Positions 1-48,063 of a DNA stretch of 48,063 nucleotides are shown here, in pieces. The notes below the pieces were generated by a model that made no database searches, was not told the DNA's origin, and saw only the letters and a program-made list of their open reading frames with translations. How positions within the stretch are numbered: the first letter of the stretch is position 1; every line of letters starts with the position of its first letter. The position numbers were made by a program, and so were the translations under genes. The stretch is taken from the NCBI GenBank assembly GCA_019057735.1, contig JAHLWV010000002.1:1-48063 (forward strand), in the 5' to 3' direction. The stretch is from Promethearchaeota archaeon (GTDB lineage Archaea > Asgardarchaeota > Lokiarchaeia > Sigynarchaeales > SOKP01).

Positions 1-93
1 AAATACTTAAATGATAAAAGAATCTAAACAAATAAAATTTTTAACATTTCATTAATTTAGTTCGATTAAAACAAGTTTTATTTGTATTTAAAT

Positions 94-102
94 CTTATAA
101 AG
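94..102 (+). promoter_or_regulatory. Putative TATA box for the tRNA-Leu gene
   Basis: The stretch TTATAAAG lies about 31-38 nt upstream of the mature tRNA 5' end, the expected place for an archaeal TBP site if the precursor carries a short leader. A second AT-rich candidate, TATTTAAAT, lies at 85-93. Assigned from position and composition only. Confidence 0.4.
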
Positions 103-132
103 AAATAAAACACTTTCTACTCATAATATCAA

Positions 133-217
133 GCAGGAGTTGCCAAGCCTGGTCAACGGTGCTAGACCGAGGCTCTAGTCTCATAGGAGTTCGAGGGTTC
201 GAATCCCTCCTCCTGCA
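133..217 (+). tRNA. tRNA-Leu (anticodon GAG)
   Basis: A complete class II tRNA cloverleaf can be folded. The acceptor stem pairs GCAGGAG (133-139) with CTCCTGC (210-216), and the discriminator base is A217. The D loop contains GG. The anticodon stem CTAGA (162-166) pairs with TCTAG (174-178). A long variable arm has a CTC/GAG stem (180-182 with 187-189). The T stem GAGGG (193-197) pairs with CCCTC (205-209) around loop TTCGAAT. The anticodon is GAG at 169-171, reading leucine CUC/CUU codons. The 3' CCA is not encoded. Oddity: loop position 33 (base 168) is C instead of the almost universal U, and position 38 is also C. No intron is needed for the fold. Confidence 0.93.
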
Positions 218-314
218 TTTCTTATTAAATTTGTAATCTGCATTGAACCTTAATTAACACAGACGAATAAAATTTAAAAGATATATTAAAAAGTTGACAT
301 GCATTGAGAAATTT

Positions 315-1520
315 ATGAATACTATTTTAAGCTTAAACCTAAATCATCTAGATGGTCCATTTGATCATATTAAAGCATTAGCTTTTACTCGTTCGCTTTC
401 ATCCACGGGAGAAACTAAAGCAGCTCTCTATATTAAAAATGAGATGGATGAAGAAAATATTGATTGTATGATTGATTATTTTTCCTTTACAGGAGCTAAA
501 AGGCTCTTTATGAGGTTGACTTATATCATTTTATTTACTTATCTGATAGTTTTTCGTTTGTTATTAATTATATTTGCCTATTTTTCAATCAAGTATCTTT
601 TTCCACGCGTTCGAAATTACTCCCTAGTTGGAAAGGAGGATTCAAAAAACGTAATTGCAAAAATTAAAGCAGCTAAAAAGCAGAAGAAACGCCCAGTTGT
701 AATACTGTCAGCTCATTACGACACCTTTTCCACAAACCTTCCGTTTGGGGTACAAAAGGTTTTTTTCTTTCTATTTAGAATTATTCTTATCCCTTATGTC
801 ATTTTCGCTGTAATTATTGCAAATTTCTTATTTATTGCTGAAAGATCGACAGTAACAACTCAGATGATACTTTATTTTACGTTTATTGAATTTGCTATGA
901 CAACAATTATCTTTCTACTTATTTACGATAATAACCGCTCTAAGGGGTCTATTGATAACGCTAGTGGAGTTGCCATTTTAATTGAACTAGCAAAATTATT
1001 AAAGAGGAATCCCCTTGAAAACTATGATGTAATTGTATTATGGAGTGGAGCGGAAGAATGGGGTTTAAAAGGATCAATAGCATTTTGTAAGAAGCACCGC
1101 GATTACTTAAAAGAAAAATATGATTTAAATCGTTCTTTTAACATAAATATAGATATGATCGGTTCATATGTAGGACTTGAAACCAAACATTCATTACATT
1201 TAAGGCGTCGAAAAGAATGGTTAGACTTAAATAAAAAACTTGAAGAAACCGCAAATGAATTAAATATTCCAATAACAGTAGATACTAAAATCATTGGATC
1301 TAAAACAGATCATAAATCTTTTCTATCGTTTGCTAAAAAAACCAAATCATCATTTCAAGTTGCTAACTTTCATTCAAAAAAGGATTCTAAATTCATCCAT
1401 TCCTCTAAAGATACTCCCGATAAATGCGATCCCGAAATTTTGAATAGTTGTTTGGAAATCTGTTATGAAACAATAAGATCTATTGATTCAACGATTTTTT
1501 CTTCAAAAGAAATTAGATAA
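315..1520 (+). CDS. Membrane-embedded M28-family zinc aminopeptidase
   Basis: A 401-residue protein with the zinc-ligand set of family M28 (aminopeptidase Y/S type): H134-x-D136, D214 in a DNASG motif, the E247-E248 pair in SGAEEWG, D280, and a late H333. Family members remove N-terminal residues from peptides using two zinc ions. Unusual here are hydrophobic segments around residues 66-96, 149-175 and 185-204. The last two interrupt the peptidase fold between the first ligands and D214, so the enzyme is probably membrane-anchored. The ATG at 315 is preferred over an in-frame TTG at 294, which has no better ribosome binding site. The gene ends 18 nt inside the convergent PolD large-subunit gene. 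Confidence 0.85.
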   Translation: MNTILSLNLNHLDGPFDHIKALAFTRSLSSTGETKAALYIKNEMDEENIDCMIDYFSFTGAKRLFMRLTYIILFTYLIVFRLLLIIFAYFSIKYLFPRVRNYSLVGKEDSKNVIAKIKAAKKQKKRPVVILSAHYDTFSTNLPFGVQKVFFFLFRIILIPYVIFAVIIANFLFIAERSTVTTQMILYFTFIEFAMTTIIFLLIYDNNRSKGSIDNASGVAILIELAKLLKRNPLENYDVIVLWSGAEEWGLKGSIAFCKKHRDYLKEKYDLNRSFNINIDMIGSYVGLETKHSLHLRRRKEWLDLNKKLEETANELNIPITVDTKIIGSKTDHKSFLSFAKKTKSSFQVANFHSKKDSKFIHSSKDTPDKCDPEILNSCLEICYETIRSIDSTIFSSKEIR

Positions 1521-4500
1521 CTTCTGTTGTTTTATCTTAGGATTATTCGTAAGACTTTCAACGTATTCTTCTATTAGTTCCATCCGTTGTATAGTATATG
1601 CATCCAAATTAAAATTTCTGCTAAGTTTTAAGGCTTTTGGGATATATTTTTCAATTCCACCTCGATTAACCGTCAATATAACATTGCCTCCACACTTTGG
1701 GCACTTTCCCGCATTTGAGAGGGGTGGGCGTCTAAATTTCTCGTTACATTTCACGCATCTAAAAGTCTGTAAAGCATATTTTCTTAGGTTTCCCATTATA
1801 TCGGGATTAAAGTGTGTTGTTAAAATCTTCTCAGCAACCTTTTTATCGTTGACTGCTTTTATAATTTTAGCTAGGTGCAGTTGTGCGTTTATTTTATCTT
1901 CCATACTTGCATAGGTCTTATATGCTGTAGTAGTAGGACCGTTGTTAATATCGTTAGTTGGTATGTTGAAACCTAGGTTTTCGTACTGAGCTGATGTTCC
2001 TAACCGGCTTTTCACTAAACACATTTTCTTTTCTAGCTCAAATGGCATGAGATATTCTTGTGTTGCAGTATAAAACTCTAGAGGGTATTTAAACAATGTG
2101 TCGATATTATGAGCTTCACTATCGACTTCATTAGGGTCCAATAGAGAGGAAATCACTAAGGTAGCGTCCATTCTACCTCCTATTTTACTTGGTAAATAAT
2201 ACCTCGAGAAATTTAACAATGGATCTAAAAGAAGCATAATCCCATCTTCATCTCCATCGCAGTTTCTGCGTTTCGCTGCGTGCCAAAAGGGGTGGGCGTA
2301 AATCGATCGTGCGGGCGAAAAACCAATGATTCTACCGATAATTCCTGCGCTTGTATGAGGGGCAAGTCCTACAGCTAAATGGCCAATCAAATCTTCTCTC
2401 TTAGTAATATTGTAAAATTTGTCTAGATTATAGAACAATTCTAATTCATCGTCTATAAAGTTAGCAATTTTAATAAAGTACTGAGCACAATCGTCTGAAA
2501 GAATGACATCCTGCACTTTAAGCTCTAAGATCTGATTTTCATTATTTAATTCGTTAGCTTTATAGTCAAACTCATATCCCAATTCGATTAACCTACTTAC
2601 TGGAGTTGCAATTTCTTTAGGTTTGAAATGAGTTAATGGAATATCCGTAGCGTCGTATCGAATTTCCGCGGTTTTATACACTAACAACCCATTTTTAGCT
2701 CGGAGAATTCCCTTCATTAGCGGCTCTGGGACTTTAAATTTATTTGTCAATCCTAGAATTCCTTTAAATTTGTCCGGTATAGACATATTTAATGAGCTGA
2801 GTATTGTTTTTGAATAATTTTCTATATTAAAAGAAGCTTCCTTAGAGAAGTTTAATATGCCTCCGCATTGCTGGCATTTTTCTTCGTTTTTACTGTAATA
2901 TTTGTTACATTTTAGACATATTTTCTGAAATTCGGTATGAGTTCCACATTTAGGGCATAGATTAAATGGAGTAATGGACAAACAATTCGGACATTTCTTT
3001 CTACAAATATCAATTTTTATTCTCCCCAGCTTTATCGCCTTTTGTACTAATCTAGTATTACCAACTTTATCACTGAGAGGAAATAAACTTTGGACACCCT
3101 TCATACTTTTTCTTTCAGACTTCTCAGGGCGTCCCATACGAGTTCCCATATAATATGGGGCTTTATTTCTAATTTCAATGGGAGAAATGATCGAAAAATA
3201 ATTGAAGACATTGTCTTCATTTTTCATATTATCAACAATTTCCTTTTGATTTAAATTGAATATAGTTTCGTATATTTCTGTCGTGGTGTCATCAAGAATT
3301 AAGCAATCATCATTAAGTTCATGCGGAATAAATGCTTTTTCTAGAATTTCTTTAATGATAGTTCTATTTTTTAACTTTATTTTCTTAGTCTTATCATCGT
3401 AGCCAGTAGTCAAAGCTTCTCTTAAAGTGCTCAAATCACTTACGGAAACGTTTCCCCAATAATCGGTGTATTTAGGATGTAAGGGTATGGCAAATTTTTT
3501 TGCTAAATTGATCGCCTCTTTTGCCGAGGGAATGTTATTAAAAGGATCTTCGATAAATTTATGTGATTCGTTGTTTGATCCTAGTTCGCTTTTTAGCGCT
3601 TCCTCTAACTCTAAAGCCCACCATTCTTCCACATAACCAGATGGGACCAGTTTGTGGTTATTTTCAGAAAACTCCCCAAATCCAAAGAGAATATCTCCCA
3701 GAAAAAGAATTTCCTTTATATCTTGAAAGAGATCTTTTGCCTTTTTAGCGCTAGAAATCCTTACTACGCTTCCATTTTTCAGTTTTACTACAGGTGGTTC
3801 TATCGAGTTCACAGGGCAAATACTGGTGCTTTTTCCAGGTCTTTCAATTCTCAATTGTGTTCCAATTGCTATAAAACCATCTAAAACTGCCATAGTAGCA
3901 GGATGTAATCCCGCCGCAGCTAATCCTGTATTACGCGATCTTCCATAACGCATTCTATGGCCACCGATTTTGGAAGGATGGCTGAAAACGGGTCTACCTG
4001 CTATAATATCAGAAACATATTTAGAGTTAGGAGTGATTTTCATTGAAGATTTGCTCTCTAAATCGTCCTTTTTGATTACTTTTTCATCCTTTTGTGCTAT
4101 CTCTTTTAGCTTTCCAAGCCAATTCCAACCTTCTAATTTCATATTTTGAGCAATCTTCAGAAGTTTTGGCGCTTTAAGTAATATCCCATCGTTTAATACT
4201 AAACAAGCACCGCCTCTTATTTTATTTGTTTCGATTCTAGGTAATCCCCTAAACGCTGATACCTCTTCATCTTCAGTAGGGTCTCCATTTATCTCAACAG
4301 GTAGATGTTCTACGGCGTATCGAATCTCATCGTTCGATGAGGGATATTGCAAGTGAACTCTCCGATCGTATAATTTGACTTCTTCAACGAATCTTCCTAT
4401 CTCACCCTCAGTCGCCTCATATTTTGGAATATTAGATCGTTTCCTAACATAATCCGCAATCAGAACGCATAAAGCGGCTGTTGTACCTCCAGCAGCCCTA

Positions 4501-4940
4501 ATTGGCCCTGCAAAATATAAAGATAAGTATTTGTTGTTGTGCTGATCTTCTCGTATTAATATTTTTGATATCCCTTCAAGAGGGGCGCTAACGACACCCA
4601 TGGTTTTAATAGCAAGACCTACCCGGACCGCTCTTTCAACCCTTTCTTCTAAAGAGCTAATTTTTACGATTTTTTGATCTAGAATGTCAGAAACTACTTG
4701 AAACACAATCTCATCTTCTTTTTTCCCTTGGTGTTTCAAAGATCTTATCACATCAGCGACGCCCTCTGGTCCTACAAGTTTCTCTACTCTTCCTGCTAAA
4801 TCTTTAGCTTGAGGAGATTCTACAAAAGTTTCAGGATCAAGTCCTTTTTGGCGTGCTTTTTCTGCGATTTCGTAGCATGTATCAACATCTTTTTGCAACA
4901 GAGAAAAGTATTCTTCCATTTTTTTACTCATTTCTACCAT
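1503..4940 (-). CDS. polC: DNA polymerase D large subunit DP2
   Basis: A 1145-residue catalytic subunit of the archaeal replicative polymerase PolD. The N-terminal DP2 region includes a GGACLVLNDG-type motif. The active-site acidic motif NCDGDED lies near residues 892-899. A cysteine-rich stretch near residues 646-700 holds several CxxC pairs, and another zinc knuckle (CVKC, later CPKC) lies near the C-terminus. The last residues, QQKLSNFF, fit a PIP box (Q-x-x-L-x-x-F-F), which would dock the polymerase to the PCNA clamp. No intein is visible; the reading frame is continuous. The gene is divergent from the small-subunit gene across a 268-bp spacer. Nearby in-frame ATGs at 4931 and 4919 are alternative starts. 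Confidence 0.97.
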   Translation of the reverse strand: MVEMSKKMEEYFSLLQKDVDTCYEIAEKARQKGLDPETFVESPQAKDLAGRVEKLVGPEGVADVIRSLKHQGKKEDEIVFQVVSDILDQKIVKISSLEERVERAVRVGLAIKTMGVVSAPLEGISKILIREDQHNNKYLSLYFAGPIRAAGGTTAALCVLIADYVRKRSNIPKYEATEGEIGRFVEEVKLYDRRVHLQYPSSNDEIRYAVEHLPVEINGDPTEDEEVSAFRGLPRIETNKIRGGACLVLNDGILLKAPKLLKIAQNMKLEGWNWLGKLKEIAQKDEKVIKKDDLESKSSMKITPNSKYVSDIIAGRPVFSHPSKIGGHRMRYGRSRNTGLAAAGLHPATMAVLDGFIAIGTQLRIERPGKSTSICPVNSIEPPVVKLKNGSVVRISSAKKAKDLFQDIKEILFLGDILFGFGEFSENNHKLVPSGYVEEWWALELEEALKSELGSNNESHKFIEDPFNNIPSAKEAINLAKKFAIPLHPKYTDYWGNVSVSDLSTLREALTTGYDDKTKKIKLKNRTIIKEILEKAFIPHELNDDCLILDDTTTEIYETIFNLNQKEIVDNMKNEDNVFNYFSIISPIEIRNKAPYYMGTRMGRPEKSERKSMKGVQSLFPLSDKVGNTRLVQKAIKLGRIKIDICRKKCPNCLSITPFNLCPKCGTHTEFQKICLKCNKYYSKNEEKCQQCGGILNFSKEASFNIENYSKTILSSLNMSIPDKFKGILGLTNKFKVPEPLMKGILRAKNGLLVYKTAEIRYDATDIPLTHFKPKEIATPVSRLIELGYEFDYKANELNNENQILELKVQDVILSDDCAQYFIKIANFIDDELELFYNLDKFYNITKREDLIGHLAVGLAPHTSAGIIGRIIGFSPARSIYAHPFWHAAKRRNCDGDEDGIMLLLDPLLNFSRYYLPSKIGGRMDATLVISSLLDPNEVDSEAHNIDTLFKYPLEFYTATQEYLMPFELEKKMCLVKSRLGTSAQYENLGFNIPTNDINNGPTTTAYKTYASMEDKINAQLHLAKIIKAVNDKKVAEKILTTHFNPDIMGNLRKYALQTFRCVKCNEKFRRPPLSNAGKCPKCGGNVILTVNRGGIEKYIPKALKLSRNFNLDAYTIQRMELIEEYVESLTNNPKIKQQKLSNFF

Positions 4941-5208
4941 AATTGTGTCAGCACATTGATAGGATAATTAATCTTATTGTTGAAAATTAGGTTACATAAT
5001 GTTAAATTTATAGGTTCAAAATAAAATATTTTATTAATAGGTTAGTTGAATCGAACTATTTGAATTTGAGGAGATTTAAGGTTTTTGATAAAAGTATGAG
5101 AATTAGCATGCCCTCCTAATAATTATAAACATTGTTTAATCCTTAATAATAAATAATTTATCTTTATCTTTTCATAGATATAATAATTCTATCAAGGGAG
5201 AATCAGAC

Positions 5209-6984
5209 TTGGAAACCAGAATCGCAGAGCAGAAGAAGGTTATTCTAAATAAACTAATAAATTCAGGGATAAATATTTCTCCTACAATGCTAGATAACAT
5301 TCTGAGCATAAATAACCCGCTGAAAAACTTAAATCTCCTTATTAAAGAAACAAGTTTTATTCCCTCATTTAAGAGTCACTTAACGGAAACTGTAATAAAA
5401 GATATTTCAGACGAAAAACTTCAAAAAGTACTGAAACGTAACCTATCTAAAACCAATCATCTGCTATTACAAGAAGAAACCAACGCCTCCAAAAATTCTA
5501 ATCTTCAAAAAGAAGCAGTTACGAGCTCTTTAATTGATAAAAACCTTCCATCAGAATTTTCACCCGTTATTGAAAGCTATAAAACAGAATACAAAAGTCA
5601 AGAAACTTCCACTACATATCTCTTGCCCAAGCAAATTACTAAAAAGAAAACTACAAAAAAAACTCCAAGGTTCGAATCCACCAAATCTATTTTTACATTT
5701 AAACCTATTGCTAAAGAATACAAATCTAACTACGAAGTTATTCAAGATCCAACAAATAAATTATTTACTAACGGAAAGTATGATGATTTTTACGAATTAA
5801 CGCTTGACAAATATAATAAGCTTAAAAATCTCATCAGAAAAAGACCAGAAGTAAGTTCGGCTACTAACATCAATAACATATTTAGGATATCTAATAGTAT
5901 TGAAATATCAACGCTAGGTTTAGTAGATAAAATTCATCAAACAAAAAAAGGGAATTATCTCTTTACTTTGGAGGATTTAACTGGCAAAATTAGCGTATTG
6001 ATTCAAAATAATTCGGAGAACTTAGATTTCGTCAAAATTATAGAAAGAACTCTTAATGATCAGATGGTGTTCGTTAAGGGATTCTATAATCCTGGTGAAC
6101 ATGGGAGAAAAGGAATAATTTTTGCCTCCTACATCTCAAAAATAGATATTCCCACCAATTTTCAGCCTAATTTTTCACCCGATCCTCTCTCGATCGCTTT
6201 AATTTCTGATATTCACATTGGAAGTAAAGAGTTTGAGGAGGGTTTATTTACTAAATTTATTAATTTTTTAAATGGGAAAAGTAATAATAAACTTCTAAGA
6301 GAAAAGGCTGGAAGAATAAAGTATTTAGTCATTAATGGCGATCTAATTGATGGAATAGGAATATACCCAAACCAGCAAGAAGATCTCATTATCACAGACA
6401 TTTATAAGCAATTTAAAAAGGCTTCAGATATTCTTTTAGAAATTCCGGATTATATTAAAATATTTTTTGTATCTGGAAATCACGAACCAGTAAGAAATGC
6501 AATACCCCGACCCGCAGTACCAAAGAAATATTGCGAAGATTTAGTTAACATGGGGATCAAATGCTTAGGCAACCCTTCTTTAATTAAAACTCATAATGTC
6601 AACACACTTATATATCATGGGGAGAGCATGCACGATATTACTAGAATAATTCACGATTTAGATATAAATAAACCGATAGAGATCATGAAAGAATTTTTAA
6701 TAGGTAGACATCTTGCTCCAACATTTGGGGGGAAAACACAAATTGCTCCTGTAAACACTGATCACTTAATAGTAGAAAAGATTCCTGATATCTTTCATAC
6801 AGGACACGTACATATAAACGGGATAGGAAAATACAGGAACGTAACTCTCGTAAATTCTGGATGTTTTCAAGCTCAAACTGACTTTATGAAAAGTTTTGGG
6901 ATAATGCCTACTCCCGGTATAGTGCCAGTAATTGAATTGGATTCTTTAGATTTTTTAACACTCGATTTTAAAAAAATTAATTAA
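5209..6984 (+). CDS. polB: DNA polymerase D small subunit DP1 (3'-5' exonuclease)
   Basis: A 591-residue protein with the calcineurin-like phosphoesterase motifs of DP1: DIHIG (about residue 334), NGDLIDG (about 376), GNHEP (about 422) and GHVHINGIG (about 531). These residues bind the metal ions of the Mre11-like proofreading nuclease. An OB-fold region lies near residues 215-310. The first 200 residues are helical, then low-complexity and lysine-rich, consistent with a linker. The TTG start is supported by AAGGGAG at 5194-5200, 8 nt upstream. With DP2 it forms the PolD heterodimer. In Pyrococcus the polD genes also lie beside cdc6 at the origin, as they do here. Confidence 0.96.
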   Translation: METRIAEQKKVILNKLINSGINISPTMLDNILSINNPLKNLNLLIKETSFIPSFKSHLTETVIKDISDEKLQKVLKRNLSKTNHLLLQEETNASKNSNLQKEAVTSSLIDKNLPSEFSPVIESYKTEYKSQETSTTYLLPKQITKKKTTKKTPRFESTKSIFTFKPIAKEYKSNYEVIQDPTNKLFTNGKYDDFYELTLDKYNKLKNLIRKRPEVSSATNINNIFRISNSIEISTLGLVDKIHQTKKGNYLFTLEDLTGKISVLIQNNSENLDFVKIIERTLNDQMVFVKGFYNPGEHGRKGIIFASYISKIDIPTNFQPNFSPDPLSIALISDIHIGSKEFEEGLFTKFINFLNGKSNNKLLREKAGRIKYLVINGDLIDGIGIYPNQQEDLIITDIYKQFKKASDILLEIPDYIKIFFVSGNHEPVRNAIPRPAVPKKYCEDLVNMGIKCLGNPSLIKTHNVNTLIYHGESMHDITRIIHDLDINKPIEIMKEFLIGRHLAPTFGGKTQIAPVNTDHLIVEKIPDIFHTGHVHINGIGKYRNVTLVNSGCFQAQTDFMKSFGIMPTPGIVPVIELDSLDFLTLDFKKIN

Positions 6985-7018
6985 ATTATTCTACTTTTAA
7001 TTGTGATAGGTGGTTTAA

Positions 7019-7702
7019 GTGAACTTTGCGATTCCGCGTGGCAATATTTCGGAGATGGTGTTACATATTTGGAAAATTATTGACCTTCCAAGTATTCAAC
7101 AAGATGATTTTTTACGCATCATTTCTTTTGAATTGTTTCTATTCTCGCCCAAAGAGGCAAAAAAGTTCATCAATGTGGCCATTCATAAAGGATATCTAAT
7201 TCCAGAAGGAGATGAGCAGATTAAATTATCAGAATCTTTAGCTCTCGAGTTAAACAAATGGCATGAAAAGAGAAAAATTCACATTTCAAGAAAAATTAAA
7301 GACGTCAAAGATTTCATCAATTTCAACAACGAATCTAAAAATAACGACGCAAATAAGTTCAAAATTTTATTAAAAGCTTTACTTGATAAAGGAACTATAA
7401 ATAGAGCTGTAGCAGAGTCTGATAGCGCATATAAATTTAGATTTCTCGATTCTGGTCAAAAAATTATTAAAGCTGAAGTTCAAGGTTCTCAGAAGATTCC
7501 GTATACCATTGAGATAAACATAAATGAAAAAATGATAAAACATAATTGCCATGATTTTCGGGCTAAAAGAGCAGAAAATAAAAAATTCTGTAAACACTTA
7601 GCGAAATTATTTCTCCTATTAAAGATACAAAACGCGGATTTAGCATCGAACTTCCTTGAGAGTATTACAAAAGAGATTAATAATTGGAATTTCCAAACTT
7701 AA
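7019..7702 (+). CDS. DUF2240-like archaeal protein with possible zinc-binding tail
   Basis: A 227-residue protein starting at GTG after a GGTGG ribosome binding site (about 7009-7013). The first 80 residues resemble the archaeal DUF2240 family, whose members have no established activity. The C-terminal third contains H-N-C-H-D-F followed 12 residues later by C-K-H, a spacing reminiscent of a SWIM-type zinc finger, which binds DNA or protein. It follows the DP1 gene by 34 nt and probably shares its transcript, so a role in replication or repair is plausible but inferred. It overlaps the end of the convergent orc1/cdc6 gene by 4 nt. Confidence 0.6.
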   Translation: MNFAIPRGNISEMVLHIWKIIDLPSIQQDDFLRIISFELFLFSPKEAKKFINVAIHKGYLIPEGDEQIKLSESLALELNKWHEKRKIHISRKIKDVKDFINFNNESKNNDANKFKILLKALLDKGTINRAVAESDSAYKFRFLDSGQKIIKAEVQGSQKIPYTIEININEKMIKHNCHDFRAKRAENKKFCKHLAKLFLLLKIQNADLASNFLESITKEINNWNFQT

Positions 7703-9024
7703 ATTAGCTTTTTAAACACCATATTCTTTATCTTAACTTTATCGGTTTGGAGTATTATCGGTTTATAATCCATTAATCGATATTCTTTTATTTTTTTAAC
7801 CTGAGATAAAACTCGTTCTATTAGGTTAAATTCGATGTCAAGTTTTACAATTTTCGTTCGACCATAATGACCCATCGATTTAGTTTCAGCAGTTATTAAT
7901 CCTGACAACGCTAATTCATTAATATAATCACTAATCCTTCTATGCGTCAATTGTTTCACATTTGGAATGATTTGTGCCAATTCTGAATGAACTTCATAAA
8001 TATCACCTGAAGTAATTATTATGTGTTCTTTAGTGTGTTTTGACAATAAAAAGACGGCAATCAAAGTTAGTTTTACTTGAAGAGGCATCGAAAAGATATA
8101 TTCAACGATGTGATCTTTATCTATATCTTTTTGAGCTTTTTCTACGTGATTTTCCATTATTTTTTTAGTTTGGTTGCGTTCAGCGATTTCTCCAGCTTTT
8201 CTTAACAATTGTAAAGCTTTTCTCGCGTCACCATGTTCTTTTGCTGCTAGACCAGCACATAGCTTTATAACTCCATCATCAATAACGCCTTCCTTAAAAG
8301 CTACTTCTGCTCTTAGTTTAAGAATGTCGTAGAGTTGGTTAGCGTCATATGGATGAAAGACAATTGGTTCTTCTTCCCCTAAATTAGATGTAACTCTCGC
8401 ATCGAGGAATTCCATGAATTTTAGTTTATTAGATATCCCGATAACACTCGTTCTACATTGATCTAAGTTTTCATTTAACCTCGTTAAGTTGTACAAGATT
8501 TCATTTCCTCCTTTTTTTTCAATTAAAATATCTATTTCATCTAATACAAGAAAGCATATGCTATCCTTGATATATTGGTCAAATAAACCTAGTAATTTCT
8601 TGAGAATTACGTCTTTAGGTAAACCTGTTGATGGTATTTTTTCTTTACCAACTATCGTATTGTAGATATGAGCTAAGATTCTATAAGGCGTAGATACGAC
8701 TGTACAATTAATATATACCCACCAGGGAGGTTTATTAGAGCAATGTTGTGCAAGTTTTTGTGAAATGTACCTTACAGTAGCCGTTTTACCCGTACCAGTC
8801 ATCCCATAACATAAGAAATTAGGAGGAACGTCACCTTTTAAGGCACAAGCAGTTATGCCCGCTATCTTCTCGATCTCTGAATTTCTATGAGGTAATTCAT
8901 CAGGTATAAACGACGGTTCGAGAGCTTCTCGATTTTTAAAAAGTTTCGGACCTTTTAAGTATTTCTTGTAAAAACTATCGATATTAAATGAATACATTCC
9001 TTTTTCATTATGGTTAGTCAACAC
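7699..9024 (-). CDS. cdc6: Orc1/Cdc6 replication initiator
   Basis: A 441-residue AAA+ origin-binding ATPase. Walker A is GMTGTGKT (residues 74-81), Walker B ends in LDEID (about 161-165), and sensor 1 lies near residue 200 in IGISN. A lid domain follows with the GDARKAL motif (sensor 2 arginine) typical of Orc1/Cdc6. The C-terminal 120 residues form a winged helix that recognises ORB elements. The start is GTG at 9024, with GGTGG about 9 nt upstream; ATG at residue 10 (8997) is an alternative. Candidate ORB-like sites lie just before the start, as is common for initiators next to their own origin. Confidence 0.95.
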   Translation of the reverse strand: MLTNHNEKGMYSFNIDSFYKKYLKGPKLFKNREALEPSFIPDELPHRNSEIEKIAGITACALKGDVPPNFLCYGMTGTGKTATVRYISQKLAQHCSNKPPWWVYINCTVVSTPYRILAHIYNTIVGKEKIPSTGLPKDVILKKLLGLFDQYIKDSICFLVLDEIDILIEKKGGNEILYNLTRLNENLDQCRTSVIGISNKLKFMEFLDARVTSNLGEEEPIVFHPYDANQLYDILKLRAEVAFKEGVIDDGVIKLCAGLAAKEHGDARKALQLLRKAGEIAERNQTKKIMENHVEKAQKDIDKDHIVEYIFSMPLQVKLTLIAVFLLSKHTKEHIIITSGDIYEVHSELAQIIPNVKQLTHRRISDYINELALSGLITAETKSMGHYGRTKIVKLDIEFNLIERVLSQVKKIKEYRLMDYKPIILQTDKVKIKNMVFKKLI

Positions 9025-9027
9025 TCA

Positions 9028-9059
9028 TTTCCACCGTGTAAATATTTTCCACTTGAAAT
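9028..9059 (-). promoter_or_regulatory. Two ORB-like GTGGAAA elements
   Basis: Read on the minus strand, TTCAAGTGGAAAA matches much of the archaeal origin recognition box core (TTCCAGTGGAAAC is the common form), and CGGTGGAAA repeats the core 9 nt downstream. They lie directly upstream of the cdc6 GTG start, so they could serve the origin, autoregulation, or both. The downstream copy also supplies the GGTGG used as ribosome binding site, so that copy may be coincidental. Confidence 0.4.
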
Positions 9060-9128
9060 AATGCCAATATTTAATATTTCGATTCCGCGCTATTTAAATT
9101 TATTTATTAATCGAAAAAGTAAGAATAT

Positions 9129-9146
9129 ATATTAAAGCTTTAATAT
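9129..9146. repeat. Perfect 18-bp palindrome in the origin-candidate spacer
   Basis: ATATTAAAG is followed immediately by its exact reverse complement CTTTAATAT. In such AT-rich DNA short palindromes arise by chance, but 18 perfect bases in the cdc6 spacer are notable. It could be a dimeric protein site or part of the unwinding element. Confidence 0.45.
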
Positions 9147-9325
9147 GCTAATTTTTTGATTTGCAGCGATTACATCGATAGTTTATAATATTATTGTCGG
9201 AACTTTAAAAGATAATTATTTAGGAAGCAATATTATTAAGGGTTTAGTATAATTACTTATATTTACTAAAATTTAATTTTTATTAAAAATTATTGATTAT
9301 ATTCATTTTACTTAGTGTTTAATTT

Positions 9326-10096
9326 ATGCCTAAAAATATTAAGGGAGATATCGATAGAAGAAACGTAAGATTTGCTATTATATTGACTTTGATATGTATG
9401 AGTTTGCTTTTTTTTAACTTTCTGATTATCTCAATCATCCTTACATGGGCTGATTGGCTAGCGATATTAATATTTAGTGTACTTTTTATTGTCCCAGCAT
9501 ATTTTTCGAACGCAGGAATGGTTATTGTCGGAGGAGGAAAACCTATAGACAAAGGTAAACTCTGGCGCGATGGCCGTAGAATTTTAGGAGATCACAAAAC
9601 AGTAGCTGGATTTGTCAAGGGACCTTTATACATAGGGATACCTTTAAGTATTGCATTATTCTTGCTATTTTTTATTTTATGGCCCGTAATACAACAGATT
9701 CCAATTGAGGGTGCTTCTTCCGGAGTTTACAAATTATATTCTGAATTGTTTTATTATCAGTATTATTTTGTTGGAGGTCCATTTCCAATAGGAATAGTTA
9801 TTATACTTTTAAGGATTATCTTTTGTTCCTATGGTGCAGCTTTTGGAGATTTAGCTGGATCATTTCTGAAAAGAAGGTTTAATATTAAAAGTGGAGCGCC
9901 TTTTTGGATCGTGGATCAATTGGATTTTGCTGTAGGCGCTCTGATTTTTGCGATAATTCCGGTTATATTTCTTCCAGGATCATACCTGATCCCAGATTTA
10001 AATATCGTTATATTTCTTCTCATTTTAACCCCTTCTGTAAGCCTTATATCTAATACAATTGCGTATCTAATTAATTTAAAAGATGTGCCTTGGTAA
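9326..10096 (+). CDS. carS: CDP-archaeol synthase
   Basis: A 256-residue integral membrane enzyme that transfers CMP from CTP to digeranylgeranylglyceryl phosphate, making CDP-archaeol for archaeal ether phospholipids. Family motifs are visible: PAYFSNAGMVIVGGG with GDHKTVAGF on the first cytosolic loop (about residues 57-95), and FGDLAGSFLKRR with SGAPFWIVDQLDF (about 174-200). About five hydrophobic helices surround them. Length is somewhat above the usual 170-190 residues because of a longer N-terminus and periplasmic loop. It diverges from cdc6 and is convergent with the next gene. Confidence 0.93.
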   Translation: MPKNIKGDIDRRNVRFAIILTLICMSLLFFNFLIISIILTWADWLAILIFSVLFIVPAYFSNAGMVIVGGGKPIDKGKLWRDGRRILGDHKTVAGFVKGPLYIGIPLSIALFLLFFILWPVIQQIPIEGASSGVYKLYSELFYYQYYFVGGPFPIGIVIILLRIIFCSYGAAFGDLAGSFLKRRFNIKSGAPFWIVDQLDFAVGALIFAIIPVIFLPGSYLIPDLNIVIFLLILTPSVSLISNTIAYLINLKDVPW

Positions 10097-10105
10097 TATA
10101 GCAAG

Positions 10106-10621
10106 TTATATTTTAACTACATCGCACTTAATTTTGACTTGATTTCCGTAGTGATTAACAAAAATAACGTACCGTTCGAAAATTTCGTTAACTGCTTTTA
10201 TGTAATTACCGTTACATCCTATAGCTATTCCTCGTTCCTCGTAAGAAAGAAAACCAACCACTATTTTCGTTTTTCCGGTATATATGTTTCTTTCGATGCT
10301 AACTGTATGAATATAAGGATCTGGAAAAAACCCATAAACTAAGTTAATTAGTACCTCCTCTTCCCGCACAATCACGATTTTCCTATGCTGGAATTTCTTC
10401 CTTAGATATGGTAATTTTGCCTTTGCCTTAAAATAATCTTCATTTTTTAGGAAAAAAAACACAAATTCCTTTACGATAATCACATTTTGTGGTGGTCTTT
10501 TAGTAATTTCATGAAAAAAGTGATAAAGCAAAAGTTCTTCATTCGAAAAAATCTTTTTTACAAGTAACTTTTGATAAAAAAGCAAATTATTGATAAATGA
10601 GTTAGAAACTGTACTCAACAT
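10106..10621 (-). CDS. KH-domain protein, possibly NusA-like
   Basis: A 171-residue protein whose C-terminal half reads as a KH fold: a strand with GKTKIVVGF, then AIGCNGNYIK in the position of the GxxG RNA-binding loop, then a helix and the strands YVIFVNHY and VKIKCDV. The pattern resembles the second KH domain of archaeal NusA-like factors (AIGxxGxNIK). The N-terminal half is helical and lysine/phenylalanine-rich and I do not recognise it. RNA binding is a reasonable inference; a role in transcription termination or elongation is a guess. It is monocistronic, convergent with carS (9-nt gap). Confidence 0.55.
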   Translation of the reverse strand: MLSTVSNSFINNLLFYQKLLVKKIFSNEELLLYHFFHEITKRPPQNVIIVKEFVFFFLKNEDYFKAKAKLPYLRKKFQHRKIVIVREEEVLINLVYGFFPDPYIHTVSIERNIYTGKTKIVVGFLSYEERGIAIGCNGNYIKAVNEIFERYVIFVNHYGNQVKIKCDVVKI

Positions 10622-10742
10622 ATAATTACATTTTCAGACCTATGATTTTAAACTCCTAGGAAAAATAAATTCAACAACAAAAGGTTTAATTTAAAACGAG
10701 ACTATTCATAGTAAATCTATACTGAAAATACTAAAGTTTCAC

Positions 10743-11180
10743 ATGAAAAAAGCAGGATTTGAGTTTAGAGATCATACTGCCGATGTTCAGGTACGAAGTT
10801 GGGGATCGTCATTAGAAGAAGCCTTTGCGCAAACCGCTTATAGTTTAATGGCGACAATAACACCAAACTTAAATAAGATAACTCCTAAAGTCGAAAGAAT
10901 AATAACTATCGAGGCTGAGGATAAGGAAGCCCTTTTATTTGATTTTCTTTCTGAATTTTTATATATTTTTGATGTTGACGAGCTTATTTTTAACAAAATC
11001 TATGTGCGTTCAATCAAAAAATTGAAAGATAATTATAAGTTGCGTGCTACTCTAAAAGGTGAAAAATTTGACTTAGATAAGCACGAAATAGGAATAGAAG
11101 TTAAAGCTATAACATATTCTTTCTTAAATATAGAAGAAAAACTCGAAAGTATCGTGATTGATATAGTGTTTGATATTTAA
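10743..11180 (+). CDS. Archease, RtcB cofactor
   Basis: A 145-residue archease. The family signature is visible at both ends: FRDHTADVQVRSWG near the N-terminus with the metal-binding aspartate, LLFDFLSEFLYIFD in the middle, and LDKHEIGIEVKAITYS toward the C-terminus. Archease speeds guanylylation and turnover of the RNA ligase RtcB. Its usual partner is encoded next door on the opposite strand, with the two genes convergent rather than in one operon. An ATG start is preceded by a short AT-rich leader. Confidence 0.95.
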   Translation: MKKAGFEFRDHTADVQVRSWGSSLEEAFAQTAYSLMATITPNLNKITPKVERIITIEAEDKEALLFDFLSEFLYIFDVDELIFNKIYVRSIKKLKDNYKLRATLKGEKFDLDKHEIGIEVKAITYSFLNIEEKLESIVIDIVFDI

Positions 11181-11273
11181 CTTCGAATTAATTTTTGAAT
11201 AATGATTTCATTCAAAATTCTATTGTATTTATATTGATATACTATCCTTGTCTCTGAGTTTATAACGAAATAT

Positions 11274-11300
11274 AAAAAAAGATATTTCCATTTTTGGAAA
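11274..11300 (-). terminator. Hairpin plus T-run downstream of rtcB
   Basis: On the minus strand a TTTCCA/TGGAAA stem with a 4-nt loop (11285-11300) is followed 4 nt later by seven T residues (11274-11280). It lies 23 nt after the rtcB stop, in the convergent spacer with the archease gene. Archaeal termination needs mainly the T-run; the hairpin makes it resemble an intrinsic terminator. Confidence 0.5.
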
Positions 11301-11322
11301 ATTCAAAAGAAGAAGTAAAGAG

Positions 11323-12795
11323 TTATCCTTTTACAACACCAATTGGAACTAACCTTACAATTTTTTCCACAATGCCAAGATCTTGGCTCACTTGGACAAC
11401 TTGATCTATGTCTTTATATGCTCCAGGAGCTTCTTCCGCAATGACTTTAGGAGAAGCTGCTCTTATAGTAATTCCTTTATTTCTAAGATCTTCCCTGATA
11501 TTCGCGCCCCAATATTGTTTCGTTGCCTTGGTTCTTGACATTAAACGACCAGATCCATGAGCTGTAGAACCAAAAGAGAGATCCATTGCTTTTGGTCTCC
11601 CCACACATAAATACGAAGCAGTTCCCATAGTTCCAGGAATTAAAGCTGGTTGACCTATACTTTTATAATCACGGGGTATATCTGGATGCTCTGGTGGGAA
11701 GGCTCTAGTTGCCCCTTTTCTGTGGACATTTAATTTCATTTTTTTCCCGTCAACATCATGTTCCTCTATCTTTAAAATATTATGACAAACGCCATAAATC
11801 AATTTAAAATCCAGATCGTCCAAACTCCTTTTAAAATGTTTCTGGAAAGTCTCTCTTAGCCAATGCGTTATTAATTGGCGATTAGTAAACCCAAAATTTG
11901 CAGCACACGCCATAGTTTTCAAGTATTGTATTGCCTCCGGAGTATCGGCGGGTACACAAGCTAATTCACGATCTGGTACTTTTATTTTGTATTTTCTCAT
12001 TGCTTGCTCGATATTTCTAAGTGAATCTGTGCACACTTGATGACCAAGAGCTCGAGAACCAGTATGAACCATGATAGTTATTTGATCTTTATCAATTATT
12101 CCCATTTTCTTTGCCACTGACTCATTATAAATCTTGTCAACCTTTTGAATTTCGAGAAAATGGTTACCACTCCCTAATGAACCAAGTTGTTTTATTCCTC
12201 TTTGCTTTGCTTTTTGAGATACTAATTTTGAATCAGCATTTTTCAAAAAGCCGTTTTCTTCGCAATGCTCTAAATCCTCTTCTATAGCATAATCATTATC
12301 TAATGCCCAATTTAAACCGTTATCTAAAACATCATTTAATTCCGATGAGTTGATTTTTAATTTTCCTTTACTTCCTAATCCGGATGGTATATTTTTAAAA
12401 ATAGTGTCTAGCAAGTTAGGAATTGAACTTTCAATATCTTTAAGGTGAAGATTTGTTTTCAACAAATTTACACCACAGTTTATATCGTACCCTACACCAC
12501 CCGGGGAAACCATTCCAGAATAAGCGTCTGTTCCTGCTACACCCCCAATACAAAACCCATAACCTTGGTGTGCATCAGAGAGAACAATAGCGTGTTTTTG
12601 TATACCCGGGAGACAAGCTACATTACTAATTTGATCCAGAGTTCTATCGTTTTTAATTTTTTCTAAAATGTAATCGTTAGCATAAATATGGACAGGTACT
12701 CTCATTTGAAATTTTGCGATCTTTCCTTCCACTCGAGCCATTAAAGTTTTTTGAGGGATTTCGTAGATGTTTTCATCTATTTTATTCACATTCAT
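11323..12795 (-). CDS. rtcB: RNA-splicing ligase RtcB
   Basis: A 490-residue GTP-dependent ligase that joins 2',3'-cyclic phosphate and 5'-OH RNA ends, as made by the tRNA splicing endonuclease. Active-site features are present: SDAHQGYG (residues 73-80), SPGGVGYDINCGV with metal ligand C107, LGSGNHFLE, MVHTGSRALGH, and the guanylylated histidine in HRKGATRAFPP. The late STAHGSGR motif is also present. The ATG at 12795 gives MNVNKIDENIYEIP, the normal RtcB beginning, so the 31-residue extension to 12888 is unlikely. This is the ligase expected to seal exons of tRNA introns and of the proposed Elf1 intron at 23757-23786. Confidence 0.96.
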   Translation of the reverse strand: MNVNKIDENIYEIPQKTLMARVEGKIAKFQMRVPVHIYANDYILEKIKNDRTLDQISNVACLPGIQKHAIVLSDAHQGYGFCIGGVAGTDAYSGMVSPGGVGYDINCGVNLLKTNLHLKDIESSIPNLLDTIFKNIPSGLGSKGKLKINSSELNDVLDNGLNWALDNDYAIEEDLEHCEENGFLKNADSKLVSQKAKQRGIKQLGSLGSGNHFLEIQKVDKIYNESVAKKMGIIDKDQITIMVHTGSRALGHQVCTDSLRNIEQAMRKYKIKVPDRELACVPADTPEAIQYLKTMACAANFGFTNRQLITHWLRETFQKHFKRSLDDLDFKLIYGVCHNILKIEEHDVDGKKMKLNVHRKGATRAFPPEHPDIPRDYKSIGQPALIPGTMGTASYLCVGRPKAMDLSFGSTAHGSGRLMSRTKATKQYWGANIREDLRNKGITIRAASPKVIAEEAPGAYKDIDQVVQVSQDLGIVEKIVRLVPIGVVKG

Positions 12796-12942
12796 ACTAA
12801 GTAGACTAGTGATATTTTTATCATAAATTTTATGTTTACCAATTTTAATAGGACAAGCTAATTTAATAAAAATTGAAAAATAAGCCAATTCAGATTCAAG
12901 AAATTATTAAATGTCGGTTATGGTTATATGAAAAAGGTTATG

Positions 12943-13674
12943 TTATTTTACATCAATAAACTTGAGCAAGCCAAGATCGTCTAAATCATCGATCATTACA
13001 TCAATCTCCGCCTTTGGAACGCCAGCTTCCTCTGCTATATCTGCTACAGTGTGAAAACCATCTGCCAAATGAGCAATTCTATACTGTTCCTTGTTTAAAA
13101 ACCCCTGAACTATTACTTGGGTAGGAAGTCGTTTTGAAGCCCATGCGGGTTTCTGGTCTCGAACTTTCCGTAAATCTTCTTCCGAAAGCACCATACCCTT
13201 TTTAGATAATAGTTTCTGAGATTTTACAAAGTCTTTTTCAAAGATTTTTAAGATAGGAATCTTTATTTGGATTTCTGCTACATGACCGTTTTTCAATATA
13301 TCATCCATGACATTTTCAAATCCTCTGAACAACCTAACATCGCCTGACCAATTCTTCATTATGGTTCCAAATTTATCCAAGAATTTATCGATAATATCGC
13401 TTAGAACTTTATGTGTTATTTTTGCATCGTCATTCTTGTCAGCTGCTGCTGTGCACAGTATCCCTTCCTTAAAAACAAGAAGGAGATAAAATATTTGCAT
13501 ATCTATGATTTTTAATTCTCCTGATCCTTTCGAGAACTCCACTGAAAAATCTTTTAATGCTGTTAAAAAACCAGATACTAAATCCTGATTAAATTCTATT
13601 GTTCCATACTTCCTATGGATTAAACAAATGCCCGTAAAGTTTGATATTAGGTATACGTTGTGAAGGATTGCAAT
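12943..13674 (-). CDS. Longin-like domain plus C-terminal winged helix, apparent non-AUG start
   Basis: From GTG at 13542 the frame gives 199 residues, but it stays open for 44 further codons upstream. These complete a longin/roadblock-like first strand pair: HNVYLISN, TGICLIHRKYG, then DLVSGFLTALKDFS. No ATG, GTG or TTG occurs in the extension before an in-frame TGA. AAGGAG (about 13678-13683) precedes ATT at 13674 by 3 nt and ATC at 13668 by 9 nt, so one of these may be the start, giving about 243 residues. The C-terminal 60 residues look like a winged helix (TVADIAEEAGVPKAEIDVMIDDL). Such longin-like proteins are common in Asgard genomes; the function of this one is unknown. Confidence 0.6.
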   Translation of the reverse strand: MAILHNVYLISNFTGICLIHRKYGTIEFNQDLVSGFLTALKDFSVEFSKGSGELKIIDMQIFYLLLVFKEGILCTAAADKNDDAKITHKVLSDIIDKFLDKFGTIMKNWSGDVRLFRGFENVMDDILKNGHVAEIQIKIPILKIFEKDFVKSQKLLSKKGMVLSEEDLRKVRDQKPAWASKRLPTQVIVQGFLNKEQYRIAHLADGFHTVADIAEEAGVPKAEIDVMIDDLDDLGLLKFIDVK

Positions 13675-13955
13675 CGACTCCTTAAAGCATAATCATATTT
13701 TTTTTATAAAATAATATAAGTTCTACTATTTATAATTTCATTTAAGTAAAAATAGCATTTCTGAGATACAAAAACATAAAAGAAATATAAAAACTAAAAT
13801 CTGTTTTTTCTCTCTTCTACAAAAATGATTTATAAATAATGCATAAATAAAACTATTTAGCTTATTTCTTTTTGTTTATGAATTGTTTATATCGTAATTA
13901 GATTGAAATTCATTTGTACATTATTAGAATCACATATCATACCTAAGGGAAAAAG

Positions 13956-14270
13956 ATGGATTATTACACATTTTTCGTTACTGTACCTAATTTAGAAGAG
14001 GGTAAAAAAATTGCAAACTTATTATTAGAAAGCAAACTAGCAGCCTGCGTAAATATCATTCCTAATATAGTTTCGATATATTGGTGGGAAGGAAAAATAA
14101 CAAAAGATAATGAATTACTATTAATAATTAAAACCAACGAAAAAAATTGCGATTCAATAATCCAAAAAATCGGAGATATTCACAGTTATTCAAATCCCGA
14201 ATGTGTTGCTTTCAAAATCGAGAAGGGATCTCAGAAGTATTTGGATTGGATTGACGACGTTGTAGATTAA
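13956..14270 (+). CDS. cutA: CutA1-like protein
   Basis: A 104-residue member of the CutA1 family of small trimeric ferredoxin-like proteins. Typical stretches are FVTVPNLEEGKKIANLLLESKLAACVNII, IYWWEGKI and the LIIKT strand, ending in YLDWIDDVV. The family was linked to divalent metal tolerance, but the cellular role is uncertain. It is first in a run of closely spaced plus-strand genes; the next start is 24 nt downstream. The ATG follows AAGGGAAAAAG, a possible ribosome binding site. Confidence 0.93.
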   Translation: MDYYTFFVTVPNLEEGKKIANLLLESKLAACVNIIPNIVSIYWWEGKITKDNELLLIIKTNEKNCDSIIQKIGDIHSYSNPECVAFKIEKGSQKYLDWIDDVVD

Positions 14271-14294
14271 TATAAATACGGTATTGTTAATATT

Positions 14295-15107
14295 ATGACA
14301 AATGACATCTTTCAAGTTGATTGGATTACAGTTGATATTATCATAATTGTACTCTTAATCCTGCTTTTAATCGGTGTAAAGGTACTTAAAGAAATATATA
14401 GATGGAGATTTTTCTTTTCAAACATTTCAACGATTAGGAAAGTTGAAAACCATCTGGATATTAACAATCAGGTTTCGTCTATATCTATAAAAAAGAGCGA
14501 TTTGACTACATGTAGCGTTTTTCAGCAAGAAGGTTTAATAAAACCGACAATAGTCTTAATAAAAAGATATCGAAAACTAATGTTGTTGAAAGCACTCACA
14601 GAAGCATTTTGTACGTCTGGATATAATGTGATAAGCCTACGGCTTAAAATATCAAATAAAAACATGACAGAACGATTGATATCTGATATAGAAAAAGAGT
14701 TGCAACAAATTTTTCCTACTATTATAATGTTTTACAATCAAGATGTTAACTTATTAAGCCAGAATTATAATGTTATTGATTTTACTAAAAAAGTATTACC
14801 TTTGAATCTTCTTTTGAAAGACTCTCATTGTAGAAACATAATTTTGATTAATCCTCGCCTAAAATCTTCCAATCAGGAAGTTTTTTTAACTTTACAAAGT
14901 GATTCAAACAAAAATTCTAAATTAATTACGGTATTTAGTGAGAATTTAAATCCACTTTTTAAAAACAAGAAAGTAAAAAAGATATTACAAAATAAAGAAA
15001 CATTTAAATACACCAAATATACTATTATCCAAAAAACTACAAGCACTTTCAAGAATTACGAAACCTTACTTTTAAGCGTAATAATTAGATATATAGAGAA
15101 ACAGTAA
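14295..15107 (+). CDS. Unrecognised single-span membrane-anchored protein
   Basis: A 270-residue protein with one strong hydrophobic helix at about residues 13-30, followed by an arginine/tryptophan-containing border that suggests the remainder is cytosolic. The rest alternates predicted strands and helices (KPTIVLIKRYRKL, NVISLRLKI, PTIIMFYNQD, NIILINPRL, KLITVFSEN), compatible with a Rossmann- or hydrolase-like fold, but no catalytic motif is visible. It lies between cutA and a nucleotidyltransferase gene with gaps of 24 nt on each side, so it is probably part of that transcript. I do not recognise the family. Confidence 0.6.
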   Translation: MTNDIFQVDWITVDIIIIVLLILLLIGVKVLKEIYRWRFFFSNISTIRKVENHLDINNQVSSISIKKSDLTTCSVFQQEGLIKPTIVLIKRYRKLMLLKALTEAFCTSGYNVISLRLKISNKNMTERLISDIEKELQQIFPTIIMFYNQDVNLLSQNYNVIDFTKKVLPLNLLLKDSHCRNIILINPRLKSSNQEVFLTLQSDSNKNSKLITVFSENLNPLFKNKKVKKILQNKETFKYTKYTIIQKTTSTFKNYETLLLSVIIRYIEKQ

Positions 15108-15131
15108 TAAAGATAAAAGCGATTAAATTCT

Positions 15132-15839
15132 ATGAAAGGACATAAAATTCTAAGAGATCATTTTAATAGCGTTATATACTCTGAAAATCACTTGAAACTA
15201 TTACAACAAAAAAGAGAACGATCTAAAACGCTGCTGGAGATGTTCGTTAAAGAGGGTTTGAATCCATTTATTTATGGTAGTATTGCTCGAGGTGACATTC
15301 ATAACGATAGCGATATCGACATGGTTTTAATACAATTAATCGCACCGTATCAAATAGAAATAATACTTGAAAAGAACGGTTTTAATAATTACTTCCGAGA
15401 AATTATTATGGCAACTCCCGCTGACACTTTGAAACTCTACATTTATTTAAACGAATTAGAAAGCATAACAATTCCATTATCTAAGTTCAATAAAAAATCA
15501 AGCGAATTTTACGATTTTGGAGGAAAAATTAACCTAAACCAAATTATAAATCGTATTAGAGTGCCTGGAATCAATAAAAGGTTAGTTTTAATTCAACCCA
15601 CATCCGATGGTCATGAAGAATATTCGATTATTGGAAATGAAAATTTAGCGGCAAAGCAGTTGAGCGTAAGTATTAATTTAATTAATGAAAGAAAGAGAGT
15701 TCTTTTAAGAAGAGAAAAATTTGGAAAAACAGGCGTATTTTTAAAGAGATCAATAGGGGTGGGAGAGACAACAGAGCTCGTTTTAAAAAAATTAAGCAAT
15801 AAACACACCATCGTGAGAAAAAAACTATTAAAAAGATGA
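15132..15839 (+). CDS. Minimal nucleotidyltransferase-domain protein
   Basis: A 235-residue protein with the polymerase-beta-like motif YGSIARGD (G49-S50) followed by SDIDMV (D61, D63), the two metal-binding aspartates of a nucleotidyltransferase. It resembles the group of archaeal predicted nucleotidyltransferases whose substrate is unknown. The C-terminal half (RIRVPGINKRLVLIQPT, then a basic tail) is not the usual helical partner of toxin-antitoxin nucleotidyltransferases. Its stop codon overlaps the start of the radical SAM gene (ATGA), which indicates translational coupling and a shared pathway, possibly RNA or cofactor modification. Confidence 0.75.
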   Translation: MKGHKILRDHFNSVIYSENHLKLLQQKRERSKTLLEMFVKEGLNPFIYGSIARGDIHNDSDIDMVLIQLIAPYQIEIILEKNGFNNYFREIIMATPADTLKLYIYLNELESITIPLSKFNKKSSEFYDFGGKINLNQIINRIRVPGINKRLVLIQPTSDGHEEYSIIGNENLAAKQLSVSINLINERKRVLLRREKFGKTGVFLKRSIGVGETTELVLKKLSNKHTIVRKKLLKR

Positions 15840-16987
15840 GATATCCAGAGATTTTAGAATCTAAAGCACAGACATTCTACTTAAAGAAAGAAGGAATTCC
15901 TAAAGGATGTCAACTATGTTTAAAAGGTACTAAAGCAGTATTATTTCTTAATGGAATCTGTCAGAACCCAAAACACTGTTGGTGGTATTGTCCGATTTCT
16001 GAAAAACGAAAAGGTAAGAAAGATACATATATAAATGAGGTTCAAATATCTTCTAAAGAGCAGATACTGCAAGAACTTAAAGTTATTAATGCAAAAGGTA
16101 TGAGTATTACAGGTGGAGATCCATTATATGAACCCAACTTGAAAAAAACGCTTGAACATATCAATTTCATCAAAAAAATTAAAGGAAAAAAGTTTCATAT
16201 TCATCTTTATACCAACGGTCTTAATTTTAGCGAAATAATTGCGACAAAACTCGCACGAGCAGGGTTAGACGAAATTAGATTCAACCCATCAAAAGAAAAT
16301 TGGAATGTGATGAAATACGCATTGAACAAGGGTATGTCTGTAGGAGCTGAAGTACCTGTGATTCCAGAAATGGAGTATATAGAAAATTTGAAAAAATTCA
16401 TTTTTTATTTAAACAAAATAGGCGCAGATTTTATCAATTTGAATGAATTTGAGTATAGTTTACCCAATAGCCAAAATTTACTAGAACGAAATTTCAAATT
16501 GGTGGAAGGTACAATAGCTTCTGTAAAGAATAGTAAAGAATGTGCAATGAAGCTCATACGCGATATCGTTCCAAAAGTTACAATAAAGATTCATTTTTGT
16601 ACGATTATAGCTAAGGATTATTGGCAGTTGAGAGAAAGGTACTTGAGACGCGCAAAAACTGTTAAATTAAAATACGAAGAAATCACGAGAGAAGGGTTGC
16701 TATTATACGCTCTAATAGAAGGCGAGGAGAAGGATATTAAAGAGTTTTGTACTCTTTTATTAAATGAATTAAAAGTCCCTCAAAACTTCTTATCTTGCAA
16801 AGCAACTACTATTAAATTACCCATAAAGTTTGCTATGGAAGAAAGGTTATTGGATTTACTGATTCAACATAATTTACACGGATATATAATAGAAATGACA
16901 CCTTTTCGGGAAGAAAAATATCAACAAATAACGGAAAAAACACCTATCACGTTGTTCAAAGAAGAGATGCGATTAAATGATTATTGA
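15836..16987 (+). CDS. Radical SAM protein of the COG2108 type
   Basis: A 383-residue enzyme with an unusual cluster motif: C42, C48 and C52 in ICQNPKHCWWYCP (C-x5-C-x3-C), instead of the standard C-x3-C-x2-C. It is followed by MSITGGDPLYEP, the glycine-rich SAM-binding strand. This pattern fits archaeal radical SAM proteins related to pyruvate formate-lyase activating enzyme (COG2108), whose substrate is unknown. A further C-terminal region has no recognised domain. It overlaps the upstream nucleotidyltransferase gene by 4 nt and the downstream acetyltransferase gene by 11 nt, so the three are one translational unit. Confidence 0.82.
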   Translation: MRYPEILESKAQTFYLKKEGIPKGCQLCLKGTKAVLFLNGICQNPKHCWWYCPISEKRKGKKDTYINEVQISSKEQILQELKVINAKGMSITGGDPLYEPNLKKTLEHINFIKKIKGKKFHIHLYTNGLNFSEIIATKLARAGLDEIRFNPSKENWNVMKYALNKGMSVGAEVPVIPEMEYIENLKKFIFYLNKIGADFINLNEFEYSLPNSQNLLERNFKLVEGTIASVKNSKECAMKLIRDIVPKVTIKIHFCTIIAKDYWQLRERYLRRAKTVKLKYEEITREGLLLYALIEGEEKDIKEFCTLLLNELKVPQNFLSCKATTIKLPIKFAMEERLLDLLIQHNLHGYIIEMTPFREEKYQQITEKTPITLFKEEMRLNDY

Positions 16988-17423
16988 TACAGTCACTCTT
17001 AAGGATTTAGATGAAATTTTCAATTTAGAAAGAAGATCTTTTAAGAAGGACTCATTTTCTAAAGAATTAATTCTTAATTTGATAATAAAGAACATATGTT
17101 TTTTTAAGCTCGTCGATGACGAATTATCGAACAGTATTATAGGGTTCATCATTATTATTCAAGATCGAGAAGAGAGAGTAAACTTAATTAACTTTTTAAT
17201 TAGAAAAGGGGAAAGAAAAAGAGGTTATGGGAGTTTTCTCTTAAAATACACTCTTAAAAAAGTAAAAACTATAGATAAGATTAAAACTATTGTATTGAAT
17301 GTGAACTCCAAAAATAAAACTGCTATAAGTTTGTATCAAAAATTTGATTTTCGAATTGTAAAAAGAATAGAAAATTATTATCGGGACAAACAAAGCGCTT
17401 ACTTAATGATATTGAACATTTAA
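16977..17423 (+). CDS. GNAT N-acetyltransferase, RimI-like
   Basis: A 148-residue GNAT-fold protein. The acetyl-CoA pyrophosphate loop is RKGERKRGYGSFLL (Q/R-x-x-G-x-G/A type, about residues 77-90), followed by a strand with VLNVNSKNKTAISLYQKFDF, the normal motif B region. The ending RIENYYRDKQSAYLM resembles RimI/Ard1 enzymes that acetylate protein N-termini. Because it overlaps the radical SAM gene by 11 nt, a small-molecule or RNA substrate in the same pathway is possible instead. It is the last gene of this operon. Confidence 0.82.
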   Translation: MIIDTVTLKDLDEIFNLERRSFKKDSFSKELILNLIIKNICFFKLVDDELSNSIIGFIIIIQDREERVNLINFLIRKGERKRGYGSFLLKYTLKKVKTIDKIKTIVLNVNSKNKTAISLYQKFDFRIVKRIENYYRDKQSAYLMILNI

Positions 17424-17535
17424 TCATTTTCTAAAAACCAAGACTTATAAATAAATTCTTTTATAAATTTTGTACAGAACGCATTGATAATGTGCTCAAA
17501 AAAGGATATAAAATTATTAATGTGGAGTGGTTATA

Positions 17536-17688
17536 ATGAGTTTAGGAAACGAATTAAAAGACGAGATTAAAAAAGGTGTTGCTCTCCAAAAGGTTGACGA
17601 GGACGATATGAAAAAACGTGAAGAAGAGAAAAAAAAACGAATGGAAGAACTAGAAAAAGTCAAACAAGCCTTAGGAGCAACAGATTAA
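17536..17688 (+). CDS. 50-residue WH2-motif peptide (candidate actin binder)
   Basis: A small open frame, ATG to TAA, with a good ribosome binding site (GGAGTGG, 5 nt before ATG). The peptide begins MSLGNELKDEIKKGVALQKV. This fits the eukaryotic WH2 actin-monomer-binding pattern L-L-x-x-I-x-x-G-x-x-L-K-x-V, with one substitution at the second leucine and Q for the first K. An acidic DEDD and a highly charged helix follow. WH2 motifs in WASP/thymosin proteins bind the cleft of actin, and Asgard archaea encode actins. The gene is monocistronic: its own TATA candidates lie at 17442-17470 and a T-rich terminator follows. Actin binding is inferred from the motif alone. Confidence 0.72.
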   Translation: MSLGNELKDEIKKGVALQKVDEDDMKKREEEKKKRMEELEKVKQALGATD

Positions 17689-17689
17689 A

Positions 17690-17732
17690 TTTTATGTGTT
17701 TTTTGTATTTTTATATTTTTTTTCTTTATTCT
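17690..17732 (+). terminator. T-rich terminator after the WH2 peptide gene
   Basis: Several T-runs, including six T (17699-17704) and eight T (17716-17723), begin just after the stop codon. Archaeal RNA polymerase terminates at such runs. This separates the small gene from pelota and supports it being a discrete transcription unit. Confidence 0.55.
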
Positions 17733-17835
17733 TAGTTAACTCACAAATCCCCGAGTAAGATGCAATTTAAGTGTGCTAAACTTAATTGTTAGGGTTAATT
17801 ATAAAAATTAAGGAATTTTGAGATTGAAGTGGCTA

Positions 17836-18909
17836 ATGAAAATTCTGGAAATTGATGAGAAAAATAAAAACATTTCATTAAGAATCGAAGATTTAAACGA
17901 TCTATGGACGCTCTATAATACTATTGCCAAAGACGACCAAGTAACTTCACGAACAAACCGCAGAATCGTATTAAAAGAAGGTTCTAAAGGAGAAAGAAAA
18001 CAAATGAAATTGAAACTAAAAGTTGATTCAATCTCATTCCACGAATTTTCAAATCGGCTAAGAGTGAAAGGAACTATCTTAGAAGGACCAGAGGATTTTG
18101 TTTCGTATGGGACATATCATACATTTAACATAGAACCAGGTCAAACGTTAACAATTGAAAAACCTAAGTGGTTAAAAAGCGAGATTAAGCGTCTTAGGAA
18201 ATCGCCTAGATTTCAAACTGATTTTGTCATGTTAATAGTAGCGATCGAAACAGGGTTGGCAACAATCGCGCTAATTACAAATTATAGTCATAATAGAATA
18301 GCCACGATAAAAAAAAACATCCCTGGCAAAAGATACGAACAGTCACATCGGAATAAAGCGTACGAAGAATTCTATAGAGATATTAGCAGCATAATCAAAG
18401 AAAAAACAGAAACTATCGACCTAAAAATCATTATAATATGTGGTCCGGGGAGCACTAAAGATCACTTAATACAATTTATCAAAGAAAAAGCCCAAATAAC
18501 GAGGTTACCCAAAATAGTTAGCATTCAAGCTACCTCTGGAACTGAAAGTGCTATTCTAGAAACTCTTAAATCAAAAGAACTCAAAGTCCTAAAGAAAAAT
18601 GTTAAAATTTTCCTTGAAACTGAGAAAATTGAGGAAATTTTTCAGCTGTTCAATACCAATTCAGATTTAATTGCAATTGGATTCGATGAAATCTCGAACG
18701 CCATTGAAAAAAGGGCGGTAAAAGAACTTTTTTGTGCTGATATTCTTATAAGGGGTGCATCAAAAAAACAAAAATTAAGAATAGAACAATTATTAAACGG
18801 TGTAGAATCTCTTGGAGGAGAAATTCATATTTTAAGTAGCGAACACCCAACAGGGCAACAAATAATTGATTTGGGATCTATCGTCGCTATTTTAAGATTT
18901 AAAATTTAA
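17836..18909 (+). CDS. pelA: Pelota (Dom34), ribosome rescue factor
   Basis: A 357-residue protein with the three-domain layout of archaeal pelota: an N-terminal Sm-like RNA-binding domain (about 1-130, starting MKILEIDEKNKNISLRIED), a central eRF1-like domain (about 131-260) without a GGQ motif, and a C-terminal eRF1_3 domain (about 261-357) containing IAIGFDEISNAI and ILSSEHPTGQQI. With aEF1A it dissociates ribosomes stalled on damaged or truncated mRNAs. ATG at 17836 follows AAGTGG and gives the usual N-terminus; the in-frame TTG-type start 6 codons earlier is unnecessary. Confidence 0.95.
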   Translation: MKILEIDEKNKNISLRIEDLNDLWTLYNTIAKDDQVTSRTNRRIVLKEGSKGERKQMKLKLKVDSISFHEFSNRLRVKGTILEGPEDFVSYGTYHTFNIEPGQTLTIEKPKWLKSEIKRLRKSPRFQTDFVMLIVAIETGLATIALITNYSHNRIATIKKNIPGKRYEQSHRNKAYEEFYRDISSIIKEKTETIDLKIIIICGPGSTKDHLIQFIKEKAQITRLPKIVSIQATSGTESAILETLKSKELKVLKKNVKIFLETEKIEEIFQLFNTNSDLIAIGFDEISNAIEKRAVKELFCADILIRGASKKQKLRIEQLLNGVESLGGEIHILSSEHPTGQQIIDLGSIVAILRFKI

Positions 18910-18939
18910 GAATCGCAAAACCATACTATTTATTCTAAA

Positions 18940-19980
18940 ATGAATGATAAAATTCAATATGTAGATAAAACCTCGAATGTCCCTTTAATGGGAGTAGATT
19001 TCTTAGGGATCATTGATAGAGGGACAAATGTAGTCGAACTTAAACCAATTACTCTTTGTAATCTCAAATGCAAGTACTGCTTTGTAAGTTCTGGTAATTA
19101 CGACACGAACTTCATCGTAGATTCCAACTACTTAATCGAAAAAGTTCTAGATATTATCAAAATAAAAGGAGACTACAATCTTGAAATTCACTTTTCGCCT
19201 TATGGAGAAATTTTACTTTACAAAGAACTTGAAATCCTATTAAAAAGACTCTCAGATATCAAAGGAATCTCAGTTATATCGACGCAATCTAATGGTTTAT
19301 TACTTTCGAAATCAGTTATTAAAAAATTAAAAAATTCAAATCTTACCCGGATTAACATAAGCTTAAATAGTTTAAAAGAGGAAACGGATTGTTATCTATG
19401 TAACTGTACTCAGTATGATGTTGACAAGCTCATTAAAAATATATACGCGCTAATGGATTCCAACATACAAGTATTGATCGCACCGGTATGGTTTCCCGGA
19501 GAAAACGACAAGGACATTGAAGAAATTATAGAATTTGTTATTAACGCTAGGAATGAGGGATATTCAAAGAGTCAATTACAAATAGGTATACAGAAATATT
19601 TAATTTACAAGACTGGCAGGACCCTTAAAAAAGTACGACCAAAATCTTGGGGTTATTTTTATTCCTATTTATCCAAGTTAGAGAAAAAATTCAAGATTAA
19701 ATTAAAACTGGGACCTCACGATTTTGGAATTCATAAACGTAAACGCGTAACAACCTTGGATCTTCAGAAAAATGACTTAATTAAAATAGAAATAGTCTCT
19801 AGGGGAAGGTGGGAAAATGAGTGCATTGGTAAAATCAATAATTCTCTTGGAATAAAAGTATTATTGAAAAAACCACTTGTTTTTTCTGAAAAACTAATTG
19901 GAAAAGTTATTGAGGCTAAGGTAATAAAAGCAAATTATAAAGATAATATACTCACTGCCTTATTTCCTCATAAATTGTAA
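18940..19980 (+). CDS. Radical SAM protein with C-terminal TRAM-like domain (COG2100 type)
   Basis: A 346-residue enzyme with the standard cluster motif C40-x3-C44-x2-C47 in TLCNLKCKYCF. The last 70 residues (DLIKIEIVSRGRWENECIGKINN, then ...LIGKVIEAKVIKA) look like a TRAM beta-barrel, an RNA-binding module found on tRNA-modifying radical SAM and methyltransferase enzymes. This arrangement fits archaeal COG2100 proteins of unknown substrate; RNA modification is inferred from the TRAM-like end. It follows pelota by 30 nt and may be co-transcribed. Confidence 0.8.
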   Translation: MNDKIQYVDKTSNVPLMGVDFLGIIDRGTNVVELKPITLCNLKCKYCFVSSGNYDTNFIVDSNYLIEKVLDIIKIKGDYNLEIHFSPYGEILLYKELEILLKRLSDIKGISVISTQSNGLLLSKSVIKKLKNSNLTRINISLNSLKEETDCYLCNCTQYDVDKLIKNIYALMDSNIQVLIAPVWFPGENDKDIEEIIEFVINARNEGYSKSQLQIGIQKYLIYKTGRTLKKVRPKSWGYFYSYLSKLEKKFKIKLKLGPHDFGIHKRKRVTTLDLQKNDLIKIEIVSRGRWENECIGKINNSLGIKVLLKKPLVFSEKLIGKVIEAKVIKANYKDNILTALFPHKL

Positions 19981-20072
19981 CTTAATAAAAAGACTAAAAA
20001 TTATAATTACGAATTTACATAAGAATAGTATCGCAATTTAACATAAATCAATATTTTTTAAGTTTGATTATA

Positions 20073-20696
20073 ATGAGTCCAATTATAACGCATGAAGATG
20101 AACTTGAATTATCAAGTATGGAAAAAGAATTAGTATCCCAAATAAAGAAACTAGCAAAAGCTCAGAGTACATTAATTGATTCTCAAAAAAAGTATGCCGA
20201 AAATTTAAAAAAAGCAACAATTACTCGAGAAACGCTAAACAGAACGTTTAGAGATGTATTGAAACACATGCAGACTCTAGTACGAGAGAAAAGGTCTAAT
20301 ATTAAAGATGAAGAAGTGAAATTATTCCAGGATATTATCCACAAAAACGATGGATACATAGAAGTAAACAACAAATATGTTGATTCGATTAAGGACCTCG
20401 CCGTAAAAAAAGAATACTTAGTAGAAAAAAAAATTGAATTTGCTTCGGCATTAAATGATGTTGCAAACAAAAGAAGCATAGTCATCAAAAAAGCATTATC
20501 TGTTGAGAAAAAAAAAAACGATCTAATCGAAGGAGAAAAAATGAAACTTTTAGAGTCTGAATTGAACGATTTGCAAAGAGACTTTGATCGTGCTCGAGAT
20601 ATTTTAATAAAAAAAATAGACCAATTTTTACAGGTTAAGAACGAAGTAGATGAATTGTGGGTAAATTTGAAAAACAATGTCAACAAAGCAAGCTGA
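20073..20696 (+). CDS. All-helical coiled-coil protein of unknown function
   Basis: A 207-residue protein that is almost entirely charged helix: three or four long amphipathic segments (about 8-75, 80-120, 122-165 and 170-207) and no strands, cysteines or membrane helices. The length and three-helix rhythm recall scaffold or BAR/IMD-like membrane-shaping proteins, but that is only an architectural analogy; no signature is visible. ATG at 20073 is preferred to the TTG three codons earlier. A T-rich terminator follows directly. It precedes the polyproline coiled-coil gene, which has its own promoter-like region. Confidence 0.6.
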   Translation: MSPIITHEDELELSSMEKELVSQIKKLAKAQSTLIDSQKKYAENLKKATITRETLNRTFRDVLKHMQTLVREKRSNIKDEEVKLFQDIIHKNDGYIEVNNKYVDSIKDLAVKKEYLVEKKIEFASALNDVANKRSIVIKKALSVEKKKNDLIEGEKMKLLESELNDLQRDFDRARDILIKKIDQFLQVKNEVDELWVNLKNNVNKAS

Positions 20697-20722
20697 CTTT
20701 AAACTTTTTTTATTTTATTTTT
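20697..20722 (+). terminator. T-rich terminator after the coiled-coil gene
   Basis: A run of seven T (20705-20711) followed by further T-rich DNA lies immediately after the stop codon, the usual archaeal termination signal. Confidence 0.45.
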
Positions 20723-20826
20723 ATACAATTATCAAGTATGAACTTAAATTTATTAAATAGTTCCGATATATAATTATTAGAAAAAATACTTGGATAAATC
20801 GTTATTATTAAATTCGAGAGAATAAA

Positions 20827-21261
20827 ATGGCAGAAGAATTCGCAAATTTCATGGCAGAAACAAAAAAGGCTCCTTTAGAAGAAAAACTAAACGCCTTTGG
20901 AGACATTGTTGAAAGAATGATGTCTGTAATTCTAAAAATACCCGACTTAGTAGATCAGTCTTTAGCTACTGTAAATCAAAAAATTTCCACATTGGAATCA
21001 CGATTTAATACGATTAACAATGAGGTATCATCATTAAGGACCAAGGGCGTTGGGACATCCCAAGTAATCGCCTCACCTACCACCCCAAGCAGCGCACCAC
21101 CGCCTTCTGGAGGTCCGCCCGGAGGTCCACCTGGAGGTCCACCTGGAGATCTACCACCGCCTGGAGGACCAGGAGCTGCTCGTCCAGCTAGTCCGGTGAG
21201 CTTAAGAGGTGCGATAATGGGCGAATTAAAGCAGCTTTTTTCTAAGAGAAACCAATCGTGA
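20827..21261 (+). CDS. Coiled-coil protein with polyproline/glycine segment
   Basis: A 144-residue protein in three parts. Residues about 15-75 form a heptad-type helix (IPDLVDQSLATVNQKIS, LESRFNTINNEVSSL), reminiscent of the trimeric coil of the WASH subunit CCDC53. Residues about 85-125 are a proline/glycine tract with PPP, three GGPPGGPP-type repeats and LPPPGGPG. The end (VSLRGAIMGELKQLF) is a short amphipathic helix. Polyproline tracts are profilin and SH3 ligands in eukaryotes, and Asgard genomes encode profilins, so a role in actin regulation is plausible. This segment is GC-rich against the AT-rich genome because of CCN/GGN codons. The CCDC53 resemblance is weak and inferred. Confidence 0.65.
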   Translation: MAEEFANFMAETKKAPLEEKLNAFGDIVERMMSVILKIPDLVDQSLATVNQKISTLESRFNTINNEVSSLRTKGVGTSQVIASPTTPSSAPPPSGGPPGGPPGGPPGDLPPPGGPGAARPASPVSLRGAIMGELKQLFSKRNQS

Positions 21262-21572
21262 TAGTTAATTTATGAATTATTTTTTCAAAATAAATTCGCT
21301 CTAAACCTTCGCAATTGAAGAAATTTTTTCGCTACTATTTACATATAGTTTAACTTGAAGACGATTTATTTTCAGTCATTCATTATTAAGCATAATCTAA
21401 ATGTTTTTAAAATCAATTAAAATTAAAACAAAAAAAAATATATATTACCATAAGAAGTATTCTGTTTTGATTTGATTTCTTTGGTGTAAGAATTATCAGT
21501 AATGGTTCAGAAGTAAACAAGGTAAATGTTGCTCACGATTTACAAAGACAAATCCTAGAAATTACGTCCCTC
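21262..21572. other. Intergenic spacer before the 548-residue unknown protein
   Basis: About 311 bp. It holds a T-rich end for the polyproline gene (around 21278-21286), an AT-rich core with a TATA-like AAAATATATATTA near 21434-21447, and from 21492 onward an open frame continuous with the next gene. I see no RNA gene or repeat. Confidence 0.4.
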
Positions 21573-23219
21573 GTGAGGGTTTTAAATAAATATTATTATA
21601 AAAAGGCAAATATAGAAAAAAACCTAAAACCTCTCACACGAAAAAGATTTAACGACGAGTTAAAAAATATAGAACGAGATGGAGATTGGCTTCACACCGT
21701 TCCGCTAGCTATAAACTCGTTAAGTGACGATTTAAGTGTTCAGAAAGATTCTTTCAAATTTCCCGATAGCATAATTTTATTTGAGGCGTGGATGAATCTA
21801 GGTTTTGGAGCCCTTTTTCCTAGATTAGCGCTTCATTACAAATTTCCTGGATTTTTAAAAGGAGAAAAAACGAGGAATGTTTTCCAATTCACATTTTCAA
21901 CTTCTAGAGGATTCGGATTCCCTATATATTTCGGTCCAGAATTCTATGGGTATATGTTAACGATAGGTAAATTATTAGAACCTTTGTTTAAATGGAGCCA
22001 CACTATCTGTCATAGAGCAAATCAATTGATTTATCTTGTTGGAAAAAAATATGAAATAAAAAGACACCACCCTGGAGAATTTGAATCTGTAATTATATCA
22101 GAGTACAATGACAATGTGTTTAAAGGAATTGACACCCTTTTACACGGATATTATACGCAAGACCCAAAAACACTTGGTGCGTTCTCTAGTTTAGAAAATG
22201 CTCTAGATAATGTTACATTTTCTTATTCTATAGGAGATCACGCTATGTCTACCGAAAGAGAAAAATCAAAGAAAACTATTAGCGTACCATTAATTACGCA
22301 CGATACTATCGTTCGTAAATACAATGTGAATTTTTACGATTATTTAAATGACTTAATTGCAACAGAAAAGTTGATAAAAAGAAAGATCATCCACTTTAAA
22401 CAGTTAAGGAAAGAGTTTATTAGTAATCTAAAGAGAATTGATAGAATTAAATTTAGAATCGATCAATCTAAATCATTTTCAGTTCCAAGTTTGAAGATTT
22501 CTCAAAAATTTTCTCAAATTCAAGAATGTTCCCTTCATGTTCGACTTATGGAAATAATTATAAAAATGCTGTGGACAACTCCACTTTATACCCATACGAT
22601 TCATAAAACTATCGACGACGAATTTAATCTTCAAAAACAGAAGCGAAATGGAATTACTACTGAATTTAGTAAAATGTCAATAGATTCAATTTTTTTACTT
22701 TACATAAAGAAATTTGAAGAAAAAAACTCATTTTCTTTCAAAGAAATTGACGTAATCAATGAATTGGTTAATCTTAAGGATAAAATTGGAATTATGTGGC
22801 TTAATTTTAAGGAGAAACATTTTAATTTTGCTTTGAAAGAACTAAACGATCTTTCTACTTTATCGTTGGATGACATTAGTTATAGGAAGATTGTAAACGA
22901 ATATATAGACAACCTTATTCCAATTTTTTCAATATATGAAATTTTTAATAGAGCTCTCTCAGAGTCCGTTTATCCAGAATCAGTTCCTCAAACAAAAAGG
23001 TTGGGAGGGTATTTAGCTAGTATATTAACTTCAAGGTTTAATCCTTTCGGAGTAAATCTAATGAATCTTTTTAATAAATTAGCGTTTAATAACTGGAGCT
23101 ATCTAATAATAAACCGAAAATTAAATCAAAAACAGTTTTTCAAATTAATAATGAAACTTCCGATATGGAAAAATATTCCTAAAACTATTAGAAAGGAAAT
23201 ACTGAACTCAAATTTTTAA
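21573..23219 (+). CDS. Unrecognised 548-residue protein
   Basis: A long protein with no motif I recognise. The first 230 residues mix helices with aromatic, glycine-rich stretches (FKFPDSIILFEAWMNLG, RGFGFPIYFGPEFYGYM), and residues about 230-500 are mostly helical. No clear membrane helix, zinc site or nucleotide-binding loop is visible. GTG at 21573 is the first conventional start, but it has no ribosome binding site, and the frame remains open 27 codons upstream to ATT at 21492, which is preceded by GGTG at 21483-21486. The true N-terminus may therefore be longer and begin at ATT or ATC. It ends 30 nt before the convergent Elf1-like gene. Confidence 0.6.
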   Translation: MRVLNKYYYKKANIEKNLKPLTRKRFNDELKNIERDGDWLHTVPLAINSLSDDLSVQKDSFKFPDSIILFEAWMNLGFGALFPRLALHYKFPGFLKGEKTRNVFQFTFSTSRGFGFPIYFGPEFYGYMLTIGKLLEPLFKWSHTICHRANQLIYLVGKKYEIKRHHPGEFESVIISEYNDNVFKGIDTLLHGYYTQDPKTLGAFSSLENALDNVTFSYSIGDHAMSTEREKSKKTISVPLITHDTIVRKYNVNFYDYLNDLIATEKLIKRKIIHFKQLRKEFISNLKRIDRIKFRIDQSKSFSVPSLKISQKFSQIQECSLHVRLMEIIIKMLWTTPLYTHTIHKTIDDEFNLQKQKRNGITTEFSKMSIDSIFLLYIKKFEEKNSFSFKEIDVINELVNLKDKIGIMWLNFKEKHFNFALKELNDLSTLSLDDISYRKIVNEYIDNLIPIFSIYEIFNRALSESVYPESVPQTKRLGGYLASILTSRFNPFGVNLMNLFNKLAFNNWSYLIINRKLNQKQFFKLIMKLPIWKNIPKTIRKEILNSNF

Positions 23220-23249
23220 ATATTCAGGTAGGAGTTGATTTTAACGAGA

Positions 23250-23861
23250 TTAGAACTCAAGAAAGCCTGGATCGTCAAAAATGTCTTCGATTTTTTTTGC
23301 CTTCTTCATGTCACTCTCGTCGTGCTCTGTAAATAAAGACTCTTCATCTGTTTTAATTCCTTTCTCTAACTCAAGAGAGTCTAGTTGAAGTAATGCATCC
23401 TTTCCTAACCTATTATATTCTTCCGCTCTAATTTTCCATTTATTAACTACATCAAGGTTGACATTATCTTCATCTTCTAAGGCCTCAGCAGCTTTAGCTT
23501 TGCAAATATCAGATAAAATAGAATATATTAGAACCAGTTCCCCCCATTCATTTTTCGGTTTAAGCTTCTCTAGACGTTTTTCTAATCTCTGAAGTTCTTG
23601 ATCGGCGTAATGAATATCGATAAAATCTCCAAAGGCATCAACGGGTTCTGATATTGAATTAACTAAAACTTCCTTTGTTAAACCACAATGACCACACTTC
23701 ACTGTAGCAATTGCGCTTTTCCGAATATTCTTAACCTTGATAGATTTTTCACCGCAATCCAAATTAAATGGTATATCCATTTAGTTATTTGGGCATGTGA
23801 AAATCTTTGGAACTCTCTTGACTCTTTTATATGATTGTTGTTTACGTTTCCTTCTTCCCAT
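23250..23861 (-). CDS. Elf1-type transcription elongation factor interrupted by a 30-nt intron
   Basis: Exon 1 (23861 to 23787) encodes MGRRKRKQQSYKRVKR...FTCPN, the basic tail and first zinc knuckle of Elf1-family factors. Exon 2 (23756 to 23250) continues with CGEKSIKV, CGHC, then SEPVDAFGDFID, as in Elf1. Unspliced, the frame hits TAA at 23783-23781. Removing 23786-23757 restores C23-P-N-C26 with C46 and C49 as zinc ligands, giving 193 residues. The gene could instead be called from ATG 23780, but that protein lacks one knuckle cysteine and the basic tail, and the TATA box at 23881-23892 fits a leaderless start at 23861. A long acidic, helical extension (about residues 85-193) is unusual for this family. 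Elf1 associates with RNA polymerase II in eukaryotes. Confidence 0.82.
23757..23786 (-). other. Predicted 30-nt bulge-helix-bulge intron in the Elf1-like mRNA
   Basis: In the pre-mRNA, exon bases CCAA (23792-23789) pair with intron bases TTGG (23762-23759), forming the 4-bp central helix. Bulge 1 is ATA (23788-23786) and bulge 2 is ATT (23758-23756); cutting each after its second base gives exactly the junctions that restore the reading frame. The inner helix pairs 23785-23777 with 23771-23763 (one C/A mismatch) around a 5-nt loop. The outer helix pairs 23803-23793 with 23755-23746 (one G/U pair, one bulged A). This is the canonical substrate of archaeal splicing endonuclease. Confidence 0.82.
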
Positions 23862-23880
23862 TATTCAAACACTAATTATT

Positions 23881-23892
23881 GTATATACTAAA
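23881..23892 (-). promoter_or_regulatory. TATA box of the Elf1-like gene
   Basis: TTTAGTATATAC on the minus strand lies 20-31 nt before the ATG at 23861, the right distance for a leaderless transcript starting at that ATG. It would be over 100 nt from the ATG at 23780, so it supports the upstream start. Confidence 0.5.
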
Positions 23893-24174
23893 TAAGAAAA
23901 ACATAACAAAAAAGTTTTGTGACAATATTTTATAGTAATCATAAAAAACATTTTTATTCTATGAGTTCTTAAATTGAGCTTTAATTTGATTATTAGTCTT
24001 GTAGCTTAATGAGTCCTTAATAAGGATTAATATTTTTAAATTTCATTAGTAAACTTATTCTCTACATAGTTTTAATACAAATCGAAAAATTTTTTAGGAA
24101 TGATACTTTCCTCTAATTACTCTTTTTCACAGATTTGTCTTAGCAGTTTTAAAAAAAATGAGTGGAATTTAGGT

Positions 24175-25275
24175 ATGGAACATACGAATTTGTCATTAGA
24201 ATATGATAAGAGCTTGATAGAAAGGGTTCTGGACGATCTCGATATGAGATACATTATTATGTTTTTGTATATTATCAGAAATGACTTGTTTAAAGACTTA
24301 AAGGATCAAAAAATTATTGAGTCCTATGAGAGAGTCATCACCCTAGACGAAATATTTAAAAATAACATACTTAACTTTTGGGAAGAAAATTTTATTGAAA
24401 TAGCTACCGATCTAGGTTTGTTTAAAAATATTCGTAGTATTAGAGAATTTAATCATAAAGATGGGGATTTCACAATACGATTAGGAGAAGAAACAATTAC
24501 AATCGAGAATGATAAAATATCCGTGCCAGATCATACTCTTTTCTTAATGATAAATAAAAAATTTAAGTTTCTTACCAAAAGAAATTATAATTTAGCTTTG
24601 ATTAAATTAAAAGGAGTAAAATGTCAGAATAGTAACAATATTCATCATTTTATATCTCAAATAGGAGAAAACGATTTTACAATATCTGATGACATATACT
24701 ACATATTAGATCAATTTGGAAATGTTTATCAGGCAATCAAAATTGAGATCACAATCGAAGGGGTTCACCAGAAATACTTAGACATGAAAGAAAAAATTAA
24801 CGAGTATATAGATATCTTTGAACCAAAATTAAGGAGTAAATCCGTGTTAAAAAAAATATTTAAAGCAATTAAGAGTGAGGAAAATGTTTTTAAATATCTG
24901 AGGGATGAAAAAATTGAACTTCCTGATAAGTTCAACTTTGATGAAGATACGGAGAGGAACGAAATTGGCAATGACTGGTATTTAAGACTAATAGCATTAT
25001 TAAACACAAGGTTTAAGATGGAACAACTCGAGGAGAAAATATTAGAAATGAAAAAATATTATTCTGGAAAAGATAAAATGTTTAATTATCTTGAATTTAT
25101 TGAAAAAGTATCTTTTAACGAAGATAGCATAGTAAATAAAATTCAAAACATTCTACTTAAACTTAGAGAGGATTTAATAAAAATTAATAAAGAACTTGAA
25201 GTATTAACGAAAAAAGAATTAAAATTATTAAATTTAGATTATGAACGGTATTTAATTACAAGAAGTGATGATTAA
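24175..25275 (+). CDS. Unrecognised protein, first gene of the AAA/SMC-like cluster
   Basis: A 366-residue protein. Residues about 1-95 are helical (SLIERVLDDLDMRYIIMFLYI), about 95-190 contain short strands (FTIRLGEETITIENDKISV), and the last 150 residues are long charged helices likely to form a coiled coil. No known motif is seen. ATG at 24175 is chosen because GAGTGG lies 9 nt upstream; the ATG at 24100 would add 25 residues unlike the rest. It is followed 2 nt later by the zinc-ribbon gene. Confidence 0.6.
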   Translation: MEHTNLSLEYDKSLIERVLDDLDMRYIIMFLYIIRNDLFKDLKDQKIIESYERVITLDEIFKNNILNFWEENFIEIATDLGLFKNIRSIREFNHKDGDFTIRLGEETITIENDKISVPDHTLFLMINKKFKFLTKRNYNLALIKLKGVKCQNSNNIHHFISQIGENDFTISDDIYYILDQFGNVYQAIKIEITIEGVHQKYLDMKEKINEYIDIFEPKLRSKSVLKKIFKAIKSEENVFKYLRDEKIELPDKFNFDEDTERNEIGNDWYLRLIALLNTRFKMEQLEEKILEMKKYYSGKDKMFNYLEFIEKVSFNEDSIVNKIQNILLKLREDLIKINKELEVLTKKELKLLNLDYERYLITRSDD

Positions 25276-25277
25276 AT

Positions 25278-26234
25278 TTGAAGTGTTCAGCATGTAACAT
25301 CGAAATGGAACCTTTGGTTTCTGGGATTTTCCAATGTCCTCAATGTAGAAAAATTGTAAAGCAGAAAGACGAAAAAGCTGAAGCTGAAGATATGAAAGAG
25401 GTAGATAAAGGAGAATTTCTCGAAGGAGAATATTTTCATAATAATGTAAGTATAAACAAAAAATACGAAGTGTGCGAACAAGGAATTATTATAAACAAAA
25501 CCGAAACTCGTTTATTTGCTGCGTTAATCTGTCATAGCGCTTATCTAAGCGACGAAAAATATGTGAGGCTCTCATGGTGGAAAAGTTTTCAGCATGCTGG
25601 CATGTTTAAAATCTATGAAAAAGCCGTTCTAAACAACACTATTATCACATTAGAAAAATTTAATAAAAATTTTGACGATATTTGGACTTGGGGTGGAAAA
25701 TACGGAGAACAAGAACCTAAAACCAAAGATGCAAAAGAGAAAGAAAAATATTTAGACCTAATAAAATTCAGGATTTTAGAACACCGAACTTGCCCAAAAT
25801 GTCAAAAAAAAATGTCAAAAAAGAAATCTCATTACGAATGTCAACATTGTGGCGAAATAGTTATACTGGAGGGGTATAATCAACCAATTTTTAACATACA
25901 ATCGTCAGAGTTGGGCTTAAGTTTTCAATCTAATTTCCCCATCAATTATTACTTGCCAGTAAGCGGTATAACTGTGAAGTGGTTAATGGGGGAGTGGAAA
26001 GCAATAGCAGTTATTCACGCTAAAGATAATCCTAATAAGCAATGGCTAAGATTTTATTGGTGGATGCGTAACTTAAGCAGCCTATTGAAATACGGAAGAA
26101 GAGAAATAGGTGAAGGAATCCAAATGGGTTGGAAAGCCCAAAGAGGAGTTGCGTCTCCTAACATCTATGATAAAAAACTTATCACGCCTTTAATCAAAGC
26201 TTTAAAGAGAATAAAAGAGGAGTTAGATTGGTGA
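25278..26234 (+). CDS. Tandem zinc-ribbon protein with internal duplication
   Basis: A 318-residue protein built from two similar halves. Each begins with a four-cysteine ribbon: C3-x2-C6 with CPQC, and CPKC with CQHC (about residues 172-195). Each is followed by a domain with a shared aromatic signature (KYVRLSWWKSF near residue 100, QWLRFYWWMRNL near residue 260). The match between the halves indicates an ancient duplication. The family is not recognised; binding of nucleic acid or a protein partner is possible. The start is TTG, with GTGATG 8 nt upstream overlapping the end of the previous gene. Confidence 0.68.
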   Translation: MKCSACNIEMEPLVSGIFQCPQCRKIVKQKDEKAEAEDMKEVDKGEFLEGEYFHNNVSINKKYEVCEQGIIINKTETRLFAALICHSAYLSDEKYVRLSWWKSFQHAGMFKIYEKAVLNNTIITLEKFNKNFDDIWTWGGKYGEQEPKTKDAKEKEKYLDLIKFRILEHRTCPKCQKKMSKKKSHYECQHCGEIVILEGYNQPIFNIQSSELGLSFQSNFPINYYLPVSGITVKWLMGEWKAIAVIHAKDNPNKQWLRFYWWMRNLSSLLKYGRREIGEGIQMGWKAQRGVASPNIYDKKLITPLIKALKRIKEELDW

Positions 26235-26268
26235 AATTGAAAAAAGTCATACAATTAAGGTGAACAAA

Positions 26269-27411
26269 ATGGAAAGTAATCAAGAGAGCACTTGGCACGA
26301 ACTACTTCAAGACTTTGAGAAGGGTTTAGAGAACGCTATTGATGAGCTCGAAAAACGAGATGTGGAAAACATACCAGGGGCAAAGGAAGCTTTAAAACAG
26401 AGATTACAGAATATGAGGCTTCATTTTACTAAAAATAATGGTGAAATTTTTTTAAAATCCATTGACGATAAAATTCAAAATGCGTTTTTCCCTAACACAA
26501 AAGATTTTTCTGAAGCATTTCAAAAAATAATAAAATCTCGAACTCACGAACAAGATTTTATCATAAACGAGTTACTAAACGGATTCGTAACTTCAAAAGC
26601 CAAAGCTGTTGCTACGGGAACTCAAGGACCTGTAATTGATAGAATGGTCGAAGCTTTTAGTAAAAGAAATGATTTTCATATTGTTGATTATCAATTTTAT
26701 GCTATGTTTGGCGACCCAAATAAACCTCGACACTATATTAAAAGTCAACTAGAAGAGTTGGTTAAATTATTTGGTCTCGTGTCAAAAGAATTAATTATAG
26801 AAAAAGATGTTAGAAAAAGCGAAGAAAAAATATTCACCTTTTACACTTTTCCGGAAAAGATTATTAAAATACTAGAAGAGAAATATTTAATACTCGACGA
26901 AAAATTAGGATATACATATGTTTCTGAAGCATTTGATAGAAATGTATTCATATGTATGTTCTTAGCGAATGTGGCCATTAATAGAGATGATTTAAATAAG
27001 ATTGGTGGATCTTATACTTTGAATGGTATCTCGGCCATTTTTGCATTAATTCTACTGTTAAGTTTTTTACCTAAATTATCAATAGATGAAACAAACCCCA
27101 TCCTTAACGATCCTAATTACGATGCAGATACTATGAGTGTAATTCCTAAATCTTGGATGATGAAACAAGTTTTAGAACCATTGTTCGAACCTTTAATTAA
27201 AATTATTGCTTACAGATTAGGGGGCGGTTTATGGTTGTCTAAAATAATTGCTTCAGATATTAATAAAAAAATCCATAATCAAATACGTTTTTTGATTAAA
27301 GATGTCAATAAATGGGTTCTCGGTCAACTAGTAAGAGTTGAAATACCAATTTTCGTAGAAATTTCGAATATTTTCACAGAAATCCTAGTGGGCTACGATG
27401 AAAGTCTATAG
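26269..27411 (+). CDS. Unrecognised helical protein of the AAA/SMC-like cluster
   Basis: A 380-residue protein that appears mostly alpha-helical. Residues about 245-265 (ISAIFALILLLSFLP) are hydrophobic enough for a membrane-associated or deeply buried helix, and a glycine-rich RLGGGLWLSK lies near residue 330. There is no catalytic motif. ATG at 26269 is preferred because AAGGTG lies 6 nt upstream; the GTG within that site would be an unlikely start. It is followed 23 nt later by another gene of the same direction. Confidence 0.6.
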   Translation: MESNQESTWHELLQDFEKGLENAIDELEKRDVENIPGAKEALKQRLQNMRLHFTKNNGEIFLKSIDDKIQNAFFPNTKDFSEAFQKIIKSRTHEQDFIINELLNGFVTSKAKAVATGTQGPVIDRMVEAFSKRNDFHIVDYQFYAMFGDPNKPRHYIKSQLEELVKLFGLVSKELIIEKDVRKSEEKIFTFYTFPEKIIKILEEKYLILDEKLGYTYVSEAFDRNVFICMFLANVAINRDDLNKIGGSYTLNGISAIFALILLLSFLPKLSIDETNPILNDPNYDADTMSVIPKSWMMKQVLEPLFEPLIKIIAYRLGGGLWLSKIIASDINKKIHNQIRFLIKDVNKWVLGQLVRVEIPIFVEISNIFTEILVGYDESL

Positions 27412-27434
27412 CAATGATAAATTGAGTGAGAATT

Positions 27435-28742
27435 ATGAGTTATAAAAAAAAATCAACAAGGAATGTTAGGCCTGGTAGAAAAAGGGAGAAGTGGACAGAT
27501 ATCTTACCGAGGTACCTTACATTTTTAACTCATATGCGCCCAATACTAAGAGAAACAAGAAGGATAATAATTGATTTGGATGCCGACCTTCTTTTAGATA
27601 CAGAAATTCTAGACAGGATCCGAGAAGAAGAAGAAAAGCGAAATTTTAGAAAAGTGAGAGCTTTATCAGAATTTTCCGCAATGTACAGGTCAAATATCTA
27701 TGAAATTATAAAAGACTTCTTAGTTAAATATAGGAATCAAATACCTATCCTTGATATTAAAGATTATATTATTGAATTCTTATACGAATCAGTCGGGGCT
27801 CTGAATACTTTGTCACACATCACTAACCCAGATGAAGAAAATTTAGAAAACACATATCTATATGCTTTATCTAAGTTTATTGAAGAACGACTTTTCTCTC
27901 GAGGTAGAAATTTAAGCATTATCTATAGTAAATTATTAGGTTATTCTTCAGATTTGTACGATTGTCAGAGACATATGCTCCAACCACATACTTATTATCG
28001 TGAAAAATTAGAATCCTCTGATTCATTTGAAATTCCTGGAATTTCCCCTAAAGTTTATAATATAATCAATAATGTAACCTCGCTTTTTAATTTGGATCCG
28101 AATTTCGGAGAATTCCCTGAACGAGAAAATCAGGAACTGCCAATGATATTAAAATCTGAAGTATTCGATCCTTATATTGATTCTATAGCAAATGCAGAAG
28201 AATTAGCTATCGAACAAATTTCTGAGCGCTTTGGACTGCGAATAATAGACGGAATCTTCCTTGCTCCGAGAGAAGACCTAGTAGATTTACTAACAGAAAA
28301 TAATTTTTTGCGAAAAAATTCACAATCAGATGGAAAAGTACGATTACTACCTCAACTAAGCAATGAAAGCTTATTTCTTTATTATTTAGCTTTCGCATCC
28401 CAGAGAAGAGGTTTTTTATCGAAGGAATTAATAAATTGGATTTCAATGAATTTCGCTTTTTTAATATATATGGGTATTTTGAAGTGGAAATTGTCAGACC
28501 AAAATATTTTCTATCCTATCTTTAAGGATCTACAAACAAATGAGAAGATTTTACCTTATTTAATGAAACTTCTCTGTTTTCCTAACTATCTAGGTATTGA
28601 TAAAATGAAAATACGGGATTCTCCACAATATAGAAAAGAGATTTTTAACTTTATTGGTTCACAAATAGATAATCTTAAAGATTTTATCTCAGAAATAGCA
28701 GAATTTTGTGAAAAGTTTGATAAAGAAAGAAAAAATAACTAA
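27435..28742 (+). CDS. Unrecognised helical protein preceding the AAA ATPase gene
   Basis: A 435-residue protein with a very basic N-terminus (MSYKKKSTRNVRPGRKREKW), suited to binding nucleic acid or acidic partners, followed by a helical body with many acidic patches. No known motif is visible. ATG at 27435 follows GAGTGAG by 4 nt. The AAA ATPase start is 25 nt downstream of its stop, so the two are almost certainly co-transcribed and this protein may be an adaptor or substrate of the ATPase. Confidence 0.6.
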   Translation: MSYKKKSTRNVRPGRKREKWTDILPRYLTFLTHMRPILRETRRIIIDLDADLLLDTEILDRIREEEEKRNFRKVRALSEFSAMYRSNIYEIIKDFLVKYRNQIPILDIKDYIIEFLYESVGALNTLSHITNPDEENLENTYLYALSKFIEERLFSRGRNLSIIYSKLLGYSSDLYDCQRHMLQPHTYYREKLESSDSFEIPGISPKVYNIINNVTSLFNLDPNFGEFPERENQELPMILKSEVFDPYIDSIANAEELAIEQISERFGLRIIDGIFLAPREDLVDLLTENNFLRKNSQSDGKVRLLPQLSNESLFLYYLAFASQRRGFLSKELINWISMNFAFLIYMGILKWKLSDQNIFYPIFKDLQTNEKILPYLMKLLCFPNYLGIDKMKIRDSPQYRKEIFNFIGSQIDNLKDFISEIAEFCEKFDKERKNN

Positions 28743-28767
28743 ATTAGAATAAAAAGAGATGAGAAAA

Positions 28768-29877
28768 ATGAGCAATTCAAAAGATGATGGAGACGGGAAG
28801 ATAACTTTCACCGAGGATGTCATTAAAAATAGGTTAGGTAAATATGGAGCGGTGTATTTTCCTTCCGCCATACAAGAATCAATAGATGACATTCTAGGTA
28901 ATGAGAATATAAAAGAAATTTTACACGATTTTTTTAAAGCTTTGAAGAAATACGATGAATTTAGTAAACGATTAAAGGGAGCAAAACTTAACCCGAGTTT
29001 AACTGTTCTCTTGTATGGTCCACCGGGTACAGGTAAAACTTCTCTAACGAGAGGGTTTGCAAAGCATTACGATATTCCATTATGCGTAGTAGAAACTGAT
29101 AGGTTAGTTTCTCCATTGTTAGGAGATACTATTAAACAAATCAGGAATGTCGTGGATTTAGCAGCAGAGATAGCAAAGGAACGCGGTAATTTTATTCTTT
29201 TCTTTGACGAAATAGATGCTATAGGCTCAGAAAGATCTAATATTCATGAGGTAGGTGAGATCAAACGAGCCGTTATTTCATTTTTGCAAGTAATTGATAG
29301 AATAAATTATGAGGGAGTACCCTTAGCAATTTTTGGGGCGACCAATCATCATAATCAATTAGACTCCGCGATTTGGAGGCGGTTCACGTTTCACTTTAGC
29401 TTTGAATTCCCAGAATATCCTCTGAGAAAAAAAATAATTGAATCATTCCTTGCTAAAGTTAAAAATGCGAAAATAGGCGTTGATAATTCAATATACACAA
29501 ATTTAGCCAAAGAATACGAAATGATTCAAAAGATACATCGTAATCTTACAAGTAAACTAGGATACGAAATCTCTGAGTTTAATGATACTCTACTTTGGGA
29601 TGAAATCAATAAAATCAGCAAAAACCAAGGAATGTTAGAGCTTACAAAAGGATTTTCAGGTTCAGATATTGAAAGAGGAACGAAAGTAGCGCTCTTAAAA
29701 GCTATTAATACAGAACGCTTAACTTACGATTTATTTTACAATTCTCTAAAATTAGTGGGAGGGACCGCAATACATGTTGAAAGACAAGATATTTTAACCG
29801 ATTCGAAACAAAGATTTATAAAATCTTCGAAAAATGAGCGGGAAAAACGCTATATGAAAAGTCCTCCAGAAATCTAA
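28768..29877 (+). CDS. AAA-family ATPase
   Basis: A 369-residue classical AAA ATPase. Walker A is GPPGTGKT (84-91), Walker B is ILFFDEID (143-150), sensor 1 asparagine is N193 in GATNH, and the arginine-finger pair is R204-R205 in IWRRF. The small lid domain follows with FSGSDIERGTKVALLKA. The N-terminal 75 residues are a short acidic-helical adaptor region, not a recognised MIT, N or protease domain, so it is neither ESCRT Vps4 nor FtsH. Proteins of this group form hexamers that remodel or unfold partners. ATG at 28768 follows GATGAG. Its substrate is probably a product of the same cluster. Confidence 0.85.
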   Translation: MSNSKDDGDGKITFTEDVIKNRLGKYGAVYFPSAIQESIDDILGNENIKEILHDFFKALKKYDEFSKRLKGAKLNPSLTVLLYGPPGTGKTSLTRGFAKHYDIPLCVVETDRLVSPLLGDTIKQIRNVVDLAAEIAKERGNFILFFDEIDAIGSERSNIHEVGEIKRAVISFLQVIDRINYEGVPLAIFGATNHHNQLDSAIWRRFTFHFSFEFPEYPLRKKIIESFLAKVKNAKIGVDNSIYTNLAKEYEMIQKIHRNLTSKLGYEISEFNDTLLWDEINKISKNQGMLELTKGFSGSDIERGTKVALLKAINTERLTYDLFYNSLKLVGGTAIHVERQDILTDSKQRFIKSSKNEREKRYMKSPPEI

Positions 29878-29923
29878 TATATTTTTTTTAAATACAAATA
29901 AAAAAACAAATTTACTTGAAAAA

Positions 29924-30958
29924 ATGGAAATAGAATTATTTAACCTTGAAAAGATAAAGGGATTAACCGCCCCAATTAAAGCTTTACAAGGAAGAGTTAA
30001 CCAAGTATCAAATCTCGTAAAAAATATAGAACCTGACCAGCAATTAGCTTCATTATATTACGAAAACGATTTAATTTTTAAAGAACTCAAACAATTAACA
30101 AAACTTGTAGACAAAATCAATGAAAATTTAAAAGTTATCTCAAACAATAACATTAACAAATTTTTAAAATTGAAAAACTACTTAATCAATAAATACAAGC
30201 AATCAATTAAAGATAGCTTGAAAACAATTGATTTGGACAATGAAAATTTTACACAGATTGGTTTATCATTAATTGAAAATAAAGAAATTAGTAAAATAGT
30301 TGAAAGAATAACGTACATTCCTTCTGTCACCATTAAACAATGGCTTGATTTGTTAGATGCTTTAAATCAGAGCACAATTTTCCTAAAATCTGTTGATAAT
30401 TTAAGAGAACACTACAAAATAATTTTACAGGACAAATTAAAAAAAGAACTGGCAAAAATACCCCCTAATGTAGAATCTTTCATAATCGAAGATTTTAAAA
30501 GACAATTTCATATCACACCCAAGATAACCTATGATAAATTCAATCAATCGATTGAACATAAACTTACTGAAGAAGAATTAAAATCGAAGAAAGAACTCTT
30601 GGAAAGAAAAAAAGAAAAAAAAAAGATTGAAGAACTAAAAAGACAACAGGAAGAGCAAACGGAATCTTATGATAGTTATTTAAAATTCTCAAATAAAGAA
30701 TTCGAAAGAAGATTGCGAAAACAGAAACGCGAAAAGTTGACTGATATAAGCGATACGGAAAACAAGAAAGACCTTGAAATAACAGAAGAAATCTCCCAAA
30801 AAATCGAAATGTTTAAAAAGCAAATGGATAAAAGATCAAAAGAGCAACATATTAATCGCGGTGATCCTAGCGCAGACCCAATAAAATTAATTAGAGAAAG
30901 AAGAAGGAAAAAAAAGGAAGAGTATGACGAGTTTAAGGATCATTTTGAAAGCGATTAA
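29924..30958 (+). CDS. Coiled-coil protein of the AAA/SMC-like cluster
   Basis: A 344-residue, fully helical, lysine/glutamate-rich protein. Residues about 1-190 look like a helical bundle, about 205-260 a long uninterrupted charged helix (ELKSKKELLERKKEKKKIEEL), and the tail contains a basic RERRRKKKEEYDEF segment. No known domain is visible. It lies 46 nt after the AAA gene and 13 nt before the SMC-like gene. A scaffold or kleisin-like bridging role is a guess from context only. Confidence 0.6.
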   Translation: MEIELFNLEKIKGLTAPIKALQGRVNQVSNLVKNIEPDQQLASLYYENDLIFKELKQLTKLVDKINENLKVISNNNINKFLKLKNYLINKYKQSIKDSLKTIDLDNENFTQIGLSLIENKEISKIVERITYIPSVTIKQWLDLLDALNQSTIFLKSVDNLREHYKIILQDKLKKELAKIPPNVESFIIEDFKRQFHITPKITYDKFNQSIEHKLTEEELKSKKELLERKKEKKKIEELKRQQEEQTESYDSYLKFSNKEFERRLRKQKREKLTDISDTENKKDLEITEEISQKIEMFKKQMDKRSKEQHINRGDPSADPIKLIRERRRKKKEEYDEFKDHFESD

Positions 30959-30971
30959 ATATTAAAGTGGA

Positions 30972-32594
30972 GTGATTTTACTCATTAATGAAAATAGGAC
31001 TGAGATTATTGTAGGAGAAAATAAGATCATTATAGAAGATCGATATACTTTAGTACAAGGAAAATTTAAGCTTAATCAATTTCAAGAATATTATAATGAC
31101 GATTATCTTAAGATTCAAGAAAATTTGGATTTAATTCCAGTAGAAAAATTTATCAGAGTAATTTCAAGCGAATCAAATAGCTTATCTGGCTTAACAAATT
31201 TTACCAAAATACTAGATATCTTATCTGGTTATAGCAAGATTGTTGAAAATAATATAGAAATTTACTTAAAATTTAGTGAAAATCTAGAAATTTTGCGTAC
31301 CCTCTTTAAGTTAATTTATTTCTCAAATAAAAAGAAGTCCCTGTCTAAAGAGTTAGAATTATCAAAAATTCGTAAATTTTCGAGTGATATCTTAGCTACT
31401 GCAGATTTAATGAAAAATTTGACAGAATCTATAAAAAGTAACAAGGTTAAATTGTCCTACATCAAAGAAGATTATATTCAACGGAAAAAACAAATTGATA
31501 AGATCAAGAAAGATCAAGCAACTAATGAAACACTAATTCAAGATCAATCTCAAATTAAGAAAAATTGTTTTGATCAAATCAATAAAATCACTAGGCAATT
31601 AGAAGGCTCAAAAACAGAAAATGAAAATGAATCGTTTTTACGGTTAGGTATTGATACAAATTTAACAAATTCAGAGAAAATTAGAGCCCTTCAAAAAAGA
31701 GCAAAAGATACTCAATATGAAATTAATAAGATTAGACTAAGATCAAAACAATCACAAGCAGAATTCGAAGAGTTATCGCCAAATTATGAAATTTACAGAA
31801 TTGATTATGAAGAAATTTTAAAATCTATAAACAAAGACGAGAAAAAATTGAGACAACTTCAAAAGGATTATGAAAAAGAACTTAGGGAAAATAAAGAGCT
31901 TCCGTTTGGAGAGACTAAAGAGTTACTCTCACGACCTATTAGACCATCTTTAGAGATTGAACAAGAAATAAAAAATATTGATTCTGAATTAGGTAATTTA
32001 TCGTTTCCTGCCAATTTAAATAAGAAAAACTTACCAAGTAAAATTCCTATAATAACTGAGAAGTTTAAAGAAATTGATGCTATCGTTAGAAATAACGATG
32101 AAAAAATAAGTATTAATGCAAATGAAGAAGAAATCGAAGAATTTTTTGAAAATTTTCGTATTTTTGAGAATCTTATTAAGAACTTTGAAAATATTGCGAA
32201 TAAGTTTCTAAAAACAATTCAACTCCAAGTACAGTTTAACCTCGTTACAAACCAAATGAACACTGCTTTTTTGATAAAGACGGTTTTCACTAGAAATTTC
32301 AAAAATAAAGTAAGCTATGAGAATTTAACTACTCCTGAAAAAATTTTTTTCATAATTAGTTTTTTTATCTCGTTCAAAATTTTGTTAAATTCAAAAAATA
32401 TTGTTTTTTCAAATTTATTTATTCTCCCAATATATAATAAAGGTGGTTCTATCTATAGAACCATTAGGAAAATTATCCCTTTATTTGAAACTGACGAAAA
32501 TTTATCTGATGTGAGTATTCTATTGCTTATGTCAAATCTAACGTTGAAAAAAGATATCGAAAAATTGAAAATTATTAAAGTAAATGAGAGATGA
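30972..32594 (+). CDS. SMC/Rad50-like coiled-coil protein with a degenerate head
   Basis: A 540-residue protein. Strands at the N-terminus (about 1-45) lead into helices and a long broken coiled coil (about 110-400). The C-terminal 100 residues resemble the C-lobe of an SMC/RecN-type ATPase head: LTTPEK (about 451) sits where the LSGGE signature is expected, followed by a helix, a Walker B-like strand IVFSNLFILP without the usual D-E, and a late strand VSILLLMSN. No GxxGxGK loop is present at the N-terminus, so it is unlikely to hydrolyse ATP itself. The GTG start overlaps a GGAG site, so a start a few codons later is possible. The assignment is tentative. Confidence 0.55.
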   Translation: MILLINENRTEIIVGENKIIIEDRYTLVQGKFKLNQFQEYYNDDYLKIQENLDLIPVEKFIRVISSESNSLSGLTNFTKILDILSGYSKIVENNIEIYLKFSENLEILRTLFKLIYFSNKKKSLSKELELSKIRKFSSDILATADLMKNLTESIKSNKVKLSYIKEDYIQRKKQIDKIKKDQATNETLIQDQSQIKKNCFDQINKITRQLEGSKTENENESFLRLGIDTNLTNSEKIRALQKRAKDTQYEINKIRLRSKQSQAEFEELSPNYEIYRIDYEEILKSINKDEKKLRQLQKDYEKELRENKELPFGETKELLSRPIRPSLEIEQEIKNIDSELGNLSFPANLNKKNLPSKIPIITEKFKEIDAIVRNNDEKISINANEEEIEEFFENFRIFENLIKNFENIANKFLKTIQLQVQFNLVTNQMNTAFLIKTVFTRNFKNKVSYENLTTPEKIFFIISFFISFKILLNSKNIVFSNLFILPIYNKGGSIYRTIRKIIPLFETDENLSDVSILLLMSNLTLKKDIEKLKIIKVNER

Positions 32595-32605
32595 GGAGAG
32601 ATCAA

Positions 32606-33115
32606 ATGGAAACTGTGAATTTTGAAGATATTGTGAAAAATATCGCTAAAATTGTTATAACAAGCCCACAAAAAATGATTAGAGAAGAAGATCTTATGAT
32701 TTTAACTAAGAACTTGGATTTTGAACAGGTGATAAGCGCTGTTTATTCAAATTTAAAAAATGTAGGGTTTGAATTTATAAAATCGAGGTTCTTAGATCAA
32801 AATTATTACATTTTAACTTCTGAAGGAAAAGATGATAGAGTTACTCCATCACAATACGGAACTCTAGCCCTAATCCTTGCGCTTAGCAAAGAATTGGATG
32901 AAAATTTAGACCTCAATGATCTAAAAGATATTTTTAAAGAAGTATGGAATACTGATATGAAATTTTTAATCGAAAATGATTATTTAAGGAAAATCGAGGA
33001 TCAAAATATACTAAAAATAACGCCATTAGGAAAAGCGCTTCTAAAAAATATAATTAAAGATATTGAATTAAAAAACTTGTTAGAAGCCTTTAAAAGAAAA
33101 AAAGAAACGGCATAA
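32606..33115 (+). CDS. Tandem winged-helix protein, possibly KITE/MAGE/ScpB-like
   Basis: A 169-residue protein that reads as two winged helices: residues about 10-75 (EEDLMILTKNLDFEQVISAV ... YYILTSEGKD) and about 76-150 (TPSQYGTLALILALSKELDE ... YLRKIED ... ITPLGKALL). The order and the TPSQYGTLALI junction recall the KITE proteins (ScpB, MukE, MAGE/Nse3) that sit on SMC-kleisin complexes, which fits its SMC-like neighbour. ATG at 32606 follows GAGGAG by 7 nt; the earlier ATG at 32591 overlaps the previous stop codon. It is the last gene of the cluster. The similarity is a pattern reading, not proven homology. Confidence 0.6.
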   Translation: METVNFEDIVKNIAKIVITSPQKMIREEDLMILTKNLDFEQVISAVYSNLKNVGFEFIKSRFLDQNYYILTSEGKDDRVTPSQYGTLALILALSKELDENLDLNDLKDIFKEVWNTDMKFLIENDYLRKIEDQNILKITPLGKALLKNIIKDIELKNLLEAFKRKKETA

Positions 33116-33138
33116 AGTTAAAAAAATAATAGATTTAC

Positions 33139-33522
33139 TTAATCCCTATCTAAATCGATATTAAATTGGTCGTAAATTTTCTTCACGCGATCAGCAGAGG
33201 GGCCAGTACCTCTCACACCGTCTTCATTTACGATAATTTTCCCATTTAAAATTGAAATTATATTTTGTTCTTCTATGTAATTTACATGCCCTTTAGAAAA
33301 AATTGTTGCAATTCTGTCTGCTAACGCTGCCATAGGAAACGGTTCTTCTTCAACAGTTACATAATGATAATACGAACTTCTAATCATTAATTTTGGGAAA
33401 ACTTTACCTTTTTCATTTTTAACATTTGTAAGAATGAGATTACTGTCCTCTGAAACTCCTTTGAGTTGTCCTACGAAGAATTTATCATTATCAAGATAAA
33501 TTTTAACAATTTTATCAATCAA
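33139..33522 (-). CDS. Lsm/Sm-like RNA-binding protein of the SmAP3 type
   Basis: A 127-residue protein. Residues about 4-65 form an Sm fold: VKIYLDNDKFFVGQLKGVSEDSNLIL is the Sm1 motif, followed by a variable loop and an MIRSSYYHYVTV Sm2-like strand. The C-terminal 60 residues (ISILNGKIIVNEDGVRGTGPSADRVKKIYDQF) match the extra alpha/beta domain of archaeal SmAP3 proteins. Sm rings bind oligo-U RNA. The start is TTG with AGGTT just upstream. It is convergent with the AAA/SMC-like cluster. Confidence 0.82.
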   Translation of the reverse strand: MIDKIVKIYLDNDKFFVGQLKGVSEDSNLILTNVKNEKGKVFPKLMIRSSYYHYVTVEEEPFPMAALADRIATIFSKGHVNYIEEQNIISILNGKIIVNEDGVRGTGPSADRVKKIYDQFNIDLDRD

Positions 33523-33654
33523 TAAACCTAATTCGGTATTATATTGCCTTAAACTGATATTTCAACACCTTCAATAAATAATAATTTGTACTATATTATT
33601 ATGTTCATTTACTTTTATTTTTAATTTAATTTCTACTTCATAAATTTATGCATT

Positions 33655-34314
33655 TTAATTGGAAAATAATTCCTTTATTAATTCGGGTATATTCTCTTCT
33701 GTAATAGCACTGGTTGTAATCACTTTAATATTCGGGTTTATTTCAATAGCATCCCTAACCATTTCATCGAGATTAACATCTATGACATCAATTAAATCTA
33801 TTTTATTTATGATTGCTATATCAGAAAATTTAAACAGCATAGGGTGTTTACGAATTACCCATGGACCTTCAGTAATAGACACGACAACTATTCTTTTATC
33901 AGTTCCTAAAATAAAATCTGAGGGACATATCAGATTACCCACATTTTCTATAAAAACAACATCAAAATTACCTAAATCATAGTTTTTTATTACTTGAGAG
34001 ATGTGATATGAATTTAAGGCACACTCTCTACCTGTGTTAATCTGAACGGTCTTAACGCCATATTTTTCAATGCGATCAGCATCTATTCGAGTGACAACAT
34101 CCCCATTAATAACTAGAACTCGCTTATTTCTTGAGATCTTTTTCGAAATTGATTCCAATAAAGCAGTTTTTCCTGCACCTATAGCTCCAACAATATCAAA
34201 AGACATTATATTATGCTTTTTGAATATTTCTTTATTTTGAGCCGCTAGGTTCTCATTGTGTTCAATTAAATCCTCGTTTAATTCAATAACTTTTGATAAT
34301 CCATCTTTAGGCAT
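33655..34314 (-). CDS. hypB: HypB, nickel-incorporation GTPase
   Basis: A 219-residue SIMIBI GTPase that helps insert nickel into [NiFe]-hydrogenases. Motifs: P-loop GAIGAGKT (about residues 43-50), NTGRECALNSYHI with the metal-site cysteine and histidine (in the usual NTGxxCHL region, here ECALN), ENVGNLICPSDF with a second cysteine, and NKIDLID for guanine. The N-terminal CXXCGC nickel motif of some bacterial HypBs is absent, as in most archaeal forms. No HypA or hydrogenase gene lies nearby. Its presence implies [NiFe]-hydrogenase elsewhere in the genome. Confidence 0.93.
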   Translation of the reverse strand: MPKDGLSKVIELNEDLIEHNENLAAQNKEIFKKHNIMSFDIVGAIGAGKTALLESISKKISRNKRVLVINGDVVTRIDADRIEKYGVKTVQINTGRECALNSYHISQVIKNYDLGNFDVVFIENVGNLICPSDFILGTDKRIVVVSITEGPWVIRKHPMLFKFSDIAIINKIDLIDVIDVNLDEMVRDAIEINPNIKVITTSAITEENIPELIKELFSN

Positions 34315-34393
34315 ATCAATTTAATGATTTAATTAATTTAAGATAAAAAAAATAAGGTGTAATCGTTGATATTTTTTACTAATCAAAAAAAAT

Positions 34394-35326
34394 TCACATA
34401 AACATTCTATACTTATAGACTAAATACGATCCTAATACTCCACCTAATTCAGGGAGATAGTAAAGAAAATATAGGAATGAACCACTTAGCCCATATATTA
34501 ATCCAGGAATTAATCTAAATAGAATAATCATAAGTAAAAAACTCTTTCCACTCATTCTGATTGGAATTATTACTACACGTGCAGTTAATCTTTGATTCAT
34601 TGCAGGGAAAATTGTAAAAGTAAACAATCCATAAAGCCCCCCCCAAACTAATCCAACACTATCAAAATTAGAGAGACTATCTAAAGGATAATAAAATGCT
34701 ATCCCCAGTCTTAGTATAATATAAAATAATATAGAAATAAACCCGGAAAATAAGAATAATTTCACTAAGAATCCCGTTCCAAAAGCTGTTTCAATCATTT
34801 TCCCCATTAAATAAGCGAAGTAAAAGATTATAAATATAAGAATCATGGAAAAGAAGAAGAAATAATCGAATGGATTAATTGAATAAATAAAAAGAGATGT
34901 AATAAAAGTATGATACGTAAATTTGAAAATTATCGCATTCAAGCTTAAAAAAACATACTCTTCCAGACCCAAACTTCTAAATATTATCGCTACTGTTGAA
35001 AAGGAGACAATTAATAAAAGTATCACCTTAATACCTTGATATTGTGATCTCTTAGACGAGTATCTGCGCATTTGCTTTGCAGATTTCTTCTCCTGCCTTT
35101 CTTGTCTTCTAATATATTTACTCACATTTATTGTTCCTTTATTTGAATCACTATGGTTAAGCTTAGATTCTTTAAGAGCAGAAGTTATGATAGGAATATG
35201 TTTTGATTCAAAACTACATTGATGATTCTCAGGTAATCGGTGTTCTTTACAATAAGCACCTCCGCAATACTTACATTTAAATGGTAAGAATGGTATTTTT
35301 TCTCCACAATGTTCGCAAAATGTCAT
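34394..35326 (-). CDS. AN1 zinc finger fused to an apparently inactive rhomboid-like membrane domain
   Basis: A 310-residue protein. Residues 4-37 form an AN1 finger (C4, C7, C18, C21, C26, H29, H35, C37). A basic linker (RRQERQEKKSAKQMRRYSSKR) leads to about six membrane helices. The helix GLVWGGLYGLF occupies the place of the rhomboid GxSGxxxG motif but has tryptophan where the catalytic serine should be, and the last helix has PELGGVLG where active rhomboids carry a histidine. It is therefore likely a pseudoprotease similar in logic to derlins. AN1 fingers often act with ubiquitin systems. The next gene upstream is also AN1-headed. Confidence 0.7.
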   Translation of the reverse strand: MTFCEHCGEKIPFLPFKCKYCGGAYCKEHRLPENHQCSFESKHIPIITSALKESKLNHSDSNKGTINVSKYIRRQERQEKKSAKQMRRYSSKRSQYQGIKVILLLIVSFSTVAIIFRSLGLEEYVFLSLNAIIFKFTYHTFITSLFIYSINPFDYFFFFSMILIFIIFYFAYLMGKMIETAFGTGFLVKLFLFSGFISILFYIILRLGIAFYYPLDSLSNFDSVGLVWGGLYGLFTFTIFPAMNQRLTARVVIIPIRMSGKSFLLMIILFRLIPGLIYGLSGSFLYFLYYLPELGGVLGSYLVYKYRMFM

Positions 35327-35480
35327 GAAATATTCCTTATAGTCTACAAATCGTTTTACTATTTATCAAGTATTATTTAAGTTTAATTTTACTTTCTTAC
35401 ATTTTTAAAATTTCGATCCTTGATAATTTTTCTTATAAATTTCTTCGTGATTCTTTATATCCTAATCAATGTAAAGAAAA

Positions 35481-36443
35481 CTAAATGTATAGTCCTACTG
35501 GTGAATTAATAAGAAGTAAGGTCAATATTAACATAACAACCAACGAACTTGTTAAGCCGAGATAGACTCTTTTATTCCATTTCCATATATTTTGTCCATC
35601 TAATATCCCAATAGGAATCATATTAAAAGCTCCAAGCATGAAATTGAAGTAGGATGCATAACCAATGAAAAAATTCAAAGGATAGAGTGTATTAGGAATA
35701 AGTAGAGATATAATTAATAAAATTGAACCGTAGATCAAATTAATTACTGGTCCTGCTGCTTTACATAGTCCTGTTTTTCTGTTTATTTTATCTAATCCTA
35801 ATACCACGACTGCACCAGGGAGAGCTAGCATTGGAAATGTGCTAGATGAACTTATTAAACTAACAAAGCCCATAACAAGGCTTAAAGTTGTTAAAAGCAT
35901 CCCAAATGTAAGTAAACGAAATTTTGTTTGAAGTCCAAAATGAATCGCTACTTGACGATGGCCAAATTCGTGGAAAAGAAATGCGGTCATATAAAAACCA
36001 GCAAGCATAAAAAGAGCCCATATATAACCCGAATCGATAATCTGATTATAGAATGAAATTATTCCAATTAAAAAAATTAAGCTACATCCAATTATAAAAT
36101 GAAGTAATTCAGATTTATGCGCCAATAATATTCCTTTAAAATTAATGCCAGAATCAGGATCAAAAGCGTTTTCCGGTACTGCTTGTTCTTGACGATACCA
36201 TGTATAAGTTCCATCAGTTGTTCCTCGCATGGTAGTTTCTGTATAACTACTTTGTTCTGTAAATGAGGGAGTTGTTTGAGATGGAGCTGCATAAGTCGCA
36301 TGAGATGTATAATTTAAACTCTCTACGACAATATTACATTCGTGATCAATAGGCTCTTTATGTAGCGAGCAATATGATTGGCCACATTTAGAACAACCAT
36401 GCAATTCGGGGTTTTCGGTACCACAATGATAGCATTTAGGCAT
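35481..36443 (-). CDS. AN1 zinc finger fused to a site-2 protease (M50)
   Basis: A 320-residue protein. Residues 4-36 form an AN1 finger (C4, C7, C17, C20, C25, H28, H34, C36). A serine/threonine-rich linker (about 40-95) is followed by about six membrane helices of an M50 metalloprotease. HEFGH (158-162) supplies two zinc histidines and the catalytic glutamate; LDG (281-283) supplies the third ligand. These enzymes cut membrane-spanning segments of substrates. No PDZ domain is present. It lies 154 nt upstream of the AN1-rhomboid gene on the same strand; the two may act in one membrane quality-control route. Confidence 0.85.
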   Translation of the reverse strand: MPKCYHCGTENPELHGCSKCGQSYCSLHKEPIDHECNIVVESLNYTSHATYAAPSQTTPSFTEQSSYTETTMRGTTDGTYTWYRQEQAVPENAFDPDSGINFKGILLAHKSELLHFIIGCSLIFLIGIISFYNQIIDSGYIWALFMLAGFYMTAFLFHEFGHRQVAIHFGLQTKFRLLTFGMLLTTLSLVMGFVSLISSSSTFPMLALPGAVVVLGLDKINRKTGLCKAAGPVINLIYGSILLIISLLIPNTLYPLNFFIGYASYFNFMLGAFNMIPIGILDGQNIWKWNKRVYLGLTSSLVVMLILTLLLINSPVGLYI

Positions 36444-36669
36444 TTTTTATAGGTTCACTTCTTTTACTTCTTTTAGAAGAGATTAGATATGATATAAAAT
36501 TCAACATTAATAATATTAAGTTTAGATAATTTGGAATTCGTTTTTTAGTATATTTTAATAAAAACTCAAATAAATTGCTAAATTTAGTGATTTCTCCTCT
36601 GGTTTTAATTACCATAAAATAATTAAATTACAATTTACATACTTATTTATACAAAGTAATTAAAAACAG

Positions 36670-36924
36670 TTGATTATTACGGGGAAAAAAACAGTTTATT
36701 GCCCAACATGCGACCAAAATGTCGTTCTTAGAAGGAAGAACTTTGACCATATATACCACGAAATACTTTGCTTCTCCGTCATCTTAACAGCTGGCTTAGG
36801 CTTTTTTCTTTATTTAATCTTGAAATACAGCAAAACTAAAAACAGATGCCCAAATTGCGAAGCAGAATTCGATCTTAACAATCTTTCAGAGAGCAAGGTT
36901 CTTAAAAAAGATGTTACTAATTAG
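36670..36924 (+). CDS. Small membrane protein with split zinc ribbon
   Basis: An 84-residue protein with CPTC (residues 11-14) and CPNC (about 61-64) flanking a single hydrophobic helix (about 31-50). The cysteine pairs could form one zinc ribbon only if both ends lie on the same side of the membrane, so the helix may instead be a buried hairpin. The first conventional start is TTG at 36670, with no clear ribosome binding site. Function unknown. Confidence 0.6.
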   Translation: MIITGKKTVYCPTCDQNVVLRRKNFDHIYHEILCFSVILTAGLGFFLYLILKYSKTKNRCPNCEAEFDLNNLSESKVLKKDVTN

Positions 36925-36927
36925 AAT

Positions 36928-37182
36928 TTACTGAACTTTCATTATGTTTTTGCATCGAGGGCAAGTGCGATCTTTTTCTGATAATTCCTTTTTCATGATT
37001 GTCTTTTTGTATTTACATTTTGTTTTAGAGCAGATAAGAATAAATTTCGTTAATTTTATTGGTTCTTTTTCACCTTTCTTTTCGATCGGCTGAGTCTTAG
37101 GTTTTCTTGTTGATCTTGCGTCTTCTTTTTTCTCAGATTTTTTTACAGATTCTTCTGGTTTTATCCACTTATCCAATCCCAA
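36928..37182 (-). CDS. Small lysine-rich zinc-ribbon protein
   Basis: An 84-residue protein starting MGLDKWIKPEE. The middle is a low-complexity lysine/glutamate/proline stretch, and the C-terminal 35 residues form a zinc ribbon: ICSKTKC (C-x4-C) and later CPRC. It is probably a nucleic-acid or ribosome-associated factor by analogy with other small archaeal zinc ribbons, but I do not recognise a named family. It is convergent with the small membrane protein gene (3-nt gap). Confidence 0.65.
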   Translation of the reverse strand: MGLDKWIKPEESVKKSEKKEDARSTRKPKTQPIEKKGEKEPIKLTKFILICSKTKCKYKKTIMKKELSEKDRTCPRCKNIMKVQ

Positions 37183-37313
37183 ATCTGAGTCACTTCATCA
37201 TCTTTAACTGTTTAATTCTCTCAATATAAAAATAAAGTAATTGCTCACAATATATAACTCTCTGTAATTAATATAAAATAAATAAAAAAAATGTTACTGA
37301 TCGACACTCAAAA

Positions 37314-38555
37314 TTAATATACTTGAACTTTTCCAGCAATTAAACGCTTTCGCAAGTCAATAAAGTACTCCTTGCTTAACATCTCTTCAGAAACTTCTTT
37401 AGCTATTTTATCAATGCTCGCAAAGTTTACATTTTCAGCAGGGATAAGTTCTATCGAATTCACCCAAGGATCAGTGATTGGGCGTCCAATCTGGGAAAGT
37501 AGTTTTACATGTGCTTCTAAAATGTCCCCTTCACCTCTCTTATAGATTTCTCTACTCATTTCTGTACCTAAAATGTTATACAATTTACCTACATGGTTTA
37601 TTGGGTTTTTTCCACAAACTGCTTCCAAACTCATCGGTCTACAAGGAGTAATCAACCCATTTGATCGATTACCTCTTCCTACTTCACCATCGTCTCCCGC
37701 TTCAGCAGAAGTTCCAGTTATTGTAAGATAAAGAATTCCTTTATCCACTTTATCTCCCACATTTACTTGGCAAGTGACTTCGCGTTCGGGGATGATTTTA
37801 GCCGCCAAATCTAAAACCGCGTCTTTAATTTGATTTGTGTAATTAATATAATCATTGGCGTCATTGATGTATTTGCTGACCATAGCAGCTGCTACAGTAA
37901 TTCCTACTTTATTCCCGAGTCTTTCCGTCATAACTTTAATATCTTCTCCCGAACCTTTACATTTCTCTTTGAATTTATCTGAGTTAAGTAAATATTCCGC
38001 TTCTAATGTTATCTTTTCTACATCTGAATAGGGCGCATAACCTACTCCAAAGCTTGTATCGTTTGAAAGTGGTATGTCATCTGTGTGGTGGGAGTCATCA
38101 AAAACTCCAGTTAAGTCTATAGATCCCGGTCGGACGGCATAATCGAATTGGATGTCACTATTAAGGTTAAGATTCCTGAAGATATCAGCGAGAACTTTTC
38201 TTTGGGTGTCAATACAAATAGTAGCAACTGGTATGTATTCTAATTTACTTTCTGTTCCACATTTGGTGAGGATTTGATTTATTGCTCTTCCCACTATTAA
38301 AAAATATTGTGGTTGAATTATCATTCCTCCACCAAATTCTGGTTTAGCAGTTCCGCCAACTAGTGCTGCTTTATCAACATTATGATGATAAACCCTATCG
38401 TAATTCTCCAAATAGTACACACAAAGTGCTCTCGAGCACGCATCAGCTACTGCGTCGCACACGGTATCAGGGTGCCCTACGCCTTTCCGCTCGCATATTT
38501 CAGGAAATTCACTTTTTTCGATCGGTAAAAAATTCGCTTGTGTAATTTTCAACAT
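37314..38555 (-). CDS. mat: Archaeal S-adenosylmethionine synthetase
   Basis: A 413-residue enzyme of the archaeal methionine adenosyltransferase family, distinct from bacterial MetK. It makes SAM from methionine and ATP. Diagnostic stretches are [17 protein letters not shown] (about residues 22-38), [23 protein letters not shown], and [20 protein letters not shown] (about 266-285). Its product feeds the radical SAM enzymes, fibrillarin and Elp3 also encoded in this window. The promoter is compact: a TATA box 27 nt before the ATG, giving a leaderless mRNA, with a palindrome between TATA and start. Confidence 0.96.
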
Positions 38556-38559
38556 TTTA

Positions 38560-38574
38560 CATAGACTCTATGTG
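38560..38574. promoter_or_regulatory. Inverted repeat between the TATA box and start of mat
   Basis: ACATAG-ACT-CTATGT is a perfect 6-3-6 inverted repeat. It fills the space between the TATA box (38576-38587) and the likely transcription start at the mat ATG. A protein bound here would block polymerase, so it is a good operator candidate. The divergent HTH-CBS regulator gene 150 bp away is one candidate ligand. Confidence 0.5.
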
Positions 38575-38575
38575 A

Positions 38576-38587
38576 TTTATATAAATA
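38576..38587 (-). promoter_or_regulatory. TATA box of mat
   Basis: ATTTATATAAAT, itself palindromic, is centred 27 nt before the mat ATG, the standard archaeal spacing for a leaderless transcript. Confidence 0.6.
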
Positions 38588-38646
38588 GTTATTTTAATTA
38601 TGAATCTTAAAATTAAAGGTATTTATAAATAATTATTGATAATAAT

Positions 38647-38661
38647 ATGCATTGTTTGCAT
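38647..38661. promoter_or_regulatory. Inverted repeat upstream of the HTH-CBS gene
   Basis: ATGCA-TTGTT-TGCAT is a 5-5-5 inverted repeat about 47 nt before the start of the HTH-CBS regulator and just upstream of its TATA-like AT tract. It could be the regulator's own operator. Short repeats of this size can also occur by chance. Confidence 0.3.
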
Positions 38662-38707
38662 GAAATATGCTCATAAATTATAATTATTAAGCTTTACGGA
38701 TTTTAAA

Positions 38708-39274
38708 ATGGAAACATTACCAGATTCTTCTAAAATTAAAACTTTACGGAAGAGTTTAAACATTAGTCAAAAAGAATTGGGAGAGAAATTAAACATAACT
38801 CAATCTACGATATCAAGAATAGAAAATGGGACTATAGATCCCCCCTATTCCAAGTTTAAATTAATTTATGAATTCTTAGAAAATGAAAGAATAGCTCGTA
38901 AACAATCCATAAAACATGCCGTAGACATCCTTACTCCCGAAATTATATTCATAAATCCACATTCAACTGTGAAAGAAGCCGTAAAGCTGATGACAAAGTA
39001 CAACATCTCCCAAATCCCAATTATTGAGGATAATCATAATTATGGGAGTATTACGGCTAAAAAAATTCAGAAGTACATAACAGACGACCCTATAATTCTA
39101 AACCTAAAAGTAACCGACATTAAGGAACTGCCGTTTCCAGAAGTAGAAAAAAATTGGAATGTAAAAGATATTTCAAATTTATTGATTAATTATTCGGCAG
39201 TACTGGTGAAAGAGGATAAAAAATTCATAGGTATAATTACAGACTCTAATTTCCTTAAACTTACGAGTAAATAA
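38708..39274 (+). CDS. XRE-type HTH regulator with CBS-domain pair
   Basis: A 188-residue DNA-binding regulator. Residues about 9-60 form an XRE helix-turn-helix (LRKSLNISQKELGEKLNITQSTISRIENG). The rest is a tandem CBS module (about 72-188), a type that often senses adenosyl ligands such as AMP, ATP or SAM. This fits its position divergent from the SAM synthetase gene, suggesting but not proving control of SAM synthesis. A TATA-like tract about 28 nt before the ATG suggests a leaderless transcript. Confidence 0.87.
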   Translation: METLPDSSKIKTLRKSLNISQKELGEKLNITQSTISRIENGTIDPPYSKFKLIYEFLENERIARKQSIKHAVDILTPEIIFINPHSTVKEAVKLMTKYNISQIPIIEDNHNYGSITAKKIQKYITDDPIILNLKVTDIKELPFPEVEKNWNVKDISNLLINYSAVLVKEDKKFIGIITDSNFLKLTSK

Positions 39275-39399
39275 AAAGCCCCCATATTTACAGACCGGAA
39301 TCTACGAGTCAGTTTATTAAATAAATAAATCATCCCTAAATTTTATTTACAATAAAAAAATTTTATTAAACTATTTTGCTTTCTTAGATTTGGGAATAA

Positions 39400-40410
39400 A
39401 TGAATAGTACTATACTTGAAAAAATTGATGATTTGCTGAAAAAAGCAAATTTTGAAACATTCATATTAGATAATTATTGCAATAAAAAAAATAAATTTTG
39501 CTTTGATTTACTCGTCAAAAAGAACGATCTTATATTTAGTGTGAAAGTATTTTCAAACATCGATAATATAAGCACTGAAATAGTTAAGGATATTAAATCC
39601 TTGTCTACGCTGCTAAAATCTAAACCGCTATTAATAGGAATTAAAAATCGGTACAATGAATTAGAAGATAACACTATTTATATTAGAGACGGGTTACCCT
39701 TCATTACTTTAGCGACTTTAGAAAACATAATTAATAAAGGGTTATATCCCTACATTCTAGCAAGAAGAGGTGGTGGTATAATGTTTTTAAACGGGAATAT
39801 AATGAAATTCATTAGAGAAAAGCAGGAGATATCACGAAAGGAATTATCAGAGTTAATTGGAGTAACAAAACGTACTGTGTGTGCCTACGAAAATGAAAGT
39901 ATGCGACCTTCTAAAAAAATCGCTAAAAAGTTATCAAACATCCTAGAGAATAAAGATCTCTTCCGAAAAATTAATCTTTTTGATTGGAATTTCAAATTTG
40001 AAATTGATTTGAAAGAACCTCAAGAGTATGTTGCTCGTAATCCTTTTGAAACCCACCTTCAAGCAGTCTTAGACGACATTGGAGTCTGTTCTTATTGGTA
40101 CAAAAATAGCCCAATTCCGTTTAAATTATCTTTATATTCTAAAGTTTCTGAAGATAATAAGGAAAGAAATGTGTATCCTCTTTTTTCAGGCGTTTCAGAA
40201 GATGATAAAAAGATTAACGAACGTAGTCTCAGTTGCTTAAATATGTTTAACAAATTGTTCCATGTAAACTCTCTCTTTATTGTAAATAACGACATCAAAA
40301 TACCCGATTCGTTAAGAAAAATTAAAGTTCCTATTGTTAAAATTAGAAATTTAGAAAAGATAGATGACGAAGAGGAATTTATTGACCTCGTCCAAGAATC
40401 AGGAATTTAA
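39400..40410 (+). CDS. Archaeal HTH-type transcriptional regulator (COG1395 type)
   Basis: A 336-residue protein. The first 125 residues resemble a restriction-endonuclease-like fold without an obvious complete active site (CFDLLVKK, IFSVKVFSNID). Residues about 135-190 form an HTH (MKFIREKQEISRKELSELIGVTKRTVCAYENE). The C-terminal 140 residues are specific to this family of conserved archaeal regulators. The target is unknown. The last 47 nt overlap the RNase HII gene in a different frame. Confidence 0.85.
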   Translation: MNSTILEKIDDLLKKANFETFILDNYCNKKNKFCFDLLVKKNDLIFSVKVFSNIDNISTEIVKDIKSLSTLLKSKPLLIGIKNRYNELEDNTIYIRDGLPFITLATLENIINKGLYPYILARRGGGIMFLNGNIMKFIREKQEISRKELSELIGVTKRTVCAYENESMRPSKKIAKKLSNILENKDLFRKINLFDWNFKFEIDLKEPQEYVARNPFETHLQAVLDDIGVCSYWYKNSPIPFKLSLYSKVSEDNKERNVYPLFSGVSEDDKKINERSLSCLNMFNKLFHVNSLFIVNNDIKIPDSLRKIKVPIVKIRNLEKIDDEEEFIDLVQESGI

Positions 40411-41080
40411 CCACTATGTTGTTTGTGGTATTGACGAGGCGGGAAGAGGCCCCGTATTAGGGCCAATGGTAATTTGTGGCGTGTGCTTTTTCGAAGCTGA
40501 GCTAAAATTGCTTGCTGATATAGGAGTTAAGGATTCAAAGAAATTATCGCCCAAAAAACGGACTGAGTTAGCTAAAATAATAAAGGATAAATGTAAAAAT
40601 TATAAAACTATTGTTGTTACGGCTCAGGAAATCGACGCAAGAGTAGAAAATAGAATTACTTTGAATAGACTTGAAGAAGTTAAAATGGCAGAGATTATCG
40701 AAGCTTTAAAGCCTGATATTATTTATGTCGACGCTGCAGACGTGAACGAGGTAAGATTTGGGAAATCTATCCAAAAACTTCTTAAATATTCGCCTACTAA
40801 AATAATATCTAAGCATAAAGCAGATGATTTATACCCGATCGTCTCAGCTAGCTCAATAATTGCAAAAGATACGAGAGATAGCATTATAGAAGAATTAAAA
40901 AAGAATTACGGGGATTTTGGATCAGGATATCCCTCTGATACGCGATCTATAGAATTTCTGAGAGAATGGATAAAAGAAAAGAAAAAAGCTCCACTGATCG
41001 CTAGAAAATCTTGGGAAACTACGAAAAAAATAATCAGAGAGGAAGTATCTAACACTAAAATAACTGATTTTGTTAAATGA
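40364..41080 (+). CDS. rnhB: Ribonuclease HII
   Basis: A 238-residue enzyme that nicks RNA in RNA-DNA hybrids, removing primers and misincorporated ribonucleotides. Active-site motifs: GIDEAGRGPVLGPM (D and E of the DEDD set, about residues 22-35), VDAAD (about 120-124) and KADDLYPIVSASSIIAK (about 148-164). ATG at 40364 overlaps the previous gene by 47 nt; an in-frame TTG at 40382 would shorten the overlap and the N-terminus by six residues. Translational coupling with the regulator is likely. Confidence 0.95.
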   Translation: MTKRNLLTSSKNQEFNHYVVCGIDEAGRGPVLGPMVICGVCFFEAELKLLADIGVKDSKKLSPKKRTELAKIIKDKCKNYKTIVVTAQEIDARVENRITLNRLEEVKMAEIIEALKPDIIYVDAADVNEVRFGKSIQKLLKYSPTKIISKHKADDLYPIVSASSIIAKDTRDSIIEELKKNYGDFGSGYPSDTRSIEFLREWIKEKKKAPLIARKSWETTKKIIREEVSNTKITDFVK

Positions 41081-41122
41081 GATTTACAATCATATCTACT
41101 ATAATGATTTCTCTACTTCAAA

Positions 41123-41812
41123 TTATTTTTGAACAGTTAAAATAATGTGATTTGCAGCGTATTTATGAATGTTTATGCTATCGATTATTACATAACCCGC
41201 TTTTTCTAAAATTTTTTTTTCTTGCATGTAAATTTTTTCAGACTTTTCTACGCTGTCAATTGATTGAGATTTTATCGCGAGAATTAAAAAGCCTTTATTT
41301 TTTAGATAATAATTGCAATTTTCAATGGCTATTTGTGCTTGATTAGGTTGAGCGATGTCTTGATAGACTAGATCGATAGGAGTAAAAATAGCTTTAGCAT
41401 AGCTTTCTGGAAAATTAGCGTTACCTAATAATGGGACGATATTCTTTCTTTTATCGGTGTTTTGAATCAATTGTCTCATGCTGCGTTCAGCAAATTCGAC
41501 TCCGTAAATAACTCCCTCGTAAACAATGTCCGAAAGATGAGAAATTGTAGTTCCAGAGGATGCTCCTAAATACAAGCATCTTAAATCTTTCTTCAAGAAT
41601 CCCAACGAAGGCTTCTCCAATATCATCGCAGCTAATTTACTTCTAAGGGGATCCCATTCACGATATTCCTCTCCTTTAAAAGTAATTAGCCTCTCTCCAT
41701 ATACCTTATTACCAGGAATTAAGTTTTTAGAATAAAGTTTTGGATTCTGAGGTAACCCCGAGATATAAACATTAGAAAATTTTGGATGTGCTCTTATGGT
41801 AATGTTGCTCAA
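41123..41812 (-). CDS. flpA: Fibrillarin-like 2'-O-methyltransferase
   Basis: A 229-residue catalytic subunit of box C/D sRNP, which 2'-O-methylates rRNA and tRNA using SAM. Motifs: YREWDPLRSKLAAMI, SAM-binding LYLGASSGTTISHLSD, VYGVEFAERSMR-like strand, and VYQDIAQPNQA. The start is placed at TTG 41812 because a near-perfect ribosome binding site (AAAGGAGGT) lies 9 nt upstream, inside the end of nop5. An ATG at 41881 in the same frame would add 23 lysine-rich residues that simply read through the nop5 tail. Confidence 0.94.
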   Translation of the reverse strand: MSNITIRAHPKFSNVYISGLPQNPKLYSKNLIPGNKVYGERLITFKGEEYREWDPLRSKLAAMILEKPSLGFLKKDLRCLYLGASSGTTISHLSDIVYEGVIYGVEFAERSMRQLIQNTDKRKNIVPLLGNANFPESYAKAIFTPIDLVYQDIAQPNQAQIAIENCNYYLKNKGFLILAIKSQSIDSVEKSEKIYMQEKKILEKAGYVIIDSINIHKYAANHIILTVQK

Positions 41813-41819
41813 TTTAACT

Positions 41820-43043
41820 TTACCTCCTTTTTTTTTTACTTGTTTGTTTTTTATTATATCTAGTCTTAGTTTTGGGCTCACTTCTTTTTAGTGGAGGTTT
41901 AGGATATTTCTTCTCAATTTCCCTGATTTTTTCGTTTATCGCTTTTGAAAGCACATCGGCTACAAACTCACCTCCAAAATAATCTACTTTTGCTGAAATA
42001 CCAATTTTTCCAGATATAACTCGAGATATCTTCCCTCTATTCCAGGCCTTACTTCCACGGATTAGGTTCCACTGAAAAATTAATCCGTGTTTTGGGCGTT
42101 TTTCACCGGTTTTAAGGAACCTATATAAAGCCTTCTCAGCCCCCAATAGTTGAATTCTTGAAGCTGGCATGAATGCTAATTTTTTTAAACTTCCCGCTTT
42201 TGCTATTAATTTTGCTCCAATTAAACTTCCAACTAAAGCAAAAAGATTTGGAGCAATTTGTTCCATTACTAAATCTAAATGTCCCTCTAATTCATGAATA
42301 AATTCGTCCAAAGATAAAATTTCATTAGCGTATTTTATAATTATGTTAAGATCAATATCTGCTCCCATTGATTGGGAGGCTAAATTCTGCAACATTTTAA
42401 TTCTTTCTTCTTTAAAACCAAATTCTTGATCGATCTTATTATAGGTGAAATTATCACGATGTCCTAAAACTGAAATGAGTCTTGCTATAAGGATGTTATC
42501 TTCTATTATTTTATCAACTAGCTCTGGAAAATGTAAACCATACCATTCTCTCATGCGACTTGAGAATAAACTTAATGATTTTTTAAGAATATCCAAAGTT
42601 TCTATGATTTGAATGACTTCTACATCTCCCTTACTCCCAAATTGACTAATTTGTTCTTTGATTAGATGTTCTTCAACTCTCTTAAAGAAAGAGAGAATTT
42701 CGTCTCGTGTTTTCGTGATACCTATTTTTTTCAATTGATCACTCAAATTGAAGCGAAAATTTTTAAATTCTAAAGATAGTTTTTCAAAAGAAGTGTTATA
42801 TCCTAAATCCTGCAGTGTTATATCTTTTAGTTTTCTATTATCAAACACAAAATCATCAAAACCTGAACTGTTTAATTCATTCATAAAGTCTAAATACTCT
42901 GCTGATAGAGTATCGTTATTTAATGAATTATAAAAATTTACTGATTTTTGAATATCGTCTAAGAAATCTATATAATTAAGGAAATTTCCTCCATCATCAA
43001 TAGCAAAAATCCCTATTAAAGAATCAATAATATAACATCTCAT
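41820..43043 (-). CDS. nop5: Nop5 (Nop56/58-like) box C/D sRNP protein
   Basis: A 407-residue scaffold of the C/D methylation complex. The N-terminal domain (MRCYIIDSLIGIFAIDDGG) binds fibrillarin, a coiled coil (about 100-230) mediates dimerisation, and the Nop domain follows (LVGSLIGAKLIAKAGSLKKLAFMPASRIQLLGAEKALYRFL, about 266-310), binding L7Ae and the guide RNA. The lysine-rich tail is typical. ATG at 43043 gives the family N-terminus; the GTG four codons earlier is unlikely. It is the first gene of the nop5-flpA operon. Confidence 0.95.
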   Translation of the reverse strand: MRCYIIDSLIGIFAIDDGGNFLNYIDFLDDIQKSVNFYNSLNNDTLSAEYLDFMNELNSSGFDDFVFDNRKLKDITLQDLGYNTSFEKLSLEFKNFRFNLSDQLKKIGITKTRDEILSFFKRVEEHLIKEQISQFGSKGDVEVIQIIETLDILKKSLSLFSSRMREWYGLHFPELVDKIIEDNILIARLISVLGHRDNFTYNKIDQEFGFKEERIKMLQNLASQSMGADIDLNIIIKYANEILSLDEFIHELEGHLDLVMEQIAPNLFALVGSLIGAKLIAKAGSLKKLAFMPASRIQLLGAEKALYRFLKTGEKRPKHGLIFQWNLIRGSKAWNRGKISRVISGKIGISAKVDYFGGEFVADVLSKAINEKIREIEKKYPKPPLKRSEPKTKTRYNKKQTSKKKRR

Positions 43044-43113
43044 TATTCTATACACTTGCTTTAGTAAAATTTCTCAAATAATAATAATAATCATTTCTTA
43101 CATAATAATAGTA

Positions 43114-44040
43114 ATGCTTGAACTAAATATTTCTGAGTTAAAATTAAACTCTCCTTTAATTTTAGCTTCCGGCATTTTAGGTGTTTCTTATTCTAGTATG
43201 AAAAGATTAATTGACGCTGGAATGGGCGCAATTACTACCAAATCAATTGGTCCTGTCCGAAGAAAGGGATTTAAGAACCCTTCAATCATTGAAGTACACA
43301 ATGGCTCGTTTTTAAATAGTGTAGGCCTTGGAAACCCTGGAATAGATAGCTTTATTACAGAAATTATAGAAATTAAAAAATTCGGCTTCCCTTTAATTGT
43401 AAGCGTTTTCGGAGATACAACTGATTCTTACATTGATGTCGCCTCAAAAGCTGAAAAGGCAGGGGCTAACGCTATTGAAATTAACATCTCTTGCCCGCAT
43501 GCTGAAGTATCTAGCATAGGAATTGATAAGAATCTAACTTATTCCGTTGTTAAAGCTATAAAAGAGAAAATAAGCGTCCCTCTGTTTGCTAAACTAAATC
43601 CAAATGTAACCAATATGGGCGAAATTGCTATAGCAGCGCAGAAAGGGGGTGCCGATGGAGTAGTCGCAATTAATACTCTTGCCGCAATGAAAATTGATAT
43701 TAATGTAAAAAGACCTATTTTATCGCATGGAAGTGGAGGGCTTTCAGGAATTGCAATACATCCCATAGCTGTAAAAAAAATCTACGATCTTTATAAAATT
43801 TTAGAGATTCCTATAATTGGATGCGGAGGGATAACCACTTATGAAGATGTGATTGAATTTTTCTTGGCAGGAGCTTCTGCTGTTCAAATTGGAACTGCTC
43901 TCTATCAAGGATATGATATTATCTCCAAAATTAATCAGGGATTAACAAAATATCTTAAAGAAAACGAATTTAATTCAATTTCTGAAATTACGGGTTTAGC
44001 ACACAATTACAAAACGCAAGAGGTTCCCGATTTTGACTAA
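43114..44040 (+). CDS. pyrD: Dihydroorotate dehydrogenase, class 1B catalytic subunit
   Basis: A 308-residue FMN enzyme of pyrimidine synthesis that oxidises dihydroorotate to orotate. Signatures: SPLILASGILG near the N-terminus, EINISCPHA with the catalytic-base cysteine of class 1 enzymes (about residue 130), FAKLNPNVTN, and IPIIGCGGITTYEDVIEFFLAGASAVQIGTA with the FMN phosphate site. Pairing with pyrK downstream marks it as the NAD-dependent 1B type. The ATG probably begins a leaderless mRNA, since only 70 bp separate it from nop5. Confidence 0.96.
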   Translation: MLELNISELKLNSPLILASGILGVSYSSMKRLIDAGMGAITTKSIGPVRRKGFKNPSIIEVHNGSFLNSVGLGNPGIDSFITEIIEIKKFGFPLIVSVFGDTTDSYIDVASKAEKAGANAIEINISCPHAEVSSIGIDKNLTYSVVKAIKEKISVPLFAKLNPNVTNMGEIAIAAQKGGADGVVAINTLAAMKIDINVKRPILSHGSGGLSGIAIHPIAVKKIYDLYKILEIPIIGCGGITTYEDVIEFFLAGASAVQIGTALYQGYDIISKINQGLTKYLKENEFNSISEITGLAHNYKTQEVPDFD

Positions 44041-44869
44041 AAACATGGTTAAAACAGTAAAAATAACGAAAATCATCGACGAATGCCATGGAGTCAAAAC
44101 TCTCATATTTAAAGAACAAAACTTGATAAAACCTAAACCGGGACAGTTCCTAATGATTTGGTTACCTGGTGTTGATGAAATTCCAATGTCAATATCGTCT
44201 TATTCGGATAATAATGAGTGGTCGATAACTGTTCAAAATGTTGGGGAATGTACAAGTTCGATTCACCAACTTAAAATTGGAGATTATATTGGAGTAAGAG
44301 GTCCAATCGGTAACTTTTTTACCATTCCCAAAGAAAAAAATAAGATTCTTTTTTTGATTGGGGGTGGGATCGGGGTAGCTCCACTTAAATTTCTTTCTTC
44401 AGAACTAATAAGACTGAAGCATAATTTTAAGTTAATTATTGGTGCAAGGTTAGAAAATCAACTCGTATTCAAGAACAATGTGAATTATCAAGATCAAAAA
44501 GGGTTTGAAGTTCATTTCTGCACTGATGATGGTAGTTACGGAGAAAAGGGATTTACTACAGAAATCTTTAAAAGTTTCATTAAAAACATGAGCAGAGAGG
44601 AGTTGCAAAATACGCTAGTTTTTACCTGTGGTCCCGAAATTATGATGCATAAGTTGCTACACATTTGTCTTGAGAATAAAATTGAACTTCAAGCAAGTCT
44701 TGAAAGAATTATGAGGTGTGGTTGCGGATTGTGTGGCTTATGCGTTATAGATCCCCTTGGATTATTAGTTTGTAATGACGGACCCATTTTTACTTCCGCA
44801 GTTTTAGAGAAAATGGAAGATTTTGGAAAATATAAGAGAGATTTTTCTGGGAAAAAAATCTTAATATAG
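44033..44869 (+). CDS. pyrK: Dihydroorotate dehydrogenase electron-transfer subunit
   Basis: A 278-residue FAD/[2Fe-2S] partner of PyrD that passes electrons to NAD. The FAD-binding barrel includes PMSISSY (about residues 46-53), the NAD domain includes LFLIGGGIGVAPLKFL, and the cluster ligands are in RCGCGLCGLCVIDP (three cysteines) with VCND later. The TTG start overlaps pyrD by 8 nt and has GAGGT 6-8 nt upstream; ATG at 44045 is the alternative. Confidence 0.95.
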   Translation: MTKNMVKTVKITKIIDECHGVKTLIFKEQNLIKPKPGQFLMIWLPGVDEIPMSISSYSDNNEWSITVQNVGECTSSIHQLKIGDYIGVRGPIGNFFTIPKEKNKILFLIGGGIGVAPLKFLSSELIRLKHNFKLIIGARLENQLVFKNNVNYQDQKGFEVHFCTDDGSYGEKGFTTEIFKSFIKNMSREELQNTLVFTCGPEIMMHKLLHICLENKIELQASLERIMRCGCGLCGLCVIDPLGLLVCNDGPIFTSAVLEKMEDFGKYKRDFSGKKILI

Positions 44870-44976
44870 AAAATTTTTGATTTAAACCAACGAAATCTTA
44901 CATTAGAAGAAATATTGTTATTTGATCCAAAAAATACAAAATATTTTTTCTTTTACTACATAATATTTTATATAGA

Positions 44977-46605
44977 ATGAATGAGCTCACAAATTCTGAA
45001 ATAGAACGTAAAATCTCCAGAGAAATTATAGGTTACTTACTGAAAAATCCAGATACTCCTCGCCATAAAATTACAAACATTAAAGGAAAATTTGGAAAGA
45101 AATATAAGTATCATAAAGTTATAAAGAACGCTCAAATCCTGCATCATGCTACTGAAGAGGAATTACGCGTTATTACACAACTCTTAAAGAGGAGAATAAC
45201 AAGAACTATTTCAGGCGTATCTGTCATTGCAATAATGACAAAACCTCTTCCTTGTCCGGGAAAATGTGTTTATTGTCCAGGGCAAGATTCTCAACCTGAT
45301 CAAAAAGTAGCTCAATCATATACTGGCCATGAACCGGCTGCGATGAGATCAATCCACAATAATTATGATGCTTATAAGCAAGTACAAAGCAGAATTGGAG
45401 ATTTAGAAGCGATTGGCCACGTTGTTGATAAAATCGAGATTGTTTGCATGGGGGGCACATTCTTATCTACTCCTATTGATTATCAAGAAGACTTTATCAA
45501 AGGAGCATACGAAGGAGTAATTGGGAGTAGAGTTATTTCGTTAGAAGCAGCCAAAAAATTAGCGGAGAATTCAAAAAGAAGACTAATAGGATTGACAATT
45601 GAAACTCGGCCTGACTATTGTACAGAGCCTTATGTAGACATGATGCTCAATTATGGAGCAACAAGAGTAGAAATTGGAATACAAACCGTGTTGGATGATG
45701 TGTACAAAAAAGTGAATAGAGGGCATACTACCCAAGACAGTATTGATGCTATAAGGATTGCAAAAGACGCTGGTTTAAAAATAAATGCTCATATGATGCC
45801 AAATCTACCCGGCTCTGACTACTCTAAGGATTTAGAAATGTTTGATGTTCTTTTTTCTTCTCCCGATTACCGCCCCGATATGTTGAAAATTTATCCTTGC
45901 GTGGTAATTAAAGGAACCGTATTATATGATTGGTGGAAAGAAGGCGAATTTACCCCATATTCATTAGATGAATTGATTGAATTAATATCAAATGTAAAAC
46001 AAAAAATTCCCTCTTATGTGAGAATACAGAGAATTATGAGGGACATACCTGCGTTTTTAATTGAAGCAGGCTGTAAAAAGAGTAATTTAAGACAATTAAT
46101 ACACAAAAGATTAGAAGAACTTAATTCCAAATGTAATTGCATAAGATGTCGAGAATATGGAATTGCTAAAAAATCTAAAATTATTGATGAAATTATATTT
46201 GAAGATATTAAATTATATCGTCACGATTATGAAGCTTCTAATGGACAAGAAACATTTTTATCTTACGAAAATAAAAAGGAAGATTATCTCGTAGCATACT
46301 TGAGATTAAGAAAACCTTCAGAATACGCTCATAGACCCGAGCTAAATGATGGAAATACGATGATAGTAAGGGAAGTTAAAGTCGTAGGCGAATTAGTTCC
46401 TAAAGATCAAAAACCACATAGGATATCGCAACTTCAACATCGCGGATTTGGTAAACTATTAATGAAAAACGCTGAAAAAATTGCGTATGAAGATTTCGAC
46501 TCTAAAAAATTAGCTGTAATAAGTGGTATAGGCGTAAAATCTTGGTTTTATGAGCTTGGTTATAATCCTGATGGAAGTTATGTCTCAAAAACCTTAAATG
46601 ATTAA
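44977..46605 (+). CDS. elp3: Elp3, tRNA U34 carboxymethyl-forming enzyme
   Basis: A 542-residue enzyme that modifies U34 in tRNA anticodons (cm5U). The radical SAM part has C93-x3-C97-x2-C100 (PCPGKCVYCPG), followed by IVCMGGTF and IGLTIETRPDYC. A zinc knuckle CNCIRCREYG lies near residue 388. The C-terminal GNAT domain (about 420-542) includes QLQHRGFGKLLMKNAE for acetyl-CoA binding. In archaea Elp3 works alone, without other Elongator subunits. Length and domain order are normal. Confidence 0.96.
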   Translation: MNELTNSEIERKISREIIGYLLKNPDTPRHKITNIKGKFGKKYKYHKVIKNAQILHHATEEELRVITQLLKRRITRTISGVSVIAIMTKPLPCPGKCVYCPGQDSQPDQKVAQSYTGHEPAAMRSIHNNYDAYKQVQSRIGDLEAIGHVVDKIEIVCMGGTFLSTPIDYQEDFIKGAYEGVIGSRVISLEAAKKLAENSKRRLIGLTIETRPDYCTEPYVDMMLNYGATRVEIGIQTVLDDVYKKVNRGHTTQDSIDAIRIAKDAGLKINAHMMPNLPGSDYSKDLEMFDVLFSSPDYRPDMLKIYPCVVIKGTVLYDWWKEGEFTPYSLDELIELISNVKQKIPSYVRIQRIMRDIPAFLIEAGCKKSNLRQLIHKRLEELNSKCNCIRCREYGIAKKSKIIDEIIFEDIKLYRHDYEASNGQETFLSYENKKEDYLVAYLRLRKPSEYAHRPELNDGNTMIVREVKVVGELVPKDQKPHRISQLQHRGFGKLLMKNAEKIAYEDFDSKKLAVISGIGVKSWFYELGYNPDGSYVSKTLND

Positions 46606-46793
46606 TTTTTTCTATACTAAAAAATAAATGAAAAGCATTAAAAAGCATTTTATCAGCTACATAAGGACAATAAAAATAAGTTTGACTTCCTATTTAAATG
46701 AACTAAATTCTTAACTTTACATACAATATATTAAAATTATAAAATGAATTAAACAGTTCATAGTAGTAGTATATTATTCTCAAATGATTTATT

Positions 46794-48063
46794 ATGAATA
46801 ATTTCGATTATGACGAATTAGGATTGATGTGTGGCTTGGAAATCCATCAACAACTGAATACCGAGAAGAAACTATTCTGTAGATGCCCTAGTAAACTTCA
46901 AGGTAAAAAAAAACCTGATTTTATGATAAAACGATTAATGAGACCAGTGCTAGGTGAAATGGGAACATTTGATAAAGCAATGCTTACTGAATACGAGAAG
47001 AACATAAATATAGAATACGAGTGTTATAATGATGTGATTTGTACGTATGAATTAGACGAAACTCCTCCTTTTTCGTGTAATAATGAGGCGAGAAAAATCG
47101 CTTTAAAAATCGCTCTGCTCTTAAATTCCAATATTATTGAAGAGATGCATGTTTGTAGGAAAAATTATCTCGATGGAAGCGTCCCTTCTGGGTTTCAAAG
47201 GACTATGATACTTGGAACTGATGGTTATATTACATTGAAAACTGGAAAGAAAGTAGGAATAGATATATTAAGCTTAGAAGAAGATTCTGCCAGGAAAATA
47301 AAAACTATCGATAAAACTAATTATTTCCGCTTAGATAGGTTAGGAATTCCTTTAGTTGAAATCACTACTAAACCCGATATAAATAACCCTGAGGAATGCA
47401 GAGAGTGTGCTGAACGTTTAGGACTATTATTATGGTCTACTAATGTGAAGAAAGTTCTCGGCTCCATTCGGCAAGATATCAATGTTAGCATAAAGAACGG
47501 AACGAGAATTGAAATTAAAGGCGTTCAGAAATTAGATTGGATACCAATCCTTATTAATTACGAGATATCCCGCCAAATTGGACTTCTGGACATTAAAAAA
47601 GAATTAGGAAAAAGAAAATTAACTGAACGAGACATTGATAATAAGTATACAGATTTAACTAAAATGTTTTCTAATACGAGCTCTAAATTCGTGTCTAAAG
47701 GGATATCATCTGGTAAAAAACTTTATGGTATAAATATAAAAGGATTTAAAGGTGTTTTTGGAAAAATTTTAGTAAAAGATTATCGATTTGGAACAGAAGT
47801 AAGTAGTAAAGTCAAAACTCTTACTGGATTAAAAGGAATTATTCATTCTGATGAAGATCTTGCAAAATATAACTTTTCCGATAATGATATCAAAATAATA
47901 AAAAACCAATTGAATACAAAGGAAGAAGATTGTTTTATCTTAATTTTAGGAACAGAAGAAGTTGCTTCTAAAGCAATAACCCTTATAGTTGAACGAGTGA
48001 AGCAAGCATTCAAAGGAGTTCCTCCAGAAACTAGGAGAGCTTTAGAAAATGGCAATACTGAAT
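46794..48063 (+). CDS. gatE: Glu-tRNA(Gln) amidotransferase subunit E, 5' part
   Basis: An open frame from ATG 46794 that runs off the window after 423 codons. It starts with MNNFDYDELGLMCGLEIHQQLNTEKKLFCRCPS, the GatE/GatB opening, and contains LDETPPFSCNNEA, SVPSGFQRTMILGTDG and FRLDRLGIPLVEITTKPDI. GatE with GatD converts Glu-tRNA(Gln) to Gln-tRNA(Gln) in archaea. A full GatE is about 620-640 residues, so roughly a third is missing, beyond the window edge. No GatD gene is visible here. Confidence 0.95.
   Translation, partial: MNNFDYDELGLMCGLEIHQQLNTEKKLFCRCPSKLQGKKKPDFMIKRLMRPVLGEMGTFDKAMLTEYEKNINIEYECYNDVICTYELDETPPFSCNNEARKIALKIALLLNSNIIEEMHVCRKNYLDGSVPSGFQRTMILGTDGYITLKTGKKVGIDILSLEEDSARKIKTIDKTNYFRLDRLGIPLVEITTKPDINNPEECRECAERLGLLLWSTNVKKVLGSIRQDINVSIKNGTRIEIKGVQKLDWIPILINYEISRQIGLLDIKKELGKRKLTERDIDNKYTDLTKMFSNTSSKFVSKGISSGKKLYGINIKGFKGVFGKILVKDYRFGTEVSSKVKTLTGLKGIIHSDEDLAKYNFSDNDIKIIKNQLNTKEEDCFILILGTEEVASKAITLIVERVKQAFKGVPPETRRALENGNTE

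What the first reader, a model, noticed from the sequence alone, without database searches (positions are those of the whole stretch)
23746..23861. A 30-nt bulge-helix-bulge intron inside a protein-coding gene (Elf1-like factor)
The reading frame begins with a typical basic Elf1 N-terminus and FTCPN, hits TAA two codons later, and resumes in the same frame with CGEKSIKV. Deleting 23786-23757 makes C-P-N-C, the expected zinc knuckle. The same junctions fall between base 2 and base 3 of two 3-nt bulges (ATA and ATT) flanking a 4-bp helix CCAA/TTGG. A 7-bp plus one-pair inner stem and a long outer stem complete the fold. Protein logic and RNA structure independently give the same 30-nt boundaries. 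BHB introns are routine in archaeal tRNA genes, but the pre-mRNA example I know well is crenarchaeal cbf5. I cannot check whether one in Elf1 of Asgard archaea has been reported.
Basis: partly seen in the sequence, partly recalled or inferred. Interest (0 to 1): 0.95.

Follow-up and report, generated by a model that had tools for sequence, protein, structure and literature searches.

The report
Tiny intron inside archaeal Elf1 gene
In this Lokiarchaeon the gene for the transcription factor Elf1 is interrupted by a 30-letter insert with a stop codon; its RNA is predicted to fold into the shape that the archaeal tRNA-splicing enzyme cuts, so the insert is likely spliced out of the messenger RNA, and similar inserts interrupt four other genes in related genomes, which would make messenger splicing in archaea more common than the one or two cases known so far.

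Summary
Confirmed and enlarged. Window 23786-23757 (minus strand) is a 30-nt insert with an in-frame stop between CPN and CGE of an Elf1 gene (PF05129). Removing it gives an intact 193-residue protein, and the same borders are those of a canonical bulge-helix-bulge (BHB) motif. In 29 of 51 Elf1 copies compared within one lokiarchaeal family the same site carries an insert of 28, 30, 31 or 32 nt; 22 lack it. All 28 distinct inserts keep at least 3 of 4 central pairs in the exact BHB register (no other register exceeds 18 of 28); inner-stem pairs covary; exon codons pair across the insert better than recoded exons mainly where it is present. Splicing-endonuclease genes occur in 55 of 55 relatives searched, two or more in 49. 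The ligase RtcB is in 51 of 55, but three of the four without it carry such inserts, so the joining step is the weakest link. Similar inserts occur in RNase HII, phosphofructokinase, an alpha/beta hydrolase and, in two genomes, rtcB itself. Known precedent: cbf5 of Crenarchaeota; ten full-text searches gave no Asgard report. Not shown: any spliced RNA. A second survey region gave no further intron.

The parts
23787..23861 (-). elf1 exon 1 (25 codons, ATG at 23861, ends CPN)
   Evidence: Translation; under purifying selection among intron-bearing copies: mean pairwise dN 0.11, dS 1.13 over the 347 of 406 pairs kept (dS above 0 and at most 3)
23757..23786 (-). 30-nt predicted BHB intron with an in-frame TAA
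   Evidence: Absent from 22 of 51 related copies, inserts of 28-32 nt at the same site in the others
23250..23756 (-). elf1 exon 2 (168 codons and stop)
   Evidence: second half of the Elf1 zinc ribbon (CGHC) and a C-terminal extension
23786..23788 (-). 5' bulge ATA; predicted cut between 23787 and 23786
   Evidence: Position 2/3 of the bulge equals the protein-defined border
23756..23758 (-). 3' bulge ATT; predicted cut between 23757 and 23756
   Evidence: As above
23789..23792 (-). central helix, 5' strand CCAA
   Evidence: 4/4 pairs here; at least 3/4 in 28 of 28 distinct copies in this register, at most 18 of 28 in any of 62 others
23759..23762 (-). central helix, 3' strand TTGG
   Evidence: 2 of 4 pairs change on both sides, one of them with the proline wobble base (A-U, G-C, U-A); 81% of cells paired
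23763..23785 (-). inner stem-loop of the intron
   Evidence: Helices 3 and 4: each of the 7 scored pairs shows changes on both sides
23793..23802 (-). outer helix, exon 1 strand
   Evidence: Pairs with exon 2 at 23747-23755; 97% of cells paired but no two-sided change; stronger than synonymous recodings in 23 of 29 intron-bearing copies
23747..23755 (-). outer helix, exon 2 strand
11323..12795 (-). rtcB, RNA-splicing ligase, about 10 kb from elf1; predicted joiner of the exons (start at the conserved MNVNK; the mechanical ORF runs to 12888)
   Evidence: PF01139 E 8.4e-170; uninterrupted at the site where L108 and L109 carry a 29-nt BHB insert

Best explanation
The 30 nt at 23786-23757 are most likely a bulge-helix-bulge intron of the elf1 pre-mRNA, predicted to be cut in its two 3-nt bulges by the tRNA-splicing endonuclease EndA and closed by an RNA ligase, probably RtcB, which would restore the 193-residue Elf1 protein. 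Shown by sequence: the interruption, the restored reading frame, the BHB geometry, its conservation and covariation in relatives, exon codons that pair across the intron better than needed for the protein, and absence of the insert from many relatives. Inferred: that the RNA is spliced in the cell, that EndA (two genes in most relatives, read in one genome as a catalytic and a His-less subunit) makes both cuts, and, least surely, that RtcB joins the exons. The Elf1 intron belongs to a wider lokiarchaeal set: 29-33-nt inserts of similar build lie in signature motifs of RNase HII, phosphofructokinase, an alpha/beta hydrolase and, in two genomes, rtcB. No regulatory role is claimed; repeated absence in close relatives suggests that the intron is dispensable.
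For: Frame: removal restores a 192-194-residue ORF in 28 of 29 interrupted copies; the other, L049, is cut off by the contig end (28, 30, 31 or 32 nt, so 20 of 29 inserts are not multiples of 3). Register: at least 3/4 central pairs in 28 of 28 distinct copies at the exact register, at most 18 of 28 in any of 62 other registers; 91 of 112 central pairs against a permuted mean of 78.3, none of 5,000 permutations as high. Covariation: 92.5% of cells paired against 43-46% when slid and 81.5% when shuffled, 9 pairs with two-sided changes, score 0.313 against 0.127 in shuffles, 0 of 500 as high; the structure tested was drawn from these sequences. Exon selection: the exon-exon outer helix is stronger than synonymous recodings in intron-bearing copies (mean z -2.6; 23 of 29 at p <= 0.05) but hardly in intronless ones (mean z -0.47; 5 of 22); Mann-Whitney p 1.2e-5, indicative only since rows are related. 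Gain and loss: 10 changes on the Elf1 tree, 8 forced by well-supported branches, including close pairs with and without it (L027/L042, L028/L050, L017/L036; L008/L026 with lower support); L008 and L026 have identical bases for 21 nt before and 18 nt after the site. Machinery: EndA family in 55 of 55 genomes searched, two or more genes in 49; RtcB in 51 of 55; in G003 one EndA copy keeps the His and Lys and matches PDB 3p1z over residues 30-200, its FGSPLGISKPR stretch without a gap; the other copy has Ser in place of the His. Other genes: rnhB, PFK, hydrolase, rtcB. tRNA genes with predicted introns lie in the same genomes.
Against: No spliced RNA was seen. The BHB alone is not significant in the window. 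In the five 32-nt copies of one clade (L019, L020, L021, L024, L026) and in L036 the outer helix is no better than recoded exons, and four or five intronless copies have a strong one. Outside the window, 20 of 29 central helices (all copies counted) have one mismatch; for the PFK inserts the central helix (60% paired) is no better than in a neighbouring register (65%), and for rnhB and rtcB the outer helix does not peak at the true register. RtcB: four genomes have no match, again none with a second query; three of them carry inserts (G034 in elf1 and rnhB; G028 and G036 in rnhB), and the Pab1020-type ligase family was not found in seven genomes either, so the joiner there is unknown. The window's own assembly is not held, so its EndA was not seen. 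A second survey region gave no convincing intron, and cbf5 shows no stop in any of the 54 genomes over the cut-off (53 near full length, G002 cut by a contig end).
Confidence: 0.88

Rival explanations
1. No splicing: the working protein starts at an ATG inside the insert (23780) and lacks the first 25 residues, as gene callers assume; the upstream ORF is a relic.
For: Public gene calls of 176 aa begin with residues that the insert encodes (P0054, P0055, P0058, P0105). 15 of 29 inserts hold an ATG in frame with exon 2, two more a TTG only.
Against: Exon 1 is under purifying selection in intron-bearing copies (dN 0.11, dS 1.13). 12 of 29 inserts have no in-frame ATG, GTG or TTG. The protein would lose half of its zinc site. 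It does not explain BHB covariation or the exon codon bias.
Confidence: 0.03
2. The insert stays in the mRNA and ribosomes hop over it (translational bypassing, as in T4 gene 60 or the byp elements of yeast mitochondria; both recalled).
For: Short structured inserts inside genes are also the look of byp elements (recalled). In 10 of 29 Elf1 copies the codon before the insert equals its last triplet.
Against: In 19 of 29 copies, the window included (AAT/GAT), take-off and landing triplets differ. Bypassing predicts neither two 3-nt bulges at fixed 4-bp spacing nor pairing between exons.
Confidence: 0.03
3. Spliced, but with another joiner: EndA cuts the BHB and a ligase other than RtcB, not identified here, seals the exons, at least in some lineages.
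For: G028, G034 and G036 carry inserts in elf1 or rnhB and give no RtcB match with two queries; G028 and G036 belong to one genus (g5).
Against: RtcB is in 51 of 55 genomes and in the window; the assemblies without it are draft (79-99% complete); the Pab1020-type RNA ligase family gave no match in 7 genomes, G028, G034, G036 and G040 among them.
Confidence: 0.12
4. Decaying gene or assembly error.
For: All relatives read are draft assemblies. One intronless copy (L016) is itself broken at residue 120.
Against: 29 copies from many assemblies carry different inserts at one site with conserved pairing and intact exons; 20 inserts are not multiples of 3 yet the downstream exon is conserved.
Confidence: 0.01

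Closest known systems
cbf5 pre-mRNA BHB intron of Crenarchaeota (Watanabe 2002, not seen, cited in others; Yokobori 2009, PMC2738675)
   Same: BHB at the exon borders of a protein-coding gene, predicted cuts between bulge bases 2 and 3, lineage-specific gain and loss, hetero-oligomeric EndA (abstract and first of two parts of Results read).
   Different: Other phylum and genes; here at least five unrelated genes; canonical geometry in the window, where five of the seven newly examined cbf5 cases are described as unconventional; cbf5 itself shows no stop in the 54 lokiarchaeal genomes over the cut-off. cbf5 splicing is backed by cDNA, this is not.
BHB intron in the 5' UTR of HVO_1309, Haloferax volcanii (PMC7714728)
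   Same: EndA-processed BHB in an mRNA (passages read).
   Different: Lies outside the coding region; it does not interrupt a reading frame.
Archaeal tRNA and rRNA BHB introns
   Same: Same motif and expected endonuclease.
   Different: Structural RNA, not a reading frame under codon constraint.
Translational bypassing elements (recalled)
   Same: Short structured inserts in coding sequence.
   Different: Matched take-off and landing codons missing in 19 of 29 copies; exon-exon pairing and BHB geometry not expected.

Membership tests
Archaeal pre-mRNA BHB intron | Two 3-nt bulges separated by a 4-bp helix at the borders | tested here: met
   Window 4/4 pairs; at least 3/4 in 28 of 28 distinct Elf1 copies in that register, at most 18 of 28 in others
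Archaeal pre-mRNA BHB intron | Removal between bulge bases 2 and 3 restores a conserved protein | tested here: met
   Elf1 zinc ribbon CPNC restored, full ORF
Archaeal pre-mRNA BHB intron | Pairing conserved by compensatory change | tested here: met
   9 of 20 pairs with two-sided changes (7 inner, 2 central, none outer), 57 cells
Archaeal pre-mRNA BHB intron | Host encodes the splicing endonuclease, of hetero-oligomeric type | tested here: met
   In relatives: 55 of 55, two or more genes in 49; catalytic and His-less copies read in G003 only. Own assembly not held
Archaeal pre-mRNA BHB intron | RNA ligase RtcB present | tested here: inconclusive
   In the window and 51 of 55 relatives, but G028, G034 and G036 have inserts and no RtcB match
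Archaeal pre-mRNA BHB intron | Spliced transcript and EndA cleavage | not testable with these tools
   No RNA data or enzyme available
Translational bypassing element | Matching take-off and landing codons | tested here: not met
   Differ in 19 of 29 copies, window included
Group I or group II intron | Ribozyme core recognised by Rfam | tested here: not met
   Only a tRNA reaches the gathering score in the window; 30 nt is too short

The most novel reading that the evidence does not exclude
Lokiarchaea run a spliceosome-free mRNA-splicing programme: a standing set of about 30-nt BHB introns seated in the catalytic or zinc-binding codons of unrelated genes (elf1, rnhB, PFK, an alpha/beta hydrolase), gained and lost repeatedly, with exon codons selected to build the splice site, and reaching in two genera the gene of the splicing ligase RtcB itself, whose product would then be needed to make its own mRNA.
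Probability: 0.72. Interest if true: 0.93.

Novelty: new member of a known kind. Interest (0 to 1): 0.87.

Why it matters
BHB introns in archaeal mRNA have rested on cbf5 of Crenarchaeota and one 5' UTR case (as stated in PMC7714728, passages). This puts them in Asgard archaea, the group that includes the closest archaeal relatives of eukaryotes, in at least five genes, and suggests selection on exon codons for splicing. It gives a concrete list of testable introns, explains truncated gene calls in public databases, and warns that automatic annotation misses split genes in these genomes. Two open questions become sharp: how a ligase whose own mRNA needs joining is kept in supply (rtcB inserts), and what joins the exons in genomes where RtcB was not found.

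Tried and rejected
Internal start, bypassing, pseudogene and ribozyme introns were considered; see rivals and membership test. cbf5 was tested as the expected host gene and shows no stop in the 54 genomes over the cut-off. RNAalifold's own consensus recovered most of the outer stem and the inner stems but left the central 4-bp helix open; I relied on the named-structure count. A first PFK scan used too narrow a motif and gave wrong insert lengths for L161-L163; it was redone. In one search the motif script could not classify 7 of 33 rnhB loci (one, L131, does not hold the gene), 12 of 30 hydrolase, 5 of 27 PFK and 2 of 11 rtcB loci (fragments). Of the unclassified rnhB loci, L199 was later read as interrupted and L194 as uninterrupted; L197, L200, L201 and L205, each with one in-frame stop, stay uncounted. 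L128/L206, L119/L239, L139/L227, L120/L180 and L118/L156 are the same copies fetched twice. Other survey hits, with BHB scores of 16 or less and poor or short matches, were dropped as chance. The second survey, round the EndA gene (398 kb with overlaps, 289 kb comparable), gave no convincing intron, against four non-elf1 copies of three genes in 537 kb comparable in the first; an intron count per genome is therefore not well constrained and I give none. EndA, RtcB, cbf5, PFK, rnhB and hydrolase were sought in 55 of the 147 genomes (53 of the 65 of family f1, and two of the same order). L037 and L056 were not parsed by the start-codon script but read uninterrupted. Literature: ten searches gave no Asgard mRNA BHB intron; the library lacks most subscription papers and bioRxiv.

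Full report
What is in the window. On the minus strand, 23861-23787 encodes MGRRKRKQQSYKRVKRVPKIFTCPN; the second codon after that is TAA, and the same frame resumes at 23756 with CGEKSIKV and runs to a stop at 23250. The joined 193-residue product is an Elf1-like zinc-ribbon protein (PF05129, 9.9e-19). The insert 23786-23757 is 30 nt. Taken alone the fold is unremarkable: z = -2.1 against shuffles, and 114 placements in the window meet an equally strict BHB criterion.

The relatives decide. The window's own assembly is not held, so I searched relatives of the nearest genome; 115 of 147 have an Elf1 match. Named records of the close copies are Candidatus Lokiarchaeota or Lokiarchaeia. Of f1, the family of the nearest genome, 51 copies with a readable start, the window included, were compared: 29 are interrupted at exactly this codon border, 22 are not. 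Six further f1 copies (L057-L060 of a diverged type, L037 and L056) are also uninterrupted, as are the ten loci read from other families (L061-L070). Inserts are 28 (1 copy), 30 (9), 31 (13) or 32 nt (6), so 20 of 29 also shift the frame; removal restores 192-194 residues in 28 of 29, the last (L049) being cut by a contig end. Insert sequences differ greatly between clades.

The BHB is conserved as structure. With borders set by the protein, 28 of 28 distinct copies have at least 3 of 4 central pairs; in 62 neighbouring registers the best reaches 18 of 28. On an alignment of the 28 copies, 92.5% of cells are paired against 43-46% when the partners slide by 1 to 3 columns; 9 of 20 pairs change on both sides (7 inner, 2 central, none outer); the covariation score is 0.313 against a shuffled mean of 0.127. 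The central helix has 81% of cells paired. L009 (30 nt) and L018 (28 nt), sisters on the tree, differ by one base lost on each side of the hairpin.

Exon codons appear selected for the intron. The outer helix pairs exon 1 with exon 2. Recoding both flanks with synonymous codons shows that intron-bearing copies pair better than their protein requires (mean z -2.6; 23 of 29 at p <= 0.05), intronless copies hardly so (mean z -0.47; 5 of 22), though they encode nearly the same peptide. Exceptions are five 32-nt copies and L036. Rows are related, so the p value of 1.2e-5 is indicative. Exon 1 is itself under purifying selection in intron-bearing copies, which argues against a relic upstream ORF.

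Gain and loss. The Elf1 tree needs 10 changes of presence, at least 8 of them forced by well-supported branches. Close pairs differ in having the insert (L027/L042, L028/L050, L017/L036, all starred; L008/L026 at 83/85). L008 and L026 are identical for 21 nt before and 18 nt after the site. If these are losses, a simple source is a DNA copy of spliced mRNA (inference).

Machinery. EndA-family genes occur in 55 of 55 genomes searched, two or more in 49; RtcB in 51 of 55. In G003 one EndA copy (L244) keeps the His and Lys of the active site (roles recalled) and matches PDB entry 3p1z, whose source I recall as Aeropyrum pernix, with the FGSPLGISKPR stretch aligned without a gap; that stretch holds the lysine that I recall as Lys44 of the crenarchaeal loop. 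The other copy (L245) has Ser in place of the His. Broad specificity of two-subunit EndA and the role of a loop lysine are in PMC6379350 (passages read). The window holds rtcB about 10 kb from elf1. Against RtcB as the joiner everywhere: G028, G034, G036 and G040 gave no match with the family model or with the window's protein; G034 has inserts in elf1 and rnhB, G028 and G036 in rnhB; the Pab1020-type ligase model found nothing in seven genomes. These are draft assemblies (79-99% complete), but two of them share a genus, so the joining step there is open.

More genes. The RtcB search showed two genomes with the gene split. L108 (G002) and L109 (G032, another genus) carry 29-nt inserts inside GGVGY/DINCG with 4/4 central and 8/8 inner pairs. 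A survey of 0.77 Mb of contigs round elf1 in five genomes (537 kb comparable) gave three more genes: RNase HII (30 nt in GIDEAG/RG), an alpha/beta hydrolase (33 nt in HPHPQ/YGG) and phosphofructokinase (30 nt in GGD/DT), all with stops if retained and with homologs lacking the insert (Pfam names; that these are signature motifs is partly recalled). Reading loci of these genes by motif: rnhB interrupted in 10 of 33 loci (9 distinct copies), uninterrupted in 16, unclassified in 7; hydrolase 9, 9 and 12 of 30; PFK 6, 16 and 5 of 27; rtcB 2, 7 and 2 of 11; four more rnhB copies (L199, L270-L272) were then read as interrupted at the same site. Central and inner pairing peak at the true register for rnhB and rtcB, outer pairing does not; the hydrolase fits a neighbouring register for the central helix equally well; PFK has full inner and outer stems, but its central helix (60% paired) is no better than in the next register (65%) and is a relaxed motif at best. 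A second survey of 0.40 Mb round the EndA gene (289 kb comparable) gave none, and cbf5 shows no stop in the 54 genomes over the cut-off. The inserts are real but unevenly spread, and I do not estimate a number per genome.

What is known. BHB introns of archaeal pre-mRNA: cbf5 in Crenarchaeota, with cDNA support (PMC2738675; abstract and first of two parts of Results read). A 2020 paper states that only this example was known besides its own 5' UTR case (PMC7714728; passages read); a 2025 EndA paper lists the cbf5 papers in its references (PMC12397907; passages read). Ten searches gave no report for Asgard archaea. Public gene calls of 176 aa begin with residues encoded by the intron (P0054, P0055, P0058, P0105), while uninterrupted relatives up to 96% identical are 193 aa (P0002; 120 of 498 hits were listed).

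Verdict. By nearly every feature testable here this is an archaeal pre-mRNA BHB intron; splicing in the cell is inferred and the ligase is the least certain part. As a kind it is known; the host gene, the phylum, the number of genes, the exon codon bias and the rtcB case are, as far as I could find, new.

Noticed in passing
L108:1-2101 (G002) and L109:1-2101 (G032): rtcB, the ligase gene for this kind of splicing, itself carries a 29-nt BHB insert inside its GGVGYDINCG motif in two genera.
   Followed up: partly
G028, G036 (genus g5), G034 (g3), G040 (g4); L270-L272: No RtcB match with two queries although three of these genomes carry BHB-like inserts in elf1 or rnhB.
   Followed up: partly
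L161 (G031, genus g8), L162 and L163 (G016, G024, genus g1): The 30-nt PFK inserts are identical in sequence between genomes placed in different genera, while other PFK inserts differ; transfer between genera or misplacement of a genome is possible.
   Followed up: no
L034 and L051 (both G065): One assembly holds an uninterrupted and an interrupted elf1 copy; paralogs or mixed strains (9% contamination stated).
   Followed up: no
L004, L025, L029, L032: Intronless elf1 copies whose exon flanks still pair much better than recoded exons (z -2.2 to -3.1), as if the intron was lost recently and the codons remain as a trace.
   Followed up: no
window 23861-23910: A TATA-like stretch (tttagtatatac) lies some 25-40 nt upstream of the elf1 ATG, so the transcript may be nearly leaderless and the intron hairpin near its 5' end. 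Read by eye only.
   Followed up: no
L117, L122, L125, L132, L136, L142, L147, L152: ARAGORN with introns allowed predicts tRNA genes with short introns in the same genomes; tRNA-Thr (cgt) has one in G003 and G035 but not in G007. Such predictions are rough.
   Followed up: partly
L016 (G012): An intronless elf1 copy that stops at residue 120; broken gene or assembly error.
   Followed up: no
window 1-48063: Gene neighbourhood rich in information processing: tRNA-Leu 133-217, PolD DP2 1503-4940, a small-subunit-like phosphoesterase 5209-6984, Cdc6/Orc 7699-9024, rtcB 11323-12795, eRF1 17818-18909, Nop5/56 41820-43055, Elp3-like 44977-46605.
   Followed up: no
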